Of a DNA stretch of 64,000 nucleotides, positions 1-64,000 are shown piece by piece. Source of the DNA: Micromonospora sp. C31 (GTDB lineage: Bacteria; Actinomycetota; Actinomycetes; Mycobacteriales; Micromonosporaceae); assembly GCF_018070575.1 (NCBI RefSeq), contig NZ_JAGPXN010000006.1:186001-250000 (forward strand), given 5' to 3'. How positions within the stretch are numbered: position 1 is the stretch's first letter; each line of letters opens with the position of its first letter. Position numbers and translations under genes: made by a program. The notes beneath the pieces are model-generated. The model was not told the DNA's origin, searched no databases, and worked only from the letters and a program-made list of their open reading frames with translations.

Positions 1-2234
1 AAGCTGACCGTCTGCGACGGGCGCTTCTTCGGCAGCCGCTTGCGCACCGGGCGGTACTCGACGACCTTCTCGACGACCTTCTCCACCTCGGCCGGGGCCT
101 CCGTGGTCGCGACGGCCTTGTTGGGCTTGGCGACCGACAGCGGCTGGCCGACCTTGCAGTTGTCGCGGTAGATCGCCAGCGCCTTGAGGCCCAGCTTCCA
201 GCCCTCGAAGTAGATCTTCTCGACGTCCTCGACGGTCGCCTGCTCCGGCATGTTGACCGTCTTGGAGATGGCGCCGGAGATGAACGGCTGGACGGCCGCC
301 ATCATCCGTACGTGGCCCATCGGGGCGATCGAGCGCTCGCCCATCGCGCAGTCGAAGACCGGGTAGTGCTCCGGCTTCAGGCCGGGGGCGTCGACCACGT
401 GGCCGTGGTCGGCGATGTGCTCCACGATCGCCTCGACCTGCTCCTCGGGGTAGCCGAGGCTGCGCAGGGCGCGCGGCACGGTCTGGTTGACGATCTGCAT
501 CGAGCCGCCGCCGACCAGCTTCTTGAACTTGACCAGCGCCAGGTCCGGCTCGACACCGGTGGTGTCGCAGTCCATCATCAGGCCGATGGTGCCGGTCGGC
601 GCGAGCACGCTGGCCTGCGAGTTGCGCCAGCCGAACTTGTCACCGATCTTGTTGCCCTGGGTCCACTGCTTCGTCGCCTCGCGGACGATCGCGGTGGCCA
701 CGGTGCTGGTCGGCTTGATCTCGTCGTTGGCGGCGGCGTGCTTGCGCATGACCCGCTTGTGCGGCTCGGCGTTGCGGGCGTAGCCGTCGTACGCGCCGAC
801 GACGCCGGCCAGCTCGGCCGAGCGGCGGTACGCGGTGCCGGTCATCAGCGAGGTGATCGACGCGGCCACCGAGCGGCCCTGCTCCGAGTCGTAGGGCAGG
901 CCGGAGGCCATCAGCAGGGCGCCGAGGTTGGCGTAGCCGATGCCGAGCTGCCGGTAGGCGCGGGTGGTCTCGCCGATCTTCTCGGTCGGGAAGTCCGCGA
1001 AGCAGATCGAGATGTCCATGGCGGTGATGACGAACTCGACGGACCGGACGAACTTCTCCACCTCGAAGCCGCCGTCGGCACGCAGGAACTTCATCAGGTT
1101 CAGGGAGGCCAGGTTGCACGAGGAGTTGTCCAGGTGCAGGTACTCCGAGCACGGGTTCGACGCGGTGATCCGCCCGGTCTCCGGGCAGGTGTGCCAGTCG
1201 TTGATGGTGTCGTCGTACTGCAGGCCGGGGTCGGCGCACTCCCAGGCGGCGTGGGAGATGGTGCGGAACAGGTTCTTCGCGTCGATGGTCTCGATCACCG
1301 CGCCGTCGAGCCGGCCGCGCAGGTCGAAGCCGCCGCCGTTCTCCACGGCGGTCATGAACTCGTCGGAGACCCGGACGGAGTTGTTGGCGTTCTGGTACTG
1401 CACGCTGACGATGTCGGCGCCGCCGAGGTCCATGTCGAACCCGGCGTCGCGCAGCGCGCGGATCTTGTCCTCCTCGCGCGCCTTGGTCACCACGAACTCC
1501 TGGATGTCCGGGTGGTCCACGTCGAGGATGACCATCTTCGCCGCGCGCCGGGTGGCGCCGCCGGACTTGATGGTGCCGGCGGAGGCGTCCGCGCCGCGCA
1601 TGAAGCTGACCGGGCCGGAGGCGTTGCCGCCGGAGGAGAGCAGCTCGCGGGAGGAACGGATCCTGGACAGGTTCACGCCGGAGCCGGAGCCGCCCTTGAA
1701 GATCAGCCCCTCCTCCTTGTACCAGTCCAGGATGGAGTCCATCGAGTCGTCGACGGCCAGGATGAAGCACGCCGAGACCTGCTGGGGCGAGGGCGTGCCG
1801 ACGTTGAACCAGACGGGCGAGTTGAAGCTGAACACCTGGTGCAGCAGCATCCAGGTCAGCTCGTGGGCGAAGATCTCGGCGTCGGCCGGGCCGGCGAAGT
1901 AGCCGTACTCCTCACCGGCGGTGCGGTAGGTGGTGACCACCCGGTCGATCAGCTGCCGCAGCGACCACTCCCGCTCCGGGGTGCCCACGGCGCCCCGGAA
2001 GTACTTGGTGGTCACGATGTTCGCCGCGTTGACGCTCCACGACTCCGGGAACTCGACGCCGCGCTGCTCGAAGTTGACCGAGCCGTCCCGCCAGTTCGTC
2101 ATGACGACGTCACGGCGCTCCCAGGCGACCTCGTCGTAGGGATGCACACCCTCGGTCGTCCAGACCCGCTCGATCTTGAGTCCCGCGCCGGCCTTGTTCC
2201 GTGCCCTGCTGGTTGTCACGCCATCCCCCGACAT
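1..2234 (-). CDS. nrdJ: Vitamin B12-dependent (class II) ribonucleotide reductase, 3' end outside window
   Basis: Reduces ribonucleotides to deoxyribonucleotides with adenosylcobalamin as radical generator, in the cytoplasm. About 744 codons are visible; the C-terminus lies beyond base 1. The ATG at 2232-2234 opens MSGDGVTTSRARNK and is followed by a conserved WERRDVVMTNWRDGSVNFEQ-type N-terminus. Class II landmarks are present: the substrate-loop NSPVWFNVG, the KGGSGSG segment, and NPCSEYLHLDNSSCNLASLN, which carries the active-site Cys of the NPCxE type. The last visible residues (RKRLPKKRPSQTV) match the linker that precedes the C-terminal domain of actinobacterial NrdJ. It lies 68 nt downstream of nrdR on the same strand, so the two are probably one operon under the NrdR boxes near 2930-2975. 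Confidence 0.97.
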   Translation of the reverse strand, partial: MSGDGVTTSRARNKAGAGLKIERVWTTEGVHPYDEVAWERRDVVMTNWRDGSVNFEQRGVEFPESWSVNAANIVTTKYFRGAVGTPEREWSLRQLIDRVVTTYRTAGEEYGYFAGPADAEIFAHELTWMLLHQVFSFNSPVWFNVGTPSPQQVSACFILAVDDSMDSILDWYKEEGLIFKGGSGSGVNLSRIRSSRELLSSGGNASGPVSFMRGADASAGTIKSGGATRRAAKMVILDVDHPDIQEFVVTKAREEDKIRALRDAGFDMDLGGADIVSVQYQNANNSVRVSDEFMTAVENGGGFDLRGRLDGAVIETIDAKNLFRTISHAAWECADPGLQYDDTINDWHTCPETGRITASNPCSEYLHLDNSSCNLASLNLMKFLRADGGFEVEKFVRSVEFVITAMDISICFADFPTEKIGETTRAYRQLGIGYANLGALLMASGLPYDSEQGRSVAASITSLMTGTAYRRSAELAGVVGAYDGYARNAEPHKRVMRKHAAANDEIKPTSTVATAIVREATKQWTQGNKIGDKFGWRNSQASVLAPTGTIGLMMDCDTTGVEPDLALVKFKKLVGGGSMQIVNQTVPRALRSLGYPEEQVEAIVEHIADHGHVVDAPGLKPEHYPVFDCAMGERSIAPMGHVRMMAAVQPFISGAISKTVNMPEQATVEDVEKIYFEGWKLGLKALAIYRDNCKVGQPLSVAKPNKAVATTEAPAEVEKVVEKVVEYRPVRKRLPKKRPSQTVS

Positions 2235-2302
2235 CTCATCCGCCCCCTCGTCCGCGCGGCCACCCGCCGCCCGATCCGACTGTCGTCACCTGCAAAGAAA
2301 AT

Positions 2303-2803
2303 TCAACTGGTACGGCCGGCGGCCTCGGCCGCGTCGGCCCCGGCGCCCGCCCGGGCACGCGCGGCGGCCCGCAGCGTCTCGATCTCGCGCTCGAAGTCGG
2401 CGAGCGAGTCGAACGACCGGTAGACGCTGGCGAACCGCATGTAGGCCACCTCGTCCAGGTCCCGCAGCGGGCCCAGGATGGCCAGCCCCACCTCGTGGCT
2501 GGGGATCTCGGCGGCCCCCTTGGCCCGGACGGTCTCCTCGACCTTCTGCGCGAGCAGCGCGAGCGAGTCGTCGTCCACGGGCCGGCCCTGGCACGCCTTG
2601 CGTACCCCGCCGACGATCTTCGTACGGCTGAACGGCTCGGTGACCCCGCTGCGCTTGACGACCGCGAGGACCGCCTCCTCCACCGTGGTGAACCGCTTGC
2701 CGCACTCCGGGCAGGACCGCCGCCGGCGGATCAACTGGCCGTCGTCGGCCTCCCGCGAGTCGACCACCCGGGAGTCGGCGTGTCGGCAGTACGGACACCG
2801 CAT
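2303..2803 (-). CDS. nrdR: Transcriptional repressor NrdR
   Basis: 166-aa nucleotide-sensing repressor of ribonucleotide reductase genes. The N-terminus has the zinc ribbon: CPYC at residues 3-6 and CPECGKRF around 31-38. An ATP-cone follows at about residues 46-136 (VVKRSG...[16 protein letters not shown]). This is the family's usual architecture, plus a longer Ala/Arg-rich C-terminal tail. The ATG at 2803 is preceded by a strong ribosome site (aaggaggt about 10 nt upstream). It is followed by nrdJ on the same strand, and two NrdR boxes lie upstream, so it very likely autoregulates and controls nrdJ. Confidence 0.97.
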
Positions 2804-2928
2804 CGCACCCGACCTCCTTCATCGATCGCGGGCCCGCCGACCGCTTCGCGGGCACGCGTCAGCGCGGCGGAGCCATCTGTCGATGGTCTTCGCCGTGTCG
2901 ACGGTGCCGGAGTGCGGTCGGTAGTCGA

Positions 2929-2976
2929 ACCCAACCTGTAGGCGACTTACGCCCATGTGACTACTACATCTAGGGG
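2929..2976 (-). promoter_or_regulatory. Pair of NrdR boxes in front of nrdR-nrdJ
   Basis: Two imperfect palindromes, CAACCTGTAG (2932-2941) and CTACATCTAG (2964-2973), have centres exactly 32 bp apart, about three helical turns. NrdR boxes are 16-bp palindromes around CWATATWG-like cores and usually occur in pairs about three helical turns apart. The location upstream of nrdR-nrdJ makes an autoregulatory operator the best reading. Seen: the sequences and spacing. Inferred: NrdR binding. Confidence 0.75.
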
Positions 2977-3142
2977 TCGACCGTAGGCCGCTGCGGATCG
3001 GAGGTCAAGTTGGCCGGCGTGTCCGGCGCGTCACCGGATTCCGGGGTCGACCGGCAGCGCCGCCCGCCGCAGGACCAACCGTCCGGCACCCCCGAGGGTT
3101 ACCGGCCCGACCGAGGCGAACCGACCGGCGAACGGACAGGAG

Positions 3143-3158
3143 TCGAACACCCGTTCGA
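3143..3158 (+). promoter_or_regulatory. LexA (SOS) box upstream of lexA
   Basis: TCGAACACCCGTTCGA is a 6+6 perfect dyad (TCGAAC/GTTCGA) with 4 nt between the arms. It matches the actinobacterial and Gram-positive SOS box pattern CGAAC-N4-GTTCG. It lies 228 nt upstream of the lexA start, so LexA autorepression is the expected function. A TATCAT hexamer at 3166-3171 could be the -10 of the regulated promoter. Confidence 0.85.
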
Positions 3159-3239
3159 TCCGACGTATCATCTATCAGAACACGAGTACGAGCGGACCGG
3201 TTCTTCATCCCGACACGCCGAGCAAGGTCGTACAGATGT

Positions 3240-3268
3240 TTGAAAATGGCCGATCTCACCTATACGGT
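3240..3268 (+). promoter_or_regulatory. Candidate second lexA promoter
   Basis: TTGAAA (3240-3245) and TACGGT (3263-3268) are separated by 17 bp, a reasonable sigma-70/HrdB-type match, about 118 nt upstream of the lexA GTG. It lies downstream of the SOS box, so it could give LexA-independent transcription. The hexamers are only moderately conserved. Confidence 0.35.
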
Positions 3269-3385
3269 CTTGAAGAACCGGCGCGGAAACCTCCGTCCAC
3301 CGGTCAGCTCGCGCCGCGCACCACTCGCACCACCGCACGCACCACGAGCCGCCAGGGCACCCAGCGCCGACCAGGGAGGACGGAC

Positions 3386-4168
3386 GTGACCGAGGATCGG
3401 GCCAGCCGGCCGAAGAGCCCGCAGCAGATCACCGAGGCGGGACCGCCGGCCACTCGACGCCGGGGCGCCGCGCGCAGCCGGACCGGGCAGCCCGCCGTGC
3501 GCCCGGTCACCCCGGTGGTCAGCGCCTTCCCCGACCCCGCGACGGTGGATCTCACCGCCCGGCAGCGCCGGATCCTGGAGTTCATCCGCACCTGGGTCGA
3601 GCGGCACGGCTACCCGCCGAGCGTGCGCGAGATCGGCGAGGCCGTCGGCCTGGTCTCGCCGTCCAGCGTCGCCTACCAGCTCAAGGAGCTGGAGAAGAAG
3701 GGCTTCCTGCGCCGCGACCCCAACCGGCCGCGGGCCGTGGACGTCCGGGCCCCCGCCGACGTCGACGAGGAACTGGCCCGTTCGCAGCGCCCCGCCCCGG
3801 CCTACGTGCCGATGCTGGGCCGGATCGCGGCCGGTGGCCCGATCCTGGCCGAGCAGGCCGTGGAGGACATCTTCCCCCTCCCCCGCGAGCTGGTGGGTGA
3901 GGGCGAGGTCTTCATGCTCCAGGTCAAGGGCGACTCGATGCTGGACGCGGCGATCTGCGACGGCGACTGGGTCGTGGTCCGGCAGCAGCCGACGGCCGAG
4001 GCCGGTGACATCGTCGCCGCCATGCTCGACGGCGAGGCGACCGTGAAGACCTACCGCCGCCGCGACGGGCACGTCTGGCTCATGCCGCAGAACCCGGCCT
4101 TCGACCCGATCCCCGGCGACGACGCCACCATCATGGGCCGGGTCGTCGCGGTGCTGCGCCGCATCTGA
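3386..4168 (+). CDS. lexA: SOS repressor LexA
   Basis: 260-aa self-cleaving repressor of the SOS regulon. Residues 1-50 are a basic, low-complexity extension typical of actinobacterial LexA. A winged helix-turn-helix follows ([20 protein letters not shown], then [10 protein letters not shown] and [16 protein letters not shown]), and then the S24 peptidase domain. The cleavage bond Ala149-Gly150 (GRIAAGGPI), nucleophile Ser184 (GDSML) and general base Lys221 (ATVKTYRR) are all present. The GTG at 3386 is preferred because agggagga sits 5 nt upstream. The frame stays open to an ATG at 3236, but that would add non-conserved sequence. Divergent from nrdR. An SOS box and a candidate promoter lie upstream and a hairpin terminator downstream. 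Confidence 0.97.
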
Positions 4169-4180
4169 TCCGCCACCACT

Positions 4181-4212
4181 CCGGGTGGCCGCCGCCGGCG
4201 GTCACCCGGTTT
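4181..4212 (+). terminator. Intrinsic terminator after lexA
   Basis: CCGGGTGGCCGCC (4181-4193) and GGCGGTCACCCGG (4197-4209) form a 13-bp stem with one G-T pair and a 3-nt loop. It is followed by TTT and starts 13 nt past the lexA stop. The U-run is short, as is common in high-GC actinobacteria. Confidence 0.6.
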
Positions 4213-4317
4213 GGCGCCCCTGCGCTCCTCGACCCGCACGGGCATCCCGCACCGGCCGTCCACGCGGTGCCGTGCGCTCGGCACGTCAGTCCCGCACGGC
4301 CGTCGGTCCGGCGGGAT

Positions 4318-6078
4318 TCAGTAGCGATCGCCCCGGTAGCCCCGGCCGCCTCCGGGCACGTGCCCGTAGCCACGACCGTCCTCGGGGCCATCGTCACGTC
4401 GGCGGACCGGCCGCTGGCCGCGGGGATCCGGCTCGCCGCCCCGACGCGGCGGCTCCGCCCGGCCACCACCGTAGCCGCCACCGCCCGGCTGACTCCCGCC
4501 ACCGTAGACACCGCCACCGGGGCGACCGCCCCCCTGGCGTCCGCCACCGCCGCCCTGCCGGTCACCCGCGCCGTCGCCCTGGCGTCCGCCGCCCTGGCGG
4601 CGACCAGCGGGTGGCGGCCCGCCCAGGCCGGGCGGCGGCCCGTCGACGGGCGGACGTCCGCCGCCGTAGACACCGCCGCCGGCAGCCGTACGGGCTCCGC
4701 CGTAGACACCGCCACCAGCCGGACGGGCACCGCCGTGCCCCCCGCCGCCGGCCGGCGGACGGCCGCCGTGCCCCCCGCCGCCGGCCGGCGGACGGCCGCC
4801 GCGCCCACCGGCAGGGCCGCCGTAGACCGCCCCCGCCGGCGCACCGCCGTAGACGCCGCGCCCCCGGTCGCCCGGCGGAGCGAAGTCGTCGTCCGCCGGC
4901 CCACGCCGGTCGTCGGCGAGGACGTCGTCGCGGTCCGGACCGTCGTCGCCGCGGGCAGGCGCCGGCTTGCGCCGGGCCCTGAGGATGCCGAAGACACCGG
5001 CCGCCACCATCAGCGCGCCGATCACCCCCACGGCGGCGATCAGGTAGGTGATGTCGCTCAGGCTGAGGCCGTCGACCCAGGACTGGCCGGCCTTCTTCGG
5101 CGCGTCGTCCTCGCCGGCCACCGCTTTCGCGCCCTGCGTGGAGGGGGTGTAGGCGAGGATGTCGATCGGGGCGTCCTCGTCGAGCTGGCCGCCGTCCGAG
5201 ACGGTGAGGAGGGTCTTGCCGTCGGGGCTGTAGGTGATCGCCTCGCCGAACGGGTCGGCGAGCGGCGTCACCCGGGGCTTGCCGCCGGTGAGGGCCGCCA
5301 CGACGTTCCCGTCGGTCACGTCGTACTCGAAGGCGTCGGCGTAGGTGCGCACCACGACCCGGGAGCCGTCCGGTGACCGGGCCGCGCCGGTGATCGCCAC
5401 CCGACCGGGAGCGCCGAGCCGGTTGTCCGTGTCGGTCTCCGGCAGGCTGATCTCGCCGACCTTCTTCATCGGCACGGCCGGGGTGTCCCCGCTCTTCATC
5501 TTCTCGGCGGGGGAGAAGATCTGGGCCTTGCCGGACATCACCTTCGTGATGATCAACGGGTTGCCGTCGTCACCGATCAGCAGCGCCTCGGCGTCGTGCG
5601 GCTTGCCCTCCGGGTAGGAGAGGCGGTGCAGCACCGGCCGCTTGGACCCGTCGACCGGCATGCTCCACAGCGCCACCCGCTCGCGGCGCTCCCGACTGGT
5701 GACGTTGTCGCCGGTGTCGGCGATCCAGAGGGTGGCGCCGTCCGGGGAGAGCGCCAGATCCTCGGTGTCGAACGGGCCCCTGCCCGAGTAGCGGACCGGC
5801 TCCTTCGAGATGCCGCACTTGGCGTCGAGGAAGAAGACCCGCTTGCGGCTCTCCACCTCGGTGCCGTCGTTGATCACGATGTAGCCGCTCTTGGTGGCCA
5901 CCAGGCCCGACAGCTCCCGCAGCCGCTCGTCGGTGACGGTGCACCGCTTCTTACCCGCAGCGGCCGTGAGCGGGGACGCGGCCGAGGCCGGTGCCGCCGC
6001 CAGGGCGACCCCCGTACACGCCACGGTCGCCCCCAGCAAGCCGAGGACGACCGTGACCGAAGAAACAGCGCGGCGCAT
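4318..6078 (-). CDS. Secreted beta-propeller-like protein with TM anchor and Gly-rich cytoplasmic tail
   Basis: 586 aa, function unknown. Residues 1-34 form a signal peptide (MRRAVSSVTVVLGLLGATVACTG then ASAAS). Residues 45-330 contain WD40/NHL-like repeats typical of propellers: DLALSPDGATLWIADTGDN, AARSPDGSRVVVRT and AITYSPDGKTLLTVSDGG. A single hydrophobic helix at about 349-371 (ITYLIAAVGVIGALMVAAG) is followed by basic residues (RARRKPAP). That predicts an outside sensor or propeller anchored in the membrane. The remaining 210 residues are a highly repetitive, charged Gly/Pro/Arg tail with several GVYGG or GYGG motifs. A perfect 33-bp tandem duplication lies within it. It stands alone between lexA (convergent) and hflX (same strand, 50 nt upstream). 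Confidence 0.85.
   Translation of the reverse strand: MRRAVSSVTVVLGLLGATVACTGVALAAAPASAASPLTAAAGKKRCTVTDERLRELSGLVATKSGYIVINDGTEVESRKRVFFLDAKCGISKEPVRYSGRGPFDTEDLALSPDGATLWIADTGDNVTSRERRERVALWSMPVDGSKRPVLHRLSYPEGKPHDAEALLIGDDGNPLIITKVMSGKAQIFSPAEKMKSGDTPAVPMKKVGEISLPETDTDNRLGAPGRVAITGAARSPDGSRVVVRTYADAFEYDVTDGNVVAALTGGKPRVTPLADPFGEAITYSPDGKTLLTVSDGGQLDEDAPIDILAYTPSTQGAKAVAGEDDAPKKAGQSWVDGLSLSDITYLIAAVGVIGALMVAAGVFGILRARRKPAPARGDDGPDRDDVLADDRRGPADDDFAPPGDRGRGVYGGAPAGAVYGGPAGGRGGRPPAGGGGHGGRPPAGGGGHGGARPAGGGVYGGARTAAGGGVYGGGRPPVDGPPPGLGGPPPAGRRQGGGRQGDGAGDRQGGGGGRQGGGRPGGGVYGGGSQPGGGGYGGGRAEPPRRGGEPDPRGQRPVRRRDDGPEDGRGYGHVPGGGRGYRGDRY
4735..4800 (-). repeat. Perfect 33-bp tandem duplication in the Gly-rich tail
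   Basis: Bases 4735-4767 and 4768-4800 are identical, in frame, and encode two copies of an 11-residue GGRPPAGGGGH-type unit. Neighbouring GVYGG segments are more degenerate copies of the same low-complexity pattern. This points to expansion by slippage or unequal recombination. Confidence 0.9.
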
Positions 6079-6128
6079 TCAGTCAGTGTCGCACGCCGGT
6101 GGTTTCGGGCGCGTGACGCCGGGAGCCG

Positions 6129-7580
6129 TCATCGCGCGCCCGCGACCGCCCGGTCCTCCTCCACCCGGAACGGCGCCAGCTCGGCGGCGAGCGCCTCGCC
6201 GACGCGTACGTGCACCAGGGTGCCTTCCGGCAGGTGGGAGGTGCTCAGTACCTCGCCCTGACGGTGCACCCGGGCCACCAGGTCGCCCCGGTCGTACGGC
6301 AGCACCGCGCGGACCTCCACGGCCGGGCGGGGCAGCCGCGACTCGACTGCCTCGCGCAGCCCGTCGATCCCGCGGCCGGTGTGTGCGGAGACGAAGACCG
6401 CCTCCGGCCAGAGCCGCTTGAGCCGCAGCAGCGTCTCCTCGTCGGCCGCGTCGGTCTTGTTGACCACCAGCAGCTCGGGCAGCCGGTCGGCGCCCACCTC
6501 GGAGAGCACCTCGTGGACCGCCCGGACCTGCTCCTCCGGGTCCGGATGGGTGCCGTCGACGACGTGCACCACCAGGTCGGCCTCGGCGACCTCCTCCAGC
6601 GTCGAGCGGAACGCCTCGACGATCTGGTGCGGCAGGTGCCGGACGAACCCCACCGTGTCGGAGAGGGTGTAGAGCCGCCCGTCGGCCGTGGTGGCCTTGC
6701 GGGTGGTCGGGTCGAGGGTCGCGAAGAGCGCGTTCTCCACCAGCACGCCCGCCCCGGTCAACCGGTTGAGCAGGCTCGACTTGCCGGCGTTGGTGTAGCC
6801 GGCGATGGCCACGGCCGGTACGGCGTTGCGCGAACGCCGGGCGCGCTTGGTCTGGCGTACGGTCCGCATGCCCTTGATCTCGCGGCGCAGCCGGGAGATG
6901 CGGTGGCGGATCCGGCGCCGGTCGGTCTCCAGCTTCGTCTCACCGGGGCCACGCAGACCCACGCCGCCGCCGGCACCGCCGCCGCGACCGCTACCACCGG
7001 TCTGCCGCGAGAGGGTCTCACCCCAACCGCGCAGGCGCGGCAGCAGGTATTCGAGCTGGGCGAGCTCGACCTGCGCCTTGCCCTCCTTGCTCTTGGCGTG
7101 CTGGGCGAAGATGTCGAGGATCAGCGCGGTGCGGTCGACCACCTTGACCTTGGTGCGCTGCTCCAGGTTGCGCAGCTGCGACGGCGACAGCTCACCGTCG
7201 CAGATCACCGTGTCGGCGCCGGTGGCGAGCACGACCGCGCCGAGGTCGTCGACCTTGCCCCGGCCGACGTAGGTGGCGGGGTCGGGGCGGTTGCGCCGCT
7301 GGATCAGCCCTTCGAGCACCTGTGAGCCGGCGGTCTCCGCGAGCGCGGCCAACTCGGTGAGGGAGTTCTCGGCGTCGTTCTGCGAGCCCTCGGTCCAGAC
7401 GCCGACCAGGACGACGCGCTCCAGGCGCAGCTGGCGGTACTCGACCTCGGTGATGTCGGCGAGCTCGGTGGAGAGGCCGGGGACCCGCCGCAGCGCCTGC
7501 CGCTCCGACAGCTCGAGCTCACCGGTGGTGGCGTCGGGCTCGTCGTCCTCGTAGGGAAGTAGGGTCTCCTGGTTGTGCAA
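6129..7580 (-). CDS. hflX: GTPase HflX (ribosome-associated)
   Basis: 483-aa HflX-family GTPase that rescues or splits stalled ribosomes. The N-terminal HflX domain (VVLVGVWTEGS, GLIQRRNRPDPATYVGRGKVDDL) is followed by a Gly-rich linker (TGGSGRGGGAGGGVGLRGPGE) and the G domain. G1 is GYTNAGKSSLLNRL, G2 region FATLDPTTRKA, G3 DTVGF, and G4 NKTD. The start is taken as TTG at 7580, which has aggag 6-7 nt upstream and gives MHNQETLLPYEDDEPD. The family's usual length is 430-500 aa. A candidate promoter lies about 70 nt upstream. Confidence 0.95.
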   Translation of the reverse strand: MHNQETLLPYEDDEPDATTGELELSERQALRRVPGLSTELADITEVEYRQLRLERVVLVGVWTEGSQNDAENSLTELAALAETAGSQVLEGLIQRRNRPDPATYVGRGKVDDLGAVVLATGADTVICDGELSPSQLRNLEQRTKVKVVDRTALILDIFAQHAKSKEGKAQVELAQLEYLLPRLRGWGETLSRQTGGSGRGGGAGGGVGLRGPGETKLETDRRRIRHRISRLRREIKGMRTVRQTKRARRSRNAVPAVAIAGYTNAGKSSLLNRLTGAGVLVENALFATLDPTTRKATTADGRLYTLSDTVGFVRHLPHQIVEAFRSTLEEVAEADLVVHVVDGTHPDPEEQVRAVHEVLSEVGADRLPELLVVNKTDAADEETLLRLKRLWPEAVFVSAHTGRGIDGLREAVESRLPRPAVEVRAVLPYDRGDLVARVHRQGEVLSTSHLPEGTLVHVRVGEALAAELAPFRVEEDRAVAGAR

Positions 7581-7646
7581 GCCGGTCTCCTGTCCGTTCT
7601 GTCACGTACCGAGCAATCCTGACATGTGCCAACGCGGAACGCACCC

Positions 7647-7674
7647 GCTATATGCCCGCCTGGCCGGGCCACAA
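7647..7674 (-). promoter_or_regulatory. Candidate hflX promoter
   Basis: On the minus strand, TTGTGG (7674-7669) and TATAGC (7652-7647) are spaced 16 bp apart. This gives a leader of about 60 nt before the hflX TTG. It is supported only by hexamer similarity and position. Confidence 0.4.
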
Positions 7675-7755
7675 AAGTGGGGGCGGATGCCGGAGGGGCC
7701 GGCCGGGGCGAGTAGAAATGCGGGGCGAGCCGTTCAGCGTCGACGGAGGGACCCC

Positions 7756-9222
7756 GTGGCCATCACCCGACTTCCCAGTGCCGGATTCTCGATCACGATG
7801 CGGATCGCCGTGCCGGCGGACGCGTCCTCGATCGGCCGGCTGACCACCTCCGTGGGTGAGGCCGGAGCGATCGTCACCGCGCTCGACGTGGTGGACTCCG
7901 ACCCGACCCACGTGCTCGTCGACCTGACCTGCGACACCGCCGACGCCAGCCATGCCGACCAGGTGGTCGACGCGTTGACCGCGCTGGACGGCGTGGACGT
8001 GCGCAAGGTCTCCGACCGCACCTTCCTGCTGCACCTCGGCGGGAAGATCGAGGTCAGCTCGAAGGTGGCGCTGCGCAACCGTGACGAGCTGTCGCGGGCG
8101 TACACCCCGGGGGTGGCGCGGGTGTGCATGGCGATCGCGGAGAACCCGGCCGACGCCCGCCGGCTGACCATCAAGCGCAACACCGTCGCCGTGGTCAGCG
8201 ACGGCTCCGCCGTGCTGGGCCTGGGCAACCTCGGGCCGGCGGCGTCGCTGCCGGTGATGGAGGGCAAGGCGGCGCTGTTCAAGCGCTTCGGCGGGGTGGA
8301 CGCCTGGCCGGTGGTGCTCGACACCCAGGACACCGACGAGATCGTGCAGATCGTCAAGGCCATCGCCCCGGCGTACGGCGGGATCAACCTGGAGGACATC
8401 GCCGCGCCGCGCTGCTTCGAGATCGAGGCGCGGCTGCGCGAGGCGCTGGACATCCCGGTCTTCCACGACGACCAGCACGGCACCGCGATCTGCGTGCTGG
8501 CCGCGCTGACCAACGCGCTGCGCGTCGTGGGCAAGCAGCTCGCGGACGTCCGGGTCGTGGTCTCGGGGGCGGGCGCGGCCGGCACCGCGATCATGAAGCT
8601 GCTGCTGCGCCAGGGCGTCGGCGACATCATCGCGTACGACCGGCAGGGCGCCCTGCACCGCGGCCAGAGCGGGCTCAACCCGGCCTGGCAGTGGCTGGCC
8701 GAGAACACCAACCGGGAGAACTACTCCGGCGACCTGGCCGGGGCGGTACGCGGCGCGGACGTCTTCATCGGGGTGAGCGCGCCGAACCTGCTCAGCGGCG
8801 ACGACATCGCCACGATGGCCAAGGACTCGATCGTCTTCGCGCTGGCGAACCCGGACCCGGAGGTCGACCCGCGGGAGGCGCGCAGGTACGCCGCCGTGGT
8901 CGCCACCGGCCGCTCCGACCAGCCGAACCAGATCAACAACGTGCTCGCCTTCCCGGGCGTCTTCCGGGGCATGCTGGACGCGCACGCCGAGGAGTTCACC
9001 GAGGAGATGGCGATCGCGGCGGCCCGGGCCATCGCGGACGTGGTCGGCGAAGACAAGATCAACCCGACGGTGATCGTGCCCAGCGTCTTCGACTCGAGGG
9101 TCTCCCCGGCGGTCGCCGCGGCGGTCCGCGCCGCCGCCCAGAACCCGACCCCGTCCCCCGCCGCCGACCCGGGCCCCGCCGACCTCCCCGAGATCGCCGC
9201 CGGAGCCAGCGCCACCCCCTGA
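7756..9222 (+). CDS. NAD(P)-dependent malic enzyme with N-terminal ACT domain
   Basis: 488-aa enzyme for oxidative decarboxylation of malate to pyruvate. Residues 15-90 form an ACT-type regulatory domain (MRIAVPADASSIGRLTTSVGEAG, then DVRKVSDRTFLLHLGGKIEV). The catalytic region follows: SRAYTPGVARVC with the conserved Tyr, and an SDGSAVLGLGNLG motif. Further motifs are GINLEDIAAPRCFEIE (metal and substrate ligands), FHDDQHGTAI, and the Rossmann motif VVSGAGAAGTA. NPDPEVDP and LAFPGVFRG complete the fold. The GTG at 7756 has ggaggg 5 nt upstream; the frame is open further upstream but without homologous residues. The ACT fusion suggests allosteric control by an amino acid, which is inference. 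Confidence 0.93.
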   Translation: MAITRLPSAGFSITMRIAVPADASSIGRLTTSVGEAGAIVTALDVVDSDPTHVLVDLTCDTADASHADQVVDALTALDGVDVRKVSDRTFLLHLGGKIEVSSKVALRNRDELSRAYTPGVARVCMAIAENPADARRLTIKRNTVAVVSDGSAVLGLGNLGPAASLPVMEGKAALFKRFGGVDAWPVVLDTQDTDEIVQIVKAIAPAYGGINLEDIAAPRCFEIEARLREALDIPVFHDDQHGTAICVLAALTNALRVVGKQLADVRVVVSGAGAAGTAIMKLLLRQGVGDIIAYDRQGALHRGQSGLNPAWQWLAENTNRENYSGDLAGAVRGADVFIGVSAPNLLSGDDIATMAKDSIVFALANPDPEVDPREARRYAAVVATGRSDQPNQINNVLAFPGVFRGMLDAHAEEFTEEMAIAAARAIADVVGEDKINPTVIVPSVFDSRVSPAVAAAVRAAAQNPTPSPAADPGPADLPEIAAGASATP

Positions 9223-9376
9223 CACCAGATCCACGTCAGGACTGCGTGGCGCCCGCCCCGCCCGGCCCCTTGATCGTCGACGGTTCAGCGAGTCGACACG
9301 CCGCCGCCCGAGCAGCTCAACTGCCGACGTCCAGGGCGCACCGCACAGGAGGCCGGGGCGGGCGGGGCTGGGCGGG

Positions 9377-10225
9377 TCAGGGGGTCGTCAGGGTGGCGGG
9401 GTCGAGGGTGCCGGTGGCCACCAGGGTGGCCGGGCCGGCCAGCCAGCAGGAGCCCTCCGTCACCGTGACCGAGAGGCGACCGCCCGGGACGTCCACCGCC
9501 AGCACGCCGGTGTCCCGGCCGGCGTCGCGCAGGGCCACCGCGGCCACCGCGCAGGCGCCCGTACCGCAGGAGAGCGTCTCGGCGGAGCCACGCTCGTACA
9601 CGCGCATGAGCACGTGGCCGTCGGTGTCGTCGACGGGCTCGCCGGGGGCCGTGAACTCCACGTTCACCCCGGCCGGGAAGACCGCCGGGTCGACGTCGGG
9701 GGCGCGGGTGAGGTCGAGCGCGGTCAGTTCCAGCCCGGCCGGCAGCGCGCAGACCAGGTGCGGGTTGCCCACGTCGACCGCCGTACCGGGCAGGGTCAGC
9801 CCGCCGAGGGTGGCGGTCGCGGTGTCGTACAGCCGGGGGCGGCGCATCTCGACGGCGATGGCGTCGGCCGTGACCAGCGCGCGTACGACGCCGGCCCGGG
9901 TGGCCACCGGCAGCGCCCCGTCCGCCGGCTCGGCCAGCCCCGTGGCGAGCAGGTAGCGGACGAAGACCCGGGCGCCGTTGCCGCACATCTCCGCGAACGA
10001 CCCGTCGGCGTTCCAGTAGTCCATGAACCACCCGGCCTCGCCGGACATCCCGGCGCCCTCCGGGTGCGCGGCCGCCCGGACCACCCGCAGCACGCCGTCG
10101 CCGCCGAGCCCGCGCCGCCGGTCGCAGAGGGCCGCGACCAGCCCCGGTGTCAGGTCGAGCCGATCGTCCGGATCGGGGAGGATGACGAAGTCGTTGCCGG
10201 TGCCGTGGCCCTTGGTGAACTGCAC
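9377..10225 (-). CDS. dapF: Diaminopimelate epimerase
   Basis: Interconverts LL- and meso-diaminopimelate for lysine and peptidoglycan synthesis. 282 aa from the GTG at 10225, which opens the conserved FTKGHGTGNDFV. The two catalytic cysteines are present: MCGNGAR (Cys81) and the later SCGTGACA. An extra loop (AAAHPEGAGMSGEAGWFMDYWN) before the first Cys is longer than in E. coli DapF. The upstream ATG at 10243 would overlap the end of miaA. The GTG, 7 nt after the miaA stop with a gatgggggc element, was preferred. Same strand as miaA, probably co-transcribed. Confidence 0.95.
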   Translation of the reverse strand: MQFTKGHGTGNDFVILPDPDDRLDLTPGLVAALCDRRRGLGGDGVLRVVRAAAHPEGAGMSGEAGWFMDYWNADGSFAEMCGNGARVFVRYLLATGLAEPADGALPVATRAGVVRALVTADAIAVEMRRPRLYDTATATLGGLTLPGTAVDVGNPHLVCALPAGLELTALDLTRAPDVDPAVFPAGVNVEFTAPGEPVDDTDGHVLMRVYERGSAETLSCGTGACAVAAVALRDAGRDTGVLAVDVPGGRLSVTVTEGSCWLAGPATLVATGTLDPATLTTP

Positions 10226-10232
10226 GCCCCCA

Positions 10233-11159
10233 TCATCTCGCAACGGCCGGCAGCAGGCGCAGGGCGGCCGGGACCAGGTCCGCCGCGGCGGAGTCCAGCC
10301 AGTGGATCCGCGGGTCGCGGCGGAACCAGGACCGCTGCCGCCGGACGAAGCGCCGGGTGGCCCGGACGGTCTCGTCGTGTGCCTCGGCCTCCGTCAGCTC
10401 CCCGGCGAGGAAGCGCAGTACCTGCTGGTAGCCGAGCGCGCGGCTGGCCGTACGCCCCTCGGGCAGGCCCCGCCCGACGAGCTCCCGGGTCTCGGCGACC
10501 AGCCCGTCGGCCCACATCCGGTCCACCCGCAGGGCGATCCGCTCGTCGAGCAGCGCGGTGTCCAGGTCGACCCCGAGCTGCACCGACGGGTAGTACGGGG
10601 TCGGTTCGGGCAGCGCGGCGGCGAACGGCGCCCCGGTCAGCTCGATGACCTCCAGGGCCCGCACGATCCGCCGCCCGTTGCCGGGCAGGATCCCCGTCGC
10701 GGCGGCCGGGTCGGCCTCGCGCAGCCGGGCGTGCAGGGGGGCGGGGCCGGCCTCGGCGAGTTCGCGTTCCAGCCGCTCGCGCACCGCCGGGTCGGTGCCG
10801 GGGAACTCGAAGCGCTCCAGCACCGCCCGCACGTAGAGGCCGGAGCCGCCGACCAGCAGCGGAACCCGGCCCCGGGTCAGGATGTCGTCGACCGCCGCGC
10901 GGGCCAGCCGCTGGTACGCCGCGACGCTCGCCGGCTCGGTGACGTCCCAGATGTCCAGCAGGTGGTGCGGCACCCCGTCGCGCTCGGCCGGGGTGAGCTT
11001 GGCGGTGCCGACGTCCATGCCCTGGTAGAGCTGCATCGAGTCGGCGTTGACCACCTCGCCGTCGAGGGCGTGCGCGAGGGCGATGCTCAGCGCCGACTTG
11101 CCGGCCGCCGTCGGTCCGACCACGGCGACCACCGTCCCGACCGGCGGGCGGGCGGTCAC
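10233..11159 (-). CDS. miaA: tRNA dimethylallyltransferase
   Basis: Transfers a dimethylallyl group to N6 of adenosine 37 in tRNAs reading UNN codons, the substrate step before MiaB, whose gene is 2.4 kb away. Residues around 12-20 form the P-loop (VGPTAAGKSAL). ADSMQLYQGMDVGTAK and PHHLLDIWD are classic MiaA motifs, and LLVGGSGLYVRAVLE follows. About 308 aa, a normal length. Start choice: GTG at 11159 overlaps the TGA of the upstream gene (GTGA). An in-frame GTG at 11171 is the alternative. Confidence 0.95.
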   Translation of the reverse strand: MTARPPVGTVVAVVGPTAAGKSALSIALAHALDGEVVNADSMQLYQGMDVGTAKLTPAERDGVPHHLLDIWDVTEPASVAAYQRLARAAVDDILTRGRVPLLVGGSGLYVRAVLERFEFPGTDPAVRERLERELAEAGPAPLHARLREADPAAATGILPGNGRRIVRALEVIELTGAPFAAALPEPTPYYPSVQLGVDLDTALLDERIALRVDRMWADGLVAETRELVGRGLPEGRTASRALGYQQVLRFLAGELTEAEAHDETVRATRRFVRRQRSWFRRDPRIHWLDSAAADLVPAALRLLPAVAR

Positions 11160-11875
11160 GCGGGCGCCCACGAGGCGACGAAGTAGGCGACGCCGTAGGG
11201 CGCCGAGTGGTGGCGCAGCTCGCCGCGCCAGTCACCGCCCGCCGCACGAACCGCGCCGGCCAGCACCTGCCAGGGCGCGCGGCCGGCGACCCGCAGCTCC
11301 GCCGACCGGACGGGGTCCAGGTCGAGCAGGGCCCCGGTGTCCGCGTCGGCCAGGGCCCGGGCGACCCCGTCGTCGTACGCCTCGGCGCGCGGGTCGTCGT
11401 AGCCGGGCGACTTCGGTCCCCGGCAGGCCGACCCGTCCCCCGTCACCAGCAGGGCGGTACGCGGCTCCGGCGCCGCGCCGAGCGCCGCCCCCAGCTCGGC
11501 GCACTCCGCCGGGGAGGCGTCGGCCGCGACGGAACGGGCCAGCCGGGGCAGTTCGGTGCGGGAGCGCCCGAGCAGCCACGCGCCGACGGTCAGGCTCAGC
11601 GGCAGCCGCTCGCCGCCGGCGCAGTTCACCTTCCACAGCCGCACCTGCCGGTCGAGGCCGTACTGCCGCAGCGAGCCGTGGTCGGCCGCGTTGAAGAGAG
11701 TCGTCTCCGGCCCGCCGCCGACCAGGACGACCACCTCGGGCCTGGCGGCGAGCAGCCCGGCGACGGCGGCGTCGCAGGCGGCGCGGAGCGCGTCCAGCTC
11801 GGGCGCGGCGGCACCCGCCAGCTCGGGGACGATCAGCGGCGGATGGGGGCAGACGGCGGCGGCGACCAGGGGCAC
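11156..11875 (-). CDS. Class III extradiol dioxygenase-like (LigB/MEMO fold) protein
   Basis: 239-aa protein with the LigB-like fold. The N-terminus VAAAVCPHPPLIVPELAG carries the conserved His-Pro-His-like metal segment, and ELDALRAACDAAVAGLL is followed by a strand-turn VVVLVGGGPETT. LLVTGDGSACRGPKSPGYDDPRAEAYDD resembles the actinobacterial orphan family found beside miaA and dapF. The substrate is unknown and catalytic activity is unproven. GTG at 11875 was chosen because the conserved region begins there; the frame extends to 11917. It overlaps miaA by 4 nt, suggesting an operon with miaA and dapF. Confidence 0.8.
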   Translation of the reverse strand: MPLVAAAVCPHPPLIVPELAGAAAPELDALRAACDAAVAGLLAARPEVVVLVGGGPETTLFNAADHGSLRQYGLDRQVRLWKVNCAGGERLPLSLTVGAWLLGRSRTELPRLARSVAADASPAECAELGAALGAAPEPRTALLVTGDGSACRGPKSPGYDDPRAEAYDDGVARALADADTGALLDLDPVRSAELRVAGRAPWQVLAGAVRAAGGDWRGELRHHSAPYGVAYFVASWAPA

Positions 11876-12140
11876 CAGGCAACGGTATCGGCACGACGGC
11901 GCCCGGTTGCCCGGCACCCGCCCCGGGAACGCCCGGCACGTCGGATAAGCCGCACGGCGGATTGCGACACTCCCCCCAGGGAGCCCCTGCGAGGGCGCTA
12001 GGACACCGTATGGTCACGGTCGGCGATAGGCGCTCGACGGGAACGGGGTCGCACCTGTGACAATGCCGGGGGAAACTTTGCTGCGCCGTGGCGGCGATCG
12101 CGGGACTCCTCCCCGACGCCGGGAGAACGAGGATGGGCAC

Positions 12141-13349
12141 ATGAGCGACTGGACTGCCTTCGGACGGGTGGACGCGGACGGCACCGTGTACGTCAAGACC
12201 GCCGACGGCGAGCGGGTGGTCGGATCCTGGCAGGCGGGAGCGCCCGAGGAGGGGCTGGCCCACTTCGCCCGCCGCTTCGACGACCTGGTGACCGAGGTCA
12301 ACCTGACGGAGGCCCGGCTCAACTCGGGTGCCGCCGACGCCGGCCATTCACTGACCACCGTCCGGCGGATCCGCGCGTCGCTGGCCGAGGCGCACGTCGT
12401 CGGCGACATCGACGCGCTGGCCGCCCGGCTGGACCGGCTCGCCACGGTCGCCGAGGAGAAGGCCGGCGAGGCCAAGGCCGCCCGGGAGGCCGCCCGCGGC
12501 GAGGCGCTCGCCCGCAAGCAGGCCCTGGTGGAGGAGGCGGAGAAGCTCGCCGCCGAGTCGACCGGCTGGAAGACCGCCGGGGACCGGCTCAAGGAGATCC
12601 TCGACGAGTGGAAGACCATCCGCGGGGTCGACAAGAAGACCGACGGCGAGCTGTGGAAGCGCTTCGCCGCCGCGCGCGACGGCTTCACCCGCCGTCGGGG
12701 GGCCCACTTCGCCTCCCTCGACGCGCAGCGCAAGCAGGCGCAGACGGTCAAGGAGGAGCTGGTCGCCGAGGCCGAGAAGCTCAAGGACTCCACCGAGTGG
12801 GCGGCCACCGCCAACCAGCTCAAGGAACTGATGAACCAGTGGAAGGCCGCTCCCCGGGCCTCCAAGGAGGCGGAGCAGAAGCTCTGGGAACGGTTCCGGG
12901 GCGCGCAGGACGAGTTCTTCACCCGGCGCAGTGAGGTCTTCTCCGCCCGCGACAACGAGCAGCGGGGCAACCTGGAGCGCAAGCAGGCGCTGCTCGCCGA
13001 GGCCGAGGCGCTGGACGTCGACGGCGACCCGAAGGGCGCGCAGGCCAAGCTGCGGGAGATCCAGGCCCAGTGGCACGAGGCCGGCCGGGTCCCCCGCGAG
13101 GCGGCGGCCGGGCTGGAGCGCCGGCTGCGTACGGTCGACGAGAAGGTCCGCGAGGTGATGGACTCCGCGTGGCGGCGCACCACCAAGGAGGACAACCCCC
13201 TGCTCGCCCAGATGCGGGCGCAGGTCGCCGAGGCCGAGGAACGGCTGGCCCGGGCCCAGGCGGCCGGGGACGCCCGGCGGGTCAAGGAGGCCGAGCAGGC
13301 GCTGGCGTCGAAGCGGCAGTTCCTCCAGCTCGCCGAGCAGGCCGGCTGA
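12141..13349 (+). CDS. DUF349 repeat coiled-coil protein
   Basis: 402-aa, highly charged, mostly helical cytoplasmic protein of unknown function. Three DUF349 units can be seen at about residues 140-215, 215-285 and 300-350. They share the pattern EAEKL...W..A...LK.L...WK..PR.....E..LW.RF..A.D.F..R. The N-terminus (MSDWTAFGRVDADGTVYVKTADGERVVGSW) is a small beta-rich segment typical of the actinobacterial members. ATG at 12141 follows a gaacgagg element 9 nt upstream. Monocistronic; convergent with miaB and separated from it by two strong hairpins. Confidence 0.85.
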   Translation: MSDWTAFGRVDADGTVYVKTADGERVVGSWQAGAPEEGLAHFARRFDDLVTEVNLTEARLNSGAADAGHSLTTVRRIRASLAEAHVVGDIDALAARLDRLATVAEEKAGEAKAAREAARGEALARKQALVEEAEKLAAESTGWKTAGDRLKEILDEWKTIRGVDKKTDGELWKRFAAARDGFTRRRGAHFASLDAQRKQAQTVKEELVAEAEKLKDSTEWAATANQLKELMNQWKAAPRASKEAEQKLWERFRGAQDEFFTRRSEVFSARDNEQRGNLERKQALLAEAEALDVDGDPKGAQAKLREIQAQWHEAGRVPREAAAGLERRLRTVDEKVREVMDSAWRRTTKEDNPLLAQMRAQVAEAEERLARAQAAGDARRVKEAEQALASKRQFLQLAEQAG

Positions 13350-13419
13350 GCCGGCCGCCCAGGCTGGCGATCGCCGGCATCGCGCCGGAGCGCCCGGCGG
13401 GCGCGCACCGAGTTGCCAC

Positions 13420-13452
13420 GGAAGCCCCGGTCCACCGCGGACCGGGGCTTCC
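13420..13452 (+). terminator. Strong hairpin terminator after the DUF349 gene
   Basis: GGAAGCCCCGGTCC (13420-13433) and GGACCGGGGCTTCC (13439-13452) form a perfect 14-bp stem with a 5-nt loop, 70 nt past the stop codon. No U-run follows, as is typical of actinobacterial hairpin terminators. Confidence 0.65.
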
Positions 13453-13525
13453 GCCCGTCCGGAGCAGCGTGAAGTCCATCGTGACCGCCGGCGCGGGCAG
13501 GATCTCCGTCTGACGCTCCCGGCAC

Positions 13526-13561
13526 ACCGGGCGGGGCCTGCGCGCGCAGGCCCCGCCCGGT
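13526..13561 (-). terminator. Hairpin terminator after miaB (convergent)
   Basis: A near-continuous palindrome (17+2+17 nt) is centred at 13543/13544 with arms ACCGGGCGGGGCCTGCG and CGCAGGCCCCGCCCGGT. It ends 6 nt past the miaB stop and probably insulates miaB from the converging DUF349 gene. Confidence 0.65.
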
Positions 13562-13567
13562 CGCGTC

Positions 13568-15079
13568 TCAGTGCGCGGCGCAGCCGGTCGTCGGCGCGGG
13601 CGCCGCGGCCGGCGCACCGATCGTGGGCAGCCCGAGCAGCACTCCCGGCGTACGCGGGGCGCGCCCCGCCTCGGCCGCGTCGCCCGCGCGGGTACGCCGG
13701 TGCGACAGCGGCTCACCGTCGGCGTTGAGGTGGTGCGGGGCGGCGTAGGTGACGGTGGTCTGCACGACGTCGCCGGGACGGATCCCCGCGTCGCCGTGTC
13801 GACCGTTCGCGCCGGTGGCGAAGTGCACCAGGCGGCCGTCGCGGGCCCGGCCGGACATCCGGCCGGTGCGCTCGTCCTTGCGCCCCTCGCCGACGGCGAC
13901 CAGCACTTCGACGGTCTCCCCCACGAGCTTCTTGTTCTCCGCCCAGGTGATCTCCTCCACGCAGGCGATCAACCGCTCGTAGCGTTCCTGCACGACCTGC
14001 TTGGGCAGTTGGCCGTCCATCGTGGCGGCCGGCGTGCCGGGGCGCTTCGAGTACTGGAAGGTGAACGCGGAGGAGAAGCGGGCCTCGCGGACCACGTCGA
14101 GGGTGCGCTCGAAGTCGGCGTCGGTCTCGCCGGGGAACCCGACGATGATGTCGGTGGTGATCGCCGCGTCCGGCATCGCCGCCCGGACCTTTTCGATGAT
14201 GCCCAGGTAGCGATCGGCCCGGTAGGAGCGGCGCATGGCCCGCAGCACGTCGTCGGAGCCGGACTGGAGCGGCATGTGCAACGAGTGGCAGACGTTGGGC
14301 GTCTCGGCCATCGCGGCGATCACGTCGTCGGTGAAGTCCTTCGGGTGCGGGCTGGTGAACCGGACCCGCTCCAGCCCGTCGATGTCGCCGCAGGCGCGCA
14401 GCAGCTTGCCGAAGGCGAGCCGGTCGCCGAACTCCACGCCGTAGGAGTTGACGTTCTGCCCGAGCAGGGTCACCTCCAGCACGCCCTCGTCGACCAGGGC
14501 GCGGACCTCGGAGAGGATGTCGCCGGGGCGGCGGTCCTTCTCCTTGCCGCGCAGGGAGGGCACGATGCAGAACGTGCAGGTGTTGTTGCAGCCGACGGAG
14601 ATCGACACCCAACCGGCGTACGTGGACTCACGCCGGGTGGGCAGCGTCGAGGGGAAGACCTCGAGGGACTCGAGGATCTCCACCTCGGCCGCCGCGTTGT
14701 GCCGGGCCCGCTCCAGCAGCACCGGCAGCGACCCGATGTTGTGCGTGCCGAACACCACGTCGACCCAGGGCGCCTTACGGACGATCTCGCCCCGGTCCTT
14801 CTGGGCCAGGCAGCCGCCCACCGCGATCTGCATCTCCGGGTGCCGGGCCTTCACGGGGCGCAGGTGACCGAGGTTGCCGTAGAGCCGGTTGTCGGCGTTC
14901 TCCCGGACGGCGCAGGTGTTGAACACCACCACGTCCGGATTGTCGGCGGCCTCGGCGGCGCGCACGTAGCCCGCGCCCTCCAGCAGGCCGGAAATGCGCT
15001 CGGAGTCGTGCACGTTCATCTGGCAGCCGTAGGTGCGCACCTGATAGGTGCGCGGGCTGCTCGCCGCTGCGGTAGTCAT
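13568..15079 (-). CDS. miaB: tRNA-2-methylthio-N6-dimethylallyladenosine synthase
   Basis: 503-aa radical-SAM methylthiotransferase acting after MiaA on A37 of tRNA. The N-terminal UPF0004 domain has [14 protein letters not shown] (first cluster Cys), [12 protein letters not shown] and GGCLAQKD. The radical-SAM CxxxCxxC motif is [19 protein letters not shown]-like region follows near residues 380-450 ([35 protein letters not shown]). ATG at 15079 opens [14 protein letters not shown]; the longer open frame upstream is not conserved. Divergent from the DUF2277 gene 51 nt away. Confidence 0.96.
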
Positions 15080-15130
15080 GACCCGGACAGCGTATCCGGG
15101 CCCACCGACCGGAACTAACGAGGAGGAGCC

Positions 15131-15361
15131 GTGTGCCGGAGCATCAAGACCCTTCGTGAGCCGTACGTCGCCGAGGTGACCCCGGGCGACGTCGACGCGG
15201 CGGCGTTGCAGTACGTCCGCAAGATCTCGGGTTTCCGCAAGCCCGCCGCCCACAACGCCGCGGCCTTCGACGCGGCGGTCGCCGCCGTCGCCGCGGCCAC
15301 CGCGACCCTGCTCGCCGAGCTGGAGGTACGCGGCGGCCGCTCCACTAGCCCGGCGAGCTGA
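15131..15361 (+). CDS. DUF2277 family small protein
   Basis: 76-aa protein of unknown function recognised by its N-terminus [20 protein letters not shown] and the [24 protein letters not shown] core of the DUF2277 family. The helical C-terminus is Ala-rich. GTG at 15131 has a near-perfect aggagga 4 nt upstream. Alone on this strand between divergent miaB and a convergent unknown gene. Confidence 0.85.
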
Positions 15362-15369
15362 TCCCGCCG

Positions 15370-15407
15370 CCGGGCCGGGACGGGGGGGCTCGCCCCCGCC
15401 GGCCCGG
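15370..15407. terminator. Hairpin between the convergent DUF2277 and Cys-rich genes
   Basis: CCGGGCCGG-ga-CGGGGG pairs with CCCCCG-CCGGCCCGG, a 15-bp stem interrupted by a 2-nt bulge, starting 9 nt after the DUF2277 stop. It could act in both directions. Confidence 0.4.
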
Positions 15408-15485
15408 CTCCCGGGCTGCCTCCGCCGCGCCGGCTACCGGGCTCCCTCCGCCGTACCGGCACGGGGGCGGCAGCGGGTGCGCGGG

Positions 15486-15965
15486 TCAGGCGGCGGCGAG
15501 CGCCGGGAGCACCGAATCCGGCGCCCAGCGCGAGCGGTGGCACTGCGACCAGCCGCGACAGCGGGTGTCCGCCTCGGTGCACAGACGCTGGTTGGTGAGC
15601 AGCTCACCGTCGTCGGTCTCCCGGACGTCGAAGTGCACCGGCCGGATCGTGCCGTCGGGCGCGACGAGCAGGTGCCGCCCGGCGTCGAGCGTGTCGTCGC
15701 GCAGCAGGCAGTTGCGGTCCAGCAGCCGCGCCAGCGTGGCGACGCTGCCGTGCTCGGAGAGCCGCTCGGGCACCCCGTAGCAGTCCACGATCGTGGCGTA
15801 CTCCCCCGGCGCCTGCCAGACGTCGCAGATCACCGCGTACGTCGGCAGGCGGGCGGGGTCCGCCGCCGCCAGGGGCATCACCACCCGGCCGAGCGCCTCG
15901 GCCAGTGCCGGGTAGACCTCCACCGGCCGTACCTGGTCGATTCTCCAGTTCCACAGCTCGGTCAT
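15486..15965 (-). CDS. Unknown protein with Cys-rich C-terminus
   Basis: 159 aa, not recognised. The N-terminus MTELWNWRIDQVRPVEVYPALAEALGRVV is followed by a compact alpha/beta body (TYAVICDVWQAPGEYATIVDCYGV). The C-terminal segment holds Cys129, Cys136, Cys142 and His143 (LCTEADTRCRGWSQCHRS), a plausible metal site. Three more cysteines lie at 47, 62 and 86. No signal peptide or membrane segment. ATG at 15965 follows a gaggcggc element. It precedes no obvious partner on its strand; selD lies just upstream, also on the minus strand, separated by 211 nt. Confidence 0.7.
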   Translation of the reverse strand: MTELWNWRIDQVRPVEVYPALAEALGRVVMPLAAADPARLPTYAVICDVWQAPGEYATIVDCYGVPERLSEHGSVATLARLLDRNCLLRDDTLDAGRHLLVAPDGTIRPVHFDVRETDDGELLTNQRLCTEADTRCRGWSQCHRSRWAPDSVLPALAAA

Positions 15966-16176
15966 GCCGCCTCCTCGCTGTGCTCGTCCCACCGGCCTCC
16001 GGATCGGGCCTTACTGACGATGGTGGGGGGCAAATGACTTCAGCCAGGGGCAAGTTACCGGTCTGTGACCATTCCGGGCAAAATTTCCCCGAGCGCCATT
16101 GCTCCAAGTAGCGGAAAGGTGACAGTTTATCGGGTACGGTGGCCCGATCCGGACGCCACACGCCGGGAGGCTGCCC
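15966..16176. other. Intergenic region, AT-rich for this genome
   Basis: The stretch around 16020-16140 has local A/T runs (caaaatttcc, gtgacagtttatcggg) that stand out in this GC-rich DNA. It probably holds the promoter of the Cys-rich gene. No hexamer pair with good spacing, riboswitch or tRNA fold could be supported. Confidence 0.4.
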
Positions 16177-17166
16177 TCAGCGCACGATCACGCGGTGCTC
16201 GCCGGGCGGCAGCAGCTCGCCGACCACGGGGGCACCCGGCAACTCGCCGGCGACCAGCAGGCCACCCGAGGTCTGCGCGTCGGCCAGCAGCAGCCGTTCG
16301 TCCTCGGCCAGCCGGCCGAAGTCGGTCCACGGGGTGACCCACTCCAGGTTGCGCCGGCTGCCGCCGCTGACGTGCCCGTCGCGGACGGCCTCCCGGGCAC
16401 CGGCCAGGTAGGGCACCCGGGCCGCGTCGATCGCCACCGTCAGCCGGCTCGCCCGCGCCAGCTTGGACGCGTGCCCGAGCAGGCCGAAGCCGGTCACGTC
16501 GGTGCCGCAGCGGATGCCGGCCGCCACGGCGGCCCGCGCCGCGTCCCGGTTCAGGGTCGTCATCGCGGCGACCGCCTCGGGGAAGCGCTCGCCGGTGGCC
16601 TTGTGCCGGGTGTTGAGTACCCCCACGCCGAGCGGCTTGGTCAGCGACAGCGGCAGGCCGGCCCGGCCCGCGTCCAGGGTGATCAGTTCCTCGGGCCGGA
16701 CCACCCCGGTGACGGCCAGCCCGTACTTGGGGCCCTCGTCGTCGACGCTGTGCCCGCCGGCGAGGTGGCAGCCGGCGTCGCGGGCCACGTCCTGCCCGCC
16801 GCGCAGCACCTCCCGGGCCAGCTCCAGCGGCAGCACGTCGCGCGGCCAGCAGAGCAGGTTCAGGGCCACCAGGGGGGTGCCGCCCATGGCGTACACGTCG
16901 GAGAGGGCGTTGGTCGCGGCGATGCGCCCCCAGTCGTACGCGTCGTCGACGACGGGGGTGAAGAAGTCGGCGGTGGTGACCAGGCCGGTGCGCTCGTCGA
17001 GCCGGACCACCGCGGCGTCGTCGCCGTGGTCGAGCCCGACGAGCAGCTCGGCGGTGCCGGTGGCCGGGCCGAGCCCGGCCACCATGGCCTCCAGCTCCCC
17101 GGGAGGAATCTTGCACGCGCAGCCGCCACCCCGGGCGTACCGGGTCAGCCGTACCGGTTCCGTCAT
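16177..17166 (-). CDS. selD: Selenide, water dikinase
   Basis: 329-aa enzyme making selenophosphate from selenide and ATP. The N-terminal GGGCACKIPP motif supplies Cys16, Cys18 and Lys19, corresponding to catalytic Cys17 and Lys20 of E. coli SelD. LDHGDDAAVVRLDERTGLVTTADFFTPVVDDAYDWGRIAATNALSD has the ATP/Mg-binding Asp set. SDVYAMGGTPLVALNLL and CHLAGGHSVDDEGPKYGLAVTG are further family motifs. ATG at 17166 was preferred over the upstream GTG frame. No selA, selB, selenouridine synthase or Sec-tRNA gene is within the window, so the use of selenophosphate cannot be told here. Confidence 0.95.
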   Translation of the reverse strand: MTEPVRLTRYARGGGCACKIPPGELEAMVAGLGPATGTAELLVGLDHGDDAAVVRLDERTGLVTTADFFTPVVDDAYDWGRIAATNALSDVYAMGGTPLVALNLLCWPRDVLPLELAREVLRGGQDVARDAGCHLAGGHSVDDEGPKYGLAVTGVVRPEELITLDAGRAGLPLSLTKPLGVGVLNTRHKATGERFPEAVAAMTTLNRDAARAAVAAGIRCGTDVTGFGLLGHASKLARASRLTVAIDAARVPYLAGAREAVRDGHVSGGSRRNLEWVTPWTDFGRLAEDERLLLADAQTSGGLLVAGELPGAPVVGELLPPGEHRVIVR

Positions 17167-17282
17167 CCCCACATGATCTCCGGGCCGCCTCGCCGCCGCC
17201 ACGGAGACAGCGCTCGGACGCGGTCGGAACCGGACTCTTGACCCCGATCCGAACTGGTGTTATCGCTCCGTGACCAACCAGG

Positions 17283-17321
17283 TTGCGTACCGCCACATCC
17301 CCCCGCCTACAGTTGCGCAAC
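17283..17321 (+). promoter_or_regulatory. Candidate promoter/operator of the glutamate transporter operon
   Basis: TTGCGT (17283-17288) and TACAGT (17308-17313) are spaced 19 bp apart. The latter overlaps a perfect 10-bp palindrome, GTTGCGCAAC (17312-17321), which repeats the gttgcg of the -35 region. A palindrome at the -10/start region suggests repression. The regulator is unknown. Confidence 0.4.
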
Positions 17322-17365
17322 CGGGGGTCACCCGACCCCGCGCGACGACAGGGACGGTGAACGAC

Positions 17366-18112
17366 GTGACGACGGGCGAACCGCTCATCGTGCTGGACTC
17401 GGTCAACAAGTGGTTCGGGCCGCTGCACGTGCTGGACGACGTCTCACTGTCGGTCGGGCGCGGCGAGGTGGTCGTCGTGATCGGCCCGTCGGGCTCCGGC
17501 AAGTCGACGCTCTGCCGCGCCATCAACCGCCTCGAACCGATCAGCTCCGGCACGATCACCTTCGACGGGCAGCCGCTGCCGGCCGAGGGCAAGGCGCTGG
17601 CGAAGCTGCGCAGCGAGGTCGGCATGGTGTTCCAGTCGTTCAACCTGTTCGCGCACAAGACGATCCTCGAGAACGTCACGCTCGGGCCGGTCAAGGTCCG
17701 CAAGGAGAAGCCGGCGGCGGCGCGCGAGCGCGGCCTGGCCCTGCTCGACCGGGTGGGCATCGCCAACCAGGCCGACAAGTTCCCGGCCCAGCTCTCCGGC
17801 GGCCAGCAGCAGCGGGTGGCGATCGCCCGGGCGCTGGCCATGCAGCCCAAGGCGATGCTCTTCGACGAGCCGACCAGCGCGCTGGACCCGGAGATGGTCG
17901 GCGAGGTGCTGGACGTGATGACCTCGCTGGCCAGCGAGGGCATGACCATGGTCGTGGTGACCCACGAGATGGGCTTCGCCCGGCACGCGGCGAACCGCGT
18001 CATCTTCATGGCCGACGGCCAGCTGGTCGAGGACGCACCGCCGGCCGAGTTCTTCGCCAACCCGCGCAGCGAGCGGGCCCGGGACTTCCTCTCCAAGATC
18101 CTCACGCACTAG
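17366..18112 (+). CDS. gluA: Glutamate-type amino acid ABC transporter, ATPase
   Basis: About 248-aa ATPase powering uptake of a polar amino acid, by family probably glutamate. Walker A is [10 protein letters not shown], the Q-loop is [12 protein letters not shown], the signature is [15 protein letters not shown], Walker B is [14 protein letters not shown], and the H-loop is [10 protein letters not shown]. First gene of gluABCD. Start uncertain among GTGs at 17357 and 17366 and an upstream frame opening at 17270; 17366 puts the agggac element at a workable distance. Confidence 0.93.
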
Positions 18113-18170
18113 GCGTCCGTACCTGGAGCGCGCCGTCCCCCGGCGGGTTCCGTCGAAGAAGGAGATCAAC

Positions 18171-19049
18171 ATGCGTATCACGCGCGTAGCGGCGCTCGCC
18201 GCGGCCGCCACCCTGGCGCTCGGCATGACCGCCTGCGGTGGCGACGACGCCGACGAGGGCACCGGCGCCGGCAGCAAGTCCTTCGCCGCCGGCAGCACGA
18301 TGGAGCGCCTCAACAAGGCCCAGGCCATCAAGATCGGCACGAAGTTCGACCAGCCCGGCTTCGGCCAGAAGGGCCTCTCCGGCAAGCCGGAGGGCTTCGA
18401 CGTCGAGGTCGCCAAGATCATCGTCAAGGAGCTCGGCATCCCCGAGGACAAGATCGAGTGGATCGAGGCTCCCTCGAAGGTCCGCGAGGACGTGATCGTG
18501 AACGGCACCGTCGACCTGGTCGCCGCCACCTACACGATCAACGACAAGCGCAAGGAGCGCATCGCGTTCGCCGGGCCCTACTACGAGGCCGGCCAGAACA
18601 TCATGGTGAAGAAGGACGACACCTCCATCACCGGGCCGGACTCGTTCAAGGACGGCACCAAGAAGGTCTGCTCGGTCACCGGCTCCACGCCGGCCGAGGA
18701 GATCAAGAAGTACGTCAAGGACGTCGCCACCCAGCTGGTGCTCTTCGACACCTACGACAAGTGCCGCGACGCCCTCAAGGGCGGGCAGGTCGACGCCGTC
18801 ACCACGGACAACGTGATCCTGCTCGGCTACATCGCCAAGGACGAGGCGTCGTTCAAGCTGGCCGGCGAGAACTTCACCAAGGAGCCGTACGGCATCGGGG
18901 TGAAGAAGGAGGACACCGACTTCCGCACCTTCATCAACGACACGCTGGAGAAGGCGTACGCCGACGGCAGCTGGAAGAAGGCCTGGGACGACACCGCCGG
19001 CAAGTTCGGTGCCGAGCTGGGTTCCGCGCCGACCGTCAACCGCTACTGA
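18171..19049 (+). CDS. gluB: Glutamate-type ABC transporter, substrate-binding lipoprotein
   Basis: 292-aa extracytoplasmic solute-binding protein of family 3. A lipoprotein signal peptide (MRITRVAALAAAATLALGMTAC) ends in the lipobox LGMTAC, with Cys22 as the predicted lipidated residue. The mature part has the family pattern FDVEVAKIIVKELGI, ATYTINDKRKERIAFAGPYYEAGQNIMV and AVTTDNVILLGY. ATG at 18171 has aaggagat 6 nt upstream. It sits between the ATPase and two permease genes. Confidence 0.94.
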   Translation: MRITRVAALAAAATLALGMTACGGDDADEGTGAGSKSFAAGSTMERLNKAQAIKIGTKFDQPGFGQKGLSGKPEGFDVEVAKIIVKELGIPEDKIEWIEAPSKVREDVIVNGTVDLVAATYTINDKRKERIAFAGPYYEAGQNIMVKKDDTSITGPDSFKDGTKKVCSVTGSTPAEEIKKYVKDVATQLVLFDTYDKCRDALKGGQVDAVTTDNVILLGYIAKDEASFKLAGENFTKEPYGIGVKKEDTDFRTFINDTLEKAYADGSWKKAWDDTAGKFGAELGSAPTVNRY

Positions 19050-19090
19050 TCTGATCCGTTGATCTGGAGGGTGGGGAGGAAGACCGGCCC

Positions 19091-19798
19091 GTGAGTGTGC
19101 TCATCGACAAGTTCGACGTCTTCGCGGGTGGTTTCTGGCTCACCCTCCAGATCTGCGTACTCGCCGCGGTCGGCGCCCTGATCCTGGGCGCCGTCCTGGC
19201 GGTGCTGCGGATCTCCCCGGTGCCGCCGCTGCGGGCGGTCGGCACCGGCTACGTCAACGTCTTCCGCAACATGCCGCTGACCGTGGTGATGTTCTTCGCC
19301 GCGTTCGGCCTGCCGGCGCTCGGCTCCAACGCCGACTTCCTGCGCATCCCGGTGCTCGACTCGTTGTTCAGCCGGCTCGGCACGGATCTGCCGTACTTCC
19401 GCTTCGCGCTGGTCGCGCTGGTGCTCTACACCGCCGCGTTCGTCTGCGAGGCGCTGCGCTCCGGGGTGAACGCCGTGCCCGCCGGCCAGGCGGAGGCCGC
19501 CCGGTCGCTGGGCCTCACCTTCGGCCAGAACCTGCGGTACGTGGTGCTGCCGCAGTCCTGGAAGGCCTCGATCGTGCCGCTCGGCTCGGTGATCATCGCG
19601 ATGATCAAGAACTCGGCGCTGGTCGGCTTCTTCGGCGTCGTCGGCGACCTCTCGCAGACCGCCGACCAGCTCACCTCGGCCGAGGGCTACGCCTTCGTCC
19701 CCGTCGCCATCGGCATCTCGATCGGATACCTGATCATGACCGTCCCCCTCGGTGCGCTCCTCGACCGGATCGAGAAGCGGCAGGCGGTGGCCCGATGA
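19091..19798 (+). CDS. gluC: Glutamate-type ABC transporter, permease 1
   Basis: 235-aa inner-membrane subunit with about five hydrophobic helices. The ABC-permease EAA-type loop is seen as EALRSGVNAVPAGQAEAARSLGLTFGQNLRYVVLPQSWK. The N-terminal segment FWLTLQICVLAAVGALILGAVLAVLRIS is the first membrane helix. GTG at 19091 follows ggtggggaggaaga. It overlaps the next permease gene by 4 nt (ATGA), so the two are translationally coupled. Confidence 0.93.
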   Translation: MSVLIDKFDVFAGGFWLTLQICVLAAVGALILGAVLAVLRISPVPPLRAVGTGYVNVFRNMPLTVVMFFAAFGLPALGSNADFLRIPVLDSLFSRLGTDLPYFRFALVALVLYTAAFVCEALRSGVNAVPAGQAEAARSLGLTFGQNLRYVVLPQSWKASIVPLGSVIIAMIKNSALVGFFGVVGDLSQTADQLTSAEGYAFVPVAIGISIGYLIMTVPLGALLDRIEKRQAVAR

Positions 19799-20763
19799 GC
19801 CAGCAGAGCGTCCTCTACGACGTCCCCGGCCCCCGGCAGCGCCGACTCACGCTGATCGGCAGCGCGGTCGCGACGGTGCTGCTGCTGGTCGGCGCGTACT
19901 TCCTGATCTACCGGCCGCTGAACGACAAGGGCCAGTTCTCGATGGAGCTGTGGGGGCCGCTGGTAGACCCCTCCAACGAGAACTTCTCGCTGGTGTGGGA
20001 CCGCATCGGCACCGGCTTCCAGAACACCCTCACCGCCGCCGCGCTGGCGATCGTCTCCTCGCTGGTGGTCGGCACCCTGCTCGCGGTACTGCGGATCCAG
20101 CTCAAGAGCCTGACCCGGCGCCGCTTCACCGGGCTCGCCACGCCGCTGTCGTACCTGCTGCGCGGGCTGAGCACGCTGCTGTCGGCGGTCACCCGGGTCT
20201 GCGTCGAGGTCTTCCGGGGCCTGCCCGTGGTCATCACGATCTTCTTCGTGGCCCGCGGCTTCCCCGAGTTCGGCGTCTCGTTCGACACGCTGTGGTACCT
20301 GGTCATCGGCCTCACCATCTACAACTCCGTGGTGATCGCCGAGATCCTCCGCTCCGGCATGGAGGGCCTGCCCGGCGGGCAGGCCGAGGCGGCTGCCGCG
20401 ATCGGGCTCTCCCCGTTGCAGACCACCCGGATGATCCTGCTGCCGCAGGCGTTCCGGATCATGCTGCCGGCGCTGATCAGCCAGCTCGTCGTGGTGCTCA
20501 AGGACACCTCGCTGGGCTTCATCATCAGCTACGAGGAGACCCTGAACATCGGCAAGCAGATCATCGGCGTACTGGACAACCCGATCCAGGTCTACGTGGT
20601 GATCGCGGTGATGTTCATCGTGGTGAACTACGCGCTGTCGAAGCTGGCCCAGTACGTGCAGCGCCGGCTCTCCCGGGGCCGCAAGACCGCCGGCACCCCG
20701 GCCCAGGACCCGCCCCCGGCGGCGCTGATGTCGCAGTCGGAGAGCACCGGTCAGGGCATCTGA
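19795..20763 (+). CDS. gluD: Glutamate-type ABC transporter, permease 2
   Basis: 322-aa inner-membrane subunit, longer than gluC because of an extra N-terminal region with its own helix (LTLIGSAVATVLLLVGAYFLIY). An inserted stretch (RIQLKSLTRRRFTGLATPLSYLLRGLS) also adds length. The EAA loop is EILRSGMEGLPGGQAEAAAAIGLSPLQTTRMILLPQAFR. The start ATG overlaps the gluC stop. Last gene of the operon; a strong hairpin follows 14 nt later. Confidence 0.93.
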   Translation: MSQQSVLYDVPGPRQRRLTLIGSAVATVLLLVGAYFLIYRPLNDKGQFSMELWGPLVDPSNENFSLVWDRIGTGFQNTLTAAALAIVSSLVVGTLLAVLRIQLKSLTRRRFTGLATPLSYLLRGLSTLLSAVTRVCVEVFRGLPVVITIFFVARGFPEFGVSFDTLWYLVIGLTIYNSVVIAEILRSGMEGLPGGQAEAAAAIGLSPLQTTRMILLPQAFRIMLPALISQLVVVLKDTSLGFIISYEETLNIGKQIIGVLDNPIQVYVVIAVMFIVVNYALSKLAQYVQRRLSRGRKTAGTPAQDPPPAALMSQSESTGQGI

Positions 20764-20777
20764 TTCCGACGTACGCG

Positions 20778-20811
20778 GAAGGGCCGGCCCGACGACTCGG
20801 GCCGGCCCTTC
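20778..20811. terminator. Terminator between gluD and rny (convergent)
   Basis: GAAGGGCCGGCCC (20778-20790) and GGGCCGGCCCTTC (20799-20811) make a perfect 13-bp stem with an 8-nt loop. It lies 15 nt after the gluD stop and 68 nt from the rny stop, so it may serve both directions. Confidence 0.75.
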
Positions 20812-20878
20812 GCTCTGCCACGGCTGAGGGCCGGGTCGCATCCCGGTGGGCCCCGCCGACGTCCGACGGACAGCCCCG

Positions 20879-22645
20879 TCAGCGGGCGATCTCGGTGACC
20901 CGGGACTCGCGGACCACGGTCACCCGGATCTGCCCCGGGTAGGTCAGCTCCTCCTCGATCTGCTTGGCCACGTCCCGCGCCAGCACGGCCGCGCCGATGT
21001 CGTCCACGTCGTCCGGCTTGACCATCACCCGGATCTCCCGGCCGGCCTGCATGGCGAAGACCTTCTCCACGCCGAGCTTGCCGGCCGCGATCTCCTCGAT
21101 GCGCTCCAGCCGCTTGACGTACGCCTCCAGGCTCTCCCGCCGGGCCCCCGGCCGCCCGCCCGAGCAGGCGTCGGACGCCTGGGTGAGGACGGCCTCGATG
21201 GTCTGCGGCGGCACCTCGTTGTGGTGCGCCTCGATGGCGTGGACGACGTCCTCGATCTCGCCGTACTTGCGGGCCAGGTCGGCGCCGATGATGGCGTGGC
21301 TGCCCTCCACCTCGTGGGTGAGCGCCTTGCCGATGTCGTGCAGGAACGCCGAGCGCTTGATGATGGGCACGTCCAGCCGCAGCTCGGCGGCCATGATGCC
21401 GGCGATGTGCGCGGTCTCCACCAGGTGCTTGAGCACGTTCTGCCCGTACGACGTCCGGTAGCGCAGCCGGCCGAGCAGGGTGACGAGCTCCGGGTGGATC
21501 TCGGTGATCCCGACCTCGACCAGGGCGTCCTCGGCGGCCCGCTGACAGAGCTGGTCCACCTCGTGGCGGGCCAGGTCGTAGACCTCCTCGATGCGGTGCG
21601 GGTGGATCCGCCCGTCCAGGATCAGCTTCTCCAGCGTCAGCCGCCCGACCTCCCGGCGCACCGGGTCGAAGCAGGAGAGCAGCACCGCCTCGGGGGTGTC
21701 GTCGATGATCAGGTTGACGCCGGTGACCGACTCGAAGGCGCGGATGTTGCGGCCCTCCCGGCCGATGATCCGGCCCTTCATCTCGTCGCCGGGCAGGTGC
21801 AGGACGCTGACCACGCTCTCCGCGGTCTGCTCGCTGGCGACCCGCTGGATGGCGTCGACGACGATGTGCCGGGCGCGCTGCTCGGCGGTGCCGCGCGCGT
21901 CGGACTCGATGTCGCGCACCAGCAGCGCGGCCTCCCGCTTGGCCTGGACCTCGATGGCCTCGATCAGCTCGGCGCGGGCCGCGTCGGCGGTCAGGCCGGC
22001 GATCCGCTCCAGCTCGCGGCGCCGCTGCTCCTCCGCCTCGGCGAGCTCGGCCTCGCGCTGGGCGAGCGCGGCCTCGCGGGCCGACAGGGCCGCGCTGGCG
22101 GCGGTGAGCTGCCGTTCCCGCTCGGCGAGGCGCTCCACCTCCTCGGTGTGCAGCCGCTCACGCTCGTCCATCCGGGCCGCCCGCCGCTCCACCTCGGCGG
22201 CCTGCTCCCGGGTGGTGGCGGCGAGCACCGCGACCTCCCGCTCGCCGCTGCGCCGGGCGGTGGCCCGCAACTGCTCCGCGTCGGCCTCGGCCTGCTTGTG
22301 GGCCCGTTCCAGTACGGTGTCGGCCTCGGCCCGGGCGTCGTCGAGCATCCGGCGGGCCTCCGCCCGGGCCGACTTCGCCTCGGCCTTCGCGGCGGCGGCC
22401 TCGGTACGCGCCGCCGCGGCGGCGGACTTCGCCACGTCGATCGTGCTGTTGGCCTCGTCGGCGGCGGTGCGCAGGGCCGCGAGGGACTGCTCCTGCCGGT
22501 CCTTCTCGGCGATGAAGGCGGGATCCTCGGGCGCCGGCGCCGCACTGAACCGGCGCAGCGCCCGTACGCCGAGCAGCACCGCCCCGAGCACGACCACGGT
22601 CAGGACCAGCACCACGGCGAGGATCACGACGTCGAACCCGCTCAT
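20879..22645 (-). CDS. rny: Ribonuclease Y
   Basis: 588-aa membrane-anchored endoribonuclease. Residues 5-28 form one transmembrane helix (VVILAVVLVLTVVVLGAVLLGV). A long Ala/Glu-rich coiled coil covers about 50-250 (SAAAAARTEAAAAKAEAKSARAEARR). A KH domain follows (RIIGREGRNIRAFESVTGVNLIIDD), then the HD domain with HIAGIMAAELRLD and FLHDIGKALTHEVEGSHA. ATG at 22645 directly precedes the TM helix and overlaps the stop of a tiny upstream frame (ATGA). The longer frame upstream is not conserved-looking. Confidence 0.94.
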   Translation of the reverse strand: MSGFDVVILAVVLVLTVVVLGAVLLGVRALRRFSAAPAPEDPAFIAEKDRQEQSLAALRTAADEANSTIDVAKSAAAAARTEAAAAKAEAKSARAEARRMLDDARAEADTVLERAHKQAEADAEQLRATARRSGEREVAVLAATTREQAAEVERRAARMDERERLHTEEVERLAERERQLTAASAALSAREAALAQREAELAEAEEQRRRELERIAGLTADAARAELIEAIEVQAKREAALLVRDIESDARGTAEQRARHIVVDAIQRVASEQTAESVVSVLHLPGDEMKGRIIGREGRNIRAFESVTGVNLIIDDTPEAVLLSCFDPVRREVGRLTLEKLILDGRIHPHRIEEVYDLARHEVDQLCQRAAEDALVEVGITEIHPELVTLLGRLRYRTSYGQNVLKHLVETAHIAGIMAAELRLDVPIIKRSAFLHDIGKALTHEVEGSHAIIGADLARKYGEIEDVVHAIEAHHNEVPPQTIEAVLTQASDACSGGRPGARRESLEAYVKRLERIEEIAAGKLGVEKVFAMQAGREIRVMVKPDDVDDIGAAVLARDVAKQIEEELTYPGQIRVTVVRESRVTEIAR

Positions 22646-22799
22646 GCCGGCGCCCCGTCCCGTGACACGGCTCCGACGGAAGCGCCGCGAGGCGGCCCGG
22701 GAGTCCGCGGCGCGCGGGATGCCCCGACGAGCGCGGGCCCCCGCCCGACGACCGGCCCGCTCATGTCGGCACCCCGGTGCAACTGCGCCGCCTCGCCAT
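22642..22799 (-). other. Two tiny coupled reading frames upstream of rny
   Basis: On the minus strand an ATG at 22799, with a strong caggggaggcgg just upstream, starts a 12-codon frame (MARRRSCTGVPT). Its TGA (ending at 22761) overlaps the ATG at 22764 of a 40-codon frame (MSGPVVGRGPALVG...). That frame's TGA (ending at 22642) overlaps the rny ATG. The chain of ATGA overlaps suggests translational coupling or a leader-peptide arrangement. Open frames are frequent in GC-rich DNA, so translation is unproven. Confidence 0.3.
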
Positions 22800-23155
22800 G
22801 GCCGCCTCCCCTGAACGTCGGGACCGCAGCGACCGTGCCGGTGGGCACGCACCCTGCGGCTGTGGACGCCCGACCGGAGCGACTGGCCGTGGGGTAGCTT
22901 CCGTCGGCGGTGCCCACGCGGGAGCATCGCCGACGGCCGGGTGCAGTTGTCGCGCCTGCAGCGGACCGGCCAGTCCGAGCTGACGCCGATGACCGATCGG
23001 ATCGGTCAAAGTGATGCTGTTCCGTTACGCGATCTATGTTGTGCGCTTAGCCTGCGCTTGGTCGGGCATAGTGAGCCTGTATGGCGAGGCTAGGTCTCCC
23101 GGGGTGCTCCGGTCAAGAACTCATGATCAAACCCCCCGAACGGAGCGAAGTTGCC
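22800..23155. other. Intergenic DNA upstream of rny
   Basis: No recognisable gene. The AT-richer part at 23000-23080 (gttccgttacgcgatctatgttgtgcgc, ggtcgggcatagtgagcc) probably contains promoters for flanking transcription. No hexamer pair is convincing, and no tRNA or known riboswitch fold was found. Confidence 0.35.
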
Positions 23156-23362
23156 GTGTCACGCAACGCTGACGCACGCCCGGACACGGGCGGACAAAAC
23201 GGCAGCGGATCGGGCCGCTCGGCACGTCGGCCCTGCTCAGCCGGGCACACCCGCACCCGGCATCCGCCGGAGCATCCGCCACCGACTGTGACGCACGCAT
23301 CCGCGCCGCAGCACCCCACCGGACCTCCGGCCGACCGCACGCCTGCACCGCCACTCCCCTGA
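23156..23362 (+). CDS. Possible small basic Pro/His-rich protein
   Basis: 68-codon frame starting with GTG at 23156 (SRNADARPDTGGQNGSGSGRS...) with cggagcgaag 5 nt upstream. It is rich in Pro, Arg, Thr and His, with no domain, signal peptide or membrane segment. The ribosome-site-like element and AT-rich upstream DNA are the only support; it may be non-coding. Not recognised. Confidence 0.2.
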   Translation: MSRNADARPDTGGQNGSGSGRSARRPCSAGHTRTRHPPEHPPPTVTHASAPQHPTGPPADRTPAPPLP

Positions 23363-23458
23363 TCGTTTGTCGCCGAGCCGGCGGTTCGCCGCGTCCGGGG
23401 CCGGTCCCCCATCAACCGATCATGGGCGCTGGCGGGGCCGGTGCCGGCGTCGGGTGGG

Positions 23459-24172
23459 TCAGCGGGCGCCCGCCGCCAGCGCCGCCGCCACCAGCGTGGC
23501 GTTGTCGGGGGCGGTCGAGCCGTCGGGCAGCGACAGCGTGTCCTCCAGCCCGACGCGGCTGTGCAGGCCCCGGCGTACCGCCTCGGTCAGCACCGACCAG
23601 GTCGCCGGTCCCTCGGCGTGCAGCAGCACCGGTGGGGCCCCCGCCGTCGGGGGCGGCAGCGCCGCCAGCATCTCGGCGGCGTCCGCCAGCGCCACCGCCC
23701 GGTCCTCGGCCATGCACTCGATCAGGATCCGGCCGGCGGGCACCCGCCACCGCGCGTACGCCGCGACCGCGTCCAGCGTCCAGAGCCCCGCCTCGACCAG
23801 GATGCCCCGCTCGTGCAGGGCCGCCGCCACGGCCTCCGCGCCCGGCTCGTGCGCGTTGACCGAGGCGAAGTCGGGCAGCACCCGCCAGGCCCGGACGGCG
23901 GCCACCCGGGCGGCCGGCTCCGGCTCGATCCAGGCCCCGGTGCTCACCCCGACGGGCAGCCCCGGCCGGGCGGCCCGGATCGCGTCCAGCGCGGCGGCCA
24001 CCACCGACGGATGCAGGGACTCCCGGCCGGCGGCGTCCCGGGAATGCACGTGCACCGCGCCGGCACCGAGCCCCGCGCAGCGGGCCGCGTCGGCCGCCAG
24101 GTCGGCCGGGGTGACCGGCACCGCCGGGTGCTCGGCACGGGTGCGGCCCCCGTTGAGGCACGCCTTCAGCAT
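23459..24172 (-). CDS. Short BKACE-family (DUF849) beta-keto acid cleavage enzyme
   Basis: 237-aa TIM-barrel protein of the 3-keto-5-aminohexanoate cleavage enzyme family, which splits beta-keto acids with acetyl-CoA using Zn. Visible motifs are LKACLNGGRTRAEHPAVPVTPADLA, GAGAVHVHSRD (Zn-binding His pair), VGVSTGAW, and the late VGLEDTLSLPDG. Typical members are 270-310 aa; this one is shorter, mainly through reduced loops. The substrate cannot be inferred. ATG at 24172 has a gggaagg element upstream. It follows recX on the same strand, with a 64-nt gap. Confidence 0.8.
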   Translation of the reverse strand: MLKACLNGGRTRAEHPAVPVTPADLAADAARCAGLGAGAVHVHSRDAAGRESLHPSVVAAALDAIRAARPGLPVGVSTGAWIEPEPAARVAAVRAWRVLPDFASVNAHEPGAEAVAAALHERGILVEAGLWTLDAVAAYARWRVPAGRILIECMAEDRAVALADAAEMLAALPPPTAGAPPVLLHAEGPATWSVLTEAVRRGLHSRVGLEDTLSLPDGSTAPDNATLVAAALAAGAR

Positions 24173-24236
24173 CGAAGCCTTCCCTCCGCCGCCGCCGGGC
24201 TCGGCGGGCCCGGCACCACACGCCCACCGCCGGCGC

Positions 24237-24932
24237 TCAGCCGAGAGGGCGACTGTCCCGGTCCAGCTCGCCCTCGGCGTCGGCGAGCGCGTCGGCGTCG
24301 ATCTGCTCGGCGAACTCGGCCGCCTCGGCACTCTGCGCGGCGAGCGCGTCCTTCACGGCGCGGATCGCCACGCCCGGCGGGTAGCCCTTGCGGGCCAGCA
24401 TGGCCACCAGCCGCCGGAAGACGGCGTCCGGCTCGCCCCGGGCGGTGCGCAGCTTCCGCTCGACCAGGGCGCGGGCGGTCTCGGCCTCGGTCTCCTCGTC
24501 CAGCTCGCCGAGCGCCTCGCTCGCGACCTCGCCGTCCACCCCGCGCTGGCGCAGCTCGTTGGCCAGTGCCCGGCGGGCCAGGCCCCGGCCGGAGTGCCGG
24601 CTGGCCACCCAGGCGCGGGCGAACGCGGCGTCGTCGATGATGCCGACCTCGTCGTAGCGGTCGAGCACCTCCGCCGAGACCTCGTCGGAGACGCCCCGCT
24701 TCGCCAGCGCCCCGGCCAGCTCGGCCCGGGTGCGGGGTCGGACGGCGAGTTGGCGCAGGCAGATCTCGCGCGCCAACTCGGCCTCGTCACGCGGTGGGGC
24801 CGGGGGCGCCTCGGGGTCGGTGTCGCCGGTTCGGCCGCGCCGGGCCCGACGGGGCCGGGGCGTGTCGTCGTCGCCCGGGCGGGCGGGGCTGGCATCCCAG
24901 CCCCGCCCGGTGCGGGCGCGTCGTCCTGCCAC
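24237..24932 (-). CDS. recX: Regulatory protein RecX
   Basis: 231-aa modulator that binds and limits RecA filaments. The first 50 residues are a basic Arg/Pro-rich extension. The RecX three-helix repeats follow: AREICLRQLAVRPRTRAELAGALAKRGV, AEVLDRYDEVGIIDDAAFARAWVASR, and RRLVAMLARKGYPPGVAIRAVKDAL. It lies 14 nt downstream of recA on the same strand, the normal recA-recX operon. Confidence 0.93.
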   Translation of the reverse strand: MAGRRARTGRGWDASPARPGDDDTPRPRRARRGRTGDTDPEAPPAPPRDEAELAREICLRQLAVRPRTRAELAGALAKRGVSDEVSAEVLDRYDEVGIIDDAAFARAWVASRHSGRGLARRALANELRQRGVDGEVASEALGELDEETEAETARALVERKLRTARGEPDAVFRRLVAMLARKGYPPGVAIRAVKDALAAQSAEAAEFAEQIDADALADAEGELDRDSRPLG

Positions 24933-24946
24933 GGGTCAGGGACCGG

Positions 24947-27085
24947 TCAGAAGTCGACCGGCGGCAGCTCCGGGCCACCGGCGGCGTCACCCGCGCCGAC
25001 CCCGACGCCGAGCTTCTCCAGGATCTTCTTCTCGATCTCGGCGGCCACGTCCGGGTTCTCCCGGAGGAACTCGCGGGCCTTCTCCTTGCCCTGGCCCAGC
25101 TGGTCGCCGTCGTAGGTGTACCACGCGCCGGACTTGCGGATGATCGCCTGCTCGACGCCGACGTCGATCAGCGAGCCCTCGCGGGAGATGCCCTTGCCGT
25201 ACATGATGTCGAACTCGGCCTGCTTGAACGGCGCGGCGACCTTGTTCTTCACGACCTTGACCCGGGTGCGGTTGCCGACCACGTCGGTGCCGTCCTTGAG
25301 GCTCTCGATGCGGCGCACGTCGAGCCGGACCGAGGCGTAGAACTTCAGCGCCCGGCCACCGGTGGTGGTCTCGGGGCTGTTGTGCACCATCACCCCGTCG
25401 ACGAAGTAGTTGTGGTTGCCCTCCACCTCGATGTCGAACCGGTTCATCGAGCGGGTCTTCGGCTTGACGTGGACGTCGATGATCCGCGCCGGCACCGGCA
25501 TGAGCTCTGCGGGGACGAACTGCGGCTCCACGGCGCACCGACCCTGGAAGCGTGGCAGCAGCTTGGACTCCATCACCGCCGGCACGTAGGGCGCGACCAA
25601 CTCCTGGAACCGGGCCGAGGACTCGGTGGTGAAGACGATCGAGGCGGTCTGCCGGGCGCCACGGGCCACCAGCTTGAGGTCCATGCCGTACGCGTCACGC
25701 AGGTGCTCCACCAGGCGGACCCGGCTGCCCTCGGCCATGGCCTCGACGCAGACCTCGATCCGCCCGGAGCCACCCGCCGTACGCTCCTGCACTCCCTTGG
25801 ATCGGAGCGTGAAGCAGCCGTCGTCCATGTACCACACCGCGAGGGCCAACGGGGTCAGCGCCTTGAGGTAGTCCCAGCTGAGGTGCTTCTTGCCGTCACC
25901 CAGGTAGACCGCACGACGCAGCTCGTCCAGCTCGGGCAGCGGCGTGAAGTCGACGAACGCCGCGCCACGGGCGTCGGTGCGCCGGGAGTGGCTGATGTTG
26001 CCGAGCAGCGAGACCTTCCAGTCGAGATAGTCGACCTGCTCGGCTCCGTGCCCCAACCTGAAGCGCACCCCGGACCGGTCATGGCTGTTTGGTGAAAGGG
26101 CTCCGTCGCCCATCAGTGAGCCGAGCAGCACCTGCCACTGCTGCTCGCTGAGCCGCCTCGGCTCGGCCAGCATCACCCGGTCCCCGGCGATCAGCTCACC
26201 AGCCTCCCGCCAACCGCCGGGAGTACGAACCAGATGGTTCGCCGTGGCGGCGAACCGCGCCCGCCCGTTACCACCCGACTTGGCGACGGTGAACTGGAGG
26301 AACTGCTCGGCGGGACCGTTGTTGAACCAGTTGACGATCCGCTTCGGCTCCACCCGGTCGGTCTCCGGGTCGTAGGAGAGAACCTCGACGTCCATCCGCT
26401 GATTGACGATCTTGCCAATCTTCTCCTGCGTGCCGTCGGCCAGGGTGACCCTGGTCGAGTACGACATGCAGCCGAACATGACGCCGATCTTCTCGCGGAG
26501 CTGGTTGATGAAGATCGCCGTGGTGCCGGTGTTGTTGAGCACACCGGTGATCTTCCGCAGCGCCTGGCTCATCAGCCGGGCCTGGAGACCCACGTGGCTG
26601 TCGCCCATCTCGCCCTCGATCTCGGCGCGCGGCACCAGCGCGGCCACCGAGTCGATGACGATGATGTCGATCGCGCCGGAGCGGACCAGCATGTCCGTGA
26701 TCTCCAGCGCCTGCTCGCCGGTGTCCGGCTGGGAGACCAGCAGAGCGTCGGTGTCGACGCCGAGGGCCTTGGCGTATTCCGGGTCGAGCGCGTGCTCGGC
26801 GTCGACGAAGGCGGCGATGCCGCCGGCCCGCTGGGCGTTGGCCACCGCGTGCAGGGCCACCGTGGTCTTACCGCTGGACTCCGGACCGTAGATCTCGACG
26901 ACCCGGCCCCGGGGCAGACCGCCCACGCCGAGCGCCACGTCGAGCGCGATCGAACCCGTCGTGATCACCGAGGTCTGGACGACCGGCCGCTCTCCCAGCC
27001 GCATCACCGAGCCCTTGCCGAACTGCTTGTCGATCTGAGCGAGAGCAAGGTCGAGTGCCTTCTCCCGGTCGGGCCCTGCGGCCAT
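24947..27085 (-). CDS. recA: RecA recombinase precursor interrupted by an intein
   Basis: 712-aa precursor; splicing would release a RecA of 348 aa. Extein landmarks: [26 protein letters not shown], Walker [10 protein letters not shown], Walker B region [10 protein letters not shown], and loop 1 [24 protein letters not shown]. The split motif is EKIGVMFG / [20 protein letters not shown]. The intein interrupts between Gly205 and Ser570. The other known actinobacterial recA insertion site (after VVKNK) is empty here, reading [16 protein letters not shown]. The ATG at 27085 is preceded by aggggtgg and matches the family N-terminus. A GTG at 27133 is also open and would lie at the predicted transcription start. 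Regulated by a PafBC-type promoter and SOS-box-like site upstream. Confidence 0.97.
25379..26470 (-). mobile_element. RecA intein with LAGLIDADG homing endonuclease
   Basis: 364-aa protein-splicing element. Cys1 begins block A ([13 protein letters not shown]). Block B is [15 protein letters not shown] with His79. The central LAGLIDADG motifs are LLGSLMGDG (115-123) and LAVWYMDDG (210-218), each with an acidic residue. Blocks F and G are [22 protein letters not shown], ending His363-Asn364, and the +1 extein residue is Ser. All splicing residues are intact, so the intein should be active. The insertion site, after GVMFG, and the length match my memory of the Mycobacterium leprae RecA intein rather than the M. 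tuberculosis one, which sits at a different point. Confidence 0.96.
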
Positions 27086-27139
27086 GTTTGCCACCCCTGC
27101 CTTCGCCGGCGTCTTTCCTGAGCTTCGCGTCACGCGGAC

Positions 27140-27162
27140 ACGCTAGGCGCTGGGTCCGACAG
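27140..27162 (-). promoter_or_regulatory. PafBC-type (RecA-NDp) promoter of recA
   Basis: On the minus strand CTGTCGGAC (27162-27154), 8 bp, then TAGCGT (27145-27140). It fits the LexA-independent DNA-damage promoter pattern of actinobacteria (TTGTCRGTG-N8-TANNNT). Transcription would start near 27133, about 50 nt before the recA ATG. Match judged from memory of the consensus. Confidence 0.65.
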
Positions 27163-27218
27163 AAAACCAGCCGAGGAGGCCGTGAGCTGTGGACGAGCGC
27201 CCCGCTGTGGACAATAGC

Positions 27219-27232
27219 CGAACAGGTGTACG
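27219..27232 (-). promoter_or_regulatory. SOS-box-like site upstream of recA
   Basis: CGAACAGGTGTACG differs at one base from the CGAAC-N4-GTTCG LexA box and shares the AGGT centre of the mycobacterial recA SOS box. It lies about 60 bp upstream of the PafBC-type -35. Dual control of recA is the likely arrangement. Confidence 0.65.
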
Positions 27233-27270
27233 AGTCGGCAAGCGACACGCGGAAGCCTCGAAACGGCTGC

Positions 27271-27471
27271 TCAGCGTAGTCGCGCGGGCACCCGGTCGGG
27301 ATAGGCGGCGCAGACCGCGCGCCACACCACGTGGGTCTGCTCACCCGACGCCAGGGCCTGCTCGACGGTCCGCCCGCCGAGCTGCGAGAGCACCTGGTCA
27401 CGGGCGATGCTGGCCGCGTAGCCGGGCCCGAACGCCTCCTCCAGCCGGGTCCAGAAGTCGGTCAGCCGCAC
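27271..27471 (-). CDS. DUF3046 family small protein
   Basis: 66-aa protein of unknown function found near recA in many actinobacteria. The whole sequence fits the family: RLTDFWTRLEEAFGPGYAAS, then ARDQVLSQLGGRTVEQAL and VWRAVCAAYPDRVPARLR. The GTG at 27471 has aggaggact upstream. It starts 4 nt after the stop of the MFS gene, so it is co-transcribed with it. Confidence 0.88.
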   Translation of the reverse strand: MRLTDFWTRLEEAFGPGYAASIARDQVLSQLGGRTVEQALASGEQTHVVWRAVCAAYPDRVPARLR

Positions 27472-27475
27472 GTGA

Positions 27476-28852
27476 TCAGTCCTCCTCGTCCGGCGCCCCC
27501 ACCGGCACCGGCCGCAACGCTAGCGTCACCAGGGGCACCACCGCGACCGCCGCGAGTCCGGTGAGCACCGGATAGCCGGCCGCCGCCACGACAAACCCGC
27601 TGACCGCCCCGGCACCGGCGCCGGCCAGCCCCATGGTCAGGTCGGAGAGCCCCTGCACGCTCGGCCGGATCCCCACCGGCACCGACTCCGACAGCAGCGT
27701 CGAACCCGCGACCATGGTGCCCGACCAGCCCAGCCCGAGCAGGAACAACCCGACCGAGAGCCGGGCCGTGTGGTGCCCGGCGGTGCCGGCGACCGCGCAC
27801 GCCGCGAGCAGCAGCCCGACGCCACCGAGGATCACCGCCCGGCGGCCGACCCGGTCGGTGAGCCAGCCCGCCACCGGGGCGAGGGCGTACATGCCGGCGA
27901 TGTGCAGGCTCAGCACGAGACCGACCACCCGCAGCACGTCGGCGTCGTCGTGCCACTCGTGCAGGCGTACCGGGGTCATCACCATCACCGCGACCATGAC
28001 CAGGTGGCCGACCGCCACCGCGACGATGCCGAGCCGGGCGGCCGGCCGCGTGCGTACCACCGACCAGGCGGCCCGCATGCCCGCAGCGCGCCGGGCGGTC
28101 GGCGCCGGCGCGACGACGGGGGTCGCCGGGGTGGGCACGGGAGACCCCGGCGCGGCCCCGACGGCCGCCGGGGTCGCCACGGGAGGGGCCGGGGCCGGGC
28201 CGGCGGCCGCCGCCAGCCGGCGCGCCGTGAGCAGCGGGTCCGGCCGCAGCAGCGCCAGGATCGCCCCGGCGGCCAGCAGCAGCGCGGCGGCGCTGAAGGC
28301 GAACGGGCCGGCCAGCGGCGGCAGCCCCCAGCCGCTGGTGGTGCGGTCGGCGAGCGAGGCGAAGTTCGGCGCGGCGACCGCGCCGATCGTGGTGGCCCAG
28401 ACGATCAACGAGAGCTGGCGGCCCCGCCGCGCCGGGACCGCCAGGTCGACGGCGGTGTAGCGGGCCTGGAGGTTGGCCGCGCTGCCGCCGCCGAACAGGA
28501 GCATGCCGAGGAAGAGCAGCGGAACCCAGCGGGTGGCCGCGGCGACGACCACCAGCGTGCCGCCGGCCGCGCCGGCCAGGTACGCCACGACCAGGCCCGG
28601 CCGCCGGCCGTGGCGGGTCATGATCCGGGTGACCGGTACGGCCAGCAACGCCCCGCCGACCACGGCGGCGCTGCTGACCAGGCCCGCGACGGCGGTACCG
28701 GCGACGTCGGAGGCGAGCAGCGCCCCGACGGCGACGCCGATGGTCACCCCGATCCCGCCGATGATCTGGGTGCCGAAGAGCAGTCGCAGGGTACGCCGCT
28801 GGATGGGCGCGACGTCGGGCGCGGCGAGCGGCGCGGCGAGGTCGGTGCCCAC
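27476..28852 (-). CDS. MFS transporter
   Basis: 458-aa major facilitator superfamily protein with about 12 hydrophobic helices. MFS motif A-like segments occur after helix 2 (VTRIMTRHGRRPGLVVAYLAG) and in the second half (AGWLTDRVGRRAVILGG). A Pro/Ala-rich central loop of about 55 residues (AAGPAPAPPVATPAAVGAAPG...) separates the halves. The substrate is unknown; drug or metabolite export is typical. GTG at 28852 has aaggagt 6 nt upstream and is preferred to the ATG at 28891. Confidence 0.88.
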   Translation of the reverse strand: MGTDLAAPLAAPDVAPIQRRTLRLLFGTQIIGGIGVTIGVAVGALLASDVAGTAVAGLVSSAAVVGGALLAVPVTRIMTRHGRRPGLVVAYLAGAAGGTLVVVAAATRWVPLLFLGMLLFGGGSAANLQARYTAVDLAVPARRGRQLSLIVWATTIGAVAAPNFASLADRTTSGWGLPPLAGPFAFSAAALLLAAGAILALLRPDPLLTARRLAAAAGPAPAPPVATPAAVGAAPGSPVPTPATPVVAPAPTARRAAGMRAAWSVVRTRPAARLGIVAVAVGHLVMVAVMVMTPVRLHEWHDDADVLRVVGLVLSLHIAGMYALAPVAGWLTDRVGRRAVILGGVGLLLAACAVAGTAGHHTARLSVGLFLLGLGWSGTMVAGSTLLSESVPVGIRPSVQGLSDLTMGLAGAGAGAVSGFVVAAAGYPVLTGLAAVAVVPLVTLALRPVPVGAPDEED

Positions 28853-28931
28853 GGCGACTCCTTCGAGGTAAGGGGCGAGATGCCGTCTCATCCTTGCGCA
28901 CCCGCCCCGCCGACCGGCAGCCGGTGGACGG

Positions 28932-30074
28932 CTACAACCCGAGGCCGCGGCCGATGATCTCCTTCATGATCTCGGTGGTGCCGCCGTAGATCGTCTGCAC
29001 CCGACCGTCCAGCCATGCCTTCGCCACCGGGTACTCCAGCATGTAGCCGTAGCCGCCGTGCAGCTGCACGCAGCGGTCGGCGACCCGGTTCTGCAACTCG
29101 GTGGTCCACCACTTCGCCTTGGCCGCGTCGCTGACCGAGAGCCGGCCGGCGCCGTACTCCGCGACGCAGTGGTTGACGAAGGTACGCGCGATGGTGACCT
29201 CGGTGTCCAGCTCGGCCAGCAGGAAGCGGTTGTGCTGGAACGCGCCGATCGGCCGGCCGAACGCCTGCCGCGAGCGGGCGTAGTCGAGGGTGACGGCGAG
29301 CAGCCGCTCGGCGGCGGCCACCGCGGCGACCGCGATGCTGAGCCGCTCCCGGGGCAGGTTGGCCATCAGGTGGTAGAAGCCCTGGTTCTCGGTGCCGATC
29401 AGGTTCTCCGCCGGCACCCGGCAGTCGTCGAAGAACAGCTCGGCGGTGTCGTTGGCCCTGAGCCCGACCTTGGCCAGCCGCCGGCCCCGGGAGAAGCCGG
29501 GCGTGCCGCTCTCCACGGCGACCAGGCTCACCCCGTGCGCGCCCTGGTCCGGCGCGGTACGCACGACCACCACCACCAGGTCGGCCAGCTCCCCGTTGGT
29601 GATGAAGGTCTTCTGGCCGTTGAGCACCCAGCTGTCGCCGTCGCGGACCGCGCTCGTGCGGATCCCCGCCAGGTCGGAGCCGGCGCCGGGCTCGCTCATC
29701 GCGATCGCGGTGACCAGGTCGCCGGAGCAGAACCCGGGCAGCCAGCGCTTGCGCTGCTCGTCCGTGGTGAGTCCGGTCAGGTACGGCGCCACCACGTCGT
29801 TGTGCAGGCCGAAGCCGAGCCCGGTGCAGCCGGCCGCGACGATCTCCTCGTCCAGCACGGCGTTGAACCGGAAGTCCCGCTGCCCGCCGCCGCCGTACTC
29901 CGTGTCGACGTCCATGCCCAGCAGGCCGGCGGCCCCGGCGCGGCGCCACACCTCGCGGTCGACGATCCCGTCGGCCTCCCAACGCTCGTGGTGGGGCACC
30001 GCCTCGCGGGTCAGGAACTCGCGGCACAGCTCGCGGAACTCCTCGTGGTCGCGCTCGTAGAGATGCTGCTCCAT
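28932..30074 (-). CDS. Acyl-CoA dehydrogenase
   Basis: 380-aa FAD enzyme introducing a double bond into acyl-CoA. Motifs: VTAIAMSEPGAGSDLAGI (substrate/FAD), WVLNGQKTFITNG, RQAFGRPIGAFQHNRF, CVQLHGGYGYMLEYPVAKAWLD, and IYGGTTEIMKEIIGRGLGL at the C-terminus (Glu of TTEI is the expected base in many members). Length is typical. It could act in beta-oxidation or secondary metabolism; the exact substrate is not evident. ATG at 30074; the frame upstream is not conserved. No partner genes adjoin it. Confidence 0.92.
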   Translation of the reverse strand: MEQHLYERDHEEFRELCREFLTREAVPHHERWEADGIVDREVWRRAGAAGLLGMDVDTEYGGGGQRDFRFNAVLDEEIVAAGCTGLGFGLHNDVVAPYLTGLTTDEQRKRWLPGFCSGDLVTAIAMSEPGAGSDLAGIRTSAVRDGDSWVLNGQKTFITNGELADLVVVVVRTAPDQGAHGVSLVAVESGTPGFSRGRRLAKVGLRANDTAELFFDDCRVPAENLIGTENQGFYHLMANLPRERLSIAVAAVAAAERLLAVTLDYARSRQAFGRPIGAFQHNRFLLAELDTEVTIARTFVNHCVAEYGAGRLSVSDAAKAKWWTTELQNRVADRCVQLHGGYGYMLEYPVAKAWLDGRVQTIYGGTTEIMKEIIGRGLGL

Positions 30075-30134
30075 GGCGGCAAGTGTGGCACCGCCCACCC
30101 GCCCCGCCCAGGGCCGGCGGGCGAGAACGGCGGT

Positions 30135-30839
30135 TCAGCCGGCGAGGGCGCGGGCGGCCACGGTTAGGTCGGCGACCAGTCCCTCGTACGCCTTGTCCTG
30201 GTCGTCCGCGCGCAGCACGGCGGACGGGTGGATGGTGGCCAGCAGCCGGGCCGGCGGCGCGTCGGCGACGGTGCCGGTGGAGTCCACCGGCACCCGCCGG
30301 AAGTCCTCGGGGTGCTGGGCCGACGCCGGCCAGGGCAGCAGCTCGCCGCGCTGGCGGGTGACCCGGAACGTCGGGCCGAGCAGGGCCTTGGCGGCGGTGG
30401 CGCCGAGCACCACCACGATCTCCGGGCGCAGCTGGGCGAACTCGGCCACCAGCCAGGGCCGGCAGGCGGTCACGTGCACCCGGTCCGGGGTCTGGTGGAT
30501 GCGCCGCTTGCCGCGCTGCTCGAAGCGGAAGTGCTTCACCGCATTGGTGAGGTAGATGTGGCCGGGGTCGAGCCGGGCGTCGTCGACGGCCTTGCGCAGC
30601 AGCCGGCCGGCGGGGCCGACGAACGGCAGGCCCTTCTGGTCCTCCAGGTCGCCGGGCTGCTCGCCGACGAAGACCACCCGCGCGCCGGCGTCGCCACGGC
30701 CGAAGACCGTCTGCGACGCGTCCCGGTGGAGCTCGCAGCCCCGGCAGCCGGCGGCGGCGGCGCGCAGGTCGTCGAGGGTGTCGGCCCGCGGCGGGATGAA
30801 CTGCTGCGCGCCCGGCGCGGTCTCGGTCTGCTCGGCCAT
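30135..30839 (-). CDS. udgX: UdgX-type uracil-DNA glycosylase
   Basis: 234-aa family-4-related UDG. Residues 32 and 35 (GCRGCELHRD) with later cysteines form the Fe-S site. Motif 1 is FVGEQPGDLEDQKGLPFVGPAGRLL, and LTNAVKHFRFEQRGKRRIHQTP contains the KRRIH loop that distinguishes UdgX (His115 here). The C-terminal motif is LLATIHPSAVLRA. In characterised UdgX this His forms a covalent bond with uracil-excised DNA, giving a suicide product; that is family knowledge, not tested here. ATG at 30839; the long frame upstream is a shadow of the next gene. Confidence 0.92.
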   Translation of the reverse strand: MAEQTETAPGAQQFIPPRADTLDDLRAAAAGCRGCELHRDASQTVFGRGDAGARVVFVGEQPGDLEDQKGLPFVGPAGRLLRKAVDDARLDPGHIYLTNAVKHFRFEQRGKRRIHQTPDRVHVTACRPWLVAEFAQLRPEIVVVLGATAAKALLGPTFRVTRQRGELLPWPASAQHPEDFRRVPVDSTGTVADAPPARLLATIHPSAVLRADDQDKAYEGLVADLTVAARALAG

Positions 30840-30883
30840 GGCGACTGTTCTACCCGGTCCGGGAGGGAACACGCGCTTCCCGC

Positions 30884-32224
30884 TCACGCCGTGAAGCCGC
30901 CGGCCGGGGCGGGACGGATCGCCCGGGCGACCGCCTCGGCCAGCTCCGGGATCTCCGCCTCGGCCAGCGAACTGACGGTGATCCGGATGGCCGGCGGGCC
31001 GGCGATGCGGTGCAGCGCGCCGGGCGCGACCGCCCAGCCGGCGTCGCGCAGCGCCGTCAGCACGCTGGTCTCGTCGTCGACCGGCAGCCAGACGTTGATG
31101 CCGCTGCGCCCGTGGGCGGTCAGGCCGTGGTGGGCGAGCGCGTCGATCAGTGCCGTGCGCCGCCGCTCGTAGCTGCCGGCGGCCCGGTCCACGAGCGTGG
31201 CCACGGCGGGGTCGCACCACAGCGCCAGGACCAGCCGTTGCAGCACGGTGGAGACCCAGCCGGCGCCGACCCGGGCGCGCCCGGCCACCCGGGCCACGGT
31301 GGTCTCGTCGCCCACCAGCACGGCCAGCCGCAGGTCGGGGCCGAACGGCTTGCTCACCGAGCGGACGAAGGCCCACGTCGGGGTCGCCCCGGCGAGCGGG
31401 TGCAGCGGTACGCGGGCCAGCTCGGCGGCGTGGTCGTCCTCGATCAGCAGCAGGTCGGACCGGCCGGCGAGCAGGGCGCGCAGCTCACCGGCCCGCTCGG
31501 CGGAGACCGCCGCGCCGGTGGGGTTCTGGGCCCGACTCGTCACGATCAGCGCCCGCGCGCCGGCGGCGAGCGCAGCGCCGACCCCGGCGGCGAGCGGCCC
31601 GTCGTCGTCGACCGGCACGCCGATCGGCCGCAGCCCGAGGGCAGCTACCAGGTCGAGCAGGTTGGCCCAGCCCGGGTCCTCGACCGCGACGGCGTCCCCG
31701 GGGCGCAGGTGCGCGCCGAGCAGCCGCTCGATGCCGTCCAGCGCGCCGCCGGTGACGGTCAGCTCCGTCGCCGGCACGCCGTCTGCCGCGAGTCGTTCGC
31801 GGGCCGCCTCGGCCAGCTCGGGCAGCACCCCGGCCGCCGGGTAGCCGACCGGCTCGCCCGCGGCGGCGGCCAGGCCGGCGAGGTGCTGCCCGAGGGGTGG
31901 CAGCAGCCGTACGTCCGGCTCGCCCCGGGACAGGTCGCGCAGGCCGGGGGCCGTCGGCGGGCGCAACGCGGAGCGGCGGGCCGCCACGGGTGGCCGGGGC
32001 CGGACCCGGGTGCCGTGCCGGCCGGCGGTGACCACGAGGCCCCGCTGGCGCAGCTCCTGGTAGGCGCGGGCCGCGGTGGCCGGGCTCACCGCGAGCCGGG
32101 CGGCGAGCTCCCGTACCGGCGGCAGCGCGTCGCCGGGGGCGAGGGCGGCGCAGCGGATGCCCGTTTCGATGCTGGCCGAGATCTCGGCGGCCGTCGTACC
32201 GGCGAACTGATAGCGTGCTGACAC
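30884..32224 (-). CDS. MocR-type GntR regulator with aminotransferase domain
   Basis: 446-aa PLP-dependent transcription regulator. Residues 1-75 form a GntR winged helix (ASIETGIRCAALAPGDALPPVRELAARLAVSPATAARAYQELRQRGLV). Residues 110-440 form a fold-type I aminotransferase domain. ARALIVTSRAQNPTGAAVS and LLIEDDHAAEL are visible, and the lysine region FVRSVSKPFGPDLRL places the PLP-binding Lys at SVSKPF. MocR proteins sense PLP or related amines. Divergent from the flavin-domain/GNAT fusion with only 34 nt between starts, including a palindrome. GTG start at 32224. Confidence 0.92.
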   Translation of the reverse strand: MSARYQFAGTTAAEISASIETGIRCAALAPGDALPPVRELAARLAVSPATAARAYQELRQRGLVVTAGRHGTRVRPRPPVAARRSALRPPTAPGLRDLSRGEPDVRLLPPLGQHLAGLAAAAGEPVGYPAAGVLPELAEAARERLAADGVPATELTVTGGALDGIERLLGAHLRPGDAVAVEDPGWANLLDLVAALGLRPIGVPVDDDGPLAAGVGAALAAGARALIVTSRAQNPTGAAVSAERAGELRALLAGRSDLLLIEDDHAAELARVPLHPLAGATPTWAFVRSVSKPFGPDLRLAVLVGDETTVARVAGRARVGAGWVSTVLQRLVLALWCDPAVATLVDRAAGSYERRRTALIDALAHHGLTAHGRSGINVWLPVDDETSVLTALRDAGWAVAPGALHRIAGPPAIRITVSSLAEAEIPELAEAVARAIRPAPAGGFTA

Positions 32225-32234
32225 AAATCAGAGA

Positions 32235-32248
32235 TTGTACTAGAACAA
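32235..32248. promoter_or_regulatory. Candidate MocR operator in the 34-bp divergent region
   Basis: TTGTACTAGAACAA is a 14-bp near-perfect palindrome centred on CTAG (one mismatched pair). It occupies nearly half of the space between the two divergent start codons, so any bound protein would control both genes. The best candidate is the adjacent MocR regulator. Confidence 0.6.
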
Positions 32249-32258
32249 AGGTCGAGCC

Positions 32259-33503
32259 ATGTACGCACCCACCGACCGGACCACCGCCAGCCGCTCCCGG
32301 GAGCGGATGAGCTACGACGAGGCCGCCGCGCACGCCGTCCTCGACGAGGCGTACGACTGCGCGCTCGGGTTCACCGTCGACGGCGAGCCCCGGGTGCTGC
32401 CCACCCTGCACGTACGCGTCGGTGACACCCTCTACCTGCACGGCTCCACCGGCAGCCGGCCGCTGCTCGCCGCCCGGGGCGACGGGCTGCCGATCTGCGT
32501 CGCGGTCACCCTGCTCGACGGCCTCGTCTACGGCCGCTCGCAGTTCCACCACAGCGCCAACTACCGCTCGGTGGTCGCGCACGGCACCGCGCGGCTGGTC
32601 ACCGACGAGCGGGAGAAGCTGCGGATGCTGACCGCCCTGGTGGAGAAGGCCGCCCCGGGGCGCAGCGCCGACAGCCGGCCCCCGTCGCGGCGGGAACTGG
32701 CCGAGACGGCCGTGCTCGCCCTGCCGCTGCGGGAGGTGTCGGTCCGCGCCCGCAGCGGCGGCGTACGCGACGCGGAGACCGACCTCACCCTGCCGCACTG
32801 GGCCGGCGTGGTGCCGCTGCGGCTGACCGCCGGGCTGCCCGAGCCCGACGCCGGGGTGGGCGTGCCGGTGCCGGCGTACCTGCGGCCGCAGACGTCGCCG
32901 TGGCTCGACCCGGCCGTGCTGGGCGGGGAACACGTCCTGCTGGAACCGCTCGACCTCGCGCACGCCGACGAGCTGCACGCCGCCACCGCCGACCCGGAGG
33001 TCTGGCGGCACCTGGGCAGCCCGCTGCCGGCCGACGCCGCCGCCACCGCCGAGCAGATCGCCACCGCGCTGGCCGCGCACCGGCGGGGCGAGCGGGTGCC
33101 CTGGGTGCAGCGCTGCGCGGTGACCGGCGCGGTGGTGGGCACCACCTCCTTCTACGAGGTGGACCCGGAGCGTCGGGCGGTGGCGATCGGCTACACCTGG
33201 CTGGGCCGACCCTGGTGGCGCACCGGCATCAACACGGAGGCGAAGCTGCTGCTGCTCACCCGCGCCTTCGAGGAACTGGGCGCGGTGCGGGTGGTCTGGC
33301 ACACCGACATCCGCAACGAGCGCTCGCAGCGGGCGATCGAGCGCCTCGGCGCGTCCCGCGAGGGGGTGCTGCGCCGGCACCGGCTCCGCCCGGACGGCTC
33401 CTGGCGGGACACCGCACAGTATTCGATGACCGTCGACGAGTGGCCGAACGCACAGGTCACGCTCCGGGAAAGGCTTCGCCGGGCGGCACCCGTGGCCCCA
33501 TGA
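32259..33503 (+). CDS. Pyridoxamine-phosphate-oxidase-like / GNAT fusion protein
   Basis: 414 aa. Residues 15-150 resemble the FMN-binding split-barrel family (ALGFTVDGEPRVLPTLHVRVGDTLYLHGSTGSR and FHHSANYRSVVAHGTARLV). Residues about 225-400 are a RimJ/RimL-type GNAT acetyltransferase (LLEPLDLAHADELHAATADPEVWRHLGSPL; IGYTWLGRPWWRTGINTEAKLLLLTRAFEELGAVRVVWHTD; NERSQRAIERLGASREGVLRRH). The substrate is unknown. ATG at 32259 with aaagg 7-8 nt upstream. Divergent from the MocR gene and overlapping the downstream LysE gene by 4 nt. Confidence 0.85.
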   Translation: MYAPTDRTTASRSRERMSYDEAAAHAVLDEAYDCALGFTVDGEPRVLPTLHVRVGDTLYLHGSTGSRPLLAARGDGLPICVAVTLLDGLVYGRSQFHHSANYRSVVAHGTARLVTDEREKLRMLTALVEKAAPGRSADSRPPSRRELAETAVLALPLREVSVRARSGGVRDAETDLTLPHWAGVVPLRLTAGLPEPDAGVGVPVPAYLRPQTSPWLDPAVLGGEHVLLEPLDLAHADELHAATADPEVWRHLGSPLPADAAATAEQIATALAAHRRGERVPWVQRCAVTGAVVGTTSFYEVDPERRAVAIGYTWLGRPWWRTGINTEAKLLLLTRAFEELGAVRVVWHTDIRNERSQRAIERLGASREGVLRRHRLRPDGSWRDTAQYSMTVDEWPNAQVTLRERLRRAAPVAP

Positions 33504-34168
33504 TGGCGGGCGTGCTGGGCATCACCGACATCTGGACGTACGTACTGGGCACCGTGGCGATCGTGCTGCTCCCCGGACCCAACTCCATCTTCGTGCTCTC
33601 CACCGCCGCCCAGCGGGGCGTGGCGGCCGGCTACCGGGCCGCCGGCGGGGTCTTCGTCGGCGACGGGGTGCTGATGTTCCTCTCCGCTGCCGGCGTGGCG
33701 TCGCTGGTCCAGGCGTACCCGCCGCTCTTTCTGGTGATCAAGTACGCCGGCGCCGCGTACCTCGGCTACGTGGGGTTGACGATGCTGCGCGGCGCGTGGC
33801 GACGCTGGCGGACGCGCAACGATCCGGCCGCCCCGCGGCTCATCGACGCCGCGGGGCCGGCGGCGCTGCGCAGCCCGTTCCGCAAGGCGCTGGTGATCAG
33901 CCTGCTCAACCCGAAGGCGATCCTCTTCTTCGTCTCGTTCTTCATCCAGTTCGTGGACCCGGGCTACGCCTGGCCGGCGCTGTCGTTCCTGTTGCTCGGG
34001 CTCATCGCCCAGGTCACCAGCGCGCTCTACCTGACCGCGCTGATCTTCACGGGCACGTTCCTGGCGGCCCAGTTCCGCCGGCGGCACCGCCTGGCCGCCG
34101 GCGCCACCACCGGCGTCGCCGCCCTCTTCCTCGGTTTCAGCCTCAAGCTGGCCACCGCCACCGCCTGA
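33500..34168 (+). CDS. LysE/RhtB family amino acid exporter
   Basis: 222-aa inner-membrane protein with six hydrophobic helices: IWTYVLGTVAIVLLPGPNSIFVLSTAAQRG (conserved PGPN), VFVGDGVLMFLSAAGVASLV, FLVIKYAGAAYLGYVGLTML, FRKALVISLLNPKAILFFVSFFIQF (conserved NPK), and two more. The family exports amino acids or derivatives. Its start overlaps the stop of the upstream flavin-GNAT gene (ATGA), placing it under the same MocR-linked promoter. An ATG three bases downstream is equally possible. Confidence 0.9.
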   Translation: MMAGVLGITDIWTYVLGTVAIVLLPGPNSIFVLSTAAQRGVAAGYRAAGGVFVGDGVLMFLSAAGVASLVQAYPPLFLVIKYAGAAYLGYVGLTMLRGAWRRWRTRNDPAAPRLIDAAGPAALRSPFRKALVISLLNPKAILFFVSFFIQFVDPGYAWPALSFLLLGLIAQVTSALYLTALIFTGTFLAAQFRRRHRLAAGATTGVAALFLGFSLKLATATA

Positions 34169-34237
34169 CCCCGCCGGGTCAGCTGCCGTGGCCGCCGCTC
34201 CCGGCAGGTTCAGGTGCCCACCGCCGCTCCCGCCGGA

Positions 34238-35167
34238 TCAGGTGCCGTCGCCGCCGCCGGAGCCGCCGCCGATGCCGGCCCCACCGGCGGTGCCGCCCAG
34301 CCCGAAGCCGGGATGGATCGGCTCGTCCGGCGGGCGGCTGACGTGCGCCGACTCGGAGATGGTCGCGGACCAGTCGGCGTGCGCGGCGGCCGCGGCGTGC
34401 CGGTTGATCGCCGTACGCAGCCAGGCGTCCACGGTCGCGATCCAGTCCCGCCGGTCGGCGCCGGCGTGCCAGACCCGGAACCGGCTGATGCTCTGGTGGG
34501 TGATCCCGGCCAGGGCCAGCCGCCGGTCCATCCAGAGGATCGCCTCCAGGCCGGCCGGATCGGCGATGAAGATCAGTTCCAGCTCGGTGATCGGCCCGGC
34601 GTAGAGCGGCGCCACCCAGTAGCCCAGCCGCTGGTGCAGCGGCAGGGTCTGCGCCACCCCGGGCAGCCGCCCGTCGACCAGGCCGGCCTGGCGCATGCGG
34701 AAGCCGAGCGTGTCGAGGGCCGCCAGGACGTGCCCCTGGGTCGGCAGCGGGTGCACGAAGACCGGCACCATCGCGCCCTGGTCCAGCCGGGGCTCGACGG
34801 CCACCTCCGTACGCAGCCCCATCCGCAGGCCGAGCAGGGGCACCCCGCCGAGGACGGTGGCCGGGGTCTCCCAGGGCAGCGCGAACTCGAACGGGATCGA
34901 GCGGCCCCGCCCGGCGCGCAGCACGAAACCGTCGGCCACCGTCGCCTGGTGGAACTGCACCAGGCGACGGGGCGCCTCCGGGTCGTCCGGCTCGGCCGTG
35001 GTGACCAGGCCGAGCCGGACGTGCAGCACGGGTACGTCGGTGGGGCCGGCGACGACGGTGACCCGCCCCGGCAGCCGCAGCCCGGGGCGGGTGCTCGGAT
35101 TGGCCAGGGCCGTCCGCACCGACAGTCCGGTCCAGCCGGACCCGGGTGACACCCCCGTCAACCGCAC
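34238..35167 (-). CDS. Spo0M-like sporulation control protein (arrestin fold)
   Basis: 309 aa. The N-terminus is the Spo0M/arrestin-like beta-sandwich (VRLTGVSPGSGWTGLSVRTAL, PGRVTVVAGPTDVPVLHVRLGLVT, VADGFVLRAGRGRSIPFEFALPWETPAT). A second domain follows, with LIFIADPAGLEAILWMDRRLALAG. The last 25 residues are Gly-rich. GTG at 35167 is preceded by gggggag 5 nt upstream; a longer frame upstream runs through an imperfect repeat and is not the gene. Convergent with the LysE gene. The role in actinobacterial differentiation is inferred from family only. Confidence 0.85.
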   Translation of the reverse strand: MRLTGVSPGSGWTGLSVRTALANPSTRPGLRLPGRVTVVAGPTDVPVLHVRLGLVTTAEPDDPEAPRRLVQFHQATVADGFVLRAGRGRSIPFEFALPWETPATVLGGVPLLGLRMGLRTEVAVEPRLDQGAMVPVFVHPLPTQGHVLAALDTLGFRMRQAGLVDGRLPGVAQTLPLHQRLGYWVAPLYAGPITELELIFIADPAGLEAILWMDRRLALAGITHQSISRFRVWHAGADRRDWIATVDAWLRTAINRHAAAAAHADWSATISESAHVSRPPDEPIHPGFGLGGTAGGAGIGGGSGGGDGT

Positions 35168-35283
35168 GGCACTCCCCCGTCCACCACCGGGCCGGGCCGA
35201 CCCGGAGCCCGCCCGACGGGCCCGCCCCAGTCGTCGCGGACCCTGCGGCCGGGGCCACTCCCGTGGTCGCGCAATCAGCGGCC

Positions 35284-35380
35284 GTGGCCCTCCAAGGTCG
35301 CGGACCTCGCGCGTGGCCCCCACCGTGCCCGCGGACCTCGCGCGTGGCCACCTCCATGGTCGCGGACCCGGCGGGTGGCC
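35284..35380. repeat. Imperfect ~31-bp tandem repeat between Spo0M-like gene and CNNM genes
   Basis: GTGGCC recurs at 35284, 35313, 35344 and 35375, spaced 29, 31 and 31 bp. Each is followed by a related tggtcgcggacctcgcgc-type segment, most conserved in the second to fourth units. A weaker copy may lie before 35284. Located in a 250-bp gene-free stretch. Confidence 0.7.
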
Positions 35381-35417
35381 GCCCCGACTTCGACGAAGAA
35401 CGGCCACCCGTCCGGCC

Positions 35418-36482
35418 TCATCTCATACGCCGCCCGCGCGGCACCGGGTCGGTCTCGTCGTCGAACTCGCCGATGACCTCCTCCAGCAGGTCCTCCAGCG
35501 CGACGAACCCGACGGGCCGGGCCGGGCCGCCGCCGTTGCGCACCAGCGCGAGCTGGGACTGCCGGGCGCGCATCTCCGCCACCGCCTCGGTCACCGACGC
35601 CGAGGCCGGCAGGGTGAGGGCGTTGGTCATCAGTTCGGCGGCGGTGACCGTACGGCCCGTGGTGGTGGCCCGCACCGCCTCCCGCACGTGGACCAGACCG
35701 CAGACGTCGCCGTTGGCGTCCAGCACGGCCAGCCGCGACCGGCCGCTGTCCCGGCTGACCTGCTCGATCCGGTCGGCCCCCTCGTCCCGGCCCACCGTCA
35801 CCATCTTGTCGAACGGCTCCATCACCTGGGCCACCGTGGTGCCCTGCAACTCCAGCATGCTGGTCAGCATCTGGTGCTGTTCCGCGCCGAGCAGCCCGTG
35901 CTCGCGGGACTGCTCCAGCAGCATCCGCAGCTCGTCGGGGCCGTGCACCTGGGCGAGCTGGTCCTGCGGGTTGACCTTGACCAGTCGCAGCATCGCGTTG
36001 GCCAGCGCGTTCATCACCGACAGCACCGGCCGGGCGACCCGCGCGAAGGCGCGGAACGGCAACGCCAGCAGCACCGCCGAGCGCTCCGGGTCAGTGATCG
36101 CCCAGGACTTCGGCGCCATCTCCCCGACCACCAGGTGCAGGAAGGTGACGAGGCTGAGCGCGAAGATCAGCGCGATCACGTGGCTCGCGGCGTCGGGCAA
36201 CCCGACCGCGTGCAGCAGCGGGCTCAGCAGGTGCTCGATCGCCGGTTCGGCGAGCGCGCCGAGCCCCAGGGTGCACAGGGTGATGCCGAGTTGCGCGCCG
36301 GCGAGCATGAGCGACAGCTCACGTACGCCGTCCAGCGCGGCCCGGGCGGCCCGGCCGCCGCCAGCGGCGGCGTGCTCCAGGCGGTAGCGCTTGCTGGCCA
36401 CCAGGGCGAACTCGGCGGCCACGAAGAAGCCGTTCAACGCCAGCAGGATCACCGACGTGAAGAGCGCGATGCCGGGGCTCAT
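35418..36482 (-). CDS. CNNM/TlyC family membrane protein with CBS domains (second of pair)
   Basis: 354 aa. Residues 1-165 are a DUF21 membrane domain with about four helices (MSPGIALFTSVILLALNGFFVAAEFALVASKRYRLEH; HVIALIFALSLVTFLHLVVGEMAPKSWAI). Then two CBS motifs (TTVAQVMEPFDKMVTVGRDEG and VTAAELMTNALTLPASASV). Family members move divalent cations, chiefly Mg2+ or Co2+. It lacks the C-terminal CorC domain present in its neighbour. ATG overlaps the stop of the upstream paralogue by 4 nt. Confidence 0.92.
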   Translation of the reverse strand: MSPGIALFTSVILLALNGFFVAAEFALVASKRYRLEHAAAGGGRAARAALDGVRELSLMLAGAQLGITLCTLGLGALAEPAIEHLLSPLLHAVGLPDAASHVIALIFALSLVTFLHLVVGEMAPKSWAITDPERSAVLLALPFRAFARVARPVLSVMNALANAMLRLVKVNPQDQLAQVHGPDELRMLLEQSREHGLLGAEQHQMLTSMLELQGTTVAQVMEPFDKMVTVGRDEGADRIEQVSRDSGRSRLAVLDANGDVCGLVHVREAVRATTTGRTVTAAELMTNALTLPASASVTEAVAEMRARQSQLALVRNGGGPARPVGFVALEDLLEEVIGEFDDETDPVPRGRRMR

Positions 36483-37828
36483 GCGGACACCTCCCCCGGC
36501 TCGGCGATGCGCAGCCGGACGGAGTCGGCAACGTGCCGGTCCACGGCCAGCACCTCGACCAGGGCGCGCGGTTGCGTCCCGCCGTCCTCGCCGTCGGCCG
36601 GCAGGCTGATCTCCAGCCGGTCACCGACCTCGGGCACCCGCCCCAACTCCCGCATGACCAGGCCGGAGAGCGTGTCGTACTCCGGGGCCTCGGGCAGCGC
36701 GATGCCGGTGCTGTCGGCGACCTCGTCGATGCGCCAGCGCGCCGGCACCACCCAGGAACCGTCCTCCTGCCGGGCCGGGGCCCGCTCCGGAGGGTCGTCC
36801 TCGTCCCGGATCGGGCCGACGAGTTCCTCGGCGATGTCCTCCAGCGTGATCACGCCGGCGAAGCCGCCGTACTCGTCGACCACGCAGGCCAGCTGACGGT
36901 GGCCGGAGCGCAGCCGGTCCAGCACCGTGGGCAGCGGCAGCGTCTCCGGCACCAGGAGCGGGGGGCCGGCGACCGCGCTGACCGGGGTGCTGGCACGCCG
37001 CTCCGGGGGTACGCCGAGCACGTCGGCGATACCGACGACGCCGACGAGGTCGTCGACGCCCTCGGTGCCGCGTACGGGGAAGCGGGACTTGCCGGTGTCC
37101 AGCAGCTCGACCACCCGGCTGAGCGGCTCGTGCGCGCGTACGGTGTGCACGTCGACGCGGGGCACCATGGCCTCGCCCGCGGTCAGCCCGCGGAAGTCGA
37201 GCCCCCGGTCGAGCAGCGTGGACATCTCGGCGGTCAGGTGCCCCTCCTGGCGGGACTCGGCGATGATCTGCTCCAGGTCCTGCGGCGTGGCGCCGCTGGG
37301 CAGCTCCTCGATCGGCTCGATGCCGACGCGCCGCAGCAGCCGGACCGCGGCCCGGTCGAAGAGCTTGATCAGGGGACCGGCGACCTTGAGGTAGACGAGG
37401 GTGGAACTGCTCAGGGCCCTCGCGAGCGGCTCGGGCCGGGCGATGGCGAGGTTCTTCGGGGCCAGCTCACCGAGGACCATCTGCACCACGGTGGCGATGG
37501 TCAGGGCCAGGACGACCGAGAGCGGCAGGCTGAGGGCCGTGGAGACACCGGCCACCCCGAGCAGCTCGGCCAGCCCGGCACCGAGGAACGGCTCGGCGAC
37601 GTAACCGACCAGCAGGGCGGTGACGGTGATGCCGAGCTGCGCGCCGGAGAGCATGAACGACAGCCGCCCGGTCACCTCCAGCGCCCGGGCGGCGGCCTTG
37701 TCGCCGTCGTCGGCCAGCTGCTTGAGCCGGCCCCGGTCCACGGCGACGTAGCCGAACTCCTGGGCCACGAAGTAACCCGTGGCGGCGGTGAGAACGATGA
37801 TGAGGAGAAGACCAACGACGATCAACAC
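36479..37828 (-). CDS. CNNM/TlyC family membrane protein with CBS and CorC domains (first of pair)
   Basis: 449 aa. DUF21 membrane domain (LIVVGLLLIIVLTAATGYFVAQEFGYVAVDRGRLKQ; LVLALTIATVVQMVLGELAPKNLAIA). Then CBS pair (TAGEAMVPRVDVHTVRAHEPLSRVVELL; RRASTPVSAVAGPPLLVPETLPLPTVLDRL with GHRQLACVVDEYGGFAGVITLEDIAEELVG). A CorC_HlyC domain (WVVPARWRIDEVADSTGIALPEAPEYDTLSGLV) closes the protein. It starts with GTG at 37828 and is the first gene of a two-gene operon of paralogues. Predicted role: cation efflux or Mg2+ homeostasis. Confidence 0.93.
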   Translation of the reverse strand: MLIVVGLLLIIVLTAATGYFVAQEFGYVAVDRGRLKQLADDGDKAAARALEVTGRLSFMLSGAQLGITVTALLVGYVAEPFLGAGLAELLGVAGVSTALSLPLSVVLALTIATVVQMVLGELAPKNLAIARPEPLARALSSSTLVYLKVAGPLIKLFDRAAVRLLRRVGIEPIEELPSGATPQDLEQIIAESRQEGHLTAEMSTLLDRGLDFRGLTAGEAMVPRVDVHTVRAHEPLSRVVELLDTGKSRFPVRGTEGVDDLVGVVGIADVLGVPPERRASTPVSAVAGPPLLVPETLPLPTVLDRLRSGHRQLACVVDEYGGFAGVITLEDIAEELVGPIRDEDDPPERAPARQEDGSWVVPARWRIDEVADSTGIALPEAPEYDTLSGLVMRELGRVPEVGDRLEISLPADGEDGGTQPRALVEVLAVDRHVADSVRLRIAEPGEVSA

Positions 37829-37973
37829 GGGTCGCTCAGGGCTCCCGGGGACGTCGGGATCGGGATACGCCGGGCAGGACCCGGCTGGCTACTGCTGCCC
37901 TCCTGGGCAGAAGAGTCGATCATGCGGCCCATTTTATCGGGATGGGCTGGATATCCGCTGAAGGTGTGCCGAA

Positions 37974-38013
37974 GGCCCCCCGACGCCCGGACGGCCGGGG
38001 TCGTCGGGGGGCC
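37974..38013 (-). terminator. Terminator after the M28 peptidase gene
   Basis: GGCCCCCCGACG (37974-37985) and CGTCGGGGGGCC (38002-38013) form a perfect 12-bp stem with a 16-nt loop, starting 9 nt downstream of the stop codon. Confidence 0.65.
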
Positions 38014-38021
38014 TCCCGAGG

Positions 38022-39799
<1,778 letters not shown>

Positions 39800-40132
39800 T
39801 CAGCGGTCGGCGAGCTCGTCGGCGTCGAGCAGGGCCGGATCGACCCGGCCCGTGCGGTACGCGGCCCGCCCGATCATCTGCGCCGCCACGGGGGCCGTGG
39901 CCAGCTGGAAGATCCCGACCAGCACCAGCATGCCCAGGTCGGCCGGGGTACGCAGCCGCAGCGCCAGGCCGAACAGCAGGAGCAGCACCCCGAGCACCTG
40001 CGGCTTGGTCGCGGCGTGCATCCGGTCCAGCGTGCCCGGGAAGCGCAGCACCCCGATCGCGGCGGCGAGGCTCAGCAGGGCGCCGGCCACCAGGGCGCCG
40101 CCGCCCAGCCAGTCGGCCACCGTGCCCCACAT
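39800..40132 (-). CDS. mnhG: Mrp antiporter subunit MnhG
   Basis: 110-aa last subunit of the Mrp Na+/H+ antiporter, with three membrane helices (WLGGGALVAGALLSLAAAIGVL; KPQVLGVLLLLFGLALRL; GMLVLVGIFQLATAPVAAQMIGRAAY). RFPGTLDRMHAATKPQ is a typical MnhG motif. Its ATG overlaps the mnhF TGA by one base (TGATG), so translation is coupled. Confidence 0.93.
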   Translation of the reverse strand: MWGTVADWLGGGALVAGALLSLAAAIGVLRFPGTLDRMHAATKPQVLGVLLLLFGLALRLRTPADLGMLVLVGIFQLATAPVAAQMIGRAAYRTGRVDPALLDADELADR

Positions 40133-40401
40133 CAGGCCTCCCCCTCGTCGCGTACGGCGAAGCGGACCAGCGACACCGATCCGACGAAGCCGAGCATGGA
40201 CAGCGCCACCAGCACCGGCAGGGTGGTGGCGTGGCGGTTCACCGCGGCCTCCGCGCCGACCGCGCCCACCATCGTGGCGAGCAGCATGTCGGCCGCGATC
40301 ACCCGGTCGATCAGCGACGGCCCCCGAAAGAGCCGGATCAGGGCCAGCAGCGCGGTCACCGAGAACAGGACGGTGAGGGTGACGGCGAGGAACGTGCTCA
40401 C
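40132..40401 (-). CDS. mnhF: Mrp antiporter subunit MnhF
   Basis: 89-aa small membrane subunit with three helices (FLAVTLTVLFSVTALLALIRLF; DMLLATMVGAVGAEAAV; TLPVLVALSMLGFVGSVSLVRF). It contains the family RGPSLIDRVIAAD motif. GTG at 40401 overlaps the mnhE TGA (GTGA), which fixes this start. The start just upstream in the same frame is inside mnhE. Confidence 0.93.
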   Translation of the reverse strand: MSTFLAVTLTVLFSVTALLALIRLFRGPSLIDRVIAADMLLATMVGAVGAEAAVNRHATTLPVLVALSMLGFVGSVSLVRFAVRDEGEA

Positions 40402-40973
40402 GGGTCGGTTCCCCTCTCGACGGGATCGGCGTTCACGCGGCGGACCTCGGCGGCGGAGCCGACCGCGCGCACGAGCCGCCGCTCGACGGCGAGGATCCGC
40501 CTCCGGCTGCCGCGCAGGTCCTGCGGACCGTGCGTGTCGAACACGTGCACGTAGAGGACTCCGACGTTCCGGTCCACCTCGACGATCAGCGTGCCCGGCA
40601 CCAGCGAGAGCGCCTCGGCGGTGAGCGCCAGGTTCAGGTCGGTGCGCACCCGCAGGTGGACCGCGATGATCGCCGCCCGGGGCCGGTAGCCGGGCCGCAC
40701 CGCGACCCGGGCGACGTTCGCGCTGGCGCTGACCAGTTCGCCGACGAAGCGCACCGCGAAGACCAGCAGCGGCCCGGGGCGCAGCCGACCGCCGAAGCTC
40801 ACCGGCGGCAGCGGGAAGAACAGCAGCACGGCGCCGGCCACCAGCGCCCCGCCCACGAGGTTGCCCCAGGAGAGGTCCCCCCACAGCAGGCTCCAGACCA
40901 GCACCAGCCAGCCGAAGGCGATCAGGCGGTCGCGCCGCCGCCCGCGCGGGGGCGCCCCGGCGGCCGGGGTCAC
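40398..40973 (-). CDS. mnhE: Mrp antiporter subunit MnhE
   Basis: 191-aa membrane subunit. An Arg-rich start (GRRRDR) is followed by two or three helices (AFGWLVLVWSLLWGDLSWGNLVGGALVAGAVLLFF). The conserved cytoplasmic half has TLIVEVDRNVGVLYVHVFD, preceded by ALSLVPG. GTG at 40973 overlaps the mnhD stop (GTGA). It sits between mnhD and mnhF. Confidence 0.92.
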   Translation of the reverse strand: MTPAAGAPPRGRRRDRLIAFGWLVLVWSLLWGDLSWGNLVGGALVAGAVLLFFPLPPVSFGGRLRPGPLLVFAVRFVGELVSASANVARVAVRPGYRPRAAIIAVHLRVRTDLNLALTAEALSLVPGTLIVEVDRNVGVLYVHVFDTHGPQDLRGSRRRILAVERRLVRAVGSAAEVRRVNADPVERGTDP

Positions 40974-42475
40974 GGGGCACCGCCCGGCAGCACGGAACGG
41001 ATGTACGGGGTGCGCTCGTGCAGGTCCACGGCCGCGCGGGCGGTGACGTCGAACAGCGGACCGGCGACGACGGTCAGCGCCAGCCCCAGCCCGACCAGCG
41101 CGATCGTCGCGCCGACCATCAACGCGGGCAGGCGGACGACCGGCTCGGCGGTGGCCAGCCGGGGGGCCCGCCAGAAGGCGATGTTCCACACCCGCGAGGC
41201 CACGTAGAGGGTGAGCAGGCTGGTCACCGTCCCCGCCGCCACCAGCACGCCGGGCAGCGGCCCGCCGGCCGCGACGCCGGCCTGGAGCAGGCCGAGCTTG
41301 CCGAGGAACCCGGAGAAGGGCGGCACGCCGGCGAGGTTCATGGCCGGGACGAAGAACAGGACGCCGAGCAGCGGCGCCACCCGGGCCAGGCCGCCGAGGC
41401 GGCGCAGGTCGGTGCTGCCGGCCCGCTCCTCGACCAGCCCGGCGACCAGGAACAGCGTGGTCTGGATGGTGATGTGGTGCACCACGTAGAAGATCGCGCC
41501 GGAGAGTCCGGCCACGGTGCTCAGCCCCACGCCGAAGATCATGTAGCCGATGTGGCTGACCAGGGTGAAGGAGAAGAGCCGCTTCAGGTCGGACTGGGCC
41601 ACCGCGCCGAGGATGCCGACCAGCATGGTCAGCCCGGCCACCACCATCAGCGGCCCGGCGAGCTGACCGCCGGGGAAGAGCAGCGTCTCGGTGCGGATGA
41701 TCGCGTAGACGCCGACCTTGGTGAGCAGGCCGGCGAAGACCGCCGTGACGGGGGCCGGGGCGGTCGGGTAGCTGTCCGGCAACCAGGCCGAGAGCGGGAA
41801 GACCGCCGCCTTCACCCCGAAGGCGAGCAGCAGCATGAGCTGCAGGGTCAGCCGTACGCCGTCGGGCAGCGCGTCCAGCCGGTACGCCAGCTGGGCCATG
41901 TTCAGGGTGCCGGTGGCCGCGTACACCAGGCCCACCGAGGCGAGGAAGATCATCGAGGAGAGGATGCTGACCACCACGTACGTCGAGCCGGTGCGGATCC
42001 GTGCCTCGGTGCCGCCGAGGGTGATCAGCACGAAGCTCGCGGCCAGCAGGATCTCGAAGCCGACGAAGAGGTTGAACAGGTCCCCGGCGAGGAACGCGTT
42101 GGTCACGCCGGCGGTCAGCACCAGGTAGGTGGGGTGGTAGATGGTCACCGGCACGGTCTCGCCGAAGTCCCCCTGCCCCTGGCCGACGGAGTAGAGCAGC
42201 ACGCACAGGGTCACCGCCGAGGAGACCACCAGCATCAGCGCGGCGAGCTGGTCCGCGACCAGCACGATGCCCACCGGCGCCGCCCACCCGCCGACGTGGG
42301 CCACCACCGGCCCGTGCCGGTACGCCTGCACCAGCAGCACCGCCGCCACCGCCAGCGTGGCCGTCAGGCAGGTCACGCTGACGACCCGTTGCAGCCCGGG
42401 CCACCGGGCCAGCAGCAGGGTCAGCGCCGCGCCCAGCAGCGGCACCACCACGGGCAGCGGCACGAGCCGGCTCAT
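40970..42475 (-). CDS. mnhD: Mrp antiporter subunit MnhD
   Basis: 501-aa proton-pumping-type subunit related to NuoM/NuoN, with about 14 helices. YHPTYLVLTAGVTNAFLAGDLFNLFVGFEILLAASFVLI holds the conserved Glu of TM5. FGVKAAVFPLSAWLPDSYPTAPAPVTAVFAGLLTKVGVYAIIR holds the conserved Lys residues of TM7 and TM8. The core proton pathway is therefore intact. ATG at 42475 lies 25 nt after mnhC. Confidence 0.95.
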   Translation of the reverse strand: MSRLVPLPVVVPLLGAALTLLLARWPGLQRVVSVTCLTATLAVAAVLLVQAYRHGPVVAHVGGWAAPVGIVLVADQLAALMLVVSSAVTLCVLLYSVGQGQGDFGETVPVTIYHPTYLVLTAGVTNAFLAGDLFNLFVGFEILLAASFVLITLGGTEARIRTGSTYVVVSILSSMIFLASVGLVYAATGTLNMAQLAYRLDALPDGVRLTLQLMLLLAFGVKAAVFPLSAWLPDSYPTAPAPVTAVFAGLLTKVGVYAIIRTETLLFPGGQLAGPLMVVAGLTMLVGILGAVAQSDLKRLFSFTLVSHIGYMIFGVGLSTVAGLSGAIFYVVHHITIQTTLFLVAGLVEERAGSTDLRRLGGLARVAPLLGVLFFVPAMNLAGVPPFSGFLGKLGLLQAGVAAGGPLPGVLVAAGTVTSLLTLYVASRVWNIAFWRAPRLATAEPVVRLPALMVGATIALVGLGLALTVVAGPLFDVTARAAVDLHERTPYIRSVLPGGAP

Positions 42476-42500
42476 CGGGCGCCCCGTGGCGCGTACGCGG

Positions 42501-42980
42501 TCATCCGGGGCCGTCCCCGCGCCGGAGCCGACGCGGCGGCTCCGGGTCGGCCTGCTCCGGGTCGGCGTCCGGGCCCTCGCCCCCGAGGTCGACGGCGGCC
42601 AGCTCGTTGCGCTCGGCCGCCTGGCGGACCTGCCGGTCCTCGATGTCGTCGGGGACCTCGTCGTCGCCGGTGAGATACCAGCTGCGGTAGCTCACCGCCA
42701 GCAGGAACGCGGTCAGCCCGAAGGTGATCACGATGGCGGTGAGGACCATGGCCTGCGGCAGCGGGTCGCTCAGCGGGCCGGCGGGCGCCGTGCCGACCAC
42801 CGGGGCGACGCCCGGGTGCCCGCCCAGCAGGATGAGCACGTTGATCCCGTTGCCGAGCAGGATGACGCCGAGCAGGATCCGGCTCAGGCTGCGTTCCAGC
42901 AGCAGGGTGACCCCGCAGCCGGTCAGCACCCCGGCGGCGACGACCAGCACCAGGCTCGGTCCCGCGCCGTCCGACCTCAC
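42501..42980 (-). CDS. mnhC: Mrp antiporter subunit MnhC
   Basis: 159-aa NuoK-like membrane subunit with three helices (LVLVVAAGVLTGCGVTLLLE; LSRILLGVILLGNGINVLILLGG; MVLTAIVITFGLTAFLLAVSYR). An acidic, hydrophilic C-terminal tail of about 45 residues (DDEVPDDIEDRQVRQAAERNELAAVDL...) is an extension. GTG at 42980 overlaps the stop of the A/B fusion gene. Confidence 0.93.
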   Translation of the reverse strand: MRSDGAGPSLVLVVAAGVLTGCGVTLLLERSLSRILLGVILLGNGINVLILLGGHPGVAPVVGTAPAGPLSDPLPQAMVLTAIVITFGLTAFLLAVSYRSWYLTGDDEVPDDIEDRQVRQAAERNELAAVDLGGEGPDADPEQADPEPPRRLRRGDGPG

Positions 42981-45811
42981 GTCCGGTCCCCCCGCCGGTC
43001 GACCCGCAGCCCGCCCCCGGACTCGCCGGCCGCCTCGATGTGCCGGTCCACCTCGGCGCCGAGGCTGCGCAGGATGTCCAGCACCAACCCGACCACGACC
43101 AGGTAGACGCCGACGTCGAAGAAGAGGGACGTCACCAGGTAGAACTCCCCGATCAGCGGCAGCCACAGGTCGATCCGGGCGCTCTCGAGCACCGACGCGC
43201 CCGCGAACAGGGCGACGGCTCCGGTGCCGACGGAGACGAGGAGGCCGGCGCCGAGCACCGTGCCGGCGCCCACCGGGGCGGCCTCGGCCAACTCGTAGCG
43301 GCCGCCGGCCAGGTAGCGCACGGCCAGCGCCAGGCTCGCCACCAGGCCGCCGGCGAAGCCGCCGCCCGGCGCGTTGTGGCCGGAGAAGAGCAGGAACAGG
43401 GAGAAGACCACCACCGTGTGGAAGACCAGTCGGGTCACCACCTCCAGCACGATCGAACGCTGCCGTTCGTGCAGGGTCGCCCCGCCGCGCAGCCAGACCG
43501 GGTGCCCCGGCCGCTGCGCCCGCCTCGGCGGGTCCGGGCGGCGGGGGCGGGGCCCGGTCCGGGACCGCTGGAAGACCAGGCTGGCCACGCCGGTCGCGGC
43601 CACCACCAGCACCGACAGCTCGCCCATCGTGTCCCAGGCCCGGATGTCGACCAGGGTCACGTTGACCACGTTGCGGCCGTACCCCTGGGTGACCGCCAGG
43701 TCTCCGAACGCGTCGGAGATGGTGGTCGCCTGGCGGGCCGAGGCGGCGGTCAGGGCCAGCCCGCCGACCACCACGCCGACGACCAGCCCGATCGACCGGC
43801 GCACCCAGCGCCTGCGTCGCGGGCGGGCCGAGAACCGCTCCGGCAGCCGGCGCAGCACCAGCACGAAGACCGCGACGGTGGCGGTCTCGACGAGGAACTG
43901 GGTCAGCGCCAGGTCCGGGGCGCCGTAGGCCACGAAGAGCATCGCGGTCCCGTAGCCCGTCATGCCCACCAGCAGCATCGCCGTCAGCCGCCGGCGGGCG
44001 CCCACCGCGAGCACCGCCGCGACGGTCACCACCGCCACCACCAGGACCTGCACCGGGCTGTCCCAGAGGGCGATCCGGTCCCGCCACGGGCGGGTGGCCA
44101 GCATCGCCCCGCCGGGCACCACGGCGAGCACCAGCAGGATGACGCCGAGGTACTGCGGCAGCGAGCCGCGCTGGGTGGCGCCGGTGACCTCGATGGCCAG
44201 CCGGTCGAAGCGGCGGGTGACCCACTCGTACCCCTGGTCGCCGGTGACCGGGACGTGCAGCCGGGCCAGCACCGGGGCGAGCGGGCCGCGCAGCGCGAAC
44301 AGGGCCGCGCCGCCGGCCACGGCGAGCGCGGAGAAGCCGAGCGCGGGGCTGAGGCCGTGCCACGGTGCCAGGTCCTTGCCGACGACGCCGAACAGCTCGG
44401 CGTACGGGCGGAGCAGGCCGTCGAGGATGCCGGCGGCCGGGCCGGCGGCCAGCCCGACGGCGGCCAGCAGGGCCGGCGGGCCGAGCATCGACGCCGGGAT
44501 CCGCCCGAGGACCGTCCGCCGCACGCCCGCCCGGGTGGCGAACGCGCCCCAGACGAACCGGGCGCTGTAGGCGACGGTGAGCGCGGTGCCGGCCACCAGC
44601 ACGGCGAGGACGGCGGGCCGGTCGGTGAAGGCGGCCAGCACGGCCTCCTTGGCGACGAAGCCGACCAGTGGCGGCAGCCCGGCCATCGACGCGGCGGCGA
44701 GCACCGTCACGGTGGCGAGCAGCGGCGCGCCGCGCCCCAGCCCGGACAGCTCGCGCAGGTCGCGGGTGCCCGCCAGGCGGTCGACGATGCCGACGACGAG
44801 GAAGAGCGGCGCCTTGAACAGGGCGTGGGCCAGCAGCATCACCGCCCCCGCCAGCGCGGTGTCCGGGGTGCCCGCCCCGAGCGTCACCGCGATCAGGCCG
44901 AGCTGGCTGACCGTGCCGTACGCCAGCAGCAGCTTCAGGTCGGTCTGCCGCAGCGCCGCCCAGCCCCCGGCCAGCATGGTGGCCAGGCCCGCGACCACGA
45001 CCACCGGCCGCCACGGGCCGACGCTCGCCAGCACCGGTGCGAGCAGCCCGATCAGGTATACGCCCGCCTTCACCATCGCGGCGGCGTGCAGGTACGCGCT
45101 CACCGGCGTGGGGGCGGCCATCGCCGTCGGCAGCCACGAGCTGAACGGCAGCAGCGCCGACTTGGACAGCGCCCCGGCGAGGATCAGCAGGACCGCCGTG
45201 ACGAGGTACGCCCCGGCCGGCAACGTGGCGGCGGTGATCTCCGACCAGCGGTAGGTGCCGGCGTGCCCGCCGAGCATGATGAACCCCACCAGCATCGCCA
45301 GCCCGCCGAGCGTGGTCACGGTCAGCGCCTGCGCCGCCGCCCACCGGCTGGAGCGCCGCTCGGGGCTGTGCCCGATCAGCAGGTACGAGAAGATCGTGGT
45401 GAGTTCCCAGCACACGTAGAGCAGCAGCAGGTCGTCGGCGAGGACCAGGCCGAGCATCGCCCCCGCGAAGGCCACCATGACGGCCGCGAACCGGGCCACG
45501 CCGGGCGACTCCCGGCCGAAGTAGTGGGCGCTGTAGACGAGGACCAGCGCGCCGACGCCGCCCACGAGCAGGACCATCAACCAGGACAGGGTGGTCAGCC
45601 GCAGCGTCAGGTCGACGTCGAGTTGGCCGACCCACGGGTACGTCTCGACCACCGCGCCGCCGTCGCGCACGGCGGGGGTGCGGGCCAGCGCCCACCCGAA
45701 CGCGGCCGCTGGCGCCAGCGCCAGCGGGTAGCAGGCGCGGGGACCCCACCACCGGACGAGCAGGGGTGCGACGAGGGCCGCCACGAGGTGGAGGATCAGC
45801 AGTACGAGCAC
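42977..45811 (-). CDS. mnhA: Mrp antiporter subunit A fused to subunit B
   Basis: 944-aa first gene of the operon. The N-terminal NuoL-like part has HYFGRESPGVARFAAVMVAFAGAMLGLVLADDLLLLYVCWELTTIFSYLLIG and LSKSALLPFSSWLPTAMAAPTPVSAYLHAAAMVKAGVYLI (conserved Glu, Lys and His). The C-terminal 250 residues contain the MnhB region (IVLEVVTRLVFHTVVVFSLFLLFSGHNAPGGGFAGGLVASLALAVRYLAGG). An MbeD-like linker lies between. Start: GTG at 45811 with gggagcgcgg upstream gives LVLLILHLVAALVAPLL. The frame is open to 45859. Confidence 0.93.
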   Translation of the reverse strand: MLVLLILHLVAALVAPLLVRWWGPRACYPLALAPAAAFGWALARTPAVRDGGAVVETYPWVGQLDVDLTLRLTTLSWLMVLLVGGVGALVLVYSAHYFGRESPGVARFAAVMVAFAGAMLGLVLADDLLLLYVCWELTTIFSYLLIGHSPERRSSRWAAAQALTVTTLGGLAMLVGFIMLGGHAGTYRWSEITAATLPAGAYLVTAVLLILAGALSKSALLPFSSWLPTAMAAPTPVSAYLHAAAMVKAGVYLIGLLAPVLASVGPWRPVVVVAGLATMLAGGWAALRQTDLKLLLAYGTVSQLGLIAVTLGAGTPDTALAGAVMLLAHALFKAPLFLVVGIVDRLAGTRDLRELSGLGRGAPLLATVTVLAAASMAGLPPLVGFVAKEAVLAAFTDRPAVLAVLVAGTALTVAYSARFVWGAFATRAGVRRTVLGRIPASMLGPPALLAAVGLAAGPAAGILDGLLRPYAELFGVVGKDLAPWHGLSPALGFSALAVAGGAALFALRGPLAPVLARLHVPVTGDQGYEWVTRRFDRLAIEVTGATQRGSLPQYLGVILLVLAVVPGGAMLATRPWRDRIALWDSPVQVLVVAVVTVAAVLAVGARRRLTAMLLVGMTGYGTAMLFVAYGAPDLALTQFLVETATVAVFVLVLRRLPERFSARPRRRRWVRRSIGLVVGVVVGGLALTAASARQATTISDAFGDLAVTQGYGRNVVNVTLVDIRAWDTMGELSVLVVAATGVASLVFQRSRTGPRPRRPDPPRRAQRPGHPVWLRGGATLHERQRSIVLEVVTRLVFHTVVVFSLFLLFSGHNAPGGGFAGGLVASLALAVRYLAGGRYELAEAAPVGAGTVLGAGLLVSVGTGAVALFAGASVLESARIDLWLPLIGEFYLVTSLFFDVGVYLVVVGLVLDILRSLGAEVDRHIEAAGESGGGLRVDRRGDRT

Positions 45812-45935
45812 CCGCGCTCCCGGTCGAGGTGGCTGCGGCGCGCCGAGGTGGGACGGCACCTAGGTGCGATCACACGCCAGTTCGTCGCCCGGCGGGGGGT
45901 TTTGCGCGAATTCGTCCCGTTCTGCGGCGGGATGC

Positions 45936-46319
45936 TCAGCCGACGGTGACCTCGGCGACCGGGGCGACGGGATCCAGGGCGGGGCGCTCGCGGCGGGGCT
46001 CCACCAGCAGGTCGGGCCGGCCGAGCTGGACCACGATCTTGTTGACCACCCGCTGGGCGGCGGCGAGGGAGCGCACGGACAACAACCGGCCCCGACTCTC
46101 CCGCCGCAGCACGAAGTAGTGCACGGCGGCGCGGACCTGGCCCCGGTCGGCCGCACTGGCCTGCGCGGTGGAGACGACCAGCTCCCGCAGGGCGGCGGCG
46201 AGCCGCTCGGCCAGCTCCAGCTCCGGGCCGGACAGGCCGGCGCGGACGGCGGCCAGATGACTGTCGACCTTGCGGATGAGCACGTCGGTGCCGGGCTCGA
46301 AGCTCCGCTGCTCGACGGT
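45936..46319 (-). CDS. Unknown small protein upstream of the Mrp operon
   Basis: 127 aa from TTG at 46319, or 133 aa from GTG at 46337. TTG was chosen because ggagggg lies 6 nt upstream. All-alpha, charged, with VDSHLAAVRAGLSGPELELAERLAAALRELVV and AAVHYFVLRRESRGRLLSVRSLAAAQRVVNKIVVQLGRPDLLV. The C-terminus is Pro/Val-rich. No signal or membrane segment. Not recognised. Same strand as the Mrp operon; divergent from lhr across the AT-rich palindrome region. Confidence 0.65.
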   Translation of the reverse strand, partial: TVEQRSFEPGTDVLIRKVDSHLAAVRAGLSGPELELAERLAAALRELVVSTAQASAADRGQVRAAVHYFVLRRESRGRLLSVRSLAAAQRVVNKIVVQLGRPDLLVEPRRERPALDPVAPVAEVTVG

Positions 46320-46392
46320 CAAACCGATCCCCTCCACCCCAGGCCGACGCTCCGGGTGAAGTTACTTTATGTTGTGGGGCACAAGCAAGCAG

Positions 46393-46407
46393 TTAAGTAA
46401 GACTTAA
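46393..46407. promoter_or_regulatory. AT-rich palindrome between the unknown gene and lhr
   Basis: TTAAGT-aag-ACTTAA is a perfect 6+6 dyad in a stretch of about 60 bp that is unusually AT-rich for this genome. A related AAGTTACTT lies 26 bp upstream. It sits between divergent starts, so it is a good operator candidate. The binding protein is unknown. Confidence 0.5.
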
Positions 46408-46503
46408 TGGATTAAACGCACAAACATCGCGCCCGGTCCGGAGCAGGGCTTCGTGCCCCCGCCAAGGGCCGGAATGTCGGTCCACCGGGGCAGGATGGAT
46501 GGC

Positions 46504-51177
<4,674 letters not shown>

Positions 51178-51180
51178 CCC

Positions 51181-51251
51181 ACACCGACAGGCACGAGAAG
51201 CCAGGCCGGCCGGAAAGCCGCGTCGGTGTCGGTCGGTCGGTGGTCTCGTGC
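51181..51251 (+). other. Interleaved inverted repeats after lhr (pseudoknot-like)
   Basis: Four 8-nt segments in order A-B-A'-B': ACACCGAC (51181-51188), GCACGAGA (51191-51198), GTCGGTGT (51222-51229) and TCTCGTGC (51244-51251). A pairs with A' and B with B' perfectly. The interleaved order would give an H-type pseudoknot in the lhr 3' untranslated RNA. GTCGG repeats fill the second part. Confidence 0.45.
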
Positions 51252-51316
51252 ACGGGGCAGCTCGACAGCGTCTCCGGAGCACGTCCTGCCACCAGCACCG
51301 CATGGTCGCCAGTCGG

Positions 51317-51916
51317 TCAGCGCAGGCTCGTGAGGACCTTCTCGTACCGGGCGCGGTCGGCGGCGGGGGTCTTCGCCTCCAGGTAGTTGAGCACCACCGT
51401 GCCCCGCCGGAACGACTGGCCGCCCCACGTCTCGGCGATGTCGCTGGCGCTGGTCTCGTCGGGGAAGACGTAGACGGTGACGGCGTCGGTGGCGACCAGC
51501 TCGGAGCAGCCCAGCCCGAGCCCGTCCGGGCCGCAGTCGACCGACCGGTCCCGGGGGTTCGGCACCTTGAGCCCGGCGGCCTTGAACGCGTCCACGACCT
51601 GCCGCGCCCCGGGCGTCCCGGTCGGCCGGACCGGCAGCTTCACGGTCGGCGGGCTGGCGGGACGGCGCTCGGTCGGCCCGCCGGCGCTCGGGCCCGCCGG
51701 GCCCGGGCCCTTCGGCGACGTGGTCGGCGGGGCGGCCGGCGTCGCGGTCGGGCCGGTCGGGCCCGACGACAGCGGGTCGGCCGGGGTCGACGCCGGGGCG
51801 GCCGGGGTCGACGCCGGGGGCGCGGCGCGCCGGTCCTCCGCGTCGTCGCCGCAGGCGGCGGTGAGTGCGGCGGCGATCACGAGCACCGCGACGGCGGGCA
51901 GGCTCCGGTTGGTCAC
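51317..51916 (-). CDS. Lipoprotein of unknown function
   Basis: 199 aa. Signal peptide VTNRSLPAVAVLVIAAALTAAC with lipobox LTAAC. Then a disordered Pro/Thr/Ala linker of about 65 residues (PASTPAAPASTPADPLSSGPTGP...). A compact C-terminal domain follows (TGTPGARQVVDAFKAAGLKVPNPRDRSVDCGPDGLGLGCSELVATDAVTVYVFPDE, with two Cys that could form a disulfide). GTG at 51916 has caggg upstream. Convergent with lhr. Unrecognised. Confidence 0.8.
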   Translation of the reverse strand: MTNRSLPAVAVLVIAAALTAACGDDAEDRRAAPPASTPAAPASTPADPLSSGPTGPTATPAAPPTTSPKGPGPAGPSAGGPTERRPASPPTVKLPVRPTGTPGARQVVDAFKAAGLKVPNPRDRSVDCGPDGLGLGCSELVATDAVTVYVFPDETSASDIAETWGGQSFRRGTVVLNYLEAKTPAADRARYEKVLTSLR

Positions 51917-52037
51917 CCCTGGCAGTCTGCCCAACCCGGCCCCGTCCCGGCAGTGGCCGGTCGGCCAGTGCCGCTGTCCCATTTCTGCCACCCCGCCCCG
52001 GTCGGCCGCCCGGTCCGGCGGGCGTACGCGCTTGGGG

Positions 52038-52395
52038 TCAGCAGAGCGGCACGGCGCCGCCGTGGATCGCCGAGACGTACGCGTGGCTGACGTACTGGCC
52101 GCTGGCGAGGCGGTTCCACCGGTTGGTGGTCCGGTACGGGCCGGCGACGGTCTGCCCGGTCACCTGGCACTGGATCGGCACGTTGGCGTACCGGGCGGCC
52201 AGGCCGCGCACCGCGTAGCCCGTGCTGGCGCCGGCGCGGATGTTGAGCGGGCCGTCGCCCACCACGCCCCGCGGGCCGCTGCCGGTCCACAGGTACGCCA
52301 CGTCCACCCAGGCGTTGGTGGTCAGCTGCGACCCGTCCCGGAAGGTGCCGTCGGCGAGGTCGACGCCGGCCGGGTTCAGGGCAGAATCATGGCAT
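52038..52395 (-). pseudogene. Remnant of a secreted SH3-like domain protein
   Basis: The open part (52038-52377) encodes an SH3b-type domain: NAWVDVAYLWTGSGPRGVVGDGPLNIRAGASTGYAVRGLAARYANVPIQCQVTGQTV, ending ...HGGAVPLC. It has no in-frame start with a ribosome site, and a TGA lies just upstream. In another frame, gaggagaatgcc precedes ATG ATT CTG CCC TGA, a 4-codon frame. One frameshift after CTG would join it to the SH3 reading frame. The normal signal peptide is missing. Most likely a decayed gene. Confidence 0.6.
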
Positions 52396-52425
52396 TCTCC
52401 TCAGAACTCCCTGATCGTGCCCTTG

Positions 52426-52455
52426 TTGACAGATCGACAGGAACCTCCATACAAA
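52426..52455 (+). promoter_or_regulatory. Strong sigma-70-type promoter for nei2
   Basis: Consensus TTGACA (52426-52431) and TACAAA (52450-52455) with an 18-bp spacer, in a local AT-rich patch. Transcription would start near 52462, about 38 nt before the GTG of nei2. Confidence 0.75.
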
Positions 52456-52499
52456 TAGCGACACATGCGAATTCGACTCGGACGAGGAAGGATGGACGG

Positions 52500-53324
52500 G
52501 TGCCCGAAGGCGACACCGTCTGGAACACCGCCCGCGTACTGCACCGCGCCCTGGCCGGCGCTTGCCTGAGCGGCAGCGACTTCCGGGTGCCGCAGCTCGC
52601 CGCCGCGGACCTCACCGGCTGGACCGTGCAGGAGTCGGCCAGCCGGGGCAAGCACCTGCTGCTCCGCCTCACCGCCCCACCACGGGCCGCAGCCCCGGGA
52701 GACCACGGCGGGGCGCGTTGGACGCTGCACTCGCACCTGCGCATGGACGGCGCGTGGCGGGCGTACGCGCCGGGGGAACGGTGGACGGCCCGGCCGGCCC
52801 ACCTGATCCGGGTCGTGCTGCGCAGCGCGCGGGGGGTCGCCGTCGGCTACCACCTGCACGACCTGGCACTGGTGCCGACCGCCGAGGAGGAGGCGCTCGT
52901 CGGGCACCTCGGCCCCGACCTGCTCGGTGCGGACTGGGACCCGGCGGAGGCGGTACGCCGGCTGGCCGCCCACCCGGACGCCACCATCTCCGAGGCGCTG
53001 CTCGACCAGCGCAACCTGGCCGGCGTCGGCAACCTCTACAAGTGCGAGGTGCTCTTCCTGCGCGGCGTCTCACCGTGGACCCCGGTACGCGCGGTGCCGG
53101 ACCTCGCCGGCACCGTCGCCCTGGCGCAGAAGCTGCTCGCGGCGAACCGGGGCCGCTGGACGCAGAGCACCACCGGGTCGCTGCACCGGGGGCAGACCAG
53201 CTACGTCTACGGCCGGCGCGCCCAACCCTGCCGCCGGTGCGGCACGGCGATCCGCAAGGAGGAACTGGGCGAGCGGGTCACCTACTGGTGCCCGCTCTGC
53301 CAGCCGGAACATCCCGCCGGCTGA
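52500..53324 (+). CDS. nei2: Endonuclease VIII-type DNA glycosylase (Nei2)
   Basis: 274-aa Fpg/Nei-family bifunctional glycosylase/AP lyase removing oxidised pyrimidines. The N-terminus VPEGDTVWNTARVLHRALAG gives the catalytic Pro2 and Glu3 after removal of the first residue. The H2TH region is SEALLDQRNLAGVGNLYKCEVLFLRGVSP. The C-terminal zinc finger is CRRCGTAIRKEELGERVTYWCPLCQ. The MPEGDT start is the Nei hallmark and fixes GTG at 52500, with gaggaagg upstream. The larger frame upstream is a shadow. Confidence 0.95.
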   Translation: MPEGDTVWNTARVLHRALAGACLSGSDFRVPQLAAADLTGWTVQESASRGKHLLLRLTAPPRAAAPGDHGGARWTLHSHLRMDGAWRAYAPGERWTARPAHLIRVVLRSARGVAVGYHLHDLALVPTAEEEALVGHLGPDLLGADWDPAEAVRRLAAHPDATISEALLDQRNLAGVGNLYKCEVLFLRGVSPWTPVRAVPDLAGTVALAQKLLAANRGRWTQSTTGSLHRGQTSYVYGRRAQPCRRCGTAIRKEELGERVTYWCPLCQPEHPAG

Positions 53325-53370
53325 CCGGCACCGCGGGTCACCCGTCGGCCGGCGTGTCGGGCGGGACACT

Positions 53371-53412
53371 CCGTATCTGCGGCGACGATTCGCCTCGCCG
53401 CCGCAGATACGG
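53371..53412. terminator. 14-bp perfect inverted repeat downstream of nei2
   Basis: CCGTATCTGCGGCG (53371-53384) and CGCCGCAGATACGG (53399-53412) with a 14-nt loop, 46 nt after the nei2 stop. No U-run follows. Terminator most likely. Confidence 0.5.
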
Positions 53413-53543
53413 ACGATTGGGTACTTCCTAACCCCACCGTCGAGGTCGCATGCTGCGGTTGACTCCTCACGCATCGTCAACGAAGCGCGACCAGTCCGCC
53501 ACGCCGCCGTGGCGGTCGCCGCGCCCGGACACCGGGGAGAGCC

Positions 53544-56500
53544 ATGGAGCTGTTCCGCAGACTCCGCATCCCGTGGGCGCAGCGGGCGGCGCCCCGCACC
53601 GGCGACGACGTCGGCGACGGGACCGGGGCGGCCGGCGTCCCGGCGGCCCGGCGCGCGGCGGAGCCGGTCGTCGCGCCGGCCAGCCTCGATCCGGCCGCCG
53701 CCCCGCGCCACTTCGGCCCGGTGCCCAATTACGCGCACAGCCCGCGGCCGGTCGTCGACGCCGACGGCTCCGTGGTACCCGGCACCGGCATCCGCAAGTT
53801 CGTCGACGCGCTGCCACGCCCCGGCACACCCGGCCGCACCGAGCTGGGCGCCCGTCTGCCGGTGGCGGTGCCCGACACCGTCAGCTACCCGGGCTGCGAC
53901 TACTACGAGATCGGCCTGGAGCAGTACGCGCAGCGGCTGCACCGGGACCTGCCGGCGACCCGGCTGCGCGGCTACCGGCAGCTCAACCTCGGCACGGACG
54001 CCCACGGGCACAACACGGTCGTGCCGGCGGGGCGGCCCTGGCACCTCGGCCCGCTCATCCTGGCCCGGCGGGGCCGGCCGGTCCGGGTCAAGTTCATCAA
54101 CCAGCTCCCCACCGGCCGATCCGGCGACCTCTTCCTGCCGGTCGACCCCACCGTCGACGGCGCCGGAACCGGCCCGCTCGACGGCCCGGCACCCTACCCG
54201 CAGAACCGGGCGGTGCCGCGGCTGGCGGGCGCGCACACCGGCTGGACCAGCGCCGGCAACCCCTGGCAGTGGATCACCCCGGCCGGCGAGATCACCCCGT
54301 ACCCGACGGGGCCCGGCCTGAGCCACGTGCCCGACATGCCGCCGCCCGGCGCGGGCGCCAGCACGCTCTACTACCCGAACGAGCAGAGCGGCCGGCTGTG
54401 CTGGTTCCACGACAACACAGTCGGCCTGGCAAGGCTCACCGTCTACTCCGGGCAGCTCGCGCTCTACCTGCTCACCGACCCGGCGGAGGAGCGGCTCGTC
54501 GCCGACGGGGTGCTCCCCGCCGACCAGCTGCCTCTGGTGTTCGAGGACAAGACCTTCGTGCCGGGGGACAGCCAGCTCGCCGGGGAGGACCCGACGTGGG
54601 ACCGGGACCGCTGGGGCTCCCGGGGCAGCCTCTGGCACCCGCACGTCTACCAGCCCCGGCAGAACCCGCACCGGGCCGACGGGGCGAACCCGACCGGCCG
54701 GTGGGACTACGGCCCGTGGTCGCGTACGGGCGACGACACCGGGCAGCGGGGGCACGGGGGGACGCCGCAGCGGGCGGGCCCGGTGCCGAACCCGCACCAC
54801 GACCCGGTCGCCGCACCCGACGAGCCGCCGTTGGCGCCCGGCGTACCGCACCCCTCGGCGGTGCCGGACGCGTTCGGCGACACCGTGCTGGTCAACGGGA
54901 CCGCGTACCCGTACCTGGCGGTCGAGCCGAGGACGTACCGGTTCCGGATCCTCAACGCCTGCCTGGACCGTGCCCTGAACCTCCAGCTATACCGGGCCCG
55001 CTCGGACGGGCCGATGTGGGACGCGGACGGCGGGCTGGCCGACGCCGACGCCGGTGAGGTGCCGATGGTGGAGGCGGTGCGCGCGCCGGACCGACCGGCC
55101 GGCTGGCCGACGGACGGGCGCGACGGCGGGGTCCCGGACCCGCGCGCCGCCGGCCCGGAACTCGTCCAGATCGGCAACGAGTGCGGCCTGCTCCCCGCGC
55201 CGGTGGTGGTGCCGAACCAGCCGGTCGGCTACCGGTACGACCGGCGCGACCCGACCGTGCTCAACGTCGACGGGCACGCGCTGCTGCTCGCCCCGGGGGA
55301 GGCGGCCGACGTGCTGGTGGACTTCTCCGCCGTCCCGCCCGGCGGCACCCTGATCCTCTACAACGACTGCCCGGCCCCGCTGCCCGGCTTCGACCCGCGC
55401 GCCGACCACCGCACCGGTGGCCCGGACCGCACCGCCGAGGGCGGGGCGCCACCGACTTACCCCGGGTACGGGCCGAACACCCGCACCCTGCTCCAGTTCC
55501 GGGTCGCGGGCACCCCGGCGCCGCCGTACGACCTGGCTGGGCTGCGCGAGCGCCTGCCCGGCGCGTACGCGGCCAGCCAGCGCCCGCCGATCGTGCCGCA
55601 GCCGGCGTACGACGCCGCGTTCGGCACCCGGACGGCGCGCGACACGGTGGTCCCGGTGCACGCCGGCACGGTCAGCTTCGTCCCGGCCGGCGCCGCCGCC
55701 CCGGTGCTCCTGCCGATCGAGGTCAAGTCGGTGCAGCAGGTCTTCGAACCGGACCACGGCCGGCTCGTCGGCCGGCTCGGCGTCGGGCACCCGCACGCCG
55801 GGCCGCTCTCCCCCACCGTCCTGCCCCTCGGGCCGACCGACCCGGCCACCGAGGTGCTGCACGTCAGCGATCCGGCCGTCGCGGTGGGCGGGCCCGCCGA
55901 CGGCACCCAGCTCTGGCGGATCCGCGGCAGCAGCCGGCAGACCCAGCCGGTGCGGTTCACCGGCTGCGACGTGCAGGTGATCGGCCGGGTCGGCTGGGAC
56001 GGCGCCACCCGCGCACCGCACCCGGCGGAGCGGGGCTGGAAGCAGGTCGTCCGGGTCGACCCGTGTGAGGACGTGGTCGTCGCGCTCCGTCCGGTCGCGC
56101 CGCCCTTGCCGTTCAAGATCGGCGACAGCGTACGGCTGCTCGACCCGAGCCGGCCGGCCGGCGCCCGGACCGGCTCGACCCCGGTCAGCCCGCTGGACGG
56201 CCGGCCCGCGACGGTGGTGAACCAGCCCGTCAACCTGGGTTGGGAATACCACTGGCACAGTCAGCTCGGCGGCCACCGGGACCAGGGCATGATCCGGCCG
56301 CTGGTGCTGCGGGTGGCACCCCGGGCACCGAGCGGGCTGACCGTGACCCCCGTCCCCGGCTCGGCCACCGCGCTACCGGCGATCGCCCTGACCTGGACGG
56401 GCAACGGCAGTCGCCCGCCGGCCACCAGCCATCTGCTCCAGCGGGCCACCGACGCCGCCTTCACGCAGGGGCTCACGGCGATCACCGTGGCGGCCACGGC

Positions 56501-57191
56501 GACCCGCTACACCGACGCCACCGTCACCCCGGGGGTCACCTACCACTACCGGATCCGGGCGGAGAACGCGGTGAGCTGTTCCACGTGGTCCAACAGCGTG
56601 CCGGCCGCGGTGCGGCTCGCCGCACCGGCCGGGCTGACCGCGACGATCCCGCCCGCCGCGCCGCTGCGGATCGCGCTGCGCTGGGCCAACCGTTCGTTCG
56701 CCACGGGGATCGACGTGCAGCGGGCCACCAACCCGACGTTCAGCAGCGGGCCGGGCACCACCGCGATCGGGGTCGGCGACAACCACCTCGATGCCGCCGT
56801 CGCCCCGGACACCACCTACTACTACCGGGTGCGGACCACCTATCTCGGCGCCGCCTCGGCCTGGTCGACCGTGGCCCGGGCGACCACCCCGCCGATGCCG
56901 GGCCCGCCGACGGGCGTGACCGCCACCGCTACCGTCACCGGACCGGACACGGCGACGGTGATCCTCGGCTGGGCGTCCAGTACGCCGGCCTCACCGGGCG
57001 CCGGTTTCGTCGTGCAGCGGGCGCTGGACCCGGCGTTCAGCCGGGGGGTGGCGACCTTCACCGTCACGGGCCGGGGCTTCACCAACACCGGGCTGGCGCG
57101 CGGCGTCACCTACCACTACCGGATCCGCTCGTTCAACGTCGTCGGCAGCTCCCCGTTCACCGGCCCGGTCCCGATAACCACACCCCGGTGA
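53544..57191 (+). CDS. Multicopper-oxidase-like protein lacking copper ligands, with three FN3 domains
   Basis: 1215 aa. Residues about 60-925 keep the scaffold of CotA/MnxG-like multicopper oxidases. Every copper motif is altered, however. The HLHGG equivalent is RLAGAHTGWTSAGNPWQW (226-243). The HDH equivalent is FHDNTVGLARLTVYSG (288-303). The HPIHFH equivalent is QPVRFT (801-806). The HCH equivalent is HWHSQLGGHRDQGM (903-916), with Trp in place of the type 1 Cys. Residues 928-1214 are three fibronectin type III domains (APSGLTVT, APAGLTAT, GPPTGVTA), each ending in YHYRIR or YYYRVR. No signal peptide is visible in MELFRRLRIPWAQRAAP. ATG at 53544 with ggggagagcc upstream. No partner genes adjoin it. 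Function unknown; probably a structural or binding pseudoenzyme. Confidence 0.85.
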   Translation: MELFRRLRIPWAQRAAPRTGDDVGDGTGAAGVPAARRAAEPVVAPASLDPAAAPRHFGPVPNYAHSPRPVVDADGSVVPGTGIRKFVDALPRPGTPGRTELGARLPVAVPDTVSYPGCDYYEIGLEQYAQRLHRDLPATRLRGYRQLNLGTDAHGHNTVVPAGRPWHLGPLILARRGRPVRVKFINQLPTGRSGDLFLPVDPTVDGAGTGPLDGPAPYPQNRAVPRLAGAHTGWTSAGNPWQWITPAGEITPYPTGPGLSHVPDMPPPGAGASTLYYPNEQSGRLCWFHDNTVGLARLTVYSGQLALYLLTDPAEERLVADGVLPADQLPLVFEDKTFVPGDSQLAGEDPTWDRDRWGSRGSLWHPHVYQPRQNPHRADGANPTGRWDYGPWSRTGDDTGQRGHGGTPQRAGPVPNPHHDPVAAPDEPPLAPGVPHPSAVPDAFGDTVLVNGTAYPYLAVEPRTYRFRILNACLDRALNLQLYRARSDGPMWDADGGLADADAGEVPMVEAVRAPDRPAGWPTDGRDGGVPDPRAAGPELVQIGNECGLLPAPVVVPNQPVGYRYDRRDPTVLNVDGHALLLAPGEAADVLVDFSAVPPGGTLILYNDCPAPLPGFDPRADHRTGGPDRTAEGGAPPTYPGYGPNTRTLLQFRVAGTPAPPYDLAGLRERLPGAYAASQRPPIVPQPAYDAAFGTRTARDTVVPVHAGTVSFVPAGAAAPVLLPIEVKSVQQVFEPDHGRLVGRLGVGHPHAGPLSPTVLPLGPTDPATEVLHVSDPAVAVGGPADGTQLWRIRGSSRQTQPVRFTGCDVQVIGRVGWDGATRAPHPAERGWKQVVRVDPCEDVVVALRPVAPPLPFKIGDSVRLLDPSRPAGARTGSTPVSPLDGRPATVVNQPVNLGWEYHWHSQLGGHRDQGMIRPLVLRVAPRAPSGLTVTPVPGSATALPAIALTWTGNGSRPPATSHLLQRATDAAFTQGLTAITVAATATRYTDATVTPGVTYHYRIRAENAVSCSTWSNSVPAAVRLAAPAGLTATIPPAAPLRIALRWANRSFATGIDVQRATNPTFSSGPGTTAIGVGDNHLDAAVAPDTTYYYRVRTTYLGAASAWSTVARATTPPMPGPPTGVTATATVTGPDTATVILGWASSTPASPGAGFVVQRALDPAFSRGVATFTVTGRGFTNTGLARGVTYHYRIRSFNVVGSSPFTGPVPITTPR

Positions 57192-57248
57192 CCCGCGCCG
57201 ATCAGGCAGTCTGCATGACCACCCGGGCACGAGGGCTCGGCGCCGTGG

Positions 57249-58028
57249 TCAGGGTGTGCGCAGCGGGGCGCCGACGGTACGCAGCTCGGTCAGGGCCGAG
57301 GCGACGCCGTGCAGCAGGTCGGTCGCCTCGGTGAGGCGGGAGGCGGCCGGGTGCGCGGCGTCGGGGTGGGCCTCCCCGGCGACGTAGCCGGCGGCGGCCA
57401 CGACCAGCCGCTCGTACGCGGTGACGCCCTGCTCCAGCTGGGCGGCCAGGGCGCGGTGCGCCTCGGCCAGCGCCGGCCGGGACTCGGCCGGGGCGAGCCG
57501 GAGCGTGCGCTCGACGCTGGCCACCCGGTCGGCGAGGTCGCGCAGCGACCGGTCGGCCTCGGCGGCCTCCAGCACGGCCGGCGAGGCCAGTCCTGTCAGC
57601 CGGCCGGTCATCCCGGCGAGCGTGAGGGCGGCCCGGTCCAGCCGGGCCCACGGCTCGGCGGCGCTGGTGCCGCGCAGCGCCACCCGCGAGCGCACCCGCC
57701 GGACCTCGGCCAGCACGCCTGGGCCGACGGGAAGCCGTTCCACGGCGGCGACCAACCTGGCGCGCGACCGCGCGGCGGCCTCGGCCGGGGCGAGCGGCGC
57801 CGGCGCCGGCTGGGCGGCCAGCGCCCGCAGGTCGATCCAGCGCCAGGCGGCCAGCACCAGCGCACCGCCCGCGCCGGCCGCCCAGGCCGCGTCGGGCAGC
57901 CCGAGCCCGGCGTACGGGGTCAGCACGGCGGCGGCGCCGCTCAGGCCACCGGCCGTGACGCTCCACCGACGTGCGGACCCCCGCAACCGGCTCAGCCGCC
58001 GGAAGTACCGCGTGCGCTCGTCTGCCAC
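57249..58028 (-). CDS. pspM: PspM-like membrane protein of the Psp system
   Basis: 259 aa with two central hydrophobic helices (SVTAGGLSGAAAVLTPYAGLGL, AAWAAGAGGALVLAAWRWIDL). Long Ala/Arg-rich helices follow (ATDLLHGVASALTELRTV). In mycobacteria PspM is encoded just after pspA and tethers PspA; the same order here (clgR, pspA, pspM) supports the call. GTG at 58028 with gaggaggcagag upstream, 23 nt after pspA. Confidence 0.75.
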   Translation of the reverse strand: MADERTRYFRRLSRLRGSARRWSVTAGGLSGAAAVLTPYAGLGLPDAAWAAGAGGALVLAAWRWIDLRALAAQPAPAPLAPAEAAARSRARLVAAVERLPVGPGVLAEVRRVRSRVALRGTSAAEPWARLDRAALTLAGMTGRLTGLASPAVLEAAEADRSLRDLADRVASVERTLRLAPAESRPALAEAHRALAAQLEQGVTAYERLVVAAAGYVAGEAHPDAAHPAASRLTEATDLLHGVASALTELRTVGAPLRTP

Positions 58029-58051
58029 CTCTGCCTCCTCGACCCGGCCGC

Positions 58052-58924
58052 TCAGCCGGCGGCGGTGGTGTCCCCGGTGCCGCGCTCGCGGCCCATGCTG
58101 GCCCGGATCTCGTTCAGGCGGGCAGCGGCCGCCGGGTCGGCGGCCGGTGCGGCGGGCTGAGCCTGCTCCGCACCCGCTCGTTCCTGCTTGGCGCCGAGCT
58201 GCTCGCCGGCCATGCTCGAGCGGATCTGCTCCAGCCGGGAGGAGCCGGCCGAGTCGAGGGTCGACTTCTGGATCTCCAGCATGCGGCCCTCGACGGAGTT
58301 GCCGGCCAGCTCGGCGCGGCCCATCGCGGTGGCGTAGCGCTGCTCGATGCGGTCGCGCACCTCGTCGAGCGAGGGCGTGTTGGCGGGGGCGGCCAGCGTC
58401 GACATCGACTCCAGCGAGCGGGCCACGCTCTCCTGCATCTTGGCCTGCTCCAGCTGGCTGAGCAGCTTGGTGCGCTCGGCGAGCTTCTGCTGCAGGATCA
58501 TCGAGTTGTTCTCGACCGCCCGGCGGGCCTGGGCGGCGGCGCCGAGCGCCTGGTCGTGCAGGGTCTTGAGGTCCTCCGTGGCCTGCTCCGCCGAGACGAG
58601 CTGGGTCGCCAGGGTCTGCGCGGACTGCTCGTAGCGGCCGGCCTCGGTCTCGTCGCCCCGGGCGCGGGCCTGGTCGGCGAGGACCAGTGCCTGGCGGGCG
58701 TTGGCCTGCAACCGCTCGACCTCGGTCATCTGACGGGACAGCTTCATCTCCAGCTGCCGCTGGTTGCCGATCACGGCGGCGGCCTGCTGGACCAGCCCCT
58801 GGTGCTGGCGCTGAGCCTCCTCGATGGCCTGCTGGATCTGCACCTTCGGATCGGCGTGCTCGTCGATCCTGGCGCCGAAGAGCGCCATCAGGTACTTCCA
58901 CCCCTTGACGAACGGGTTCGCCAT
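58052..58924 (-). CDS. pspA: Phage-shock protein A (PspA/IM30)
   Basis: 290-aa peripheral membrane coiled-coil protein of envelope stress. The N-terminal amphipathic segment [20 protein letters not shown] is followed by [52 protein letters not shown] and further coiled coil. The C-terminal extension ([26 protein letters not shown]) is Ala-rich. ATG at 58924. Downstream of clgR and upstream of pspM. Confidence 0.94.
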
Positions 58925-59133
58925 CTTTGCGTTGTCCCCTCAGTAGCGTCGCTCCGCCTCGACCGCGCCGGGTGCTCCCGACCGGCTCCGGCGCGGCAGT
59001 GGCTCCATCGTCCCAGCCGGGCGCCACCGGGGCACCCGTACCGGCGAGCGAAGCGAGCGCCGACGCCGTCCGCGATCAAGGGTACGCGGCGGGGTCGAGG
59101 CCGACCACGTGGCGCGGCAGGGGAAGGGGTTGG

Positions 59134-59577
59134 TCAGGCGGCGCAGACCACGTCGCGCTCGCTGCCCCGGACCCGGGAACTGCGCAGGGTGGCCTTGAGC
59201 GGGGAGTCCTGACGGACCTGGACGGCGACCGTGCCGTCCGAACTGACCTGGTGCACACCCCGACCCGTGTTCCTGCGCACCGCGACGGCGGCGGCGGGGG
59301 CGGCCGGCTCGTCCTGCACCGGCACCAGCACGCCGGGCATCTGCTCGGCGAGGGCGACGGTGTCGCTGACCTCGCGCAGCAGCTCCGACAGACGCGCACC
59401 GAGGGCGTCGCAGATCGCCGCCAGCAGTTCGCTGGAGGGCTCCTTCTGGCCGCGCTCGATCTCGGAGAGATAGCCGAGGCTGACGTTGGCGGCGGAGGAG
59501 ACCTCCCGTAGGGTGCGGTGCTGCCCCTGCCGGCGCGCCCGCAGTGCGTCACCGATCACGCGGCGTAGCAGGACCAT
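59134..59577 (-). CDS. clgR: ClgR/PspR-type transcriptional regulator
   Basis: 147-aa XRE-family activator of clp and pspA genes. [62 protein letters not shown]. The C-terminus ends in VVCAA, resembling a Clp-degradation tag, as in other ClgRs. ATG at 59577; a gagggg-type element lies upstream. First gene of clgR-pspA-pspM, though 209 nt separate it from pspA, so pspA may have its own promoter. Confidence 0.92.
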
Positions 59578-59658
59578 TCGCACCTCCCCCTGAGGGACAC
59601 CACTCTTCCACGCGGCCCGTCCGGCACGTCGAGCCGAACCGGTCGCCGGAGCCTTCCC

Positions 59659-59675
59659 GCAACCGTACCCGTTGC
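59659..59675 (-). promoter_or_regulatory. Inverted repeat upstream of clgR
   Basis: GCAAC-cgtaccc-GTTGC is a 5+5 perfect dyad extended by partial symmetry, about 80 nt upstream of the clgR start. Candidate operator; regulator unknown. Confidence 0.35.
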
Positions 59676-59722
59676 CGGCCCTCACGACATCCCACCCCGC
59701 CCCTCGGATCGCGGGACGACGG

Positions 59723-60310
59723 TCACCGGCGACCGGCGCCGGCCGCGTCGGTCCGCCCGCCCGCGGTCCCGGCCGCCCGGGGGTCGGCCGCCTCGGACCC
59801 GGCCACGTCGGTCTCGTCGATCCGCGCGGCGAGCAGCCGCAGTGCCTCGACGACCGTGGCGGAGCGGATGTGGTCGCGACCGCCGTCCAGGTCGAGCTGC
59901 CGGACGTGGGTGCCGGACGGTCCGGCCACCGCGACGTAGACCAGCCCGACCGGCTTGCCGTCCTGCGGTTCCGGGCCGGCCACCCCGGTGGTCGCCAGGC
60001 CCCAGTCGGCCCCGCAGCGTCGCCGCCCGCCCTCCGCGAGAGCGACCGCCACGTCCGGGTCGACCGGCCCCCGGTCGGCCAGCAGATCCTCCGGTACGCC
60101 GGCGAGCCGCGACTTGAGTTCGGTGGCGTAGACCACCAGGCCACCCCGGAAGATCCCGCTCACCCCGGCGATCTCCACGATCGAGGCCGCCAGCAGCCCG
60201 CCCGTGAGCGACTCGACGGTGGCCAGGGTCTCGTGCCGCTCCGAGAGGCGGTGCACCACGCCGGCCGCCGGGCTCCCGACCGGCCGCGCTCCGTCCGCGT
60301 CACTGTCCAT
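59723..60310 (-). CDS. cinA: CinA C-terminal-domain (nicotinamide-nucleotide amidohydrolase) protein
   Basis: 195 aa. [48 protein letters not shown] and [30 protein letters not shown] are the CinA/PncC fold, with the catalytic Ser in VESLTGG. Recycles NMN by deamidation. The C-terminus is an Ala-rich tail. ATG at 60310. Between pgsA and clgR. Confidence 0.9.
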
Positions 60311-60441
60311 GTCCCGGGTCCTTTCCCCGCCGCGCCCGCCCTACTCATCCTTCCCGACCGGCACGGGGGCACGCCGGGGAGGTCGTCGCATCCGGGCTCC
60401 GCCGGCGTCGGGACCGGCGAAGGCGCCGGACGGGCCACGGG

Positions 60442-61116
60442 TCAGGCGCGGGGGCGGCGGAGCCGGAGAGCCTGGGCGACGTAGTCGAAGCCGGTGACCA
60501 CCGTGACGCCGACGGCAGCGGCCATGATCCACGGGCCGACGGCGGCGAGCACGGCCGGCATCGGCCACAGGTACCACGTGATGGCCAGGATCTGGAGCGC
60601 GGTCTTGACCTTGCCGCCCCGGCTGGCGGCGATCACGCCGTGCCGGATCACCCAGAAGCGCAGCACGGTGATGCCCAGCTCGCGGACGAGGATCACGGCG
60701 GTCACCCACCAGGGCAGCCGGTCGTACCAGGAGAGCAGCAGCAGCGCCGCTCCGGTGAGGGCCTTGTCCGCTATCGGGTCGGCGACCTTGCCCACCGAGG
60801 TGACCAGGGCGAACCGGCGGGCGATCCAGCCGTCGACCAGGTCGGTGGCGGAGGCGACGGCGAAGACCAGACAGGCGACCATCCGCCAGCCGGCGTGGGT
60901 CATCGCCGAGGCGGCCACGGACGCCGCGAAGACCGGTACCAGGGCCAGCCGCAGCGCGGTGAGCGCGTTGGCGGCGTTCAGCACGGGCACACGGGCCACC
61001 ACCGGCGCGGGCGTCGAATCCGTCGCCCCGGTCACCGCCGCACCCCGCCGCGGCCTCCGTGGCGCACCTGGCACCCCACCACGCGGTCCCCCCGCTCCGT
61101 CCGGGCCCGCCGTCAC
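60442..61116 (-). CDS. pgsA: CDP-alcohol phosphatidyltransferase (PgsA type)
   Basis: 224-aa membrane enzyme making phosphatidylglycerophosphate. The CDP-OH-P motif is [27 protein letters not shown], with all four Asp and the Gly. About six helices ([36 protein letters not shown]). GTG at 61116 overlaps the rimO stop (GTGA). The GTG at 61035 is an alternative that would drop a Pro/Arg-rich extension. Confidence 0.92.
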
Positions 61117-62714
61117 CGTGTTGCGCCGGGCGCAGCCGAGATCATCTCATCCGGGACCGCGACCAGGTCCACCCCTTCGGTGCCCGTGACCGTCGCCCGC
61201 ACCAGGTCGCCCGGGCGCAGCGCGGCCAGATCCACCCCGCCGGCGGGCGGGGCGACGAGGGTGGTCGAGCCGTCGACCTCGGGGGCCTGGTGCGCCGCCC
61301 GACCCTCGACCACGCCGTCGTCGACCGAGTCGACCAGCACCTCCACCGTGGAGCCCAGCCGTTCCTCGGCGCGCTGCGAGCAGAGCTCGTCGGCGAGCGC
61401 ACTGAGCCTGTCGTAGCGGCGCTTGACCGTGGCGGCGGAGACCTTGCCCGGCAGCCCGGCGGCCTCGGTGCCGTCCTCGTCGCTGTAGTCGAAGACCCCG
61501 ATCGCGTCCAGCCTCGCCTCGGTCAGGAACCGGACCAGCTCCTGGTAGTCGGCGCGGGTCTCGCCGGGGAAGCCGACGATGAAGTTGCTCCGCGCGCCCG
61601 CGGCCGGGGCCAGCGCGCGGGCACTCGCCAGCAGCTCCAGGAACCGGTCGGTGGAGCCGAAGCGGCGCATCCGGCGCAGCACCGGCTCGCTCGAGTGCTG
61701 GAACGACAGGTCGAAGTAGGCCGCCACGCCGGGCGTGGTGGCGATCGCCTCGACCAGGCCGGGCCGGGTCTCGGCCGGCTGGAGGTAGCTCGCCCGCACC
61801 CGGACGATGCCGTCGACGGCGGCGAGCTGCGGCAGCAGCTTCTCCAGCGCCCGTGGGTCGCCCAGGTCCTTGCCGTAGGAGGTGGAGTTCTCGCTGACCA
61901 GCACCAGCTCGCGTACGCCGGTCCTGGCCAGCCACTCCGCCTCGGCGAGCAGCTCGTCGGGCGTACGGGAGACGAAGGCGCCGCGGAAGGCGGGGATGGC
62001 GCAGAACGCGCAGCGCCGGTCGCAGCCGCTGGCGAGCTTGAGCGAGGCGACCGGGCCGGTGTCGAGCCGGTGGCGCAGCACCTGGCGCAGGTGGGCCGGG
62101 GTGTGCTCGTCGGTCTCGGTGACGCCCCGGACCGGGGTACCGTGACCGGGCAGCGACACCGCGCTGTCGCGCCGCGAGACGGGGGTCAGCGGCAGCAGCT
62201 CACGCCGGTCGCGCGGGGTGTGTGCGCCGATCCGCTCGCCGGCGACCACGGCGTCCAGCCGGGCGGCGATGTCCGGGTAGTCGTCGAAGCTCAGCACCGC
62301 CTGCGCCTCGGGGAGGCTGTCGGCCAGCTCGCGGCCGTACCGCTCGGCCATGCAGCCGGCGGCGACCACCTTGGCGCCGGTGTCGGCGGCGGCCAGCAGG
62401 GTCTGGATGGAGTCCTGCTTCGCCTTCTCCACGAAGCCGCACGTGTTGACGACCACCACGTCGGCGCCCTCGCCGTCGGTGGTCACCTGCCAGCCGTCGG
62501 CGTGCAGCCGGGCGGCCAGCTCCTCCGAGTCGACCTCGTTGCGGGCGCAGCCCAGGGTCAGCAGGGCGACCCGACGGCCGTCGGGCGACTCCACGTCGCG
62601 GCGCGGCGCGGCCGGACCCGTCGAGCCGGAGTTGTCGGACGACGACTCCAGGTCGCGGCGCGGTGCCAGACGCGCCGAGCTGGAGTTGTCGGAGGAGGAG
62701 GTGGCAGACACCAT
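61113..62714 (-). CDS. rimO: Ribosomal protein S12 methylthiotransferase
   Basis: 533-aa radical-SAM enzyme modifying Asp89 of S12. UPF0004 domain: [48 protein letters not shown]. Radical SAM motif: [17 protein letters not shown]-terminal TRAM-like region ([29 protein letters not shown]). Residues 5-43 are a repeated Ser/Asp/Arg-rich leader ([19 protein letters not shown] and a near copy). ATG at 62714. Confidence 0.94.
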
Positions 62715-62800
62715 CCGAGGGTACCGGGCCGGCGGGCGGCGCCCGTCAACGGCGGGCCGCCGCATCGACCGCCTCACACTCCCCCGCCGTCACGGCCGGC

Positions 62801-63724
62801 TCAGGCCACCGCCGCGCCGACCCGGACCAGCCGGTCGAGCAGGAAGACCTCCGTGCCGGCCAGGCCGGTCGAGCAGAAGACCGAGACCTGGTCCGCGCCG
62901 GTCCGGCCGAGCACCGCGCCCGCCAGCACCGCGCCCAGGTCGCGCAACCGCCCGGCGTACGCGGGCAGCGCCGCCAGCATCGGCGGGTCGTACGCGGCCG
63001 CCTGCGCCGGCGAGTCGGTGACCAGCAGGTCGGCGGCGTCCAGCAGGTCGGTGCCGAACTCGTGCCGGTCGACCTGCTTGAAGCCGACCGCGTTGACGTG
63101 CGTGCCGGGGGCCAGGTCGGTGGCGTCGAGCACCGGGGTGACGGCGGTGGTGGCGAGCACCACGACGTCACGGTCGCGCACGGCGGCGCGCGCCGAGTCC
63201 ACCGCCCGCGCCGGCACGCCCAGCTCGGCGCGGACCCGGGCGGCGAACGCCTCCCGCCGGGCGGCGGAGCGGCTGTGCACGGTGACCTCGCGCAGCGGGC
63301 GGACGGCGGCGGCGGCCCAGACCTGCGTCCAGGCCTGCCCGCCCGAGCCGATCACGCCCAGGGTGGCGGCGTCCGGCCGGGCCAGGGCGTCCACGGCGAT
63401 CCCGCCGAGCCCGCCGGTGCGCCGGGAGCCCAACTCCTCCCCCACCGCCACCGCCCGGACCGCCCCGGTGCGCCCGTCGTGCAGCACCACCACCTGTTCG
63501 CTCTGCGGGTGCCCGAACGTGTCGTACGAGCGGAAGCCGTACCACTCCCCGGCGAGGTGCCCGGCGGTGAGCACCATCCGTCCCCCGCCCAGCGGCGCGG
63601 CAGCCCGGGGCGGGGCGACCAGGCGGCCCGCGTACGCGGCGAGCAGGGCGTCGCGCATCGCGGCCACCGTGGTGGGGGCGTCCAGCGCGGCGGCGACATC
63701 GGGATCGGCGAAGAGCAGCGGCAT
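62801..63724 (-). CDS. Ornithine cyclodeaminase / mu-crystallin family enzyme
   Basis: 307 aa. Visible: GRMVLTAGHLAGEWYGFRSYDTFGH, VAVGEELGSRRTGGLGGIAVDALARPD, Rossmann motif LGVIGSGGQAWTQVWAA, and NAVGFKQVDRHEFGTDLLDAAD. The family includes ornithine cyclodeaminases, imine reductases and alanine dehydrogenases; the exact reaction is unclear. ATG at 63724 was chosen because the promoter -10 lies directly upstream (leaderless). Confidence 0.87.
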   Translation of the reverse strand: MPLLFADPDVAAALDAPTTVAAMRDALLAAYAGRLVAPPRAAAPLGGGRMVLTAGHLAGEWYGFRSYDTFGHPQSEQVVVLHDGRTGAVRAVAVGEELGSRRTGGLGGIAVDALARPDAATLGVIGSGGQAWTQVWAAAAVRPLREVTVHSRSAARREAFAARVRAELGVPARAVDSARAAVRDRDVVVLATTAVTPVLDATDLAPGTHVNAVGFKQVDRHEFGTDLLDAADLLVTDSPAQAAAYDPPMLAALPAYAGRLRDLGAVLAGAVLGRTGADQVSVFCSTGLAGTEVFLLDRLVRVGAAVA

Positions 63725-63730
63725 GACCCG

Positions 63731-63762
63731 ATACTGCAAGTTGAAGCAAGGTTCACGTCAAG
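63731..63762 (-). promoter_or_regulatory. Possible leaderless promoter of the cyclodeaminase-family gene
   Basis: On the minus strand TTGACG (63761-63756), 19 bp, CAGTAT (63736-63731). Transcription would start about at the ATG, so the mRNA would be leaderless. The 19-bp spacer resembles MerR-type promoters; direct CAAG repeats lie inside. Confidence 0.4.
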
Positions 63763-63833
63763 CCGTGGTGGCCCGGCCCACCCCGCCCGCCACCAGGCCG
63801 GTGCTACGGTCGGTCGTGGCGGCCCCGGTCGCC

Positions 63834-63874
63834 CCGGACGAGTGGTGGGCGTACCCGGTGAGGCCAAGACGCCC
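63834..63874 (+). promoter_or_regulatory. Guanidine-III (ykkC-III) riboswitch
   Basis: CCGGACGAG at 63834-63842 is followed by a stem GGGCGT/ACGCCC (63848-63853 and 63869-63874) and the loop ACCCGGTGAGGCCAAG (63853-63868). CCGG of the first segment can pair with the loop CCGG as the pseudoknot. The arrangement and conserved bases match the Thermobifida fusca guanidine-III sequence as I remember it. It lies 65 nt upstream of an SMR gene, the usual regulated target. Confidence 0.9.
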
Positions 63875-63939
63875 CGTGTGTACCGAGCCCACCCGTCCCG
63901 GCCCCGACGGTCCGGGCGCCGACGCAGAGGTGATCCGCC

Positions 63940-64000
63940 ATGGCCTGGATCGTGCTGGTGATCTCCGGACTTCTCGAGACCGCGTGGGCGATCGCCCTCG
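63940..64000 (+). CDS. SMR family guanidinium exporter, 5' end only
   Basis: 20 codons visible, cut by the window edge: AWIVLVISGLLETAWAIAL with Glu13 and Trp16 in the first helix, as in Gdx/SugE. ATG at 63940 with gcagagg upstream. The riboswitch upstream supports guanidinium export. Confidence 0.85.
   Translation, partial: MAWIVLVISGLLETAWAIAL

Follow-up and report, generated by a model that had tools for sequence, protein, structure and literature searches.

A probable pseudo-laccase with a CotA-type multicopper oxidase scaffold and three FN3 repeats is conserved in the genus Micromonospora

The stretch of DNA analysed here (the window) comprises 64,000 nucleotides of Micromonospora sp. 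C31 and carries on its forward strand, at positions 53544..57191, a single open frame of 1215 amino acids encoding a putatively copper-less multicopper oxidase (MCO) of the CotA type with three C-terminal FN3 repeats, for which we have coined the name PsMCO. From its residues and by analogy with known proteins, PsMCO is probably a pseudo-laccase, free of copper and retained as a core gene of the genus under purifying selection, and its present role would be that of a binding or scaffold protein without catalytic activity. What the sequence shows is the family to which the fold belongs, the disappearance of ligands and of two acids of the second shell, and a scaffold that has been conserved; at one syntenic locus the ligands are lost step by step, and intact paralogs persist elsewhere in some of the genomes that carry PsMCO.

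By sequence and fold similarity, the scaffold of PsMCO belongs to the CotA-type multicopper oxidase superfamily, and its kinship is with CotA and bilirubin oxidase. The multicopper oxidase region spans 53691..56330 (+ strand; residues 50-929), with approximate ends taken from the CotA profile alignment and the model match. CotA was the top relative among solved structures in a single-sequence search (E 4e-33), and the family profile of PsMCO matched it with an E-value of 8e-51. The predicted model (residues 50-935) superposed on CotA entries over about 420 residues with Z 18-19, and Foldseek gave an E-value of 4e-26 against CotA. The model of the window protein had a mean pLDDT of 55, with low confidence in the domain linker and a pLDDT that dropped under 50 in three of the four ligand motifs; that of one intact relative, built on a ten-row alignment that is too shallow, had a pLDDT of 36. 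Two Pfam Cu-oxidase models scored below their curated cut-offs in PsMCO (PF00394, 12.4 bits against 21; PF07732, 12.2 against 21), and the PF07731 cut-off was passed by three relatives with 11-12 ligands.

The FN3 repeats, with borders set by eye, cover 56331..56609 (residues 930-1022), 56610..56885 (1023-1114) and 56886..57188 (1115-1215, with the Pfam fn3 match at residues 1121-1210), all on the + strand. They share by eye a QRA..xF / TYxYRxR pattern; the fn3 profile PF00041 reached 29 bits against a cut-off of 25, with two significant stretches, and a third repeat was recognised by eye. The preliminary description of an MCO scaffold fused to three FN3 domains is thus in agreement with these matches. 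The tail is not tied to copper loss, because intact relatives align over the full length, up to residue 1214; it is visible by eye in the intact L080, although Pfam reported no fn3 in the intact L106.

The register of the ligand motifs was set by profile alignment to CotA and, for the WHCH column, also by intact relatives. All motif positions are on the + strand and ligands follow CotA numbering. RLAGA (residues 226-230; 54219..54233) corresponds to HLHGG of CotA, with H105 changed to R and H107 to A; HDN (residues 289-291; 54408..54416) corresponds to HDH, with H153 kept and H155 changed to N; and QPVRFT (residues 801-806; 55944..55961) corresponds to HPIHLH, with H419, H422 and H424 replaced by Q, R and T. 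These three changes had been described beforehand and were borne out by the alignment. The fourth, given as HCH to HWH with Trp in place of the type 1 Cys, was a register error. Trp stands just before HCH in most relatives; the true change is from WHCH to WHSQ (residues 904-907; 56253..56264), in which H491 is kept, C492 becomes S and H493 becomes Q. Further downstream, H911 (CotA H497, kept) is followed by R912 at the position of CotA Glu498 (56274..56279), and M916 occupies that of the axial Met502, also kept (56289..56291). All four motifs are therefore altered, as had been claimed, but the loss is not complete, since four of the 12 canonical ligands remain (H153, H491, H497 and M502). The type 1 ligands His419, Cys492, His497 and Met502 read Q, S, H and M, and only two of the eight histidines of the trinuclear cluster are kept. 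Both acidic residues beside the trinuclear site are also gone: Ala237 (54252..54254) stands, in the profile alignment, at CotA Asp116 in the second shell, and R912 at Glu498. Among CotA mutants, E498T and E498L are reported to be severely impaired, and E498D to have about 10% of the activity left (PMC2944330). With these residues PsMCO could presumably no longer form either a type 1 copper site or a trinuclear cluster, and we infer that it would bind no copper and oxidise nothing.

With a 200-aa query, PsMCO was recovered from 120 of the 121 genomes searched in the genus, that of the window among them; the genus here means Micromonospora in a broad sense that takes in Salinispora. The first alignment was made without the fragments L073, L074 and L077 and the split L080. 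L060, whose frame is broken, was left out of the 69-row ligand alignment and of later ones, and L109 (identical to L038) was left out of the 70-row core counts; L059 belongs to the ligand set and lies outside the core set, and L108, one of the 70 core rows, shares a contig with L036. The type 1 Cys was lost in 69/69 aligned rows, which keep from 2 to 7 ligands each, and His424, His107 and H155 were lost in 69, 68 and 68 rows, respectively. Relatives with ligands exist, but the loss is common to the entire PsMCO clade, so the homologue check that had been proposed came out in favour of a clade-wide change. The Arg of RLAGA is a peculiarity of the window copy, His being present there in 66 of the 69 rows, a set to which the window copy belongs. 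At CotA Asp116 and Glu498, all 70 core rows carry Ala and Arg, respectively, while all 11 intact rows carry Asp and Glu.

The scaffold has been kept in the meantime. Positions were counted when at least 90% of the 11 intact rows conserve them, and called kept when at least 95% of core rows retain them; by this measure 246 of 367 non-ligand positions were kept, against none of the 12 ligand positions (Fisher p 2.5e-6). The median dN/dS was 0.318 in the core (987 pairs among the first 45 sequences out of 72), 0.311 in intact paralogs (10 pairs) and 0.323 in the Plantactinospora type (10 pairs); in a separate run the values were 0.331 (core) and 0.272 (FN3 part), and five neighbour genes evolve more slowly than PsMCO (0.19-0.25). 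The earlier suggestion that the scaffold is held by selection agrees with these values, and the contrary case it had foreseen, a lone copy drifting neutrally, is at odds with both the spread of the gene and its dN/dS. As a set, the ligand columns did not evolve significantly faster than other columns (mean rate 1.09 vs 0.98, p 0.06), and therefore the ligands were not simply released. Among plasmids, 51 records matched PsMCO, none of them covering 80% of the query and all with less than 60% identity.

At the syntenic locus, orthologues from sister genera have 2, 7, 9 or 11 of the 12 ligands left, and the ligands were lost there along at least two routes. The Plantactinospora-type orthologues (L061, L062, L063, L069 and L095) retain 9-11 ligands, with Cys492 kept and His493 lost. 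They share the pspM-pspA neighbourhood with PsMCO and, in four of them, nei2 lies on the opposite side; the record of L069 showed no nei2 match within its 1.4 kb upstream. L063 is named Micromonospora sp. HM5-17, yet it groups with the Plantactinospora type. A second, fully intact MCO copy was found at another locus in 5 of the 121 genomes, plus L080, and in those five genomes the core copy keeps 4-5 of the 12 ligands. The intact leaderless MCOs (L080 and L103-L107) have all 12 ligands as well as Asp116 and Glu498; L103-L107 are 52-54% identical to PsMCO over nearly its full length, and neither they nor PsMCO show a signal-like stretch.

In the window, PsMCO is convergent with pspM (57249..58049, - strand; NCBIfam NF047839, 188.6 bits against a cut-off of 80). 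Next to it, at 58052..58924 on the - strand, lies a gene conserved beside pspM which, by synteny, we take to be pspA; it gave no NCBIfam match at E 0.001. Upstream of PsMCO a partly conserved non-coding block (53405..53485, + strand) emerged when 69 upstream stretches were aligned (18 rows displayed), and it is likely to be the promoter or operator of the gene. The core of the block occurs only once in its own genome when up to 2 mismatches are allowed, and therefore no regulon was derived. A sporulation promoter was considered and rejected, given that the block could not be matched to a known sigma class; the upstream block of the sister genus bears a weak likeness to a BldN-type promoter, which we do not claim. 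A conserved hairpin was likewise discarded, being partly an effect of gap columns, with its left arm gapped or different in the 17 other displayed rows.

No hydrophobic N-terminal stretch was detected in any of the 70 core rows by a 12-residue hydropathy scan (maximum 1.62), as had already been noted for the absence of a visible signal peptide, and the same scan found none in the six intact Micromonosporaceae paralogs. A hydrophobic stretch was present in all five deep intact relatives (2.15-3.03, in a longer N-terminal part). This distribution is compatible with a tentative scenario, somewhat less than an even prospect, in which an exported laccase would have lost its signal peptide in Micromonosporaceae and become cytosolic, and copper would then have been stripped stepwise beside pspM by separate routes to give a core structural protein. 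Cys492 would have gone before His493 in one branch, while in another His493 was lost and Cys492 kept; a copper-competent paralog would survive as an accessory gene. The loss of export, and hence of copper supply, may thus have preceded and permitted repeated conversion into a pseudoenzyme.

The same data bear on other explanations. Secreted bacterial proteins often contain FN3 repeats, and the preliminary description took those of PsMCO as a sign of surface or polysaccharide contact. Together with the hydrophobic stretch of the deep relatives, this could speak for a surface protein that contacts polysaccharide and leaves the cell by an unconventional route, but we regard it as unlikely: intact relatives align through the FN3 tail, the signal-like stretch is missing from core rows and intact paralogs alike, and none of the seven Pfam matches of PsMCO is a carbohydrate-binding family. 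A new metal site in place of the copper sites, which would make PsMCO a metal-binding or differently catalytic protein, appears quite unlikely as well. Its basis is a group of eight histidines of PsMCO (H365, H419, H436, H623, H963, H1001, H1081 and H1191) present in 94-100% of the 70 core rows and in 0/11 intact rows, H365 within a W-H-P-H run; H167 and H749 are His in 93% and 89% of core rows, and Cys118 is fixed in the core clade and also occurs in 2/11 intact rows. Nevertheless, the eight lie scattered, some in the domain linker, others in the domains or in the FN3 tail; none of the new histidines nor Cys118 falls inside the four ligand motifs, several are Tyr to His replacements, for which a single base substitution suffices, and H419, H1001 and H1191 already occur in some Plantactinospora-type or other intermediate rows.

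It could also be argued that the gene is dead and on its way out, with frame and identity persisting by inertia, given that ligand positions differ among close relatives, that the L060 locus has a frame broken near its end (in a draft record) and that the long form is present in only 5 of 40 other genomes of the family sample. This is strongly disfavoured, and we consider it very improbable, in view of the near-universal presence in the genus, a dN/dS far under 1 that equals the value for intact homologues, the fixation of new residues (N291 in 68/69 rows, R912 and A237 in 70/70) and the partly conserved upstream block.

The pseudo-laccase reading accommodates these observations better in our opinion, and as the gene is kept in nearly every genome searched despite the loss of ligands, its new role is probably a non-enzyme one. 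By analogy with SufI/FtsP, the cupredoxin scaffold and the three FN3 repeats may now serve for binding, with PsMCO as a scaffold or docking protein. PsMCO would be cytoplasmic, or it would be released or deposited in a way that needs no signal peptide, much like CotA on Bacillus spores.

Copper-less MCOs are not new, with SufI of E. coli and insect MCORP as examples, and usually only the end product is seen. Here a living series of 11, 9, 7 and 2 of 12 ligands is found at one syntenic locus, with intact paralogs in some of the same genomes, and thus comparing paralogs within one strain makes it possible to test directly in which order the ligands were lost, what the new function is and how selection acts on the scaffold. 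It must be noted that annotation based on the scaffold would mislabel a core Micromonospora protein as a laccase. In the open-licence PMC literature, the titles and abstract beginnings of the matches listed contain no description of a copper-less Micromonospora lineage.

Of the known systems compared, the laccase CotA from Bacillus subtilis (PDB 1gsk) gives the top sequence match and one of the best fold matches, with the same three-domain cupredoxin scaffold; compared with it, PsMCO has lost 8 of the 12 ligands plus Asp116 and Glu498, and carries large insertions, with the three FN3 repeats after the scaffold. CotA is made without a signal peptide and is deposited on Bacillus spores. SufI/FtsP of E. 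coli (PDB 2uxt) resembles PsMCO in having an MCO fold with few ligands. SufI is reported to keep 2 of the 12 and to bind no copper, and its authors favour a scaffold role (PMC2661564). SufI is a Tat-exported division protein structurally nearest to CueO, whereas PsMCO is leaderless, of the CotA type and bears FN3 repeats; a simple hydropathy scan revealed no hydrophobic N-terminal stretch that could belong to a Tat signal peptide, and PsMCO scored 39.1 bits against the curated cut-off of 581 for the NCBIfam FtsP equivalog. Finally, the insect multicopper oxidase-related protein MCORP lacks many copper-coordinating residues and is essential according to the title of its description (PMC4203857); it belongs to an animal lineage, and its copper ligands would have been lost independently of those of PsMCO.

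The multicopper oxidase-like gene at 53544-57191 (+) is a single open frame of 1215 codons, its first ATG, GTG or TTG lying at 53544. The best match of its product among solved structures was the CotA laccase (E 4e-33 by sequence, E 8e-51 with the family profile), and all Pfam copper-oxidase models fell below their cut-offs. Residues 50-935 were modelled with AlphaFold2; the model, although its quality was modest (mean pLDDT 55, pTM 0.67), matched CotA and its relatives across the scaffold (Foldseek E 4e-26; Z 18-19 over ~420 residues). Three FN3 repeats of ~95 residues each are located C-terminal to the oxidase region (Pfam fn3 matches, with borders set by eye). A second full copy was absent from the genome of this strain, in which the only further match was weak (79-89 residues, in a 524-aa frame). 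A long antisense open frame (53070-54851, -), spanning the end of the upstream gene nei2 and the gene start, was rejected as a gene; such frames are common in GC-rich DNA.

The ligand columns were set by profile alignment to CotA. CotA H105 and H107 correspond to R226 and A228, H153 and H155 to H289 and N291, H419, H422 and H424 to Q801, R804 and T806, H491, C492 and H493 to H905, S906 and Q907, and H497 and M502 to H911 and M916; 4 of the 12 copper ligands are thus retained. The preliminary description had taken HWH (903-905) for the remnant of the HCH motif, which proved wrong: in this alignment the Trp is the residue preceding HCH, and the Cys is replaced by Ser. The first alignment comprised 75 rows, as did that used for counting ligands, which held 69 in-group rows (the window copy, Micromonospora, Salinispora, Verrucosispora and one 'Micromonosporaceae bacterium') and six others. 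The type 1 Cys was lost in 69/69 in-group rows (Ser 55, Thr 12, Gly 1, Val 1), as was H424, while H107 was lost in 68/69 and H155 was Asn in 68/69. H153 was retained in 64/69 and H105 in 66/69, so the change of H105 to Arg is specific to the window copy. Each in-group row kept between 2 and 7 ligands. In the 70 rows of the core clade, the copper-poor copies of the Micromonospora line (two of them, L108 and L036, from one genome), second-shell Asp116 was always Ala and Glu498 always Arg, and the His ahead of the third motif (795) was Gly in all 70. According to PMC2944330, Glu498 has a part in passing protons and its Thr and Leu mutants are severely impaired; for Asp116 the same source points to the importance of the matching residue in CueO and Fet3p, known from mutants, but its own modelling argues against a direct proton role. 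With neither acid, no type 1 Cys and few of the cluster ligands left, copper catalysis by this protein is very unlikely.

The contig scan found 114 relatives, from which 78 distinct loci were kept, nearly all named Micromonospora, Salinispora, Verrucosispora or Plantactinospora. Using residues 100-299 as a 200-aa query, the gene was present in 120/121 genomes of the genus and missed in one draft. The long form occurred in 5/40 other genomes of a family sample (one of the five belonging to the same genus), and a long relative in 4/49 other genomes of a phylum sample. L109, the copy in genome G122, and L038, from Micromonospora mirobrigensis, were identical, with branch lengths near zero. In the draft record of locus L060 the aligned locus (3787-6886) has its frame broken near the gene end, either by a sequencing fault or by a real break.

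A second copy at another locus, with 52-54% identity to the window protein, was found in 5/121 genomes of the genus. All five carry 12/12 ligands and group with paralog L080 (12/12) at 100/100; the core copies of these genomes have 4, 5, 5, 5 and 5. The deep actinobacterial relatives L078, L083, L098, L100 and L101 also carry 12/12. L083 (49-4947) and L098 encode ~1620-1630 aa, and in L083 Pfam FG-GAP repeats stand ahead of the intact oxidase. Pfam fn3 was not reported in intact paralog L106. Because the intact paralogs can be aligned across the FN3 tail up to residue 1214, and the tail is visible by eye in L080, the FN3-tailed enzyme most likely came first, the copper-less form being the core gene of the genus.

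Orthologues at the same locus, adjoining pspM-pspA, retain 11/12 ligands in Plantactinospora alkalitolerans (L069), 9/12 in L061, L062, L063, L095 and L094, 7/12 in L097 and 2/12 in L096. L063, labelled Micromonospora sp. HM5-17, groups with Plantactinospora. In all of them nei2 lies on the opposite side except in L069, where it was not found in the 1.4 kb upstream in the record. In L069 and its group Cys492 is present and His493 lost; L094 shows the reverse pattern (His493 present, Cys492 lost). Neither state can be derived from the other by loss alone, so the copper sites were taken apart along at least two routes. With the 12 ligand columns removed, a tree joined the syntenic copies (SH-aLRT 96, bootstrap 98) and placed L094 with the Micromonospora line (93/93); these two branches scored 81/87 and 84/89 when fewer intact paralogs were included. 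Minimum-change counting, on a quickly built tree that contained the ligand columns, gave one change for Cys492 and three for His493. Spacing at the locus varies: ~1.9 kb separates nei2 from the gene in Salinispora L048, L053 and L066 and ~0.4 kb in a fourth Salinispora locus (L054), versus ~0.2 kb in the window, and extra DNA lies between gene and pspM in L034 (6010-7480), L045 (9705-10429) and L059 (9435-10954), most loci having a short gap.

With respect to selection, a threshold of at least 90% across 11 intact rows defined 379 conserved positions, of which 12 are ligands. The core clade held 246/367 non-ligand positions at 95% or more and 0/12 ligands (Fisher p 2.5e-6). Median dN/dS was 0.318 in the core clade, calculated over pairs among the first 45 of 72 sequences. 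Intact paralogs had a median of 0.311 and copies of the Plantactinospora type one of 0.323; five neighbouring genes gave 0.19-0.25. Copper loss brought no drop in overall constraint; nonetheless, the neighbouring genes evolve more slowly than this one. As a set, ligand columns were not significantly faster than other columns (p 0.06). They differ among themselves: N291 is among those that hardly change, H424 and H493 among those that vary.

A non-coding block 5' of the gene (~53405-53485) is partly conserved over 69 aligned stretches, and the strain's genome contains its core only this one time with up to 2 mismatches allowed, which speaks for a putative dedicated promoter. Sister genera have a different block, alike among themselves. 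In the interval separating nei2 and the gene, no terminator-like site carrying a T run was detected. An inverted repeat lies in that interval (53370-53413; 19 nt, 95% complementary, 6 nt between arms); in the 17 other rows shown, its left arm contains gaps or differs in sequence.

A hydrophobic N-terminal stretch was present in 5/5 deep intact relatives (12-residue maximum 2.15-3.03), for which the scan covered a longer N-terminal part, and in 0/70 core rows (maximum at most 1.62) and 0/6 intact Micromonosporaceae paralogs. Given its absence from both latter groups, and provided that the deep form is ancestral, loss of the signal would have preceded that of copper. The syntenic copies shown share a basic N-terminal stretch, F-[RK]-[RKM]-[LFI], which the paralogs do not have.

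The retained cupredoxin scaffold and the FN3 repeats could serve a binding or scaffold role. Eight scattered positions are His in at least 94% of core-clade rows and in none of the 11 intact rows, which counts against a plain scaffold and makes a new metal site possible. No description of this protein was found in the literature among the matches listed. Copper-less multicopper oxidases as such are already known, namely SufI and the insect MCORP (PMC4203857); what makes the present case valuable is the series of extant forms at a single locus, running from intact to empty. A binding or scaffold role would fit the analogy with SufI, which was crystallized without copper and for which a scaffold role is favoured (PMC2661564): both proteins retain the multicopper-oxidase scaffold with few ligands, 2/12 in SufI and 4/12 in the window protein.
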